From contig JAGGAD010000029.1 of NCBI GenBank assembly GCA_017889625.1, forward strand, positions 1 through 41,519: DNA of 41,519 nt, in the 5' to 3' direction. This DNA is from Bacillota bacterium (GTDB lineage: Bacteria; Bacillota; Negativicutes; Sporomusales; CTSoil-080). The number at the start of each line of letters is the position of its first letter. The stretch's first letter is position 1. Shown here one piece after another: positions 1 to 41,519 of this stretch. The position numbers and the translations under genes are program-made. The notes beneath the pieces are model-generated. The model worked only from the letters and a program-made list of their open reading frames with translations, did no database searches and was not told the DNA's origin.

Positions 1-978
1 GCTTTCGCTCTATCTATGGGCTTAGCCTCCGGCTACCCCATGGATGCGGTTATCACCAGCAAATTCCGCCAAAACAAGCTTTGTTCATCCGTCGAAGCCG
101 AAAGACTGCTTTCATTTACCAACACCGCGGACCCGCTGTTTATGTTCGGCGCGGTAGCGGTAGGCATGTTCGGCCAACCCGAACTTGGCGTAGCCATTGC
201 TCTGGCCCACTACCTATCCAGCTTTCTCGTCGGCGTCATTTACCGATTTCATGGTCGAAACCGTGACGTGACCACCGAAGAAAAAAAACAAAAATCCGGC
301 AATATCTTGGTCCGCGCCTTCCGCGAACTTTACAGCGCCCGCCAGCAAGACAACCGTAGTTTCGGCCAGCTATTAGGCGACTCAGTTAAATCATCGATGA
401 ATACTATTTTGCTAGTCGGCGGATTTATAATCCTTTTCTCAGTACTGATTCGCATCATTACAATCGTCGGACTAACCACTATCCTAAGCAGCTTCTTCTC
501 AACAATATTATCAATTTTCGGGTTTAGCACCAATTTAGCCCCTGCATTGGTCAGCGGGTTGTTTGAGCTTGATTTAGGGGCAATGGCCGCCAGTCAAGCT
601 GATGCCCCACTTATCGAGAAAGTAGCTATCGCCAGCGGCCTTATTGCCTGGAGCGGTCTTTCGGTTCACGCACAAGTGGCGAGCATAGTCATAGAATCAG
701 GAATCCGGCTAGCCCCCTACATGGTCGCCAGATTTCTCCATGCCATTCTCGCCCTTATCCTAACTTTGCTGTTCATAAATCCAGCCCATCAAGCAGCGCA
801 AATCATCAGTCTGCCAGTTATGACCATACCCGGCTCAGCCAGCCCGCTGTCATTCTGGTTACTCCGAATAGAACAAACCGGCTATCTATTTGTTCTATTC
901 ACCGCACTGCTTATCGCGTTTTCACTAATTTTTCATTTTGCCGGAAAACTACACGGGCTTAAGAAAAAATATCTGTAA
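1..978 (+). CDS. ylbJ: Sporulation integral membrane protein YlbJ (5' end outside window)
   Basis: The reading frame is open from base 1, so the start lies left of the window; at least 325 residues are present. It is a polytopic membrane protein of the nucleoside-recognition (Gate) type, with the conserved stretch GLASGYPMDAVITSKFR at the visible N-terminus and several hydrophobic segments (near residues 45-80, 130-170, 180-220 and 285-310). In Bacillus, YlbJ is needed for resistant spore formation, and ylbJ is found near rsmD (ylbH) and coaD (ylbI). Those same two genes lie next door here, which supports the call. Here ylbJ is convergent with that operon; its stop is only 12 nt from the stop of the coiled-coil gene. 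Its substrate is unknown. The presence of the gene suggests an endospore former. Confidence 0.85.
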   Translation, partial: AFALSMGLASGYPMDAVITSKFRQNKLCSSVEAERLLSFTNTADPLFMFGAVAVGMFGQPELGVAIALAHYLSSFLVGVIYRFHGRNRDVTTEEKKQKSGNILVRAFRELYSARQQDNRSFGQLLGDSVKSSMNTILLVGGFIILFSVLIRIITIVGLTTILSSFFSTILSIFGFSTNLAPALVSGLFELDLGAMAASQADAPLIEKVAIASGLIAWSGLSVHAQVASIVIESGIRLAPYMVARFLHAILALILTLLFINPAHQAAQIISLPVMTIPGSASPLSFWLLRIEQTGYLFVLFTALLIAFSLIFHFAGKLHGLKKKYL

Positions 979-990
979 GCCGGTTCTGCT

Positions 991-1446
991 CTACTGTTCC
1001 GGCTTATTCGGCTGCATTTTACTCTGTCCGTCCTTAACGACCTCTAAAGCCTTGGTCAAATTAGCCTCAATATAACTGAATACCTCATTTGCATAGGCCA
1101 CTGAATCATTTTGCAGAATTCTGGCATTTTCCCGAGCCTGCTGAACCAGCTCGTTGGCCTGATCTTGAGCTTGGCGCGTAATAGCATTTTCATCCGTTAA
1201 TTTAATAATATAGCTTTTAGCCTGCTCAACAATACTCTGCGCTTCGCGGTGAGCCTCATCAATAATTCTCTGCCGCTCGTTAATAATATTAGTAGCCTCA
1301 TTAAATTCCTTCGGCAAATTATCATGGATCGCATCAATAAGCCGATACAGCGAATCCTGATCCACCAATCGTTTTTGGGTTAGAGGAACCTTACCGGACT
1401 CTTCCAAGAGAGTCTCCATTTCCTCTAATATTTCCTCAATAGTCAT
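991..1446 (-). CDS. Coiled-coil protein resembling ATPase subunit H/B-type proteins
   Basis: A 151-residue soluble protein that is almost entirely helical. It is rich in Glu, Gln, Ala and Asn, with a long run of heptad-like sequence (residues about 45-135: EAHREAQSIVEQAKSY, QAQDQANELVQQAREN) typical of proteins labelled vacuolar-type ATPase subunit H-like. No catalytic motif or membrane segment is visible, so a scaffolding role is more likely than an enzymatic one. It is the third gene of an rsmD-coaD operon, starting 35 nt after coaD. The start is the ATG preceded by AGGAGGT about 5 nt upstream. The family assignment rests on composition and context only; its function is unknown. Confidence 0.7.
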   Translation of the reverse strand: MTIEEILEEMETLLEESGKVPLTQKRLVDQDSLYRLIDAIHDNLPKEFNEATNIINERQRIIDEAHREAQSIVEQAKSYIIKLTDENAITRQAQDQANELVQQARENARILQNDSVAYANEVFSYIEANLTKALEVVKDGQSKMQPNKPEQ

Positions 1447-1481
1447 ACGTACCTCCTACGTTCTAGCTCATTCAGTTAAAA

Positions 1482-1964
1482 TTAAAATTTAGCAATCCTG
1501 TTAGCAATTTTATCTTGTACCACTGCCGGCACCAGCCCGGCTATATTACCGCCAAACTTCGCCAGCTCCTTAATACTCGTAGAACTGACAAACGAATACT
1601 CATTATTAGTCATCATAAACACGGTTTCAATTTCAGAATTTATCTTTTTCATCAACAGCGCCCGCTGGAATTCATACTCAAAATCACTAAATGCGCGAAG
1701 CCCCCTGATAATAACATTAGACTGCCGCCGTTCTGCATACTCATTCAAAAGTCCGGAAAAAGAATCAACTTCAATATTAGGAATATGGGTTGTCGAATCT
1801 CTTAACATCTGAACCCGTTCCTCCATTGAGAACAACGGGTTTTTATTCGGGTTATGAAAAACTGCAACTATCAATAAATCAGTTATTTTAGCGGCTCGCT
1901 CAAAAATATCTACATGCCCGCTGGTTACCGGATCAAAACTGCCTGGACAAACTGCGATGCGCAC
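1482..1964 (-). CDS. coaD: Phosphopantetheine adenylyltransferase
   Basis: CoaD catalyses the penultimate step of coenzyme A synthesis, joining 4'-phosphopantetheine and ATP to give dephospho-CoA. The 160-residue length is typical. The nucleotidyltransferase signature is at the N-terminus (CPGSFDPVTSGHVDIFERA, containing the T/HxGH motif). The C-terminal ISSTSIKE-type motif appears as VSSTSIKELAKFGGNI around residues 126-141, and the internal RGLRAFSDFEYEFQ segment is also conserved. It starts 15 nt after rsmD, the conserved order in Firmicutes, and is probably co-transcribed with it. Nothing is unusual. Confidence 0.96.
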   Translation of the reverse strand: MRIAVCPGSFDPVTSGHVDIFERAAKITDLLIVAVFHNPNKNPLFSMEERVQMLRDSTTHIPNIEVDSFSGLLNEYAERRQSNVIIRGLRAFSDFEYEFQRALLMKKINSEIETVFMMTNNEYSFVSSTSIKELAKFGGNIAGLVPAVVQDKIANRIAKF

Positions 1965-1979
1965 TTAGTTACCCCCATT

Positions 1980-2537
1980 CTAATCTACCGTTCTCGTCAA
2001 AAAACTTACCATCGTTTCGCCATAGTGCTCAAGTCGTGTTTCTTGTAAATTCAACAAGTCTTCTGCTACAGGTTCATGTTTGGAGTGCTCTACAACAATA
2101 AGACCACTAGTCCGCAGAATGTCAGCGGCATCTATTTTTCTCAGAATCGCCAGCACCAACCCCCGGTTATAAGGCGGATCACAAAATATCAGGTCAAACT
2201 TCAACCCTTTGGCAACAAAAGTACCAATCGCCGCCGCCGCATCCATTCGGTAAAACTCGGCCTTATCCGCTAGCTTGGCCAGCTCAGCATTAGCTTTCGC
2301 CAGCTTTAAACTAATCGAACTATTATCCGTATATATTACCTTATCAGCCCCGCGGCTTAGTGCTTCCAATCCCAGGTTTCCGGTACCGGCAAAACAATCC
2401 AGTACCGTTGCCTCGATAACCCGACCCCCGATAATATTAAAAACCGATTCTTTCACCCGATCAGTAGTCGGGCGAATGTCCATTCCCTTGGGCGTTTTTA
2501 ACTTTAACCCTCTTCTACAACCAGTAATAATTCGCAT
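1980..2537 (-). CDS. rsmD: 16S rRNA (guanine966-N2)-methyltransferase RsmD
   Basis: A 185-residue SAM-dependent methyltransferase that modifies G966 of 16S rRNA. Visible motifs are RIITGCRRGLKLKTPKG at the N-terminus and RPTTDRVKESVFNII. The SAM-binding loop is VLDCFAGTGNLGLEALSRGA (residues about 44-63), and the catalytic motif is FCDPPYN (about 118-124), as in N6/N2 nucleic-acid methyltransferases. It is the first gene of the operon with coaD and the coiled-coil protein. Its upstream region abuts the divergent DUF4127 gene. Confidence 0.95.
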   Translation of the reverse strand: MRIITGCRRGLKLKTPKGMDIRPTTDRVKESVFNIIGGRVIEATVLDCFAGTGNLGLEALSRGADKVIYTDNSSISLKLAKANAELAKLADKAEFYRMDAAAAIGTFVAKGLKFDLIFCDPPYNRGLVLAILRKIDAADILRTSGLIVVEHSKHEPVAEDLLNLQETRLEHYGETMVSFLTRTVD

Positions 2538-2693
2538 AAAATCCCTTAATTCTATAATATTTATTATTTTACCATATTTACTGAAAGCTTTACTACTTTT
2601 CCTTAATAGATTTTGCGGTATTTTTCAACTCTTCAGCATAAAACCACGATAAAAGTCGAAAAAGGCAGGTAAAAAACTAGTCTGAGGTGCTTT

Positions 2694-4364
2694 ATGCAGC
2701 AACGAATAAGCTTCATATTAACCATAATCTTTATTTTAGGCTCGTTTTTCATTAATATATACACTGAAATCAGTCTACAACATTGTGCCCAACCTGTCCA
2801 GATTCCTGTTAATACTAAACCCAACTTTACTATTCTGCTGCTACCCCTAGACAGCCGCCCCCCCTGCACCCAATTCGTCGAAAAACTAGCCGCCTTAGCT
2901 AACGTAAACCTCATCCTGCCGCCCCCACAACTATTAGATAACTATCAGACTCCCGGCAAAACTAACGAGCTGCGCACTTGGCTTTATTCCGCAATCCCCA
3001 ACGTCGACGCCGCAATAATCTCCACCGACATGTTAATCCACGGCGGCCTTATCGCCTCCCGGCAAAATCCCCCTTCACCCGGCACTGCCGAAGCTACCAT
3101 CGCCTTACTGGAGGCCTGTCACCGGGCTAATCCTAACGCCAGCCTGTATGTATTTCATATTATCCCCCGCTTATTAATCGGCGGCAATAACATTAATCCG
3201 CGCTACCAAGCCCTAATGCAAAAATACTCCGTCCTTAAAGACGAAATATACACCTTTGAAAACCAGCCGGACATAACCGAACTAGAAGCCATAGAGCAAG
3301 AACTACCCCCGGAAATAATCAGCAACTATCTCACCCTCAACCAACAAACCACCGACCTAAGCATCAAACTCATTCACCTCGCCGACCAAGGCATTATCAG
3401 CAGCTTAGTCCTCGGTCAAGATGATGGCCAACCGTTTGGGTTACCCAACGTTGTCAAACAAAAATTAACCAATTACATCAAACACTATCCACAACTAACC
3501 GACAAAGTCTTTATCACCCGCGGCACCGATGAAGTCGCCTTAACCTTACTTGGCCATATCCTTATGCACCGCGCCGCCTGCCACCCTAGAGTCTTGGTCC
3601 AATACTCCACTCCCAGCGCCCCCACAACTATCATGCCCTACATGCCCCATTCAGTAGCAAAAACCGTAGCCGAAAAACTTGCCATCATCGGCGGCGTTCA
3701 AACTTCTGATCCCCAAAAAGCAGATTTTATCCTCTACATCCACATCGGCACCGCCCACACCTCCAAAGCCTCCCTAACCACCGCCGCCAGCCAAGTAAAA
3801 AACTTGCTAGATTCCGGGGCCATGGTAGCCCTAGTCGATCTTAGCTATCGCTTTAAACAAGAAGATACCCTGCTGCCTTACCTTATCGCTAACGATACAA
3901 AAATTTTCCGTCTGGCAGCCTATGCCGGCTGGAATACCACCAGCAACTCAATTGGCACCGCTCTAACCGAAGGGGCGCTGTTCACCCACGCCTTGGCCGC
4001 TGACCAAACCTCACCGCCTAACATCAGGCTCTACAAAAACAACCTTGAATTTTTGGCCGCCCGGTTTTTAGATGACTCGTTCTATGAAAAAGACATTCTG
4101 CCATATATCGCCGCTACCCTCAAACAACGTAACATTGACCAGAACAACCTAGGTGATAACTACAACTCAACCAACCGCCTAGCCAAAACCCTCCTCACTG
4201 GCCGGGCTGATACCCTATTTCGCCAGACCCTATTCCGCCAACCCCTCGCAACAAAAAACGGCGGCCAGCTATTAGTCACTAACCTTGATATCGAAGCCGA
4301 CCTGCCGTGGTCACGAATCTTCGAAATCAGGATTACCCCCATCATATCAGTTAAGTATCAATAA
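2694..4364 (+). CDS. DUF4127 family protein
   Basis: A 556-residue protein with an N-terminal signal anchor (hydrophobic residues about 7-25), so the bulk is probably outside the cytoplasmic membrane. The family is recognised from the opening LLPLDSRPPCTQFVEKLA, then STDMLIHGGLIASR, VFHIIPRLL and LGQDDGQPFGLPN. Members are found mainly in Firmicutes; I know of no established biochemical role. It begins at the ATG preceded by TGAGG about 6 nt upstream and is divergent from rsmD. Its codons are C-rich at third positions compared with the AT-rich genes further right. A bidirectional hairpin separates it from the convergent NlpC gene. The name is by family resemblance; the function is unknown. 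Confidence 0.8.
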   Translation: MQQRISFILTIIFILGSFFINIYTEISLQHCAQPVQIPVNTKPNFTILLLPLDSRPPCTQFVEKLAALANVNLILPPPQLLDNYQTPGKTNELRTWLYSAIPNVDAAIISTDMLIHGGLIASRQNPPSPGTAEATIALLEACHRANPNASLYVFHIIPRLLIGGNNINPRYQALMQKYSVLKDEIYTFENQPDITELEAIEQELPPEIISNYLTLNQQTTDLSIKLIHLADQGIISSLVLGQDDGQPFGLPNVVKQKLTNYIKHYPQLTDKVFITRGTDEVALTLLGHILMHRAACHPRVLVQYSTPSAPTTIMPYMPHSVAKTVAEKLAIIGGVQTSDPQKADFILYIHIGTAHTSKASLTTAASQVKNLLDSGAMVALVDLSYRFKQEDTLLPYLIANDTKIFRLAAYAGWNTTSNSIGTALTEGALFTHALAADQTSPPNIRLYKNNLEFLAARFLDDSFYEKDILPYIAATLKQRNIDQNNLGDNYNSTNRLAKTLLTGRADTLFRQTLFRQPLATKNGGQLLVTNLDIEADLPWSRIFEIRITPIISVKYQ

Positions 4365-4390
4365 ACTTATCCACTCCCTATTAGACACAA

Positions 4391-4413
4391 AAAACCGGGG
4401 TATTACCCCGGTT
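4391..4413 (-). terminator. Intrinsic terminator after the NlpC/P60 gene
   Basis: A 9-bp perfect stem (AACCGGGGT / ACCCCGGTT, 3-nt loop) at 4393-4413. Read on the minus strand it is followed by a T-run at the plus-strand A-run 4389-4394, eleven bases past the NlpC stop. It may also serve the convergent DUF4127 gene. Confidence 0.85.
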
Positions 4414-4423
4414 AATCACAATA

Positions 4424-5107
4424 CTATCGTATAACTCGCCGTGCGCCAAGATAACGTTCCTGATAATAAGGCTTCGACAATGATGTTAACGTAACCTCGC
4501 CCGCGCCTGAACTTGCATGAATAAAATAGTCTCCGCCAACATAAATACCAACATGGGATGGACCAACTTCATAAGTTGTAAAAAACACCATATCTCCGGG
4601 GCGAATATCCTGACGGGACACTGCTAACCCCACATCAAATTGTTCATCAGCCATCCGCGGCAAATCAACCCCGAAATGACCAAATACATAAGAAACAAAC
4701 CCGGAGCAATCAAAACCTGAAGCTGAACGCCCAGCCCAAACATACGGCGTTCCCAAATACTGCCGGGCAAACCTGACAATTCGAATCCCAGTGCGACTAT
4801 CCACGCCGCGACTGACCGCCGGATTATACTCTGCTATCGCCTGCCAGGTAGCCGGACCAACCACGCCGTCAGCACTTAAACCGACCGCTAATTGAAAGTC
4901 CACCACCGCAGCTCTAGTAGCCGCGCCAAAATTACCGTCCGGCGCAGATTGGTAATAACCATACCCCTGCAACTTAGACTGCAGTTTATATACCAAATCC
5001 CCGGTAGCACCCTGCTTCAACAATAGGCTCTCAGCAAAAGCCGAACTGCTAACAACAACCATAACCACCATCAACACTAAAATCGATTTTAAACAAACTT
5101 TCTTCAT
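4424..5107 (-). CDS. Secreted NlpC/P60 endopeptidase with peptidoglycan-binding domain
   Basis: A 227-residue exported cell-wall hydrolase. Residues 1-25 form a signal peptide ending SSAFA. Residues about 30-92 are a PG_binding_1 domain (LLKQGATGDLVYKLQSKLQGYGYY, then ADGVVGPATWQAI). Residues about 105-227 are an NlpC/P60 domain with the catalytic Cys in FDCSGFVSYVFG, a His in PSHVGIYVGGDYFIHA, and the YLGTPYVWAG entry motif. Such enzymes cut stem peptides between D-Glu and diaminopimelate. It is a single gene with its own terminator. SD-like GGAGG precedes the ATG. Confidence 0.92.
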   Translation of the reverse strand: MKKVCLKSILVLMVVMVVVSSSAFAESLLLKQGATGDLVYKLQSKLQGYGYYQSAPDGNFGAATRAAVVDFQLAVGLSADGVVGPATWQAIAEYNPAVSRGVDSRTGIRIVRFARQYLGTPYVWAGRSASGFDCSGFVSYVFGHFGVDLPRMADEQFDVGLAVSRQDIRPGDMVFFTTYEVGPSHVGIYVGGDYFIHASSGAGEVTLTSLSKPYYQERYLGARRVIR

Positions 5108-5257
5108 AACGCCTCCCTATACTTTTATTTGGTAATAATAATATTCGCCATAAGTCATGATTTTCCTGCAATATCAACCCAGTATATTCTATTATTTCCT
5201 TCTATTTACAAGTACGTTTTTTATTACTTCCCCGCCTAACATTTTTACATAATTATG

Positions 5258-5286
5258 TTGACAAAGTCTCATTAGTTATGTATAAT
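5258..5286 (+). promoter_or_regulatory. Consensus sigma-A promoter for tRNA-Pro
   Basis: TTGACA at 5258-5263 and TATAAT at 5281-5286 with a 17-bp spacer: both hexamers are perfect. The tRNA begins 40 bp after the -10, so a short 5' leader is removed by RNase P. Confidence 0.92.
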
Positions 5287-5326
5287 CTATAAATGTTGAC
5301 GACATAAATTCCCCGCCGTAATTAAT

Positions 5327-5403
5327 CGGGATGTAGCGCAGCTTGGTAGCGCACCTGCTTCGGGAGTAGGGGGCCGCAGGTTCGAATCCTGTCATCCCGA
5401 CCA
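5327..5403 (+). tRNA. tRNA-Pro (anticodon CGG), CCA encoded
   Basis: A 77-nt cloverleaf. The acceptor stem is CGGGATG / CATCCCG with discriminator A and an encoded CCA tail. The D-arm is GCGCAGCTTGGTAGCGC. The anticodon stem is CCTGC / GTAGG with loop TTCGGGA, giving anticodon CGG, which reads CCG. The T-arm is GCAGG-TTCGAAT-CCTGT. The C1:G72 pair is the bacterial proline-tRNA identity feature. It is a single-gene unit with its own promoter and terminator. Confidence 0.97.
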
Positions 5404-5417
5404 TAATCCGATCGTCT

Positions 5418-5460
5418 ACAAAAAATACACCTAACGCCATGCGTTAGGTGTATTTTTTGT
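5418..5460 (+). terminator. Terminator of tRNA-Pro
   Basis: A perfect 20-bp inverted repeat (5418-5437 with 5441-5460, 3-nt loop CAT) whose 3' arm carries the TATTTTTTGT run. It lies 14 bp after the tRNA 3' end and is symmetrical, so it could work in both directions. Confidence 0.93.
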
Positions 5461-5535
5461 ATTAACCGCCAAGCCTTCGCTAAACCATTAGAGTTTGACG
5501 CGCGCACCTTAGTCAGGCAGGTTCTCCTATTCTCG

Positions 5536-5946
5536 CTATTCTGGACGCATACCTAACTCCTGCGAAAATCTTAATAAATATCCATCAGGATCTAAAACCA
5601 AGAATTCTCTAACACCATAATATTCATTGTTTATTCTATACCAATGATCTTCCGGTTCAACAAAAATAGGATATTTTTCGTTTTTCAAGCGACCTAGCAA
5701 AAGAGAAATGTCATCAACTTCAATTTGCAAATTAATACCTCTTCCATAAGGATAGGATAATTTACCTGTTGTCCATGTATCGTTGTTTTTTTCAATCATT
5801 ATTTGAACATTACCTAGTACTAAAAAGGCAAAGCCCACTTCTTCTCTTTGGTATTCAATATTGAAACCCAAGATGTCCACGTAAAATGAAATACTATTAT
5901 CAATATCCGAGACACTTAACTCCGGTATTAGACTGTTAAACTTCAT
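5536..5946 (-). CDS. VOC-fold (glyoxalase/bleomycin-resistance) family protein
   Basis: A 136-residue protein with the paired beta-alpha-beta-beta-beta modules of the vicinal-oxygen-chelate superfamily. Visible are LIPELSVSDIDNSISFYVDILGF at the start, NLQIEVDDISLLLGRL in the middle, and VREFLVLDPDGYLLRFSQ at the end. The FxxxDPDGYLLRF ending is typical of the bleomycin-resistance/ShBle-like subgroup, which binds drugs rather than catalysing glyoxalase chemistry. The substrate cannot be told from sequence. It is isolated, with no obvious operon partner. Confidence 0.85.
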   Translation of the reverse strand: MKFNSLIPELSVSDIDNSISFYVDILGFNIEYQREEVGFAFLVLGNVQIMIEKNNDTWTTGKLSYPYGRGINLQIEVDDISLLLGRLKNEKYPIFVEPEDHWYRINNEYYGVREFLVLDPDGYLLRFSQELGMRPE

Positions 5947-6220
5947 ATCAGCTCAACCTCTTCAACTATTTTATCAAGTACATTTGGGGCCTCATATTCT
6001 TCCACTGGGAATAAACTCTCGATTTAGCAGGCCAAGATGACAGGTTGATCATCGTTTGAATTAAATATTATATATTTCGTCCCCAAATCCCTTTATTTGG
6101 CTCCTGCCAGCATCGCAGTCACCAAATGCAAAGAAAGTGGAAATATGGCCTTGGGGTAGTAATATATATAGCGCGTTAAACAAACTATGCCGAAATTATC
6201 GGCAGTCACCCATATAAAAT
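5947..6220. other. Intergenic stretch with no supported gene
   Basis: About 270 bases between the VOC gene and the porin terminator. The minus strand is open across part of it, but that frame runs through the terminator hairpin into the porin 3' end and lacks a recognisable product, so I do not call it. I see no RNA motif here. Confidence 0.6.
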
Positions 6221-6248
6221 AAAAACCGTGCCCAAGGGCACGGTTTTT
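6221..6248 (-). terminator. Terminator of SLH porin 1
   Basis: A perfect 13-bp stem (AAAAACCGTGCCC / GGGCACGGTTTTT, 2-nt loop) eight bases after the porin stop. A T-run follows on either strand, so it may be bidirectional. Confidence 0.93.
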
Positions 6249-6255
6249 ATCGAAA

Positions 6256-7557
6256 CTAGAACATGTAGTTAACTTGCAATCTGGTATATTTGTCGCTAGC
6301 AAGAGCAGCACCGGTTAAAGGATCCTTCATATTAAATTCATAGAATCCTTCCAAAAGAATGTTATTAGCCATGGCATAGCTTACTTGGAAATCCCAAGCT
6401 TTGACACCTTGAAAAGGATTACTAGTAGTGCCTTTACCACTAAGCACGCTAACGTTAGCGCCAGTCAGACTAGTACTGATAGATCCCACATCAGCATTTA
6501 AATATTCTGCCGCCATCCCCCAAGATCCAGGAGTTGCAACATTAGCGCCTTTATACGCAAGGCGGGCTACATACGCAGTTGGATCACTATTGCCATTAGC
6601 AGCTTTAAAATAATCACCGCTGTTTTTCCAGTAATCGCCAACAAGAACGATATTAGGCAGAACTTTTAGGCTTAAACCAGCGCCAATAATATCTAGTTGG
6701 TTGCATCTTTGGCTCTTAATATAGTTAGCGTCAATTTTGAAGTTTTTATTAAAAGCATAGTTGAATTGGGTATACCCGATATTATCAACATCATCGAAAA
6801 TATTAGTAGTATACAAGCTAAACCCACTTATACCTGCATAACCGCCCATTAAGCTAGCTTTGCCTCGTTTGATATTCGCTTGTACCCCATCAGTCATACC
6901 TTTGCCACCAGAAAAGTAAAGGGTCTGACCAATATTTAAGTCGTAACGGCCCACTGTCAAGTCCGTGTTTTTCAAGACAAAATCTTTAGTAGTAAAGGCA
7001 GCATTCACAACTTTACTTGTATCATTAGTACCAGTAGCACCAAATTCATTGTGATTCATCAGCATTAAACGTCCATAAAAGGAGGTCTTATCATTCACAT
7101 CAGCTGAAAAAGCAAGACGCCACCGTTCACCCCAAGTCGGGTTAGTAGCACTGTTTTCTTGACTGATATAGCGGATACGAGCATCGGCAGTCAGTTTAAT
7201 GTTACCGACTTTTTTTTCCAGGTTCGCAACGCGCACGCCAAGGTTGTTTAACTCAGTAGCAAATTCAGCTTGTAATTTTGCAATTACTGCTTTGTCCGCC
7301 GGAGTTGCTTTGTCTTCCTTAGCCATTGCTTTGGCGACGATTTGCGCCATTTCGTAACGAGTTACGGTTTTGTTACCTTGGAAAGAGCCATCGCCCATAC
7401 CATCAATAATACCAGCTTTAGCCAGTTGTTTTACTGCGCCATAAGCCCAGTGGTTGGCTGGTACGTCAGTGAAAGGGTTTGAATTCGCAGCAAAAGCTGT
7501 TCCAGCTATGCCTAGTACAAAAACCAATGCTAAAATTAAACTTAAACTTTTCTTCAT
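6256..7557 (-). CDS. SLH-domain outer-membrane porin 1 (OmpM-like)
   Basis: A 433-residue exported protein. Residues 1-23 form a signal peptide (cleavage after TAFAA). Residues about 28-85 form one SLH domain (NPFTDVPANHWAYGAVKQL, then VTRYEMAQIVAKAMA). A short coiled coil follows (residues about 90-120, LGVRVANLEKKVGNI), then a beta-barrel of alternating aromatic strands to the C-terminal YTRLQVNYMF, ending in Phe as outer-membrane barrels do. In Negativicutes such proteins (OmpM) tether the outer membrane: the periplasmic SLH domain binds polyamine-modified peptidoglycan and the barrel forms a channel. The start follows AAGGGGGAAATTTT. It is a paralogue of the gene at 10347-11645, similar over its whole length. 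A long leader lies upstream. Confidence 0.93.
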   Translation of the reverse strand: MKKSLSLILALVFVLGIAGTAFAANSNPFTDVPANHWAYGAVKQLAKAGIIDGMGDGSFQGNKTVTRYEMAQIVAKAMAKEDKATPADKAVIAKLQAEFATELNNLGVRVANLEKKVGNIKLTADARIRYISQENSATNPTWGERWRLAFSADVNDKTSFYGRLMLMNHNEFGATGTNDTSKVVNAAFTTKDFVLKNTDLTVGRYDLNIGQTLYFSGGKGMTDGVQANIKRGKASLMGGYAGISGFSLYTTNIFDDVDNIGYTQFNYAFNKNFKIDANYIKSQRCNQLDIIGAGLSLKVLPNIVLVGDYWKNSGDYFKAANGNSDPTAYVARLAYKGANVATPGSWGMAAEYLNADVGSISTSLTGANVSVLSGKGTTSNPFQGVKAWDFQVSYAMANNILLEGFYEFNMKDPLTGAALASDKYTRLQVNYMF

Positions 7558-7724
7558 AAAATTTCCCCCTTAGGTTTTTACTATATAATGAGCCTAAGCA
7601 AGGAATGGTTTGAGTTTCCACGTTACCTCAATATTCCTTTGTCAAAGACCCTATATCTATCACTTACTACGAAAGCCGGTCCCGGGTTCCTAAGGTTACA
7701 CCTCCTTTCACCCCGCTCAGTTTT
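7558..7724 (-). promoter_or_regulatory. Conserved leader/promoter region of SLH porin 1
   Basis: Several blocks are shared with the leader of SLH porin 2: the SD region next to the start, a 20-nt identical block at 7627-7646 that reads TTTGACAAAGGAATATTGAG on the minus strand, and a block at 7701-7724 containing AAAGGAGG. The block at 7640-7645 supplies a TTGACA 83 bp from the start codon, a possible -35. A good -10 is not clear at 17 bp, so promoter assignment is tentative. Confidence 0.5.
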
Positions 7725-7860
7725 CTTCAGTGAACAGATCGCTGCTGGCATTTGTATATTTACAAAACAACTTTACTACATTTCTGCACAAAGAAATTTT
7801 TTCCTGCTACCTCGCCATAATTTTCTACATTTTTCTACATATTTTTTTAAAAATAAAAAT

Positions 7861-7887
7861 GAACTGTGTAAAAAAATAGCACAGTTC
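7861..7887. repeat. Small inverted repeat upstream of porin 1 leader
   Basis: GAACTGTG at 7861-7868 pairs perfectly with CACAGTTC at 7880-7887 around an A-rich loop. It could belong to the end of the upstream inverted-autotransporter unit or to the porin regulatory region. The equivalent position at the other porin holds a larger terminator hairpin with a similar GAAC...GTTC core. Confidence 0.4.
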
Positions 7888-7945
7888 GCTTAGGATTCCA
7901 TTTTGGGCTATAGAAATTTATTAAGCTTAGCTCTATGAATTATTA

Positions 7946-8000
7946 AAAATCCCTGCGCACAAAAATCGTTTCTAAGCGATTTAAAATGCGCAGGGATTTT
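7946..8000 (-). terminator. Terminator after the inverse autotransporter gene
   Basis: A 14-bp perfect outer stem (AAAATCCCTGCGCA at 7946-7959 with its complement at 7987-8000). A second nested hairpin (AAATCG / CGATTT) sits in the loop. On the minus strand a TTTTTAATAA tail follows. It lies about 165 bases after the autotransporter stop; I see no gene in the bases between (8001-8165). Confidence 0.75.
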
Positions 8001-8165
8001 CTAAGAATATAGAAGGAACGAAATTATTTAGGTTGTTTGGCAACCCATTACCGCGTTACCGCATTTGACTAAAGCAAACAGTGGCAATACTGCGGACTCA
8101 AACAAACCGTCAGTTCCTGCTCGTTTGATTATAAGATACTCATGTTAATACTATTCAGCTTCTAC

Positions 8166-10196
8166 TTAAAATCCATATGAGTGACCATGAAAATTAAATA
8201 TAGTAGTCATAGATGAGTTGACCCAAATATTCATAACCAAGTCTTTATAACTAAATGCGATTATACATGTATCTGGATCTGTTGTTATGGCACCGAAAGC
8301 TATATTTGTGCCGGAAGTTTCACCTGTATCATAGTAATATACACCATTGCTAATGGTCTTGCCCGTATAAAGTGTGCAACCGCTATAAGTAGGCTTAAAA
8401 AACTCGGTATAGCCAGGTATCGTTATAGTGGAGGTTGTGCTGGTCAATACGAACGACCCAGCGACGGCAGTATAGCCTTTGACCACGTAAGTCCACGTGC
8501 CATTTGGTAGGCCAGTCAATGTGAAGTGGCCTTCGCTATCAGCAGTTACATCTGTGGTGACACCTGACGGTGAGGTAACCGTTAACGTTATATACGGTAC
8601 CGAGCAGCTATATAAATCTAAAATACCAATATCCCTTGAGATGTTTTTGCTGTAGGTTTCAGTTTTTATATCATTTTGCCGTTCAACTTTTTGCAGCATT
8701 TTATCGGTAAGATCATTCTGTTTATAGTTAGTTTTCATGTTCTTTGTTTGCAAACTGTGCTTGCCGCTGCCAAATGCCAATTGATATGCTACAGTACCAT
8801 ATAAGCCGCGGCTTAAATTGGAGTTTGTATACCCTAATTCAACTCTTAATTGCGACGTCAATTGCATGGTACTTCTTAAGCGGTACCCGATTTCATCATC
8901 ATGGTATTTATTGTCCCAATAGTAGCCCCCAGCATATACTTTTAGCCAAGGCATATGGACAAAAGATGTACCTGCTTCGATGTCCATCCCTTCAACCGCA
9001 CGAATAAATAGCGAATTAACGCTGTCGATTTCCCGTTCCCCGGTTACCGGATGATACCAGTTAGCACGGTATTCAGCCAACTTATTGAAATATTCAGCCC
9101 CTAGTCCTACTCGGGCCAGATTATATTGGAACCCATAGTCGTAGAAGGTATTAAAGCCTACTATACTACTTTTGTCTAGCGATAGTTTTCTCCATCCCAA
9201 CCCCAGATTTGCCGTAGAAGAATTTTCGCCGGTGTGAGCATAGCGGCCTTGCCAGAACCATAATCCACCAATATCATTCATTTCTCCCAACGGTTGCAGA
9301 CTTTCAAGGGAGTACAACGGTTTATTATCATCGCCAAAACTAAGCGATACTTCTGTCCGTTTCATCCATTCTGACCCGTTTTGTTTTGCGTTGTTTAGCA
9401 AATAGCCCACAAGATTGTTACCAATTGCCAACCTTTTCTCTTTCTCCGTTAATCCCTCATACGCATTGCTCTTATCCGCCGCAGTCGCTTGTTCAATGCC
9501 AGTTTTGTCAATAGTAAGGCTTGTTTCAGCTACCGTATCATTTTCGGCAGCTTCCACCTCCTTTGCCGTGTCTTCGGCAACTATCTTATCAGCTTCCGTC
9601 TCACTTGCCGCGTCCTCGGCAAATATCTTATCAGCTTCCGCCTCACTTGCCGCGTCCTCGGCAAATATCTTATCAGTTTTCGTCCCACTTGCCGTGCCAT
9701 CGGCAGCTATCTTATCAGTTTTCGCCCCACTTGTCGTGCCATCGGCAGCTATCTTATCAGCTTCCGCCTCACTTGCCGCGTCCTCGGCAGCTATCTTATC
9801 ATTTCCCGCAACAGTTGCTGCGGCCTTGGCAACCGGCTTATTCTTTTCCGCAACACTTGCTGCGGCCTTAGCAACCGGCTTATTCTTTTCCGTAATATTT
9901 GCTGCGGCCTTGGCAGCTGTCGCATCAGTTTCCGCAACACTTACCGCATCCCCGACAACAATCTTATCATTTCCCGCAATATTTGCTGTGTCCTCAGCAA
10001 CTGCCGTATCAGTTTCTGCAATATTTGCCGCGTCCTCGCCAACTGTCTTATTCTTTTCGGCAGTATCCGTAGCATTTGCTACATTCTGGGTGGCTGTCGC
10101 TGCCTGTACCGTCGACAAACAACCTGGCTGGCTGCTAACCATAATCAAAACTACTAACATGACGATATATTTAGATATCCCGTTGATTAAAACCAA
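8166..10196 (-). CDS. Inverse autotransporter (intimin/invasin-like) with 14-residue repeats
   Basis: A 676-residue outer-membrane protein. The TTG start at 10196 has AAGGAGGG 8 nt upstream. Residues 1-33 form a signal peptide ending VQAA. Residues about 51-218 are 12 tandem copies of a 14-residue unit (for example IAAEDAASEAEADK, PVAKAAASVAEKNK). Residues about 248-500 match the inverse-autotransporter beta-domain (LTEKEKRLAIGNNLVGYLL, SSIVGFNTFYDYGF, GLGAEYF, ANWYHPVTGER). This is a 12-strand barrel through which the C-terminal part is exported. Residues about 535-600 resemble a carboxypeptidase-regulatory/prealbumin-like beta-sandwich (VTADSEGHFTLTGLPNGTW). The last about 75 residues are unassigned. 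In known members the N-terminal periplasmic part often carries LysM; here Ala/Glu/Lys-rich repeats take that place. It follows the porin 2 gene with no terminator between, so the two may be co-transcribed. Confidence 0.85.
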   Translation of the reverse strand: MVLINGISKYIVMLVVLIMVSSQPGCLSTVQAATATQNVANATDTAEKNKTVGEDAANIAETDTAVAEDTANIAGNDKIVVGDAVSVAETDATAAKAAANITEKNKPVAKAAASVAEKNKPVAKAAATVAGNDKIAAEDAASEAEADKIAADGTTSGAKTDKIAADGTASGTKTDKIFAEDAASEAEADKIFAEDAASETEADKIVAEDTAKEVEAAENDTVAETSLTIDKTGIEQATAADKSNAYEGLTEKEKRLAIGNNLVGYLLNNAKQNGSEWMKRTEVSLSFGDDNKPLYSLESLQPLGEMNDIGGLWFWQGRYAHTGENSSTANLGLGWRKLSLDKSSIVGFNTFYDYGFQYNLARVGLGAEYFNKLAEYRANWYHPVTGEREIDSVNSLFIRAVEGMDIEAGTSFVHMPWLKVYAGGYYWDNKYHDDEIGYRLRSTMQLTSQLRVELGYTNSNLSRGLYGTVAYQLAFGSGKHSLQTKNMKTNYKQNDLTDKMLQKVERQNDIKTETYSKNISRDIGILDLYSCSVPYITLTVTSPSGVTTDVTADSEGHFTLTGLPNGTWTYVVKGYTAVAGSFVLTSTTSTITIPGYTEFFKPTYSGCTLYTGKTISNGVYYYDTGETSGTNIAFGAITTDPDTCIIAFSYKDLVMNIWVNSSMTTIFNFHGHSYGF
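9543..10046 (-). repeat. Twelve in-frame 42-bp tandem repeats in the autotransporter gene
   Basis: The 42-bp units encode residues 51-218 as 14-residue copies ending mostly in -DK or -NK. Adjacent copies are the most alike (IFAEDAASEAEADK next to IFAEDAASETEADK; the two PVAKAAA copies), as expected of copy-number change by slippage or unequal exchange. Fourteen residues equal two heptads, which fits a helical or coiled-coil rod in the periplasm. Confidence 0.9.
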
Positions 10197-10209
10197 GAAA
10201 AACCCTCCT

Positions 10210-10341
10210 TCATAAACTATTTTCTAAACTATCTCTTACTTCCTTGACTTCAGCTTTTTCTTTATCGCCTAGCACCATTTGTTCATACTTAGCCAGTTTT
10301 TCACCAAATAACGAAGCAGTGCCACCTGGCACCGCTTTCAT
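10210..10341 (-). pseudogene. Fragment of a chemoreceptor sensor domain (4HB_MCP)
   Basis: A 43-codon open frame starting 5 nt after the SLH porin 2 stop and ending just before the autotransporter start; its TGA overlaps the autotransporter SD region. Residues 11-40 (LFGEKLAKYEQM..., DKEKAEVKEVRD) match about 18 of 30 positions of the sensor domain of the chemoreceptor at 39575-41329 ([12 protein letters not shown]..., [12 protein letters not shown]). No transmembrane, HAMP or signalling segment remains, so it is most simply a chemoreceptor gene remnant. It might still be translated as a short peptide. Start and stop are intact, but there is no clear SD. Confidence 0.7.
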
Positions 10342-10346
10342 TTAAA

Positions 10347-11645
10347 TTAGAAGATGAAGTTAATTTGCATTCTGGTATATTTGTCGCTAGCAAGATCTTT
10401 ACCGGTTAAAGGATCTTTCATGTCGAATTGATAGAATCCTTCAAGGGTGATGTTTTTAGCAAGCGTATAACTTACCTGAACATCCAATGATTTAACACCT
10501 TGATAAGCGCTAGTACTACCTACCGTAACAACTTGCGCCCCAGTCATATCACCGCTGATAGAACCATAATCCGCTTTTAAATATTCTACCGCCATCCCCC
10601 AAGAATCAGGAATTGTGGCATTAGCGCCTTTATACGCAAGGCGGGCAACAAAAGCTTTCGGATCACTGTTGCCGTTATATGACGATTTAATACCGTCAGC
10701 GCTATTTATCCAGTAATCGCCAACAAAAACCAAATTAGGAGAAACTTGGGCGTTTAAGCCAGCCCCCAGGACATCCATTTGATCGCACTTTTGACTCGTA
10801 ACATAGTTAGCGTTCATTTTGAAGTTTTTATTAAAGGCATAATTAAGTTGTACATAACCAATATTGTCAGCTGAGGTGAAAGTAGCAACACTACTCCCAA
10901 AACCAACAGACTTTATGCTGGCATAACCGCCCATCAGACTAGCTTTACCAGTATTTATATTGGCTTGTACACCATCAGTCATCCCAGATGTACCTGCAAA
11001 ATAAGTTGTTTGACCAAGATTTAAGCTATATCGGCCAATCGTCAAATCAGTTTTATCGAAAAGAAAATTTTTTGTCGTAAACGCAGCATCAATGACTTGG
11101 GTTTTATCAGTATTAGTTCCAGTTGTACCAAATTCATTATGGTTCATAACCATGAACCGGCCGTAAAATGAAGTCTTATCATTTACATCAGCGTTTAAAG
11201 CTAGACGCCACCGTTCACCCCAAGATGGGTTAGTAGCGCTGTTTTCTTTTTCCACATAGCGAACACGAGCATCGGCCGTCATTTTAAAGTTATCCATTTT
11301 CTTTTCCAAAACCGAAACACGAACCCCTAGATTAGTTAATTCAGCTGCAAACTCAGCTTGCAATTTTTGAATTACAGCTCTGTTCGCCGCATCAGCTTTG
11401 GCTTCTCTAGCCATTGCTTTGGCGACGATTTGCGCCATCTCATAACGAGTCATGGCCTTGTTGCCTTGGAAAGTGTCATCACCCATGCCATCAATAACAC
11501 CAGACTTGGCCAATTTCTTTATTGCACTATAGGCCCAGTGATCCGAAGGTACATCTGTGAAAGGATTAGCATTAGCCGCAAAAACTGTTCCAGCCATGCC
11601 AAATACAATAAACAATACTAAAATTAACGATAAACTTTTTTTCAT
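10347..11645 (-). CDS. SLH-domain outer-membrane porin 2 (OmpM-like)
   Basis: A 432-residue paralogue of the porin at 6256-7557 with the same architecture: signal peptide (1-23), SLH domain (NPFTDVPSDHWAYSAIKKL, then MTRYEMAQIVAKAMA), short coiled coil (LGVRVSVLEKKMDNF) and a beta-barrel ending YTRMQINFIF. The copies are nearly colinear, and differences cluster in what are probably extracellular loops, for example around residues 215-300. It is likely to anchor the outer membrane and act as a diffusion channel. It shares its leader layout with porin 1. Downstream, with no terminator, come the chemoreceptor fragment and the inverse autotransporter. Confidence 0.93.
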   Translation of the reverse strand: MKKSLSLILVLFIVFGMAGTVFAANANPFTDVPSDHWAYSAIKKLAKSGVIDGMGDDTFQGNKAMTRYEMAQIVAKAMAREAKADAANRAVIQKLQAEFAAELTNLGVRVSVLEKKMDNFKMTADARVRYVEKENSATNPSWGERWRLALNADVNDKTSFYGRFMVMNHNEFGTTGTNTDKTQVIDAAFTTKNFLFDKTDLTIGRYSLNLGQTTYFAGTSGMTDGVQANINTGKASLMGGYASIKSVGFGSSVATFTSADNIGYVQLNYAFNKNFKMNANYVTSQKCDQMDVLGAGLNAQVSPNLVFVGDYWINSADGIKSSYNGNSDPKAFVARLAYKGANATIPDSWGMAVEYLKADYGSISGDMTGAQVVTVGSTSAYQGVKSLDVQVSYTLAKNITLEGFYQFDMKDPLTGKDLASDKYTRMQINFIF

Positions 11646-11808
11646 AAAATTTCCCCCTTAGGCTTTAATTAATATAATGAGCCTAAACAAAAGATGTTTT
11701 GAGTTTCCATATTTGCTCAATATTCCTTTGTCAAAAAGCTCCTATCTAATCACTTAATGTCAAAACTTGGCACTAATCATAAATCCTCCTTTCACTCCAT
11801 TCAGTTTT
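11646..11808 (-). promoter_or_regulatory. Conserved leader/promoter region of SLH porin 2
   Basis: It carries the same three blocks as the porin 1 leader at nearly the same distances: SD AAGGGGGAAATTTT, the 20-nt identical block at 11716-11735 with TTGACA 84 bp from the start, and AAAGGAGG-containing block 11785-11808. At the TTGACA, a 17-bp spacer leads to TATGGA, a poor -10. In this copy AAAGGAGG is followed by a seven-codon frame (ATG...TGA) that is not kept in the other leader. Confidence 0.5.
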
Positions 11809-11907
11809 CCTCTTTTAAGTGATAGTTTAATTTTTTTCTACATAAATAAATACATTCCTGCCAAAATTTTATTTTTTTCTACTTTTTTCTACTTTTATTT
11901 TAAAAAT

Positions 11908-11946
11908 AAAAGGGAACCATGTCGAACTTCGACACAGTTCCCTTTT
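11908..11946 (-). terminator. Terminator after the EF-G2 gene
   Basis: The outer stem is AAAAGGGAAC (11908-11917) with GTTCCCTTTT (11937-11946). A 2x2 internal loop leads to an inner stem TGTCGAA / TTCGACA. It lies 32 bases past the stop of the EF-G-like gene and has a T-run on either side, so it is probably bidirectional and also insulates the porin promoter. Confidence 0.85.
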
Positions 11947-11977
11947 ATTACCATCACAGTTCTTTTTTTTATTTTCT

Positions 11978-14059
11978 TTATTCGAAACTCACTTTATCCT
12001 TTTTCGCTACCGCAATAATATTTTCCGCAAACCGCGGCGGCACCTCTTCATACCGCAAAAAATTCATATCAAACGAGCCACGCCCCTGGGTCATCGACCG
12101 TAAATCAATCGTATACCGAGTAATCTCCGCCAGAGGAACCTGAGCCTTTACAACCCCTAAGCCATTGCCAACTGCCTCCATCCCCAGAATCCGCCCTCTT
12201 CGGCTATTAAAATCGCCGATAACATCGCCCATACAAGCCTCCGGCACCGTTACCTCAACCCCATAAACCGGCTCCAAAATCACTGGCTGCCCCTGCAGCG
12301 CCCCTTTCCGCAGCGCCGACGACGCGGCGATCTTAAACGCCATTTCCGAAGAATCAACATCATGGTACGAACCATCAAACAAATTAACCTTAATATCCGT
12401 CATCGGATACCCCGCCAGCACCCCGCCAACCATAGCATCCCGCACCCCTTTTTCCACCGCGGGAAAATATTGCCGGGGAACCGCCCCGCCGAACACGCTC
12501 TCCGAAAACTCAAACCCTGCGCCGGTGTTTAGCGGCGTAAGCTCTAAATGCACATGACCATATTGCCCATGACCGCCGCTTTGTTTTTTATGCTTATATT
12601 CAACCTTTACATTAGAACGAATCGTTTCCCTAAACGGAATCCTTGGTTCACTTAGCTTAACCTCCACCCCAAACTTACGCTTCATCCGCTCAGCAATTAC
12701 TTCCAGATGCATATCACTAAGCCCGCGGGCCAATAACTGATGCGTTTCTAAATTCTTTTCCAGAACAAAAGTAGTATCCTCATCCGCCATCCGGTGCAGA
12801 GCATTACCCAGCTTATCCTCATCCCCCTTGTTCCGAGCCTCTACCGCGACCGCAAACATTGGCTTGGGATACTTTATCGGCTCAAAAATAACCGGATGTT
12901 CCTTATCGCAGATCGAATCCCCGGTCTTAGCCTCTTGCATTTTTGAAATTACAACAATATCACCGGCGTTGGCAACCGTCATCACTTCCTGATGCTTACC
13001 CCGCATCGTAAAAATATGGCCAATCCGTTCCGACTTCTCCCGGCTCGCATTATACAGCACCGAGTCCGGCTTTATCTGCCCGGAAAAAACCCGGAGAAAA
13101 CTCAGCCGCCCCACAAAAGGGTCCGCCGTCGTCTTAAACACCATCGCCGCAAACGGATCGTCCTGTTTCAGGGTAACCGTTTCTTTCCCTCGGGGGTTGT
13201 ACCCATTTACCGTTCGGACTGTCGGCGAAGGAACCAAACTTACCACCGCATCCAACAATTGCTTTACCCCGATATTTTTCGCTGCCGCCCCGCAAAAAAC
13301 CGGACACAACTTCCCTTCGTTTACCCCTTTAACCAAACCGGCACTAACTTCCGTATCAGCTAATTCCTCACCATCAAGATACTTTGCCAACAAATCATCA
13401 TCAGCTTCCGCCGCCGCCTCAACCAAGGCCAGCCTCGCTTTTGCCGCCTTATCCTTTAGCTCTGGCGGAATCGCACTTTCGGTATAAACAGTGCCACTCT
13501 TATCTGGCAATAACGCTTTCATCTTAATCAAATCAACGATCCCGCGAAAAGTTTCTTGCGCCCCGATTGGAAACTGCACCGGGACAATACTTAACCCGAA
13601 ACTATTTCGCATTTGCGTTACCACACTATCAAAATCAGCATTTTCCCGGTCCATCTTGTTAACAAAAGCCAACTTCGGCAAAGACAATTCCGATGCATAC
13701 TGCCAAACCTTCTCCGTCTCAACCTCAACCCCCGCCGCCGCACACAATACCACCAGCGCGGCGTCAACCGCCCGCAGCGAACTCTTTACCTCAGCCACAA
13801 AATCAACATACCCCGGAGTATCGAGAAAATTTAGTTTGCAATTATTCCATTCACACGGAGCTAAAGCCGTACTAATCGTAACCTTTCGTTTGACTTCTTC
13901 AGGTTCAAAATCGGTTGTTGACGTCCCATCGTCAACCCGACCGAGGCGAGTAACAGCTCCAGCATTGAGTAGCAGCGCTTCAGCAAGTGAAGTCTTGCCA
14001 GCGCCGCCATGGGCAATGATGCCAATGTTTCGTAGCTTGTCGCTTTTATATTCTTTCAA
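11978..14059 (-). CDS. Elongation factor G-like translational GTPase (EF-G2 type)
   Basis: A 693-residue five-domain translational GTPase. G1 is IIAHGGAGKTSLAEALL (residues about 13-29). It has GGAGKT where canonical EF-G has IDAGKTT, a mark of the EF-G2/FusA-like paralogue group. Also present are the switch II motif DTPGYVDF, G4 NKMD, domain IV with SGGHGQYGHVHLEL, and the domain V ending GRGSFDMNFLRYEEVP. Its cellular role is uncertain; canonical EF-G is usually encoded elsewhere with ribosomal protein genes. The start is TTG at 14059 with AGGAGGGA about 6 nt upstream. The leader holds a possible 10-codon frame near 14180 that I do not call. It is GC-richer than the chemoreceptor on its left flank. 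Confidence 0.88.
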   Translation of the reverse strand: MKEYKSDKLRNIGIIAHGGAGKTSLAEALLLNAGAVTRLGRVDDGTSTTDFEPEEVKRKVTISTALAPCEWNNCKLNFLDTPGYVDFVAEVKSSLRAVDAALVVLCAAAGVEVETEKVWQYASELSLPKLAFVNKMDRENADFDSVVTQMRNSFGLSIVPVQFPIGAQETFRGIVDLIKMKALLPDKSGTVYTESAIPPELKDKAAKARLALVEAAAEADDDLLAKYLDGEELADTEVSAGLVKGVNEGKLCPVFCGAAAKNIGVKQLLDAVVSLVPSPTVRTVNGYNPRGKETVTLKQDDPFAAMVFKTTADPFVGRLSFLRVFSGQIKPDSVLYNASREKSERIGHIFTMRGKHQEVMTVANAGDIVVISKMQEAKTGDSICDKEHPVIFEPIKYPKPMFAVAVEARNKGDEDKLGNALHRMADEDTTFVLEKNLETHQLLARGLSDMHLEVIAERMKRKFGVEVKLSEPRIPFRETIRSNVKVEYKHKKQSGGHGQYGHVHLELTPLNTGAGFEFSESVFGGAVPRQYFPAVEKGVRDAMVGGVLAGYPMTDIKVNLFDGSYHDVDSSEMAFKIAASSALRKGALQGQPVILEPVYGVEVTVPEACMGDVIGDFNSRRGRILGMEAVGNGLGVVKAQVPLAEITRYTIDLRSMTQGRGSFDMNFLRYEEVPPRFAENIIAVAKKDKVSFE

Positions 14060-14237
14060 GCAAATCCCTCCTGATTGAATATTTTTTACCCACGCAGCCC
14101 TTGAAGCTTATGGTAAAATTTACCTATTATTTCTATATGTAGCTTAAATTTTCCTTCTTTTCAGATAATTCGGCATAACAACCAACCTTCTTATAATAAT
14201 ATACTTTTTCTTTTCAGGCTTGCGTTAGGTGAAAATT

Positions 14238-14266
14238 AATAACCGCCCATATACTAGGCGGTTATT
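14238..14266. terminator. Hairpin between the EF-G2 gene and the next chemoreceptor
   Basis: A perfect 10-bp stem, AATAACCGCC (14238-14247) with GGCGGTTATT (14257-14266), 9-nt loop, and short T-rich tails both ways. Read on the minus strand it could terminate transcripts arriving from the chemoreceptor at 14526 or the small frame at 14290. Confidence 0.6.
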
Positions 14267-14289
14267 ATTATTTCCGGAATTAGGATTTT

Positions 14290-14412
14290 TTACAAAAAAT
14301 ACGCATAATCTTCCGCAGCGGCCAAGGTACAGACATTAAATAAACTTTCAATCTCACCGTGCTCGCCCCCCTCTAAATACTCTCTATAATCTATGACGGA
14401 AGGCGTTTCCAT
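14290..14412 (-). CDS. Possible 40-residue hypothetical ORF
   Basis: An acidic 40-codon frame (METPSVIDYREYLEG..., ending AAAEDYAYFL) in an otherwise gene-free stretch between a chemoreceptor and the EF-G2 gene, upstream of a hairpin. There is no clear ribosome-binding site, and an in-frame stop lies two codons before the ATG. The composition looks protein-like, so it may be a small gene or a fragment of a lost one. I do not recognise it. Confidence 0.25.
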   Translation of the reverse strand: METPSVIDYREYLEGGEHGEIESLFNVCTLAAAEDYAYFL

Positions 14413-14525
14413 GTGCTATATTTGTACCAGCCTAGTTATTACTAATATTCACGGCCCCTTCCATTATGTATTATATGTTGAAGATCCATAAAAGTGCTGA
14501 CCGACTTTAATTAACTTACGAAAAT

Positions 14526-16241
14526 CTAAATGCTGAATTTCCGAACTTCGCCTTGTAACTGTTCAGCTAAGCGGGCAAGTGCTTGGCTCGCTGCCGCGAT
14601 TTCTTCCATCGAAGCCGACTGCTCCTCAGTAGCAGCCGAAACAGTTTGCGTTTGTCCAGCAGCGTCCTTACTGATTCGGTCTATATCCCGCACTGAAGCA
14701 ACTATCTGATGACTGCCAGAAGCCATCTGCTCCATTGCCGCCGATATTTCTCTGACTTGAGACGACACCTCCCCGATGAGTGCTACTATCTCCTTGAAGG
14801 CTTTTCCTGCATTATTCACGACATCAGCCCCAACCTTCACTTCACGAGTACCTTCGTTCATTGCAATAACGGCGTTACCTGTATCTGACTGTATCTCTGA
14901 AATTAGACTAGCTATTTGTTTGGCAGCCTCCTGCGACTGTTCGGCGAGTTTACGTACTTCTTCTGCAACTACCGCAAACCCTCTACCTTGTTCTCCGGCC
15001 CGAGCAGCCTCGATAGCAGCATTGAGTGCCAACAAATTTGTCTGACTCGCTATTCCTGAAATAGTATCAACAATTTGCCCAATCTCTTTCGAGCGTTCGC
15101 CGAGTTTTGCAACCACCCGCGCAGAACTAGAAACCGACTGCTCAATACTATCCATTTGGTTCATTGCCGCCTTAACTGCCTTGTCCCCTTCATTAGCTGC
15201 GGCAGCAGTCTTCTCAGCTACCCCTGACACAACATTCGCATTTAATGAGGCTTGTTGAATTCCTTCCGACATTTGCTCAACAACCGCAGCAGTAGCATTA
15301 ACAACATTTGCTTGTCTCTCTGCACCATGGGCAACTTCACCAATTGTCGCTGCTACTTGATTTGTCGCTTGGGCCGATTGTTCCGCACTAGCCGTCAGTT
15401 CTTCTGAAGATGCAGCCACATGCTCCGCTGTATCAGTAACATTCTTAACCAAACCTCTGAGGTTATCAGTCATCGTGTTAAATTCATTGGCAAGCTGTCC
15501 AACTTCATCATTAGATGCAATATCTAGCTTTTTAACCGCAAGATTTCCTTGCGCAACTTCCCGTGCCATTCCGACTAGTAACCCCAGTGGATTGGCAATC
15601 ATTCTCGAGACCAACCAGCCTATTACTAACGATAAAGCAATCGCAACCAGGGTAACCCCAAGTATCAACTTGTTCATAAACGACGCCACCGCCATACTAT
15701 TGGCTTTCTCGGCTTCCGCGGCTTCCGCATTATAATCCGCGAGTTCTTTTAATAAAACATTCACGTTGCCAATATGTTTTGACGCATTCTGATCAAAGTA
15801 TAAGTAGGCCTCTTGTTGTTTTCCTGCTTGTGCCAACGCAATAGCTTTGGGTCGTTCACTCCGGTAAATCTTTAATTCCTCAAACAGCTTGGACAGCCTT
15901 TCTTCTTCATACCGGTCAAGCCTAGTCTTGCTGTAGTCTGAAAGCAACTTGTCAACCTCATCAATCCGTTCCTTCATTTCCTGCAACAGTTGCTGTTCCT
16001 TTACTTTGTCGTTAAATAGGAACAACTCTAACGTAAGCGCCTCTGTGGCCCTAGTTTGTCCGCGAGCAGCATTAAGCCATTTAATCGCCAACAGACGATT
16101 TTTATACATGTCATCCAGTTGATTCGCCATAAGATTAGAAGAATAATACCCTGCGTACCCGACACAACAAAGAAATGCCGCCATTAGTATGACGAGACCA
16201 ATGATCTTTGAGCCTGTTGTCAAATTACGAAACGTTTGCAT
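14526..16241 (-). CDS. Methyl-accepting chemotaxis protein 1
   Basis: A 571-residue transmembrane chemoreceptor. TM1 is at residues about 12-32. A periplasmic-side four-helix-bundle sensor (4HB_MCP type) spans about 33-188, with the RAIxA-like stretch RLLAIKWLNAARGQTRATE. TM2 lies about 190-212, HAMP about 213-265, and the signalling domain about 270-571. The invariant tip is [41 protein letters not shown]. It should cluster with CheW/CheA, neither of which is in this window. The ligand is unknown. The C-terminus lacks a CheR/CheB-binding pentapeptide. The ATG follows GGAG by 7 nt; that SD can be masked by an alternative leader hairpin (next entry). It is divergent from the GGDEF-EAL gene. 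Confidence 0.93.
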   Translation of the reverse strand: MQTFRNLTTGSKIIGLVILMAAFLCCVGYAGYYSSNLMANQLDDMYKNRLLAIKWLNAARGQTRATEALTLELFLFNDKVKEQQLLQEMKERIDEVDKLLSDYSKTRLDRYEEERLSKLFEELKIYRSERPKAIALAQAGKQQEAYLYFDQNASKHIGNVNVLLKELADYNAEAAEAEKANSMAVASFMNKLILGVTLVAIALSLVIGWLVSRMIANPLGLLVGMAREVAQGNLAVKKLDIASNDEVGQLANEFNTMTDNLRGLVKNVTDTAEHVAASSEELTASAEQSAQATNQVAATIGEVAHGAERQANVVNATAAVVEQMSEGIQQASLNANVVSGVAEKTAAAANEGDKAVKAAMNQMDSIEQSVSSSARVVAKLGERSKEIGQIVDTISGIASQTNLLALNAAIEAARAGEQGRGFAVVAEEVRKLAEQSQEAAKQIASLISEIQSDTGNAVIAMNEGTREVKVGADVVNNAGKAFKEIVALIGEVSSQVREISAAMEQMASGSHQIVASVRDIDRISKDAAGQTQTVSAATEEQSASMEEIAAASQALARLAEQLQGEVRKFSI

Positions 16242-16248
16242 ATTTCAT

Positions 16249-16312
16249 CTCCTCTTATTGTTTGGTGCTCAATAAAAGAAGGCCCCGTCGAAGCTGAGGC
16301 CTTCTCTTATTG
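16249..16312 (-). promoter_or_regulatory. Candidate RNA switch covering the chemoreceptor SD
   Basis: In the transcript, arm A (16312-16298) pairs with arm B (16284-16270) as a 15-bp stem with one G-U. Part of arm B (16281-16270) can instead pair over 12 bp, with two G-U, with arm C (16260-16249, CAATAAGAGGAG), which contains the SD AGGAG; the loop is 9 nt. Arms A and C are near-identical direct repeats (11 of 12 bases), so the two stems exclude each other. Stem A-B leaves the SD free; stem B-C hides it. No known riboswitch class is recognised. Confidence 0.55.
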
Positions 16313-16357
16313 AACATGATTTCTTACACCCATATTCTACAGAAACCCGTTAATCCC

Positions 16358-16365
16358 TTCGACAA
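16358..16365 (-). promoter_or_regulatory. Possible Spo0A (0A) box upstream of chemoreceptor 1
   Basis: The minus strand reads TTGTCGAA, the Bacillus 0A-box consensus, about 120 bp before the chemoreceptor start, within AATTTGTCGAA. The same 11 bases occur upstream of the chemoreceptor at 39575-41329. An 8-mer alone can occur by chance in a window this size. Confidence 0.3.
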
Positions 16366-16604
16366 ATTATGCATTTATTTGACATAGTTCATACTTCCTA
16401 GTTCCGCCGAATATATTTGCCAAATCACTGAAAAGTCTATCTTCAAAAGAATATATTCAAATAAATAAGCTTTACGGCAATAACCATCAAATGCTTACCA
16501 TGTATATATTCCACACTATGAAAACTTGTCTCAATGTAAAATTTAGCTAGTTGTTTTTCTATTGTCTAAACATTTAAAATTGAATGAAAATATGATACAC
16601 TGAA

Positions 16605-16651
16605 GTAAATGAAAATAGGGAATGACGTTCATTTCCTATTTTTTTATTTAC
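16605..16651 (+). terminator. Terminator-like hairpin in the leader of the GGDEF-EAL gene
   Basis: AAAATAGGGAATGA (16612-16625) pairs with TCATTTCCTATTTT (16629-16642) with one G-U and a 3-nt loop, followed by a run of Ts. An outer GTAAAT / ATTTAC extends the stem. A possible promoter (TTTAAA at 16573-16578, 17 bp, TACACT at 16596-16601) lies just before it and no plus-strand gene precedes, so it would act as a leader attenuator rather than an end-of-gene terminator. Confidence 0.5.
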
Positions 16652-16698
16652 CTTAAAATGTCGAATAAGATCAAATAAGAGAAGTGTGGTGAAAAACA

Positions 16699-18918
16699 TT
16701 GAATAAACTTTTTAGCTTATATAAAAAGTATCATAAATATAATATAATATTTTATTTAGTTATAATTTATATCTTATTTATCATCGCCATATGGACTATC
16801 GTTTATTATCGATTAAATTTAGAAAAAGCTAATGAACTAAGTAATGCACATAAATTTAGCGCTAGTTTATGTAAAGCATTGGAAGAACATACAAAAGAAA
16901 CTATATTAGCTGCAGATAAAACCCTTTTATTTATGAAACATCAATATGAACTTGAAGGTACCTCAATGAAAATAGATATTTATAAACCTAGTAATATACT
17001 GGGAGATGATAAGTTTACTTTACTAAGCGTGGCTGATGAATATGGTAATCTTCAGCTAAGTACTCAAGATTCATTTGTATTTTCTAATATTAGCGATAGA
17101 GACCATTTTAAATTTCATATGACTAGAGATAATGACGAACTTTATATTAGTAGTCCAATATTAGGTCGTTCATCAGGAGAATGGTCGATTCAATTAACAA
17201 GAAGAATCAATAAACCAGATGGAACTTTTGGTGGTGTTATCGTCGCCTCATTAAAGCCTTTATATTTTGCTGATTTTTACAAACAATTAGATTTAGGACC
17301 CGCTTTTTCAATTGGCTTAGTCGATAACAATGGCGAAATATCTGCATGGGAATATGGCACAAACTCATTAGTCGGTAAAAATTTAAATATCTTTAACTCA
17401 AAAACAATGCACCAAGTATTAACAAATGATCATGGGTCATTTATCGCCACAAGTACCATTGACAATATTGAGAGAATCTACAATTATCAACAAATAGATG
17501 GATTTCCTTATATCCTCGTAATTGGTAGATCAGTTGATAAAGTATTAGAAAACTATTATGTTTTGCTAAATGAATATATATTTTTAGCTCAGATTTGGTC
17601 ATTTATTATTTTTGTTGCAATTATGTTATTAGCATATATGATAATAATAAATAAGAAAGCCGAAGAAAAATATGAATATTTAGGGACACATGATTTTTTA
17701 ACTAATATCCCCAATAGATATTCTTTTGAAAAACTTTTAATAGAGGAACTCAACAAAAAAAATCCTGGAGTATTATTATTTATCGATTTGGATAATTTTA
17801 AAGTTATTAATGATACCTTTGGCCACGGCGTGGGCGATTTCACCTTAATTTCGTTAGTAAAAATATTTAATCAATATTTAAAAGAAACTGATACCATCGC
17901 TAGATGGGGCGGAGATGAATTTGCTATATTATTAAGAAATACCAATATTGATGATGGATTGAAAATAGCGGAACAGTTACGAGCATCTCTAGAAGACAAT
18001 CAAATTGTTATTCCTCTGACCGATATTTGTTTCGATGTTACAGCTAGTATCGGGGTTGTAGCTATTGATGGTAATCTTTCGCCCCAAAGTTTATTAGCCT
18101 ATGCTGATACAGCTTTATATACTTCTAAAAACAATGGAAAAAATAGAGTTACTCCTATAAGGTCTACTAAAGACAAAGGTGAGATTTCCCAAGTTAATCA
18201 AATGTTAACTAAAATACGCCAAGCTTTAAGCACCAAAAGCTTTGAAGTACATTATCAACCTATATATAAATTAAATGGAATGCTTAGTTATTATGAAGCT
18301 TTAATTAGAATGAGAGCTTCAGATGGAACGTTAATAACTGCAAATAAATTTATTCCTTTAGCAGAAAAATTCGGCCTAATGTCGCAATTAGACCGATTGA
18401 TTATTAAAACCGTATTAATCGATATGAAAAATAGATCAAATATAAAAGTATTCGTAAATATTTCCGGTAGTAGCTTAGGTGATGAAGTTTTATTAGAATT
18501 TATTGAGAGCTATCTCAAAGAAAGTGGTATAGATCCTAAAAGACTCGGCTTTGAAATAACAGAAACTACCGCCATAAATGATTTAGTAGCCTCTGAAATT
18601 TGGATTAATAAATTAAAAGCATTGGGCTGCAAATTTGCTCTGGACGATTTTGGCGTAGGATTTTCCTCATTTTCATATTTAAGCAAACTACCCATAGATT
18701 ATCTAAAAATCGATGGATCATTTGTCCGAAATTTAGATACTGATGATAAGCAAAAAGCATTAATTCTCGCCGTAAATGCGGTAGCGCATACATTAGGTAA
18801 GGAAACAATCGCTGAATTTGTGGAAAATGAAAGGATATTAGAAATATTAAAAGAGTTAAACGTAGATCATGTCCAAGGTTATTATTTAGGGAAACCTGAA
18901 CCTTTAAAGGAAGAATAA
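16699..18918 (+). CDS. Membrane GGDEF-EAL c-di-GMP enzyme with Cache-like sensor
   Basis: A 739-residue protein starting at TTG. TM1 is at residues about 15-39, followed by an extracytoplasmic Cache-like sensor to about 295 (LLSVADEYGNLQLSTQ, GEWSIQLTRRI), then TM2 about 296-316. The GGDEF domain (about 330-490) keeps GGDEF at 404-408, so diguanylate cyclase activity is possible. The product-inhibition RxxD site reads KETD, that is Lys for Arg. The EAL domain (about 500-735) keeps EAL at 533-535, FVNIS, EITETT, LDDFGVGFSSFSYL, LKIDGSFV and QGYYLGKP, so phosphodiesterase activity is also possible. Which activity dominates cannot be told. The gene is strikingly AT-rich compared with rsmD or the EF-G2 gene. 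It is divergent from chemoreceptor 1. Confidence 0.92.
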   Translation: MNKLFSLYKKYHKYNIIFYLVIIYILFIIAIWTIVYYRLNLEKANELSNAHKFSASLCKALEEHTKETILAADKTLLFMKHQYELEGTSMKIDIYKPSNILGDDKFTLLSVADEYGNLQLSTQDSFVFSNISDRDHFKFHMTRDNDELYISSPILGRSSGEWSIQLTRRINKPDGTFGGVIVASLKPLYFADFYKQLDLGPAFSIGLVDNNGEISAWEYGTNSLVGKNLNIFNSKTMHQVLTNDHGSFIATSTIDNIERIYNYQQIDGFPYILVIGRSVDKVLENYYVLLNEYIFLAQIWSFIIFVAIMLLAYMIIINKKAEEKYEYLGTHDFLTNIPNRYSFEKLLIEELNKKNPGVLLFIDLDNFKVINDTFGHGVGDFTLISLVKIFNQYLKETDTIARWGGDEFAILLRNTNIDDGLKIAEQLRASLEDNQIVIPLTDICFDVTASIGVVAIDGNLSPQSLLAYADTALYTSKNNGKNRVTPIRSTKDKGEISQVNQMLTKIRQALSTKSFEVHYQPIYKLNGMLSYYEALIRMRASDGTLITANKFIPLAEKFGLMSQLDRLIIKTVLIDMKNRSNIKVFVNISGSSLGDEVLLEFIESYLKESGIDPKRLGFEITETTAINDLVASEIWINKLKALGCKFALDDFGVGFSSFSYLSKLPIDYLKIDGSFVRNLDTDDKQKALILAVNAVAHTLGKETIAEFVENERILEILKELNVDHVQGYYLGKPEPLKEE

Positions 18919-18942
18919 TTATTTTAAAAAACTACCAAATAT

Positions 18943-19035
18943 TTAGATATCAAATGCCCACCACCATCCCAATAAAAACATTACCGTCCACAGCAACGCG
19001 GCTGCCAACCATACCCGAAGGTCGAATATTGCCAT
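18943..19035 (-). CDS. Small hydrophobic membrane peptide (30 residues)
   Basis: The frame MAIFDLRVWLAAALLWTVMF... ends LLGWWWAFDI. It has a short polar N-terminus (D5, R7), then a single Trp-rich membrane helix and an acidic end. AAGGTGAG lies 4-5 nt before the ATG, a good ribosome-binding site. It is convergent with the GGDEF-EAL gene (24 nt apart), and nothing else occupies the space before the rsgA/GNAT region. The size and layout resemble small accessory subunits of membrane complexes such as CydX/KdpF-like peptides, but I cannot assign it to a known family. Confidence 0.5.
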   Translation of the reverse strand: MAIFDLRVWLAAALLWTVMFLLGWWWAFDI

Positions 19036-19159
19036 TGGCTCACCTTCTTTCACTGCGCTTTTCCGGTGTTTATCCAAGCATTTAACTGTGTTAAGAGTGA
19101 TGATTATTGTCCTTTTATTTAATATATATTCTTCCCTTTTATTCTAATACAAGAAAATT

Positions 19160-19291
19160 TTAACTAATGTCTACTGAATGTTCTTGTGGACAATGATAAT
19201 CGTTAAAACTCTTTATTAGGAAAGCCGCCTTCACTACATGATATACACTAGCCAAATCTGCGCCGCTTTTTTGTCTGATCATAATCTCCAT
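19160..19291 (-). pseudogene. N-terminal fragment of a GNAT N-acetyltransferase
   Basis: A 43-codon frame starting 1 nt after the rsgA stop. Its opening, MEIMIRQKSGADLASVYHVV followed by KAAF, matches the usual first strand and helix of GNAT acetyltransferases (xxIRxETxxDxxxVxxVxxxAF). After that the sequence diverges and stops at about a quarter of the normal 160-170-residue length, with no acetyl-CoA-binding RxxGxG/A loop. It is most simply a gene truncated by deletion. Confidence 0.6.
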
Positions 19292-19292
19292 A

Positions 19293-20381
19293 TTAAAAAC
19301 CTCGCCGTCTTTTGCTTTTCGCTTTGATAAACTCTCGTGCATTTTTCATTCCGCCCATTTCCGCAAACATCACAGAAATCTTTTCCGTCTCAATTTGCTT
19401 TGAATTTAAGCCCTCATACTTAGCTTCTTTTTTCAACTTTAAATAATTGACAAGCCGCTCCGCCGACAACAAACCATCGTTTATGGCTTTTTGTACTGCA
19501 CAGTTTGGCTCACTAGTATGGGTACAATCATGAAATTTACACTTTGTTGATAATTCATCAATATCGGCAAAGGCTTTTGTAAGATCAGCGCTTTCGATCC
19601 CGATTTCCCTCATTCCTGGAGTATCAATAACAACGCCGCCACTCGGAATAACAATTAGCTCTCGCCTGGTTGTAGTATGCCTGCCTTTATCATCGTTCCT
19701 TATATCTTTGGTTTGAAGAACATTTTGGCCGATGAGTTTATTTATCAAGCTCGACTTACCAACACCAGATGAACCAATAACTGCGATAGTTTTACCACTA
19801 CCAAGATAACTTTGGACAGCTACGCAGCCATCCCCAGTCAAGCTCGAAGTAACCAGCACCGCAACCCCACAAGCGACAGCATCAACTTCTAACAGTTTTT
19901 GTGGAAGGCTATCGCATAAATCAGCTTTAGTAAGCACGATAACCGGAACTGCCCCACTATCCCAGGCAATTCCAAGATAACGCTCTAATCTGCGAAGATT
20001 ATAATCGTTATTAAGCGACATACAGATAAACACCGTATCAATGTTTGAAGCTACAACCTGTTCATCCTTCGACGTTCCCGCCGCCTTTCTAATAAAGGCA
20101 CTTTTTCTTGTCAGAACATGATGAATGATTGCAGTCCCATCAGTATCATTATTCCGGTCAAGCATAACGAAGTCGCCCACTGCCGGATAATCAGCTAAAG
20201 TTTTTGCAGCAAAACGAAACTTTCCGGAAATTTCTGCTGTTAACTCGCCATTCTCTGTTACTGCTTTGTATAAGTCTTTGTATTGGGAAATGACACGCCC
20301 GATATAAAAATTCGAATATAAGTTAGACTCAGAAATGAACCTTTGACTGAGTCCTATATTTTCCATATCTATTTTACTCAA
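19293..20381 (-). CDS. rsgA: Ribosome small subunit-dependent GTPase A
   Basis: RsgA is a circularly permuted GTPase that assists maturation of the 30S subunit. An OB-fold is at the N-terminus (YKAVTENGELTAEISGKFRF). The GTPase motifs come in permuted order: G4 LTKADL, then G1 GSSGVGKSSLINKL, then G3 DTPGMRE. A C-terminal zinc-binding segment follows (CKFHDCTHTSEPNC). I place the start at the TTG (20381) that has GGAGG 8 nt upstream; the frame is open five codons further, but that would put the SD inside the coding region. An ATG five codons downstream is the alternative. A GNAT fragment follows directly. Confidence 0.93.
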   Translation of the reverse strand: MSKIDMENIGLSQRFISESNLYSNFYIGRVISQYKDLYKAVTENGELTAEISGKFRFAAKTLADYPAVGDFVMLDRNNDTDGTAIIHHVLTRKSAFIRKAAGTSKDEQVVASNIDTVFICMSLNNDYNLRRLERYLGIAWDSGAVPVIVLTKADLCDSLPQKLLEVDAVACGVAVLVTSSLTGDGCVAVQSYLGSGKTIAVIGSSGVGKSSLINKLIGQNVLQTKDIRNDDKGRHTTTRRELIVIPSGGVVIDTPGMREIGIESADLTKAFADIDELSTKCKFHDCTHTSEPNCAVQKAINDGLLSAERLVNYLKLKKEAKYEGLNSKQIETEKISVMFAEMGGMKNAREFIKAKSKRRRGF

Positions 20382-20595
20382 TTTTATATCCTCCAAAAGT
20401 TTTTAAAAGTAACTTTTGGGAGGTATATACATTAATTTATTTTGTATGCACCTCCCGCATTGTTACAATATCCACCGTACTATTATTAACCATAAAACAA
20501 CAACCCCTTTCAATCCCAGATTATGGATTACCGTTTGATGATATCACAAAAATATTGAATTATAAAGCCTCAGCCCCCCGCTCAAAGCTCTGTAT
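20382..20595. other. Short AT-rich spacer between lnt-like gene and rsgA
   Basis: It contains the rsgA SD and an inverted repeat around 20391-20426, where CTTTTAAAAGT- and CTCC/GGAG-type segments face each other near the rsgA start. I see no gene and no strong terminator for the lnt-like gene. Confidence 0.4.
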
Positions 20596-22092
20596 TCACA
20601 TGCCGAATAACTTTGTCCGCTTCCTTGTTTGTCGTCTCAAGCTTATAAAAAATAGCATTAACAAACCAAATACCCCCTCCGCAAAATAGCCGAACCAATT
20701 ACCAAATCTACTATATATTGATTTTCCTTGATCAAGTTGTATTTCTCCTAGTACCAGCACCTCGTCTTTTTCCGTAGCACATGATTCCATTTTAATAATC
20801 TTTCCTTTATTATCACTCAAACTCAATAAGCCCCATTGCGCCGCTCGGGCTATCGCGTAATTTTCCTCAACCCCCCGCATAATCGCAATTCGCGCCCGTA
20901 ATAACTCATCCGCTTTAAAGTCCAACGCCGGAACAAACAACAGATTAGTCCCAGCCTGACCATAGCCCCGGCTCGGCTCTTCAAAGTCCATATCCTTACA
21001 AATAGCAATTCCCCATACCCCCTTGCCGTCCACCTCACTAACCCCCAGTTTCTCACCGGGCGTATAGCGTCCCTCCGCATACGGCAATAAATGTTGCTTA
21101 TCATACCTTAATCCGATCTCCCCGCTTGGTAAGAACAAATACGCCGAATTATATAGCTTAGAATCAGCCTGGACACTTAACCCTACAATTAACCTGATTT
21201 GATTTCTCCGGGCCGCAGTTGCCAAACGTTCCAACTGCTTTGCCTGATCATTCAGATCTAATACGGCAATCTTTTCTGGCAATAATACGACCTCAGCCCC
21301 CGAACGTGAAAGCAAATCAATACAATCAATATAGCGGCCAATAATCTTTTCTGACTCCTGCGGCTGCCCCCTCGAAAGCAGATCTTCCACCGTCATATTA
21401 ATCGCGGCCATGCCGATTCTTACCCTAGGGCCTTGGCTTTGCCCATATAAGCGATACCCGCCAAATATTAAAATCATCATCAATATACTTAGCGGAATAA
21501 CAATCGTCCTTAACCATAATTTTGAATTTTTACGGTAATACCACGCCAGGGCCACACTAGCCGGAACCAGCAATAACAAAAAAGTAATGCCCCAAATGCC
21601 GGTAACCGAAGCAATTTGGCCAACCGGCAAATTATATACTTGTGTATAAGCGATACTATCAATAGCCCCGGCCGGAGAATGCTGCGCGGTACTAAATTCA
21701 AATGCCGTCCAACCACTTGCGAAAACAAAACTCCATACCCAATGTTTTTCCTTTAAAACCAAATAACGAAATAGCACTACCATAATTGTAAATACAATTG
21801 CATCTAAAATATTTGCATAAACTAAAATAGAAATAGGAATTATCGTATTTGCATAAGCTAAAATTCCACTGGAAAGCCCGAAAAAATAACTAATAAAACT
21901 GGCAAGAATAGTATAAACCGACCTTCCTCTCAGCGCATATACCAACAGTGGAATTGGTGCTAACCACGTTAAAATCCAACAATTATATACTCCTGTTGAA
22001 AAATAATAAGCTGCCGAACTGAGTATAATCGTTACTACAAAATATAAAAACTCTCTTCCGCCTTCTTTATCAAAAATCTTACTAATCGCCAT
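20596..22092 (-). CDS. lnt: Apolipoprotein N-acyltransferase-like membrane protein
   Basis: A 498-residue protein from the ATG at 22092, preceded by GTGGAGGG; the frame is open three codons further to a GTG. Six or so membrane helices fill residues about 12-215, then a nitrilase-fold (CN_hydrolase) domain, then a C-terminal membrane helix (GYFAEGVFGLLMLFFIS). The Glu-Lys-Cys triad is present: LLPEKIAVL (about E273), RYDKQHLLPYAEG (about K332) and AICKDMDFEEP (about C365), in the arrangement of Lnt. Lnt adds the third acyl chain to lipoproteins in the inner membrane, which suits an organism with an outer membrane. Overall similarity to proteobacterial Lnt looks modest, so a related acyltransferase or nitrilase is possible. 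It overlaps the AraC gene end by 11 nt. Confidence 0.78.
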   Translation of the reverse strand: MAISKIFDKEGGREFLYFVVTIILSSAAYYFSTGVYNCWILTWLAPIPLLVYALRGRSVYTILASFISYFFGLSSGILAYANTIIPISILVYANILDAIVFTIMVVLFRYLVLKEKHWVWSFVFASGWTAFEFSTAQHSPAGAIDSIAYTQVYNLPVGQIASVTGIWGITFLLLLVPASVALAWYYRKNSKLWLRTIVIPLSILMMILIFGGYRLYGQSQGPRVRIGMAAINMTVEDLLSRGQPQESEKIIGRYIDCIDLLSRSGAEVVLLPEKIAVLDLNDQAKQLERLATAARRNQIRLIVGLSVQADSKLYNSAYLFLPSGEIGLRYDKQHLLPYAEGRYTPGEKLGVSEVDGKGVWGIAICKDMDFEEPSRGYGQAGTNLLFVPALDFKADELLRARIAIMRGVEENYAIARAAQWGLLSLSDNKGKIIKMESCATEKDEVLVLGEIQLDQGKSIYSRFGNWFGYFAEGVFGLLMLFFISLRRQTRKRTKLFGM

Positions 22093-23014
22093 TCCCTCCA
22101 CCCCATTTCTCAGCTATAACTGAATGCTTAAGCGGAATATATAAATAATGCTTTGAGTCATAATCATTAGGAATAAATGTCTCATCAAAAAATTGAAAGT
22201 CATATCCATCGCCCGGTTCTAGGTTTAATTCAAGCAACAACTTACTATATATCCGTTTAATGGTTTTGGGTACATCTTCAAGTATCGCCGAAATAGAGAA
22301 TGCTGCGTATTGATTGGCGGGAATCTTGATTGAAACCATGCCCGGCGGAACTACCGCCTGCCCCGCTACTTCAACCCCTGCAACATAAGTAAAATTTCCG
22401 GTTGCTTTACTAGCTTCGCTATAAGTTTCATAGCCATAACTGTTGCTAGCATTGATTATATTTTTTATTTCATTAACCCTTAGCGCAAATTGGCTCCAAA
22501 GCTTCGGAATTTCTCTATTTTCATTGTTACCACAATACTTCATCCCAATAATATTCATTGCTTTCCGTTTAACAAAAATCGGCTTAAGTTCCTCTTCGCC
22601 AAGCTTTTGGGTTAATACTGCTTCATTAAAAACTACTTGATCTAAATTAGCAAGATGCCGTTTATTTTTCCGATATACTTTTGGGGTAAAACCATACATT
22701 TCCTTAAACGCCCTTGTAAATGCTTCCTGCGATTCATAGCCGTAAACAACCGCAATATCAATAATCGATTTTTTTGTTTCTACTAATTGAAAAGCAGCCT
22801 GACTAAGCTTTCGTCTTCTAATATATTCATTAAGTGTAGTCCCGGTCAGCGCTTTAAAACTTCGGATATAATGAAATTTTGATATGTAAGTAAATTTGAT
22901 AATATCATCTAAGTAAATAGCTTTATCTAAATTATCTTCAATATAACTTACGATTTTATATGTACTTTCCAAATATTTCATACCAACCTCCCATATCCTA
23001 TATTTATTATACAA
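22082..23014 (-). CDS. AraC-family regulator with GyrI-like effector domain
   Basis: A 310-residue transcription factor. The N-terminal AraC double helix-turn-helix is at residues about 12-115 (SKFHYIRSFKALTGTTLNEYIRRRKLSQAA, then DIAVVYGYESQEAFTRAFKEMYGFTPKVYR). The C-terminal GyrI-like/SOUL small-molecule-binding domain spans about 145-300 (AGVEVAGQAVVPPGMVSIKIPA, then YSKLLLELNLEPGDGYDFQFFDE). Such fusions sense hydrophobic drugs or similar ligands. The coding end overlaps the lnt-like gene start, so the two are translationally coupled. It may control its own operon. SD GGAGG lies 6 nt before the ATG or nearby codon. Confidence 0.88.
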   Translation of the reverse strand: MYNKYRIWEVGMKYLESTYKIVSYIEDNLDKAIYLDDIIKFTYISKFHYIRSFKALTGTTLNEYIRRRKLSQAAFQLVETKKSIIDIAVVYGYESQEAFTRAFKEMYGFTPKVYRKNKRHLANLDQVVFNEAVLTQKLGEEELKPIFVKRKAMNIIGMKYCGNNENREIPKLWSQFALRVNEIKNIINASNSYGYETYSEASKATGNFTYVAGVEVAGQAVVPPGMVSIKIPANQYAAFSISAILEDVPKTIKRIYSKLLLELNLEPGDGYDFQFFDETFIPNDYDSKHYLYIPLKHSVIAEKWGGGNGD

Positions 23015-23093
23015 GGAATTCCGGATATTTTTTTGATCAAAATTGCTATTTTACCTACCTCATCGGGCAACACATTTAGCAAAAAATAAAAAA

Positions 23094-23117
23094 GTTCTAA
23101 GAAGATAACCTTAGAAC
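23094..23117 (-). terminator. Terminator-like hairpin upstream of the AraC gene
   Basis: GTTCTAAG (23094-23101) pairs with CTTAGAAC (23110-23117), and the minus strand continues into T-runs. The same GTTCTAAG...CTTAGAAC core recurs at 25176-25199 after a porin gene and in broken form near 29498. Nothing larger than the 30-codon frame at 23168 lies before it. Confidence 0.65.
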
Positions 23118-23167
23118 AATTAACATACGTCTTACTTTTTCCCTTTCCCCTGGACATTTGCATTTCC

Positions 23168-23260
23168 TCAGCTAATAGCCTGACTAGAAATCCATGTTCT
23201 TACCTGCTCAATCACCACTAAAATTTTATTATCATTCATAAACTCAGTTGATATAATCAT
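23168..23260 (-). CDS. Possible 30-residue ORF
   Basis: The frame opens MIISTEFMNDNKILVVIEQV and continues through TWISSQAIS, followed by a terminator-like hairpin about 50 bases on. A weak AGGAA lies about 10 nt upstream. A second frame starting right after it runs through the hairpin and is not called. Not recognised; it may be chance. Confidence 0.22.
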   Translation of the reverse strand: MIISTEFMNDNKILVVIEQVRTWISSQAIS

Positions 23261-23311
23261 TACAAATAATTCCTATCAAAATGGCTAACGCGACAAAATT
23301 CTAGGCACCAA

Positions 23312-23341
23312 AAACCCCCAACAGCTGACTGTTGGGGGTTT
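23312..23341 (-). terminator. Terminator of chemoreceptor 2
   Basis: A perfect 13-bp stem, AAACCCCCAACAG / CTGTTGGGGGTTT, with a 4-nt loop and T-run on the minus strand, 46 bases past the stop. Confidence 0.92.
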
Positions 23342-23386
23342 CACAATTTAAGTTATCTGCTAACAAAACATCATCATAACTACACG

Positions 23387-25060
23387 TTAGACCTTAAACT
23401 CTTGGATTATTTTTTTAAGTTGTTCTGCCATTTTAGCAAGACTTTGGCTGCTGGCGGCGATCTCTTCCATCGAAGCGGACTGCTCTTCGGTAGACGCAGA
23501 TACAGTTTGCGTCTGTCCCACCGTACCTTGAATGACACCTTCCATCTGCTGCACTGATTCTACAATCTGTTGGCTGCCATCAGCCAGTTGTTGCATCGCT
23601 CCGGAAATTTCATTAACTTGACCGGAAACTTCACTAACAAGTGTCGCAATTTGCCTAAACGACTGTCCAGCAGACGAAACTACCTCAGTTCCAGCTTTCA
23701 CTTCTTTGGTTCCTTCATTCATCGCAGTTACCGCTTTACTAGTTTCCGACTGAATTTCCCTAATCAACACCGCGATTTGCTTCGCCGCCTCCTGCGATTG
23801 CTCCGCTAGTTTCCTAACTTCCTCTGCCACAACGACGAACCCTCGCCCTTGTTCTCCTGCTCTGGCCGCTTCGATGGCCGCATTCAGCGCCAGCAGATTA
23901 GTTTGGCTGGCGATTCCGGAAATCGTATCAATAATTTGCCCAATTTCATTTGAACGTTCCCCTAACTTAATCACAACCATTGAAGAATTGTTTACAGCTT
24001 TATCAATATTACTCATCTGATTTATCGCTGTTTCTACCGTACCAAGACCATCGTTGGCAGCCTTCGCCGTTTTAGTTGAACTATCCGATACATTATCAAT
24101 TTTTAATGCCACGTGCTGAAAGCTATTATTCATTTGATCAACCGTTGTTCTGGTACTATCAACGGTTGCAAGCTGTTCCTCCGCCCCGCCGGCAACCTCT
24201 GAAATTGCTACCGCTACCTGATTCGCCGCTTGAGCCGACAGTTCGGCACTGGCCGTCAATTGCTCCGACGCTGCTGCGACCTGGTTCGAAGTATCTTTGA
24301 CACTCAATACCATTTGGCGAAGCTTCGCGACCATATTTCCGAACTCCATAGTAAGGGATCCCACTTCATCATTGGTTGTTACCAACTCAGCAAAATTCAA
24401 GTTACCATTTTTCATATCCTCGGTAATCCTGGTAATTGGCTTTACAATACTGTGAGAAAGCATTATCCCAAATATTATCCCTAGAATAACCATCAAACCG
24501 GCTGTTAGCAAAATAATTAAAGTAATACGAGTGGCATATGTATCGGCATCACTTCTACTCTGAGTTGCTTCTTCTTCCTGTATTTTAATTAATTCATTAA
24601 AACTAGTCTCTACGCCTTTTCGCAGGTTCCGACCTTCCGAAAAAGAAAGTTGCTGTGCTTCCTTAGTTTTTCCTTGAGCATAGAGGTCAATAACTTGAAG
24701 ATTAATGCTAGTAAATTTAGTGTGAGTTTCATCAAGCTGAGCTAATAACTCTTTTTCTTTTGGCAGACTCATCAATGGTTTTAGCTTACCAATTCTTTCC
24801 TTTACTTTATCGGATTTTTCTTGAATCTCTTTTTTGAATTCAACATTTCCGGTCAGCAAAAAGCCCCGTTCATCATTAGCCTGCCCAGTCAAATAATATT
24901 GGATATCCCGCAAAGTCATGATTCCCGCATCAGAATTATCTATTATATCCTGATAATCGGCCCTGACTTTATTTAACCCATATACAGAAATAGCGGTGAC
25001 AAGCAAAATAAGTACTGATATTACTACATAACCTGATATTATCTTTGTTTTTACCTTCAC
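23387..25060 (-). CDS. Methyl-accepting chemotaxis protein 2
   Basis: A 557-residue chemoreceptor. TM1 is at residues about 8-29. The helical sensor (about 30-180) contains [19 protein letters not shown], typical of CHASE3/4HB-like domains. TM2 lies about 183-205, HAMP about 206-258 and the signalling domain about 265-557. The tip [41 protein letters not shown] has Val in place of the usual Ala (FVVVAEE). The signalling half is very like chemoreceptor 1 while the sensor half differs, so it probably responds to another signal. The start is GTG or ATG near 25060 with AAAGGAGT upstream. It is transcribed alone. Confidence 0.93.
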
Positions 25061-25175
25061 GAAAACGACTCCTTTTCATTAAAAAGATTAGACCTGTACA
25101 GGGAAATAACGCATTTTCTTATTTTACCTTAAACTCCTCTTTATGGCAATTAGGGGGCAGGGAAAAAACAAAAAA

Positions 25176-25240
25176 GTTCTAAGGCAATCACCTTAGAACC
25201 CTTGCTGACTAAAAGCCTCGAATTTCGTGGCTTTTAGTCA
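25176..25240 (-). terminator. Tandem hairpins terminating the phosphate-module porin
   Basis: Going along the minus strand from the porin stop, TGACTAAAAGCC / GGCTTTTAGTCA (25206-25217 with 25229-25240, inner CGAA/TTCG) comes first. Then GTTCTAAGG / CCTTAGAAC (25176-25184 with 25191-25199) is followed by TTTTTT. The second hairpin is the better terminator and belongs to the repeat family also seen at 23094 and 29498. Confidence 0.8.
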
Positions 25241-25272
25241 TTTCCATATTTACATTCAAAATAATTACCCGC

Positions 25273-26310
25273 TTAGAAATTTACTGCTGCAGTAGCAAAG
25301 AATCTATTGCGGTCAGAACCGGCACCAATGTATGAAGACTCATTTATCTTTTTATAATTATAATCACCAATCTTCAAACTAAGATTTTTATCAAAATTAT
25401 GTTTCCATGAAACAATATATCCTTTGGTATTATTATTAGGGGCAGTTGTCATCCCATAACCATTGTAGTCCACAATACTGGCTTGATCTTCTACATAGTA
25501 ATAACCTGCTGCCAAGGTGTTTTTTTCATCCACTTTATAGCTCAAATTGGTTTGAAAAGCTTGGTTATCCGTTTGAGCACTATCTTTTAGACATTCTCCA
25601 GAAATATTAAGCACATCTGATAACTTATGGGAACCGTAAACACTATAAAAATTGGTACTGCTAGCTTGTAAGGCATAACTGCTCACAGTATCTTTGCCGT
25701 AAGCTGCATGCGCAAACATAGCACCTATGTTGCTGTCAGGTGAAATGGCATAACTCCCCTGTACTGCATAAAATTTATCGTTATCGATACCATTTTGATA
25801 ATTAGTCTTAGCAACAATTAGATTAAAATCAGTAGCTCCTACTTTTTTGCTGACATTTAACGCATAGGGCAAATCATGCCGACCAATATAATAATTAGCA
25901 TAAGCAAGTCCCCCGCCAAGTGACATTGACTGAGAACCAACGACATAAGAATATCCGCCATTTTTGTATTTTAGGCCCAAGGCACTAATTGCCGCATTAT
26001 TATTAGCGGTACTGTTTAAATAATCAGCACTAAACCCGCCACTCGCGTTAGTATTAATATTTTGATAACCAAAGCTCGTATAAGCATCCAGATTTTTAGC
26101 CAATGGCACATCTACATCTAATGTAAATGTAGTCTTCCAAGCCGTTCTAGTAAGATCTGAACTGCTATAAGTATCACGCTGATCACGATAATGGACGGAA
26201 AAACTACCATCAATCTGAATTTCTTGACTAGCGTCTTCGGCTGCAAACGCAGTCCCTACTCCTGAAATGATAACACTTGCCGTCACAACTGCTAATAATT
26301 GTTTTTTCAT
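25273..26310 (-). CDS. Outer-membrane beta-barrel porin (no SLH domain)
   Basis: A 345-residue exported barrel, taking the ATG at 26310 (GGGGGAT 6 nt upstream); the open frame extends 17 codons further. The signal peptide is MKKQLLAVVTASVIISGVGT, ending AFA. The rest is alternating beta-strands with aromatic girdles and Asn/Ser/Gly turns (ALGLKYKNGGYSYVVGSQSM; AAGYYYVEDQAS), ending FFATAAVNF with a terminal Phe. Unlike the other two porins it lacks an SLH anchor. It lies 70 nt after the metallophosphoesterase gene on the same strand. Together with the phosphatases it suggests an uptake pore used under phosphate limitation, by inference from context. Confidence 0.8.
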   Translation of the reverse strand: MKKQLLAVVTASVIISGVGTAFAAEDASQEIQIDGSFSVHYRDQRDTYSSSDLTRTAWKTTFTLDVDVPLAKNLDAYTSFGYQNINTNASGGFSADYLNSTANNNAAISALGLKYKNGGYSYVVGSQSMSLGGGLAYANYYIGRHDLPYALNVSKKVGATDFNLIVAKTNYQNGIDNDKFYAVQGSYAISPDSNIGAMFAHAAYGKDTVSSYALQASSTNFYSVYGSHKLSDVLNISGECLKDSAQTDNQAFQTNLSYKVDEKNTLAAGYYYVEDQASIVDYNGYGMTTAPNNNTKGYIVSWKHNFDKNLSLKIGDYNYKKINESSYIGAGSDRNRFFATAAVNF

Positions 26311-26379
26311 TGTAATCCCCCATAAAATATATCTGAATATAACCAAGTTAGGTTTGCCCATTTATAGTAAAAATTAAAA

Positions 26380-27357
26380 TTAGCGCTTGATCAAAGCAGG
26401 GAAAGTATAAGATTGTTGCAATCCGTAACCGGTAAGATTAACTTGATATTTCCCGTTTCCGGTTCGATACACCTCAACCACCGAGTATTGATTATGGATA
26501 ATAGGATCGCTTCCAATACCATCATTTGCCGCCAAATTGATGTAATGAATGCCATTCAACTCCTCGAAACTTCCATGATGATAATGCCCTTGAAATACGG
26601 CCAGCACATGTTTGTTGGATTCCAAAATTGCACGGACTTTAGCGGCATTAGCAACAGCATGAGGTGGTTCAATATTAGCGGCAGGAACCTGCAATAATTG
26701 ATGGCAAAATATCATCGTCGGTGCGTCATTGGCTGCCAAATCAGCTTTTAACCAAGCCAATTCCTGTTCAGGAATGAAAGTATCTTTCCAATTGAAACTA
26801 GTATTTCCCCCTAATGGAGTACCATCTGCCTTATAGGCAGCATCGAGTACTACATAATGAATTTTGCCGGAATTGAAGGAATAATAATGAACCCCTTCTT
26901 TAGCCGGAATACCCGTGTTAACTATTTTTGAGGCAAATTCCTCCTTGGTGCAAAACTTCATCTCATGGTTACCCATAACGTGGTAGCGGTTGCCTTTAAA
27001 TTGTGAAAAAACTGTTTCCACTTCTGTGGTGTATTTTAAACAGGCATCTTTCATCGCCTCAGCGCTGACACTGCCATCGGCTGGTTGATCGTTAAAATCT
27101 CCCACTTCAATAATAAATGGCATGTTCATGCTGTTCATTTGTTTTGTAAAAACGTCGACTTTAGCAAGAGCCGCACTATAGTACTCGCATGCGTAATCGT
27201 TTATATCATCAGCTTTAACCGCATGATGGATGTCGGTAATCATTCCAAACTTACCAATCAAGTTTTCTTGGCCCTCAGCATATGCACAAGGGACCCCTAT
27301 GATGAGAATAGCTATGCTTAAAAAAGCGCTAAAAAGCAAAGAACGTTTTGATTTCAT
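26380..27357 (-). CDS. Exported calcineurin-like metallophosphoesterase
   Basis: A 325-residue protein with a signal peptide (1-27, cleavage near CAYAEG). The metallophosphoesterase metal-binding blocks are in order: GMITDIHHA (D-x-H), VGDFND (GD), MGNHEM (GNHE), FCHQLL (H) and GHYHHG (GHxH). This is the full di-metal set, so it should be active in the periplasm or at the surface. The specific substrate is unknown. It is transcribed with the downstream porin and is divergent from the purple-acid-phosphatase-like gene. The start is the ATG with GAGGAGAG about 6 nt upstream. Confidence 0.9.
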   Translation of the reverse strand: MKSKRSLLFSAFLSIAILIIGVPCAYAEGQENLIGKFGMITDIHHAVKADDINDYACEYYSAALAKVDVFTKQMNSMNMPFIIEVGDFNDQPADGSVSAEAMKDACLKYTTEVETVFSQFKGNRYHVMGNHEMKFCTKEEFASKIVNTGIPAKEGVHYYSFNSGKIHYVVLDAAYKADGTPLGGNTSFNWKDTFIPEQELAWLKADLAANDAPTMIFCHQLLQVPAANIEPPHAVANAAKVRAILESNKHVLAVFQGHYHHGSFEELNGIHYINLAANDGIGSDPIIHNQYSVVEVYRTGNGKYQVNLTGYGLQQSYTFPALIKR

Positions 27358-27684
27358 GATTACTCTCCTCTAAAATTAAATTTGAAATTACAAAAATTCT
27401 ATCGATTATCCTACCACAATTAAATTAAATATGTTTTAGCAAGTCGGAAAGATACTACATCAAAAGCTTTAACTTTTCACTTTTTATTGATATCTTTTAT
27501 GTGCAGTTTCGGAACATATTAATCTCTATGGCAATTCACAAAAATTATGTAGCTCCCCCCCTAATCGTTACAAATTTTTAATCTTTTCATTATTACGCCA
27601 GTCCTCAGTAACAAAGTTCTGCTATACCTCCCTCGTTACTAGTCTAGTATAAATAATTTTGTGCAGAGTAATGTTATGGAAATG
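27358..27684. other. Divergent intergenic region, left part
   Basis: AT-rich spacer before the metallophosphoesterase gene, with no gene. I looked for 11-bp spaced TTAACA-like repeats pointing toward the minus-strand gene and did not find a convincing set; GTTACA-N5-TTAATC near 27570 points toward the plus strand. Confidence 0.5.
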
Positions 27685-27746
27685 TTAAACCCATATTAAG
27701 GCACACTTTACATAGAGTTAACCATTTGGTAACAAAAAATGTAACC
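27685..27746 (+). promoter_or_regulatory. PHO box: repeats with 11-bp spacing
   Basis: Four hexamers sit exactly 11 bp apart: TTAAAC (27685), TTAAGG (27696), TTTACA (27707) and TTAACC (27718). GTAACA (27729) continues the phase, and GTAACC (27741) is one base off. This matches the Bacillus PhoP site, direct TTAACA-like repeats with about 5-bp spacers. A TACAAT -10 at 27755-27760 follows with no good -35, as expected for an activated promoter. It points to phosphate-starvation control of the phosphatase at 27801. Confidence 0.75.
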
Positions 27747-27800
27747 AAGAGGACTACAATAAACGTTAGTTACTAATTTTTAATACAATCGGAGGAAAAA

Positions 27801-29441
27801 ATGAATAAAAAATATTTGTCCTTACTTGCAGGTGCTGGCTTGGCAGTTACTGTATTTGCTGCACCAATTAACCCTGTTTTTGCAAATGACTATGATCAGA
27901 CCGTAATAAACAGTGATTTAAACGCCGTTTCACTGCCAGATCATATAACACTGACTTGGTCGGCAGATCCTGCTAAAACAATGACCATCACCTGGCGTAC
28001 CAATAAAGAAGTTAAAACCTGCATCATTGAGTACAAAGAAGAACATGGAAACACCACTAAAATAGAAGTCCAGCCGCAAGCCTTTAAAACTGCAGCAACA
28101 GATAATCTACAAGGAGAAGCCAATCTATATACAATCACTTTGAATCAGCTTAAACCGGGAACAAAATATTTATATCGCATTTGCGATGATAAAAACGAGT
28201 GGACCTCTTATTCTTCTTTTGTAACAGAATCAAAAGAAACCTTAGTCGCCAATAAATTTAAATTTATTGTCTTCGGGGATAGCCAAAGCGGCAACGCCAA
28301 AGTACCAAATTATACTCCTTTTCATACCACAATCGAAAATGCCTTTAACGCAAATCAAGATGCAAAGTTTTTCATAAACATGGGCGATTTAGTAGAAAAA
28401 GGTCAAGACTATCAACATTGGAATAATTGGTTTAATGCGACAAAAGACGTAATTGACAAAATCCCTGATATGGTAGTGCAGGGAAATCATGAAACCTATA
28501 ATGCTAATGACTGGAATAGTACAAAACCTGTTTATTTTGTACAACAATTTAATGTATTTCAAAATGGTCCTGACGGGTTAAAAGGACAAACCTATTCCTA
28601 TAATTATGGCAAAGTACATTTCGTGGTATTAGACAGCCAAGGCGAAGAAGAAAGTGAAGATCCCCAAGGAACTGTGGATCCTGCCAAAGAACGAGCTATG
28701 TTTGAAACCCAAGCGGAATGGTTGAAAACGGACTTAGCAACAAATAAAGATGCGTTATTTACCTTTGTATTTTTCCATAAAACGCCTTATTACAACAAAG
28801 GTAACCGGTCCAATATACTGCTTAAAGAAGTTTTTACTCCTGTTTTTGATCAATATCATGTTGATGTGGTATTTAATGGGCATGACCATGCAACCTCTCG
28901 AACCTTCCCTATCTATCATGATGAATTTGTGCAAAGTCCGGCTCAAGGAACTGTATATTACGTAACCGGGCGTAGCGGCGCTAAATATTATGGAGATTTG
29001 ACGCCAAAAGTATGGGATGCAAAATTCTTTGATCCGCAGGATCAGCCTGACTATCAGATCGTAGAACTTGATGGGAAAAAACTTACTATTAAAGCGTTTA
29101 AACAAGATGGGACTCTGGTTGATACCTATGTGATTGACAAAGAACATCCGCAGAATAACACCAGTAACACTGAAAATTTACCGTCTCGGTATAATACCAA
29201 ACAGGAAATTCCCGCTATTGGTAATAGTTTGAAATTAATTCTCTTTGGTAATATGTCCAACGGTCGAACAAGTACCGCCACCCTTGTAAACGGTAAGGCC
29301 TATGCCGATATTAATACTATAGCGGCTTATGCTGGCGGAACTTATGATGCCGACAATAAAGTACTTAATATACCACTGGCTCCACAAAAAAAATTCCAGT
29401 TGACAGACGATATGTTGACAGATAACAGCTATCTCACTTGA
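27801..29441 (+). CDS. Purple acid phosphatase-like exported phosphoesterase
   Basis: A 546-residue exported protein with a signal peptide (1-29, ending VFA). Residues about 48-145 are a fibronectin-III-like purple-acid-phosphatase N-domain (DHITLTWSADPAKTMTITWR, then LKPGTKYLYRI). The metallophosphoesterase domain (about 150-410) has VFGDSQSG, INMGDLVEKG, VQGNHET, FFHKTPYY and NGHDHATSRTFP. The C-terminal residues about 470-535 resemble a copper-amine-oxidase N-terminal-type stalk domain (TATLVNGKAYADINTIAAYAGG), common as a surface module in Firmicutes. SD GGAGG lies 7 nt before the ATG. The PHO box upstream suggests induction by phosphate limitation. It probably releases phosphate from organic esters at the cell surface. 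Confidence 0.9.
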   Translation: MNKKYLSLLAGAGLAVTVFAAPINPVFANDYDQTVINSDLNAVSLPDHITLTWSADPAKTMTITWRTNKEVKTCIIEYKEEHGNTTKIEVQPQAFKTAATDNLQGEANLYTITLNQLKPGTKYLYRICDDKNEWTSYSSFVTESKETLVANKFKFIVFGDSQSGNAKVPNYTPFHTTIENAFNANQDAKFFINMGDLVEKGQDYQHWNNWFNATKDVIDKIPDMVVQGNHETYNANDWNSTKPVYFVQQFNVFQNGPDGLKGQTYSYNYGKVHFVVLDSQGEEESEDPQGTVDPAKERAMFETQAEWLKTDLATNKDALFTFVFFHKTPYYNKGNRSNILLKEVFTPVFDQYHVDVVFNGHDHATSRTFPIYHDEFVQSPAQGTVYYVTGRSGAKYYGDLTPKVWDAKFFDPQDQPDYQIVELDGKKLTIKAFKQDGTLVDTYVIDKEHPQNNTSNTENLPSRYNTKQEIPAIGNSLKLILFGNMSNGRTSTATLVNGKAYADINTIAAYAGGTYDADNKVLNIPLAPQKKFQLTDDMLTDNSYLT

Positions 29442-29460
29442 GATAGCTCCCTAAACATTT
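29427..29460 (+). terminator. Terminator overlapping the phosphatase stop codon
   Basis: AGCTATCTC (29427-29435) pairs with GAGATAGCT (29440-29448), 4-nt loop. The stop TGA (29439-29441) lies in the loop and 3' arm. A weak T-run begins near 29457. Confidence 0.7.
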
Positions 29461-29497
29461 TTGAAACAATTACTACAAGTCCGCGAAAGTTAATTTT

Positions 29498-29522
29498 GGC
29501 AATCATCTTAGAACCCTTGCTG
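29498..29522. repeat. 25-nt copy of the 25183-25207 repeat
   Basis: It is identical to 25183-25207 except for one base (GGCAATCATCTTAGAACC here, CACC there) and continues into CTTGCTG in both. The left arm of the hairpin is degraded here. The two copies lie on either side of the porin, metallophosphoesterase and phosphatase module. Confidence 0.75.
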
Positions 29523-29544
29523 CCAATATATTTTTCACGCTCCC

Positions 29545-29853
29545 TCAACAAGCTAGCAACTCAATAATAAAAACCGCCAGACACGCCACCAGCGAAACCC
29601 TAAATAAACTACAGCCGCGATACGCCAGCATGACCGCCACGACAAACCCACCCAATCCCGACCAGCTACTTGCCGTCGAATTCAAAACCGCGGGAAAGGT
29701 CATCACCGCCAAAGTAACAAACGGCACATAATAGAGAAACGATTTAATATAAACATTCTTGATCTCTTTCCGGATTAAAGTCAGCGGCATTAGCCTTATT
29801 AGATAAGTCACTACCGCCATAACTAATATATAAAAATAAACATTATTGCTCAT
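29545..29853 (-). CDS. azlD: Branched-chain amino acid transport protein AzlD
   Basis: A 102-residue membrane protein with three to four helices (residues about 5-22, 40-58, 65-82 and 85-101) and the family marks VMAVVTYLIRLMPLTLIRK and LNSTASSWSGLGGFVVAV. AzlD works with AzlC to export branched-chain amino acids (AzlCD-type). The ATG follows AGGGAGGATTTGA and overlaps the ancestral end of azlC, so it was translationally coupled. Because azlC is broken here, AzlD may be without its partner. Confidence 0.88.
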   Translation of the reverse strand: MSNNVYFYILVMAVVTYLIRLMPLTLIRKEIKNVYIKSFLYYVPFVTLAVMTFPAVLNSTASSWSGLGGFVVAVMLAYRGCSLFRVSLVACLAVFIIELLAC

Positions 29854-30493
29854 TCAAATCCTCCCTTAGCGGGAACAAGACCGCCGCAAGGCCCGCAATC
29901 AGGATTGTCAAAGCAATGATTTTGAAACCTGCTGAAATCTGACTTAACACCGAAACCTTGGTAAATATCAGGCTCATCACCATCGACAACTACAGCGCAA
30001 TACTTAACGCGCTAATTACCCGGCCGGGTAAAATACTCCCTGATACCACCCCCAGAAAAGTGCCCAGCACCCATCCCGGAATCGCAATACTCATCAATCC
30101 ATAACTATAAAATGGACTTAATCTGCCGTTCTTACAAACCGACACTCCAAATATTTCATCAGTGACCCCATAGGCAACCAAAAACCGATGGACAAAAGGT
30201 ACTTTACCATCCAGCTTTTGCGATAACGAGCACGACATCAAACAATACCGTAAGTTTAAAACCAACTGTGTAACCGCCATCTCAAAATATGATGAAGACG
30301 CCCCAATCAAGCCAAGAGCGGCAAATTGTCCGGCTGATGTAACATTAGTTACCGACATAATAACGGCTGCCAGCGGCGTAAGTCCGGCATTCTTTGCCAT
30401 AATACCAAAAGTAAACGAAACTGCAACATAACCAAGAAAGATCGGAATACCATCCTTTACCCCGTTTTTCCAATTAGTAATATTATCGTTCAT
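29843..30493 (-). pseudogene. azlC: azlC with internal stop and probable in-frame deletion
   Basis: The N-terminal 167 codons (30493-29993) match AzlC (GIPIFLGYVAVSFTFGIMAK; VTNVTSAGQFAALGLIGAS; LRYCLMSCSLSQKL; AYGVTDEIFG). A TAG at 29992-29990 interrupts after SALSIAL. The same frame then continues to 29843 as LSMVMSLIFTKVSVLSQISA and on to AAVLFPLREDLNEQ, the expected C-terminal helices of AzlC. The total of 216 sense codons is shorter than the usual 230-240, and the segment normally following ALY (MFIA-like) is missing, so a deletion at the stop is likely. The normal function is the large subunit of the branched-chain amino acid exporter. A truncated 167-residue protein may still be made, but activity is doubtful. 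Confidence 0.78.
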
Positions 30494-30548
30494 TAAGCGT
30501 TACCTTTCATAAGTTAGCTTTTCGATTTTTATATTTTATCATGTGTAA

Positions 30549-30577
30549 TTGACATAAGTAAAATGAATACTTATAAT
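30549..30577 (+). promoter_or_regulatory. Consensus sigma-A promoter of the LysR gene
   Basis: TTGACA at 30549-30554, 17-bp spacer and TATAAT at 30572-30577: both hexamers are perfect. A palindrome CTCTAAT-GT-ATTAGAG (30592-30607) follows and overlaps the SD of the gene. Confidence 0.9.
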
Positions 30578-30615
30578 CATTAAATAAGAAACTCTAATGT
30601 ATTAGAGGTAACTAA

Positions 30616-31485
30616 ATGAACCGTTATGATGCCTTCATTACAATAATCGAAACCGGCAGCTTTACCAAAGCCGCCGAAAAACTTGGCTACACCCAATCCG
30701 CAATCAGCCAAATAGTACATTCCTTAGAACAAGAACTCGCCACCACCCTGTTGCTGCGATCACGCAAAGGTATTACCCTCACCCCAGACGGCGAGGAATT
30801 ATTACCCTACATTAAAGAACTGCGTAATTCTTACCGGGAACTTATCGAAAAGCAAAAAGAAATGCAAGGCCTGCAAAGCGGGCTAGTGCGTATCGGAACC
30901 TTTTCCAGCGTTTCTTGTCATTGGCTGCCGGGCTTAATGAAAGATTTTAAAGAGCGGTATCCATCCGTAAATTTCGAGCTTCACCAAGGCGAATACACCA
31001 GCATCGCCCAGTTGATCAAACAAGGCAGCGTCGATTTCGGTTTCGTCAACCCCGCTGCCGTATCCAACCTTAATACCATTCCCCTAAAACAAGATGAAAT
31101 GTTAGCCGTAATCCCAACCAATCACCCCCTGGTTGCCGCGGAGAAAGTTTCCTTAAAAGAATTGTCCAGCGAACCATTTATCCTGTTAGATGAAGGTCAA
31201 TTAAGCGAGCCCTTAGAATTTTTCAAACAGAATAATTTACAGCCCAACATCCAATATCAGGTTCATGATGACTATACAATTATGTCGATGATTGAAAAAG
31301 GCTTGGGCATTTCTATCTTACCCGAATTAATCTTAAATAGAATCAACTATAATATCATAACCAAAAAAATATCGCCCCCCATTCTTCGTACCATCGGCAT
31401 TGCCTTTAAAAATAAACAGGCCTTACCCATCGCCAGTAGATATTTTATCGATTTTCTTGTAAAACAATATCGTGACATTACCTAA
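30616..31485 (+). CDS. LysR-family transcriptional regulator
   Basis: A 289-residue regulator with an N-terminal winged helix-turn-helix (residues 1-60: FITIIETGSFTKAAEKLGYT, QSAISQIVHSLEQEL, LLLRSRKGITLTPDGEELLPY). The periplasmic-binding-like effector domain spans about 90-289 (VRIGTFSSVSCHWLPGLMKD; GSVDFGFVNP; EKGLGISILPELIL). It is divergent from azlCD, the usual arrangement of a LysR gene with its target, so it probably regulated amino acid export. It has a near-ideal promoter and a terminator, and is intact although azlC is damaged. Confidence 0.93.
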   Translation: MNRYDAFITIIETGSFTKAAEKLGYTQSAISQIVHSLEQELATTLLLRSRKGITLTPDGEELLPYIKELRNSYRELIEKQKEMQGLQSGLVRIGTFSSVSCHWLPGLMKDFKERYPSVNFELHQGEYTSIAQLIKQGSVDFGFVNPAAVSNLNTIPLKQDEMLAVIPTNHPLVAAEKVSLKELSSEPFILLDEGQLSEPLEFFKQNNLQPNIQYQVHDDYTIMSMIEKGLGISILPELILNRINYNIITKKISPPILRTIGIAFKNKQALPIASRYFIDFLVKQYRDIT

Positions 31486-31519
31486 AAACCATTATAATTA
31501 ACTGCCGCTAATCAGACGC

Positions 31520-31554
31520 AAAAACACTGCACCTTCACCCGGAGCAGTGTTTTT
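31520..31554 (+). terminator. Terminator of the LysR gene
   Basis: AAAAACACTGC (31520-31530) pairs perfectly with GCAGTGTTTTT (31544-31554), with T-rich sequence on both sides. It is shared with the convergent PagL-like remnant. Confidence 0.9.
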
Positions 31555-31584
31555 AAAATTTTATTCACTTAAGATTTTACCGAT

Positions 31585-32120
31585 TTAAAAATTTGTCGCA
31601 AACCCCACTGAAGCTCCATGGGCGTTATACGAAGGATTATGCGTTCTTAAACCATTAGACACATGCATTAGCATAAATCCGATATTAACTGAAGAATTTT
31701 CGCTGAATTTGTAAATCGCTTGCGGCCCGATCCGCCACATAAAATCATAAAATTGTCCGCCGGCCGGAAATTTTTTGTCATACACGATAAATCCGCCACT
31801 CATATCCACTGCCAATGATAGCTTTCCCGAGCGGTATTTTTCATTACGCACCATATAAACAGGCCCGATGCCGACGGCGGAACTTTCTTGAGTCTGGTGC
31901 TCAAAAGTAATATTCCCCTGCGGCCGAGTGATTGTAATCCCTCTATACACCGACCTAGTTTCTGTTTCCGAAATTTTCTCAAATATATGTAATGATCCCG
32001 TATCAAGCTTGCGGTCAATTTCGTGCGGAATCAAATGGTCCCACTCCAGTTCAAACTTAGCGTCGTCCGCATAGCAAAATTATCGCTCCAGAGGCTTACT
32101 TTCTCTTCTGACAATTCGCC
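31585..32120 (-). pseudogene. Damaged PagL-like acyloxyacyl hydrolase gene
   Basis: The C-terminal part (31585-32034, about 149 codons) resembles outer-membrane lipid A 3-O-deacylases (acyloxyacyl hydrolase family). It has barrel strands GIGPVYMVRNEKYRSGKLSL and GGQFYDFMWRIGPQAIYKF, and the active-site His-x-Ser-Asn motif in LMHVSNG. The terminal Phe is present. No signal peptide or good start is present in this frame. Upstream, another frame (32120 to about 32035) reads EEKVSLWSDNFAMRTTLSLN followed by WSGTI, then stops, looking like the missing N-terminal barrel strands. The two join naturally at a one-base shift near 32035. With no signal peptide either, the gene is probably dead: frameshifted and 5'-truncated. 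Confidence 0.55.
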
Positions 32121-32254
32121 CTATTCCTCGCTTTATCCTACATTAAAAATCAGGAAAATTTTATGCTCTACACACTACAAAAGTAGCACTAAAAAACTGT
32201 TTACAAGTATAAGTAATTTTTCAGTATCAATAGACAAATATTGAATCATTTATT

Positions 32255-32596
32255 TCAACTTTTTTTATTATCTTTCTCATACTCGATTGCCCATTCTTCT
32301 AAAGCAGAAAGTACTGGTAAAAACTTGACGCCCATTTTCGTTAATGAATATTCTACTTTTGGAGGGACTTGCTTATATACTTCGCGATGAACTAATCCAT
32401 AACTTTCTAAACTACGTAGCTCTTTTGTTAATGTAGCTTGCGTTAAATTAGGTAACTTCCGTTGAAGTTCGCCAAACCGCAACGTACCCGCTCTTAAAAA
32501 ATAAATAATTACCATTGACCATTTCCCACTAATAACTTTTTGTACAAAGCCTACCGGACACTCCGTAATATTGGTTTCATCATAGTGATTGTTCAT
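32255..32596 (-). CDS. HxlR-family transcriptional regulator
   Basis: A 113-residue winged-helix regulator from the ATG at 32596, which has GGGAG 5 nt upstream; the frame is open four codons further. HxlR marks are CPVGFVQKVISGKWSMVIIY, FLRAGTLRFGELQRKLPNLT, LTKELRSLESYGLVHREVY and PPKVEYSLTKMGVKFLPVL. The early Cys of the CPV motif is the redox/electrophile-sensing residue in relatives such as YodB and HypR. It is divergent from the NAD(P)-binding protein gene at 32716, its probable target, and from the inverted repeat at 32609-32628. Confidence 0.92.
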   Translation of the reverse strand: MNNHYDETNITECPVGFVQKVISGKWSMVIIYFLRAGTLRFGELQRKLPNLTQATLTKELRSLESYGLVHREVYKQVPPKVEYSLTKMGVKFLPVLSALEEWAIEYEKDNKKS

Positions 32597-32608
32597 ATTT
32601 TCTCCCAT

Positions 32609-32628
32609 TAGTATTCAAAAAAATACTA
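32609..32628. promoter_or_regulatory. Inverted-repeat operator between hxlR-type gene and its neighbour
   Basis: TAGTATT (32609-32615) and AATACTA (32622-32628) form a perfect palindrome with a 6-nt A-rich centre, like YodB/HxlR-family boxes. A half-matching TACTTGAATATTTTAATAGTA lies nearby. A promoter for the right-hand gene (TTGAAT, 17 bp, TTAAAT near 32650-32680) overlaps that second site. Confidence 0.55.
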
Positions 32629-32715
32629 TGTATGTAAAATGATCGTACTTGAATATTTTAATAGTATTATGTTAAATTTACACTGTCAAGTTTATCTATA
32701 CGAGGAGGTTTGATT

Positions 32716-33351
32716 ATGAAACTTGCCATTTTTGGAGCCAGTGGCGGTATTGGCGAATTTATTGTAAAACATGCTTTAGATAAAAGTTATACCGTAAATG
32801 CTTATGTTAGAAGCCCAGCAAAGTTCAATATTCTTCATGAACAATTAACTATCATTAAAGGTGAATTGAATGACTACAAAAACATTAAGAGCACCATTAA
32901 AGGCTGTGACGCTGTTATCAGTTCATTAGGTTGTCCCATGAAATGGACTTATGAAGGAACAGCGGTTTTAGATGGTCACAAAAACATTGTCCGTGCGATG
33001 GAAGAATTAGGTCTATCTCGCTTCATTGGTTTAGCTACTCCCAGTGTAAAATTTGCAAAAGATAAATCTTCATTCGCAACAATTGTCCCTGGTATAATTG
33101 CTGGTATTGTATTCCCAAAAGCGAAAAAAGAAATTATAGCCGTTGCAAATACTATTACAAATTCAACCCTTAATTGGACAATCGTGCGTATTCTAGCTCC
33201 TAAAGACACACCCTATACCGGAAATGTAAAAACCAGTTTTGGCGATATCAAAATAGACTTCAATATTTCTCGTGAAGACATCGCAGTTTTTATGCTAGAC
33301 CAAGTAGAAAACAATGAATTTTCCCATTCTATGCCAATCATCGGCAGTTAG
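32716..33351 (+). CDS. NAD(P)-binding oxidoreductase (NmrA/SDR-like)
   Basis: A 211-residue Rossmann-fold protein. It starts with the dinucleotide-binding motif KLAIFGASGGIGEFIVKHAL and has IIKGELNDYKNIKSTIKGCD and VISSLGC. A late IVRILAPKDTPYTG segment is typical of NAD(P)H-binding atypical SDRs (PF13460). The catalytic YxxxK is not evident, so it may be a flavin/quinone reductase or a redox sensor. The ATG at 32716 has GAGGAGG 7 nt upstream and is preferred over the TTG two codons before. It is divergent from an HxlR regulator, which commonly controls such reductases. Confidence 0.88.
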   Translation: MKLAIFGASGGIGEFIVKHALDKSYTVNAYVRSPAKFNILHEQLTIIKGELNDYKNIKSTIKGCDAVISSLGCPMKWTYEGTAVLDGHKNIVRAMEELGLSRFIGLATPSVKFAKDKSSFATIVPGIIAGIVFPKAKKEIIAVANTITNSTLNWTIVRILAPKDTPYTGNVKTSFGDIKIDFNISREDIAVFMLDQVENNEFSHSMPIIGS

Positions 33352-33410
33352 AAATAAACTATCTTTAAAATTTATCAGCTTTAACAATCGATAGGTTAAT
33401 ACGTAAAAGC

Positions 33411-33446
33411 AATAAACCCGAAGCCCTTCAAAGCTTCGGGTTTATT
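33411..33446 (+). terminator. Terminator of the NAD(P)-binding protein gene
   Basis: A perfect 14-bp stem, AATAAACCCGAAGC (33411-33424) with GCTTCGGGTTTATT (33433-33446), 8-nt loop. Confidence 0.9.
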
Positions 33447-33593
33447 CATTCATAGCAAATATAGCACCTTAGAATTTATGCCATCAATGGCAAGTAACAT
33501 GTCTATCCAACTTTCGCAATCCATTCTACCTCTAATGCAAACGCTGTGAAACTCCCATTGCCACCCGGCAAAACTCATTTTCCAACCTGATAA

Positions 33594-33800
33594 CTATTTA
33601 CAGCCGCTGCACCCGGATGAACAAGAACCGCCGCAGCCCGAGCCGCTGCCGCCCGTACCGGGACTACATACACTCGATACCATTTTATTCACCTTAACCG
33701 CCCCGCAATCCGGACACTTCACCGAGCCTTCCCAGTTAATCCGGCAAAGCTGCTCAAACCCTTTGCCACACTCTTTACACTTAAATTCATATATCGGCAT
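33594..33800 (-). CDS. FmdB-family zinc ribbon protein
   Basis: A 68-residue protein opening MPIYEFKCKECGKGFEQLC, with a second knuckle CPDCG (residues about 34-38), giving a four-Cys zinc ribbon of the FmdB regulatory type. The C-terminal 20 residues are Gly/Ser/Cys-rich (GGSGSGCGGSCSSGCSGCK), adding six more Cys that might bind metal. It is the last gene in the gamma-carbonic anhydrase-ndk group, 22 nt after ndk. Its exact role is unknown. Confidence 0.9.
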   Translation of the reverse strand: MPIYEFKCKECGKGFEQLCRINWEGSVKCPDCGAVKVNKMVSSVCSPGTGGSGSGCGGSCSSGCSGCK

Positions 33801-33822
33801 AATTACGCCTCCCCCTTCTATT

Positions 33823-34239
33823 CTACCTCAATATCTCACTGCTCAAAAAGAAATTAGCCATCTCCCGGGCCGCGCTCTCCGGGCTATCGGAACCATGCAC
33901 AATATTCTCAGTAACACTCAACGCATAATCACCGCGAATCGTCCCCGGCCCAGCCTCCGCCGGATTCGTCGGCCCCATCATTTTCCGCACAACCTTAACC
34001 GCCTCCGGCCCCGCCACAATCATCGCCACCAACGGGCCCGAAGTAATAAAATCAATCAGCCGGCCAAAAAACTCTTTCCCCCGATGCTCCTTGTAATGCG
34101 CCTCCGCTTGCTCCGGCGTTAACCGCATCAACTTAAGCGCGCAAAGATACAGTCCCCGCCGCTCGAACCGGGAAATAATATCCCCAACCGCCCCCGCCGC
34201 AACCCCATCAGGCTTTACCAGCACCAACGTCTTTTCCAT
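33823..34239 (-). CDS. ndk: Nucleoside-diphosphate kinase
   Basis: A 138-residue enzyme that transfers the gamma phosphate between nucleoside tri- and diphosphates through a phosphohistidine. Motifs: [20 protein letters not shown] at the start, the conserved [20 protein letters not shown], and the active-site His in [12 protein letters not shown] (about residue 115). The ATG at 34239 has GGAGG 5 nt upstream; a GTG four codons earlier is open but overlaps the SD. It begins just after the gamma-carbonic anhydrase stop and is probably co-transcribed. Confidence 0.96.
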
Positions 34240-34251
34240 AAAACCCTCCAC

Positions 34252-34773
34252 CTACTTTACCGAAGAATATTGTCCTGCCAACTCATAATAAAATTGTGCC
34301 GAATGCTTGAGATCAGCTATCTCCGCCTCACTAACCTCGCGAGTCACCCGGCCCGGCGATCCCAGCACCAACGAATTCGGCGGAATTACCTTGCCTTGCG
34401 TCACAACCGCACCCGCGCCGATAATACAATTATCCCCGATTTTTGAACCGCTTAACAAAACTGCCCCCATTCCGATCAGGCAATTATCCCCCACCACACA
34501 GCCATGCACCAGCGCATTATGACCAACCGTCACATAATCGCCGACAATCGCCGGATTTATATGATCAACATGAACCACCGAACCATCCTGGATATTCGTA
34601 AACTTGCCAATCCGGATAAAATTCACATCCCCCCGCAGCACCGCATTATACCATATGCCACAGCCCGCACTGATCGTCACCGCCCCGATAACCCGAACGC
34701 CGTCAGCCAAAAACACATCCTCTGCCAACGCCGGCGCAACACTATTAAACCGTTCAATCGTCACCTGCTTCAT
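34252..34773 (-). CDS. Gamma-carbonic anhydrase family protein
   Basis: A 173-residue left-handed beta-helix protein. Hexapeptide repeats span residues about 15-140 (VRVIGAVTISAGCGIWYNAV; IGDNCIIGAGAVVTQGKVIP). Zinc-binding histidines are seen in VVHVDH and GHNALVHGC. The ending RVTREVSEAEIADLKHSAQFYYELA is typical of the YrdA/CaiE-like gamma-class group. Many members bind zinc, but carbonic anhydrase activity is not proven for all. Its ATG shares bases with the TGA of the M42 fragment upstream (ATGA), so translation may be coupled. ndk follows. Confidence 0.9.
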   Translation of the reverse strand: MKQVTIERFNSVAPALAEDVFLADGVRVIGAVTISAGCGIWYNAVLRGDVNFIRIGKFTNIQDGSVVHVDHINPAIVGDYVTVGHNALVHGCVVGDNCLIGMGAVLLSGSKIGDNCIIGAGAVVTQGKVIPPNSLVLGSPGRVTREVSEAEIADLKHSAQFYYELAGQYSSVK

Positions 34774-34907
34774 CCGAGCAACTCACGATAACTTTTCTGA
34801 TCAATCTTCCCCAGCCGTTCCTTTAACAACCCCTTAACCCGGTCCTCATACCCCGAAGCCCCGGCCACGTCACTAATCTCCTTTAACCAAACTAACTCCT
34901 TATCCAT
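34770..34907 (-). pseudogene. N-terminal fragment of an M42-family aminopeptidase
   Basis: A 45-codon frame, with GGGGGT upstream of its ATG. MDKELVWLKEISDVAGASGY followed by EDRVKGLLKERL matches the first helix and the SGYE motif of M42 glutamyl aminopeptidases/endoglucanase-like enzymes, normally about 350 residues. After GKIDQ it runs into unrelated residues and stops at TGA overlapping the gamma-carbonic anhydrase ATG. All metal ligands are lost. It now acts, if at all, as a short leader ORF feeding ribosomes to the next gene. Confidence 0.6.
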
Positions 34908-35231
34908 CAACAACCCCCTGTATCCTAATCCTAAAATTTATATTACAACTTCTAGTATATCAAATTTTGCCATTATCTATATTATTTCCCCAGCCAAAAT
35001 GATACTCCTCTTAAACAAAGGCTCTTTCTGCTCCCGGCAAATAGACTAATTCGAACACAAGAAAGGCAGTACATTGGCTTATGAAGCATTGTACTACCTT
35101 ATTTTTTAATGGGATCCTGATTGCTTAGAACCAGCATATGTCACAGGGACGATTCTTTCGACAGCACTATTTTTCTATTGTTCCTGTTAATTAGGCTCTG
35201 GATCAAAAAATATTACCTCATAAATATTAGC
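34908..35231. other. Intergenic region with a hairpin and REP-like repeat
   Basis: No gene is seen. A plus-oriented terminator-like hairpin spans 35063-35107 (AAGGCAGTAC with GTACTACCTT, one mismatch, then ATTTTTT). The 37-nt repeat at 35139-35175 is listed separately. The left part should hold the promoter of the gamma-carbonic anhydrase operon; a TATACT -10 is possible near 34957. Confidence 0.5.
35139..35175 (+). repeat. REP-like 37-nt repeat, copy A
   Basis: It begins TGTCACAGGGACGATTCT, contains CGACAGCACTATTTTTC, and matches 39115-39151 at about 30 of 37 positions. The TGTC...GACA ends can pair as a small hairpin. The AGAACCGTCC/TGTGACA flavour resembles the repeats left by REP-associated (Y1/IS200-type) transposases in Firmicutes; no transposase is in this window. 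Confidence 0.6.
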
Positions 35232-36293
35232 TTACGGTAACATGAACTCATTTTGTATTTTACTCATTAGAAAATCGAGTCCGTCTTGACGCTTCTTGGC
35301 GTCTATTGTATCAAAAACAACGTTGGACAAGTATTTATTTGATCCAGGGTCAACTACAAAAATATCTGCTTTCAAATGATAATTAAAATCATAATCTCCC
35401 GCACCAACATTACTTATATCAATAGCAATTACTGGGTTGGAATTTGTCGCTCTCCCATAATCTACAAGGTTTGCTTTCTTAAGAATAAAGGTTTGCTGCT
35501 TCGCACTGTTAGTTTCAACTTTACCTATTAACTCCAAGAATTCTGGAGATTTTGGTTTATTATCTCCATTGATAGGAACTTCACTTACCTGAAATTTTTC
35601 TGAAATCGTTTTTCTAACCTTTTCTACCAATTCCGGCTTTTCAAGAATAATATCTGACATAAAGACAACTACTGCCGGTTTACTTTCTCCCACTTGATTA
35701 CAACTTTTATTATCACTCAGTTCATTGGGCGGAGTCCAATAAAAATTTGCAACCAACTGATTAATTAAATCTTTAGCTCCGTCATCCATCCAAGGACTTG
35801 TTCCTTCCTTATACCAGCTAAGATATTCCACATATTTCTGAGAGGCCACATCAATAACTGCAACATTTTCCTTCATATCAACGCGAATGCCTGACCAAAA
35901 ATTGTCATATACGTTAAATGGTGAAATTGTAATCAGCATGACATAATCCGAATTTATGCTCCGCGCATACCTTGCCAACTCACCAATATTTACTACTCTA
36001 ATATCTTTTTCATTAGCCGGATCAGTTTTTACCTTTTCCGCAAACTCCAAGAACTCCGGCGATTTTGCCTGGTCATCTCCATAAATTACTACACTATTTG
36101 CAGCCTTGAATTTTTCATTAAGTGCATTCCTTATTTTGGCGACAGTCTTGCCGTCAGCGAGAATATGCTTATCCATAAATAAAACCACCGCTATTTGTGA
36201 CTTATCAGGCTTAATATTTACGTCATTGAGGCTTGCTATAGCTGACGGCAAACAACAAAGCAATAATATTAATACCACCAGTATCTTTTTCAT
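35232..36293 (-). CDS. Exported protein with a duplicated domain of unknown function
   Basis: A 353-residue protein with a signal peptide (1-21, ending SAIA). The mature part is two related halves, about 34-160 and 206-330. Shared features are a starting strand (IAVVLFMDKHIL / PAVVVFMSDIIL), GD-x(2-4)-KSPEFLE (about 72-83 and 243-254), KV-T-A, Y-R-NS (about 109-115 and 279-285) and a late strand (ENVAVIDVASQKY / ADIFVVDPGSNKY). An internal duplication is therefore clear. There is no enzyme motif and no membrane anchor beyond the signal. It is monocistronic, between hairpins that resemble each other (35063-35100 and 36455-36497). I do not recognise the family. Confidence 0.85.
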   Translation of the reverse strand: MKKILVVLILLLCCLPSAIASLNDVNIKPDKSQIAVVLFMDKHILADGKTVAKIRNALNEKFKAANSVVIYGDDQAKSPEFLEFAEKVKTDPANEKDIRVVNIGELARYARSINSDYVMLITISPFNVYDNFWSGIRVDMKENVAVIDVASQKYVEYLSWYKEGTSPWMDDGAKDLINQLVANFYWTPPNELSDNKSCNQVGESKPAVVVFMSDIILEKPELVEKVRKTISEKFQVSEVPINGDNKPKSPEFLELIGKVETNSAKQQTFILKKANLVDYGRATNSNPVIAIDISNVGAGDYDFNYHLKADIFVVDPGSNKYLSNVVFDTIDAKKRQDGLDFLMSKIQNEFMLP

Positions 36294-36454
36294 ACGAAAC
36301 CCCTTTCTATATAAACGTAACTACCAATTCTATTTTAAGTAAAATTTATCCTTCTTTTACATTAATAAGTAACTCAACATCAATCTTGCCGCTAGCTTTA
36401 TCTTAGCCGCCCGGCAAATCACCAAATTTTAAAACAGAGACTCTTTCCTGAAAC

Positions 36455-36497
36455 AATAGAGCAGTACAAGGCTGACTAAGCCTTGTACTGCTCTATT
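36455..36497 (-). terminator. 19-bp hairpin downstream of trpB2
   Basis: A perfect stem, AATAGAGCAGTACAAGGCT (36455-36473) with its complement at 36479-36497, 5-nt loop. It lies 195 bases after the trpB2 stop and before the secreted-protein gene. A weaker hairpin (36651-36674, CGCCC/GGGCG) is closer to trpB2 but lacks a T-run. Confidence 0.6.
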
Positions 36498-36691
36498 TAC
36501 TCTAATTTTTTCAGTATATCCACTTCACCCTAAACTTTCAAGATTTCAGTTTGCATAAAATTCAATACCTTCATTTTTTACATTCCTATAAAATGACAAT
36601 ACTGGTAGCCAACAATAAAACTCCTCATAATTTTTATCAATTATCGAAAGCGCCCCCTTCAAAATAAGAGGGCGACTATTACGTGATTATC

Positions 36692-38074
36692 CTATTCTTG
36701 AATTCCCGGTATTTTAGGAAGCTCGTCAAAGCCTTTTTGAAGCTCCTCATCTGTTGGAATGTAGTCACTCATTGTTCCTGCGTGGAAGGAATTGTATGCT
36801 GTCATATCAAAAAATCCGGTTCCAGTTAGTCCAAAAAGGATGGTTTTTTCTTCCCCGGTCTCCTTACATTTCAACGCTTCATCAATAGCAGCACGAATAG
36901 CATGAGCAGATTCTGGAGCTGGCAGGATGCTTTCATACTTTGCAAAGAAAGTAGCCGCCTCAAATACCGCGGTTTGCTCTACTGATACCGCTTCCATATA
37001 TCCATCGTGATACAGCTTGGAAAGGACTGGTGACATTCCGTGATATCTCAGTCCACCTGCATGGATTGGTGAGGGAGTGAACGTACAGCCCAGCGTGTAC
37101 ATTTTTGCCATAGGGGTAATTTTCCCTGTGTCGCAGTAATCATACACATACCGTCCTCTTGTCAAAGATGGACATGATGCCGGCTCCACTGCTACCAAGC
37201 GTGGATTAGCCTTACCTAAAAGCTTATCCCTCATAAACGGTGCAATTAGGCCACCAAGATTCGAACCGCCGCCTGCGCAGCCAATTACTACGTCGGGATA
37301 TTCTCCAAGTATTTTCATCGCTTGCTCACTTTCCAAGCCGATAATTGACTGGTGAAGCAGTACCTGATTCAGCACGGAACCTAACACATATTTGCAGCCC
37401 GCTGTAGTAACAGCCTTTTCTACCGCTTCAGAAATTGCACAGCCAAGACTTCCTGTAGTATTCGGATTCGTTGCTAAAATCTTTTTTCCGGCTTCTGTCG
37501 TATTGCTGGGACTGGATATTACGGTTGCACCAAAGGTTTCCATGATTGATTTACGGAAAGGCTTTTGTTCATAAGATGCCTTTACCATATATACTGTGAG
37601 CGGAATTCCGAAATAACAGCAAGCTTCCGCCAGCGCCGTTCCCCACTGCCCAGCCCCCGTTTCTGTCGTAAGTCCCTTTAAGCCCTGCTCCTTTGCGTAA
37701 TACGCCTGCGCAATAGCCGAGTTCAGTTTATGACTTCCGGATGTATTATTTCCTTCGAATTTATAGTAAATCTTCGCCGGAGTTTCTAACGCCTTTTCTA
37801 AATTGTATGCACGGCACAATGGTGAAGGCCGGTAATTTTTATACATTTCCAAAACTTCTTCAGGTATATCAACATACCTCGTTGTCTCATCCAGTTCCTG
37901 ATGAGACAACTTTTCGCAGAATACAGGGTACAAATCTTCCGGTACTGCCGGTTTTCCTGTTGCTGGAATTAACATAGGATCAGGCTTTGCTTTCATGTCT
38001 GCACGCAAATTGTACCATTGTGTTGGCATCTGATCCTCAGTTAAATATAATCTGTGTGGAATTTTCTTTGTCAT
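36692..38074 (-). CDS. trpB2: TrpB2-type tryptophan synthase beta-like protein
   Basis: A 460-residue PLP enzyme that joins indole and serine to give tryptophan. It opens KKIPHRLYLTEDQMPTQWYN, the long N-terminus of the TrpB2 group rather than TrpB1. The PLP lysine is in NTSGSHKLNSAIAQ (about K117), followed by TETGAGQWGTALAEAC and the phosphate-binding GCAGGGSNLGG (about 271-281). No trpA is adjacent, in keeping with TrpB2 acting without TrpA, for example in indole salvage. It is controlled by a tryptophan T-box upstream. SD AGGGAG precedes the ATG. Confidence 0.93.
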   Translation of the reverse strand: MTKKIPHRLYLTEDQMPTQWYNLRADMKAKPDPMLIPATGKPAVPEDLYPVFCEKLSHQELDETTRYVDIPEEVLEMYKNYRPSPLCRAYNLEKALETPAKIYYKFEGNNTSGSHKLNSAIAQAYYAKEQGLKGLTTETGAGQWGTALAEACCYFGIPLTVYMVKASYEQKPFRKSIMETFGATVISSPSNTTEAGKKILATNPNTTGSLGCAISEAVEKAVTTAGCKYVLGSVLNQVLLHQSIIGLESEQAMKILGEYPDVVIGCAGGGSNLGGLIAPFMRDKLLGKANPRLVAVEPASCPSLTRGRYVYDYCDTGKITPMAKMYTLGCTFTPSPIHAGGLRYHGMSPVLSKLYHDGYMEAVSVEQTAVFEAATFFAKYESILPAPESAHAIRAAIDEALKCKETGEEKTILFGLTGTGFFDMTAYNSFHAGTMSDYIPTDEELQKGFDELPKIPGIQE

Positions 38075-38112
38075 GATAAGTTCTCCCTTCAGTTATCTAA
38101 ATTTTTATAAAC

Positions 38113-38395
38113 AAAAAAGACTTTTGTCTCAACCTTCACTGAGACAAAAGTCTATACTTCTGTGGTACCACTCAAATTGATGCGAAAACGCACCCACTTT
38201 TTCTGCATACACTATGATATGCACTTCCTTGGTAACGGGTGAAGTTCCCGTCAAGTACTACTAGCCAGCTACCTGTAACTGCTTTTCGCCCTGCCCTCCT
38301 AAGTCCATTCAGCTAAGGCTTCCCTGTTGCGATTCCACCACCCGCAACTCTCTGTAAGAGACCAGCACAAAACCTACTCTTCTTAATCATTGGTT
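38113..38395 (-). ncRNA. T-box leader (tryptophan) of trpB2
   Basis: Read on the minus strand, Stem I has the AGAGAG and GGTGGTGGAATCG elements, and the specifier loop GAATGGAC places UGG (Trp) at 38307-38305. The antiterminator bulge motif reads GAGTGGTACCACA (38175-38162), close to the T-box consensus. A terminator follows: a 14-bp perfect stem 38118-38131 / 38140-38153 and a T-run. Uncharged tRNA-Trp should stabilise the antiterminator and switch trpB2 on. The Trp specifier fits the gene's function. Confidence 0.92.
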
Positions 38396-38417
38396 TCAGT
38401 ATATTCTTATTAACTGT

Positions 38418-38446
38418 AATATACGCTTCTAAAAAGATTTTGTCAA
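38418..38446 (-). promoter_or_regulatory. Promoter of the T-box/trpB2 transcript
   Basis: On the minus strand, TTGACA (38446-38441), 17-bp spacer, TATATT (38423-38418), just before the T-box Stem I. Confidence 0.88.
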
Positions 38447-38688
38447 TCATTTCTTACCCTTTTCTCAATAACTTTCAAAAATATTTTTCAATATCATCAG
38501 TTATTAACTTTTACAACAAATTACAGCCTAATCTTATCCTCTGACGATAATAACTGTAATAAATTCCTACTTTTCTGCCAATATTTAGTCGAAACCATTA
38601 GTACTAGTAACCAAGCATTTTCACCATCGTTTTATTCAACTACAGATTTGTCAATAGGACTTAAGTATTGAAAAGCAGGACTTTAGTC
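38447..38688. other. AT-rich divergent spacer
   Basis: About 240 bases between the trpB2 promoter and the riboswitch promoter. I see no gene, RNA motif or clear repeat. Confidence 0.6.
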
Positions 38689-38717
38689 TTGACTTCATTT
38701 GTAGTTTTGTGTATTAT
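38689..38717 (+). promoter_or_regulatory. Promoter of the c-di-GMP riboswitch transcript
   Basis: TTGACT (38689-38694), 17-bp spacer, TATTAT (38712-38717). Predicted transcription start near 38724, about 20 nt before the aptamer. Confidence 0.85.
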
Positions 38718-38745
38718 TGAGTAGAAAATTGAAATTTTAGCAAAC

Positions 38746-38821
38746 TTATTGAAAGATAAGGACGCAAAGCCGTGGGTCTAAGGATGAATAGTCTATGATT
38801 GCCTGGTTGCCGATTCAATAA
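38746..38821 (+). ncRNA. c-di-GMP-I (GEMM-I) riboswitch aptamer
   Basis: The GEMM-I core is present in order: GGACGCAAAGCC, GGGTCTAAGG, ACTATGATTG-like (TCTATGATTG), CCTGGTTGCCG. It is closed by P1, TTATTGAA (38746-38753) with TTCAATAA (38814-38821). A terminator-like hairpin follows (38832-38876: CACTAGTCT / AGATTGGTG then TTAATTTTTTT). The downstream target is the 55-residue membrane protein at 38941. Ligand binding probably decides readthrough, but whether c-di-GMP turns it on or off cannot be told by eye. Confidence 0.93.
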
Positions 38822-38831
38822 TGAATTGTAG

Positions 38832-38876
38832 TTAATTGGCACTAGTCTGTTTTTAGATTGGTGTTAATTTTTTTCG
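38832..38876 (+). terminator. Expression-platform terminator of the GEMM-I riboswitch
   Basis: CACTAGTCT (38840-38848) pairs with AGATTGGTG (38855-38863), extended by TTAA/TTAA outside a small bulge, then seven Ts. Confidence 0.75.
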
Positions 38877-38940
38877 CACCAAGATGCTAGTGTTTTATTG
38901 TCAATAGCGACCAGAGAAAAAAGAAAATAGGGTGATTTTT

Positions 38941-39108
38941 TTGGAATATTGGACAATATCAGTCGCTGCATTATTGGTTTATTCAGTTAGCTTTATTTTT
39001 TATCGCGTTTATCTCTTAATAAAGCCAAAAAACAAATATCTTTTTGTTAATAATTCTCACCCCATAGATGTTATAAGAACGTACCATGCTAATAAAACTC
39101 CTAAATAA
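38941..39108 (+). CDS. Small single-pass membrane protein under c-di-GMP riboswitch
   Basis: A 55-residue protein (MEYWTISVAALLVYSVSFIF followed by YRVYLLIKPKNKYLF, ending YHANKTPK) with one membrane helix at residues about 5-27 and a basic, probably cytoplasmic, tail. The TTG start follows AGGGTGAT (38929-38936) by about 5 nt; a GTG three codons upstream is open but overlaps that SD. It is the only frame after the riboswitch terminator, and no further plus-strand gene follows, so it is the apparent c-di-GMP target. I do not recognise a family. Confidence 0.65.
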   Translation: MEYWTISVAALLVYSVSFIFYRVYLLIKPKNKYLFVNNSHPIDVIRTYHANKTPK

Positions 39109-39114
39109 CAAAAC

Positions 39115-39151
39115 TGTCGCAAGGACGGTTCTAGTGACAGCACTATTTTTC
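39115..39151 (+). repeat. REP-like 37-nt repeat, copy B
   Basis: It begins TGTCGCAAGGACGGTTCT, continues to GTGACAGCACTATTTTTC, and is in the same orientation as 35139-35175. It lies just after the small membrane protein gene and can form a TGTC...GACA hairpin, so it may also end that transcript. Confidence 0.6.
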
Positions 39152-39210
39152 GCACTTTTTCTCTGTTTTTTCCTGTTACGTCAGCTAGTAATCGACCTAA
39201 TAATTCTGTT

Positions 39211-39330
39211 TTAACGGTTAGAATTTTTTTCCCGAAGCCGGCTCTCCATCCCCACTAAACTCATACTTTCCTGTACTATAAAATAAAATTCCTTGATAGC
39301 ATTGGCAAAATCGGTGTTCTCCTGAAACAT
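39211..39330 (-). CDS. Possible 39-residue ORF
   Basis: The frame MFQENTDFANAIKEFYFIVQ continues through ESMSLVGMESRLREKNSNR. It is amphipathic and helical in character, in a gene-free stretch after the chemoreceptor 3 terminator. The upstream SD is weak and an in-frame stop lies five codons before the ATG. Not recognised; it could be a fragment of a lost gene. Confidence 0.3.
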   Translation of the reverse strand: MFQENTDFANAIKEFYFIVQESMSLVGMESRLREKNSNR

Positions 39331-39432
39331 TTCTATATCCGGTTAGATCATAAGATATCAAATAAATCTGATAATAACTAGCAAGACACGTCCTAAAATG
39401 ACAAGTTGTGACGGTTATATCCCGGTTATTTT

Positions 39433-39476
39433 AAATGAGCAGCGCTGAACCCAAAAAGGTTCAGCACTGCTCATTT
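39433..39476 (-). terminator. Terminator of chemoreceptor 3
   Basis: A 19-bp stem with one mismatch (39433-39451 with 39458-39476), 6-nt A-rich loop, about 100 bases past the chemoreceptor stop; T-rich on the minus strand. Confidence 0.8.
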
Positions 39477-39574
39477 ATCGTTTCGCTACCATTAAATATT
39501 ATTAGTCGATGTTTTTATCTTCTTCAAAACCTTTATTTTACCATTTTTAACAATTGGCGGTTCGCCGCAGCTTA

Positions 39575-41329
39575 TCAAATTTTAAATTTATGAATCGCCA
39601 CTTGCAAATCTTCTGCCATTTTTGCTAAGTACTGACTTGACGCCGCAATTTCTTCCATTGACGCAGTCTGTTCTTCTGTAGCTGACGAAATAGTCTGGGT
39701 TTCTTCAGCTACATTCCTACTCTCTCTATCAATATCCTGTACAGCATTAACTACATTTTGGGTTCCACTTGTAACTTCTTGAATAGCGGCAGATATTTCA
39801 TGAATTTGATTATTGATTTCCCGAACCATTGTTAATATTTCTTCAAAACTCCGACCTGCGACCACTACATCTTTTGCTCCTGCATCGACTTCTTTTTTGC
39901 TGTCATTCATAAAAACTACCGCACTATCCGTTTTTGCTTGTACTTCACTGATTAATTCTGTTATCTGTTTTGCCGATTCTTGTGATTGCTCGGCAAGTTT
40001 TCTGACCTCTTCTGCGACCACGGCAAAACCACGCCCTGCCTCGCCTGCCCTTGCAGCTTCGATGGCAGCATTTAAAGCTAATAGATTAGTTTGTCCTGAA
40101 ATACTGGAAATAGCGCCAACAATTTGCCCGATCTGTTTTGACTTTTCTTCTAACTCGCCAATTACTTTGGCAGTGTCATTCGTTTTTTGTTCAATGATGT
40201 TCATTTGATTTACCGCTTGTTTTATTGCCTGCTCTCCATTATTAGCGGTCAACGCTGTTTTCTCAGCCGAAGTTGAAACAACCGTCGTATTGTCGGCCAC
40301 TTGATTAATGGCCTTAGATATTTGTTGAACAATTTCATTTGCATTAGTAGCCAAATTTAATTGATTTTCCGATCCTTGTGCAACATCAGTTACTGAAGCT
40401 GCTACTTGAGTAGATGCCTGCGCCGATTGTTCCGCACTGGCCGTAAGCTCTTCAGAAGATGACGCTAATTTTTCCGAAGTATTGGCTAATTGCTTAATTA
40501 ATGCTCTGATATTTTTATTCATTACATCAACCGATTTCGTTACCGTGCCAAATTCACTTTTGTCCCGCAAATTTTGTTCAGAAACCTCTTTTGAAAAATC
40601 CCCCTTGGCAACGGTTTCCAAAAACCGCACAACATCTGACAAGCGTTTTGTAATACTTTTAGAAATGATCGAACCAAGTAAAACCCCTAAGAAAATCGCT
40701 ATAACAATAATACTAATAAAAATTATATTGGCTGCCGCAAAACTTTTTTGGTTTTCCTTATTCAGATCTTCAGCCGATTGTTTAGTTTCTTTTGTTAAAT
40801 TAGTGAGATTTTCATTAAATTGTTCTATTAATGATTGAACTTGTTGTTTATACAATGCATAAGCTTCTACATCTTTATTCTGTAGAGCAAGTTCAATTAC
40901 TTTACTTCTTGCCTCGCGATATTTTCCTAGAACATCGCGCATATCTTTGACTTCGGCTTTTTGTTTATCACTTATTGGCATCTGTTCAAACTTTGTCAAA
41001 TTTTCATCAAATAATTGAGCTCTTTTATTAATTTCATCCACTAAACCTTGACTTTGTTTCTGATCCTTTGTCAGCATTAATTCCATTATATTTTTATCAA
41101 TATAGCGTGCATGTATTCGATTGTCACTCATAAGCTCAACTGCAATTAATTTTTCATTATACATCTTATTAACAACCACGTTAGAATTGTTCAAAAACAA
41201 GTATCCGGTGACACCAACACAAATCAATCCAATAATTAAAACTAAAATTAATAACGCTAATCTTTGTACTACCTTAAGATTATTTAACCAATTCAAATTC
41301 AAATTCAATCGCCCCTTAATATTTAACAT
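39575..41329 (-). CDS. Methyl-accepting chemotaxis protein 3
   Basis: A 584-residue chemoreceptor. TM1 is at residues about 24-46, the four-helix-bundle sensor about 47-200 ([38 protein letters not shown]), TM2 about 203-225, HAMP about 226-280 and the signalling domain about 285-584. Its tip is [20 protein letters not shown] then [22 protein letters not shown], with SISGQ and GEAGR where chemoreceptors 1 and 2 have GIASQ and GEQGR, so it is a more distant paralogue. A piece of a close relative of its sensor survives at 10210-10341. The first ATG (41329) lacks an SD; a TTG nine codons in has AAGGGG suitably placed, so the true start is uncertain. Confidence 0.92.
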
Positions 41330-41346
41330 TTACTTATATACGCAGT

Positions 41347-41354
41347 TTCGACAA
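41347..41354 (-). promoter_or_regulatory. Possible Spo0A (0A) box upstream of chemoreceptor 3
   Basis: The minus strand reads TTGTCGAA within AATTTGTCGAA, the same 11 bases as upstream of chemoreceptor 1, about 20 bp before the first ATG. Confidence 0.3.
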
Positions 41355-41430
41355 ATTGTGCCAAATTCCTGCATTATCTACCTCTTTTTAAAATTATTTA
41401 GAGTTAGAATAAAAAAGCTTGCTTAATTGA

Positions 41431-41470
41431 AAGGCGAGATGCCACTTTGTAAGGCGAGACGCCATTTTGT
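41431..41470. repeat. Two tandem 20-nt repeats
   Basis: AAGGCGAGATGCCACTTTGT is followed directly by AAGGCGAGACGCCATTTTGT (18 of 20 identical). Each contains a small palindrome (GGCGAGACGCC in the second copy). A weaker AAATCGACAA...TTTGTAAA follows. The array may continue past the window edge. Confidence 0.7.
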
Positions 41471-41519
41471 AAATCGACAAGTGAATATTTGTAAACCAAA
41501 CGCAGTTTTTGTATTCGAA

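Follow-up and report, generated by a model that had tools for sequence, protein, structure and literature searches.

Why should a c-di-GMP-I riboswitch be devoted to one small membrane protein? The well-understood targets of c-di-GMP riboswitches are enzymes, chemoreceptors, adhesins, flagella and pili. We analyzed such an arrangement in a contig of a Bacillota bacterium belonging to the Sporomusales (JAGGAD010000029.1, 41,519 nt; this whole stretch is called the window in the following). A preliminary description, made from the sequence alone, had proposed a complete unit consisting of a consensus-like promoter, a GEMM-I aptamer, a terminator and one small, TTG-started membrane protein with no further gene. 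All these elements were recovered (Table 1), and the next gene was found to be convergent. As a class, promoter-like sites are not more frequent in this region than in shuffled sequence (3 versus 3.5), and the pattern scan detected two terminators where 0.6 were expected.

Table 1 Features of the riboswitch-ORF unit, in positions of the window.
Feature	Position	Strand	Basis and remarks
Promoter, sigma-70-type (TTGACT, 17 nt, TATTAT)	38689..38717	+	Consensus scan, 10/12 matches; transcription start expected at about 38724, just 5′ of the aptamer
c-di-GMP-I (GEMM-I) aptamer	38729..38814	+	RF01051, full length, 70.9 bits
Predicted antiterminator 5′ strand CUGGU-UGCCGAUU, overlapping the aptamer 3′ end	38803..38815	+	Duplex with 38834-38845
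Intrinsic terminator, 16-pair stem and T-run	38834..38874	+	5′ arm (38834-38845) doubles as antiterminator 3′ strand
Shine-Dalgarno-like AGGGTGAT	38929..38936	+	Sequence
55-aa ORF with TTG start; single transmembrane helix, basic tail	38941..39108	+	No Pfam family, no homologue by sequence
Terminator-like hairpin 3′ of the stop codon, T-rich beyond	about 39114..39140	+	Fold, −11.6 kcal/mol; missed by the pattern scan

On one side, the unit is flanked by a tryptophan-synthase-beta-like gene on the opposite strand (36692-38074), led by a T-box (38137-38399, minus strand). The next annotatable gene downstream encodes a chemoreceptor (39575-41329), also on the opposite strand and convergent to the 55-aa ORF. 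With these neighbors, the riboswitch-ORF unit looks monocistronic. The membrane GGDEF-EAL enzyme mentioned in the preliminary description was located as a dCache-GGDEF-EAL protein of 739 aa (16699-18918, plus strand), but at a distance of about 20 kb it is not linked to the unit and carries no weight here; an Rfam scan of the window found no riboswitch 5′ of its gene. Elsewhere in the window (8166-10196, minus strand), a 676-aa protein is encoded whose long N-terminal region is A/D/E/K-rich and highly repetitive.

The covariance model RF01051, the check suggested at the outset, matched the aptamer over model positions 1-87, at twice its gathering score of 35. In this riboswitch class, the base at Vc2 position 20 specifies the ligand, G for c-di-GMP and A for cGAMP. 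Its equivalent in the window, base 38740 within GCAAAC, is a G, which assigns the aptamer to the c-di-GMP rather than the cGAMP type. In its full-length aptamer, ligand-specifying G and terminator behind, the locus thus resembles other members of the c-di-GMP-I class; it differs in its target, which is an orphan 55-aa membrane protein and not a c-di-GMP enzyme, chemoreceptor, adhesin or pilus gene. The genome to which the window belongs contains nine c-di-GMP-I aptamers and, judged from the inspected translations, the others precede response-regulator-like, GGDEF-like, histidine-kinase-like and chemoreceptor-like genes, among others. A weaker aptamer of this genome (L057, G000:C2:23354-23440; 54.3 bits) is followed on its 3′ side by a G+C-rich stretch unlike the surrounding DNA and then by a MarR-like gene.

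The 55-aa ORF begins with TTG downstream of the motif AGGGTG (38929-38934). An alternative GTG start at 38932 would yield 58 aa, but the Shine-Dalgarno spacing favors 38941. The protein contains one hydrophobic stretch (KD 1.89 over 19 residues), and its basic tail suggests, following the positive-inside rule, a cytoplasmic C terminus. Codon usage carries no information at a length of 55 codons. In dinucleotide shuffles of the region 38870-39300, a Shine-Dalgarno-preceded frame of at least 45 codons arose in 10 of 1000 cases, and one that also encoded a transmembrane helix in a single case. The protein matched no Pfam family; a match to mitochondrial pyruvate carriers was rejected as chance (E 0.035, below the cut-off). 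No homologue was found in the genome contig collection, and 28 genomes of the order yielded just four weak matches, none of them considered real and none with an aptamer nearby.

Besides that of the window, we surveyed 95 aptamers of the order (Sporomusa and relatives), eight of them from the window's genome, and read the first Shine-Dalgarno-preceded frames in the DNA that follows each. Thirteen of the 95 precede a protein of about 50 aa with a single N-terminal helix and a basic tail, the latter containing the conserved motif KSIFQKP..HVEIRTW (extended consensus KSIFQKP..HVEIRTWRK). Alignment A1 comprises 12 of these 13 proteins, the thirteenth being that of L090/L151. The GEMM-I-associated one-TM family, as we call it, is defined here by alignment A2, and a narrower alignment was used in the genome contig scan. 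One clear family protein is encoded behind an aptamer in the window's own genome (L051, G000:C52), as a second unit there.

A profile search of the whole genomes of the order gave 13 strong matches, all at the surveyed aptamer loci, and at the class level three further matches, two of them with an aptamer. Named loci belong to Sporomusa ovata, S. sp. KB1, S. silvacetica, S. acidovorans, Propionispora sp. 2/2-37 and metagenome bins. An aptamer lies upstream at seven of the eight loci of the named collection; none was detected upstream of the Propionispora copy L187, even with the E-value limit raised to 1. Since the sequences for the profile came from aptamer loci, the family's association with the aptamer within the order is partly by construction; of the five members that were not part of the first training set (L151, L153, L154, L155 and L183), four have an aptamer. 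Neither Pfam nor NCBIfam contains a model for this family, which appears to be undescribed in the libraries used, and a phylum-wide extension revealed no convincing member beyond the Negativicutes.

Family members occur in single or two copies. Most pairs show a dN/dS of 0.1-0.4 at moderate distances, and the closest pairs, with few changes, 0.4-0.8. These values indicate that the family members are real proteins and that the family, in the pairs compared, is under purifying selection. The AlphaFold model of one member consists of a helix (residues 2-31) followed by a low-confidence tail. A same-strand HD-domain gene (HD-GYP-type) lies 3′ of the one-TM gene in S. ovata, KB1, S. silvacetica and L186, and a small soluble protein is encoded 5′ of it in L062, L090 and L154. 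We dropped an assignment of this soluble protein as Spo0E-like, made by eye, for want of Pfam support. Further small genes were seen around the order's aptamers. In L075, L084, L085 and L093, a stand-alone protein of about 56 aa without Pfam match is encoded 3′ of the one-TM gene; it resembles the N-terminal region of HD-GYP-type genes elsewhere (LTPGLVVGREVVSREGIVLLEKGGRLT). Several other small soluble families without Pfam support directly follow c-di-GMP-I aptamers of the order (for example MLQIFRTVEKKRSELEELRVIIQ.., MINRECVYKTIKGYLPTAEEDL.. and MVDKQDFEMTKEELEELMKKLP..; loci L059, L062, L065, L072, L073, L090, L092, L103, L110, L114, L117, L123, L124 and L136).

Does the window unit belong to this family? 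In its shape, about 50 aa with one transmembrane helix near the N terminus and a basic C-terminal tail, the 55-aa protein fits. In its sequence, it scored 2.4 bits against the family HMM, as good as 1034 of 5000 segment shuffles (20%). Pairwise tests, global and tail-only, were equally poor (pairwise sum matched by 138 of 1000), and the protein is absent among the matches of the profile search and does not carry the conserved tail motif. The leader was compared separately, with a model of the roughly 70 bases behind the aptamer that was trained on seven family leaders, leaving out the window and L051. The window scored 31.2 bits and L051 30.7 bits; L103, which was likewise untrained and fronts a small soluble gene only, reached 51.6 bits, and the next best of all others 16.1. 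In this model, the window leader outranks every leader outside the family clade, and at the sequence level it is homologous to the family leaders. The window unit shares with this family, found in Sporomusa, Propionispora and their relatives, a homologous leader, the protein length, the single helix, the basic tail and the position behind the aptamer, and its genome carries one further copy. It departs from the family in that its protein has no significant sequence similarity to the family proteins and in that the unit lacks an HD-domain or small soluble gene.

The simplest reading is common descent with the family unit and a protein that changed fast, and it is possible that the original gene behind the leader was replaced by an unrelated frame. 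Related Sporomusa-type bacteria have the same switch before the one-TM family, so that the window unit probably represents a rapidly evolving copy of a genuine c-di-GMP output. At the syntenic locus of G001, a genome of the same family, the riboswitch is absent. The T-box beside the tryptophan-synthase-like gene is kept in G001, G002, G011, G012 and G013, with no c-di-GMP-I aptamer beside it in any of the five, so these genomes do not indicate that the unit is ancestral at this site. The expectation that the riboswitch-gene pairing would be conserved in relatives was thus borne out in part: an aptamer before a one-TM protein of about 50 aa recurs in the order with a homologous leader, whereas the 55-codon frame has no homologues and the G001 site no riboswitch. 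That the riboswitch is dedicated to a small membrane protein gained support as a recurrent pattern.

The polarity of the switch can be predicted from competing helices. The antiterminator duplex has a free energy of −14.0 kcal/mol, a stability not reached by any of 300 shuffles. L051 keeps an equivalent helix, with an A-U replacing the window's U-A. The helix is predicted to be strong in five leaders (the window, L051, L062, L068 and L090) and weak in two others (L061 and L103), and we therefore do not claim one polarity for the whole leader clade. As the aptamer fold and the antiterminator are mutually exclusive, the ligand should favor the terminator, and c-di-GMP most likely turns the 55-aa gene off. 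At low c-di-GMP, the aptamer 3′ end would pair with the terminator 5′ arm; with the antiterminator formed, RNA polymerase would read through and the one-helix protein would be made. At high c-di-GMP, the aptamer would retain its own 3′ end, the terminator would form and expression would stop. Experiments in Clostridioides difficile demonstrated the same polarity: there, Cdi1_9 terminates transcription prematurely and thereby represses the small protein CD2309 (PMC3649979).

Three other explanations have to be weighed. The unit could be as proposed but act as an ON switch, in which c-di-GMP binding promotes read-through. The minimum free energy folds are ambiguous for several family leaders, and one C. 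difficile c-di-GMP-I target is induced 10-fold at high c-di-GMP (PMC3649979); as the antiterminator takes the aptamer 3′ end, however, aptamer folding should favor the terminator, and we consider an ON switch quite unlikely. The ORF itself could be decayed or coincidental, leaving a relic with a degenerated gene or a terminated aptamer RNA that buffers c-di-GMP. The lack of detectable relatives, the missing match to the very family that shares the leader and the uninformative codon usage are consistent with such a scenario, as is L047 in G001, a leader partly similar to that of the window with no such one-TM ORF behind it. Yet Shine-Dalgarno sequence, start, length and transmembrane helix coincided in so few shuffles, and position, size and topology of the ORF agree so well with what the leader clade predicts, that this scenario is unlikely as well.

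We consider it very unlikely that the small protein is a hydrophobic peptide of the type I toxin kind, kept silent by transcription termination and possibly by an antisense RNA. It does resemble such toxins in general shape, by its size, its single helix and its basic tail, and c-di-GMP-I riboswitches of C. difficile front the antitoxin RNAs RCd11 and RCd12 (PMC7699646). The CD0977.1/RCd11 system indeed resembles the window locus in combining a small hydrophobic membrane protein with a nearby c-di-GMP-I riboswitch, but there the riboswitch precedes and drives the antisense antitoxin and not the toxin, whereas the window riboswitch lies before the protein itself, with no apparent antitoxin. Antisense promoter-like sites (minus strand, 39280-39374) are no more frequent than expected by chance. 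A related family in single or two copies, under purifying selection and with an HD-domain gene behind it in four genomes, is also unlike a toxin module.

The riboswitch class is known, and so are small orphan targets from C. difficile, among them proteins of 58 aa under c-di-GMP-I control (PMC11477304, PMC3649979). The closest parallel is the set Cdi1_8 to Cdi1_11 (CD1990.3, CD2309, CD1424 and CD3368.2), likewise several copies of a c-di-GMP-I riboswitch that each precede a small domainless protein. Those units are recent duplicates with 88-93% identity, whereas the Sporomusa-type units are old and diverged; the likeness between the proteins is one of description, and the genome contig scan yielded no C. 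difficile relative of the Sporomusa-type family. In the open-access papers searched, we found nothing that links c-di-GMP-I riboswitches to Sporomusa, nor anything on small membrane proteins under a c-di-GMP riboswitch.

Taken together, we regard it as fairly probable that the window contains a single-gene OFF-switch unit, a diverged copy of the Sporomusa-type family unit, whose product serves as a small membrane partner. When c-di-GMP is low and cells are motile and planktonic, the 55-residue protein would then accompany a larger one. We propose this partner or tuning role on the grounds of the predicted expression at low c-di-GMP and of the HD-GYP-type phosphodiesterase beside some relatives; the one-helix protein would most plausibly tune a larger membrane or signaling protein by binding to it. 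The initial suggestion of a small effector of c-di-GMP signaling is, in this respect, plausible. Where the phosphodiesterase lies in the same operon behind an OFF switch, c-di-GMP would repress its own breakdown, amounting to positive feedback.

More tentatively, the Negativicutes may possess a family of c-di-GMP-repressed one-helix proteins that act as protein-binding outputs and are sometimes co-transcribed with the HD-GYP-type phosphodiesterase, with the leader conserved and the protein diverged beyond recognition in the window. Besides C. difficile, this is a second lineage in which c-di-GMP-I riboswitches are repeatedly paired with small proteins. It adds a conserved small membrane protein family outside the public family models. 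The family has a defined motif, is present in named genomes (those of Sporomusa ovata, S. silvacetica, S. acidovorans and Propionispora sp.) and offers a connection with HD-domain phosphodiesterases that can be tested.
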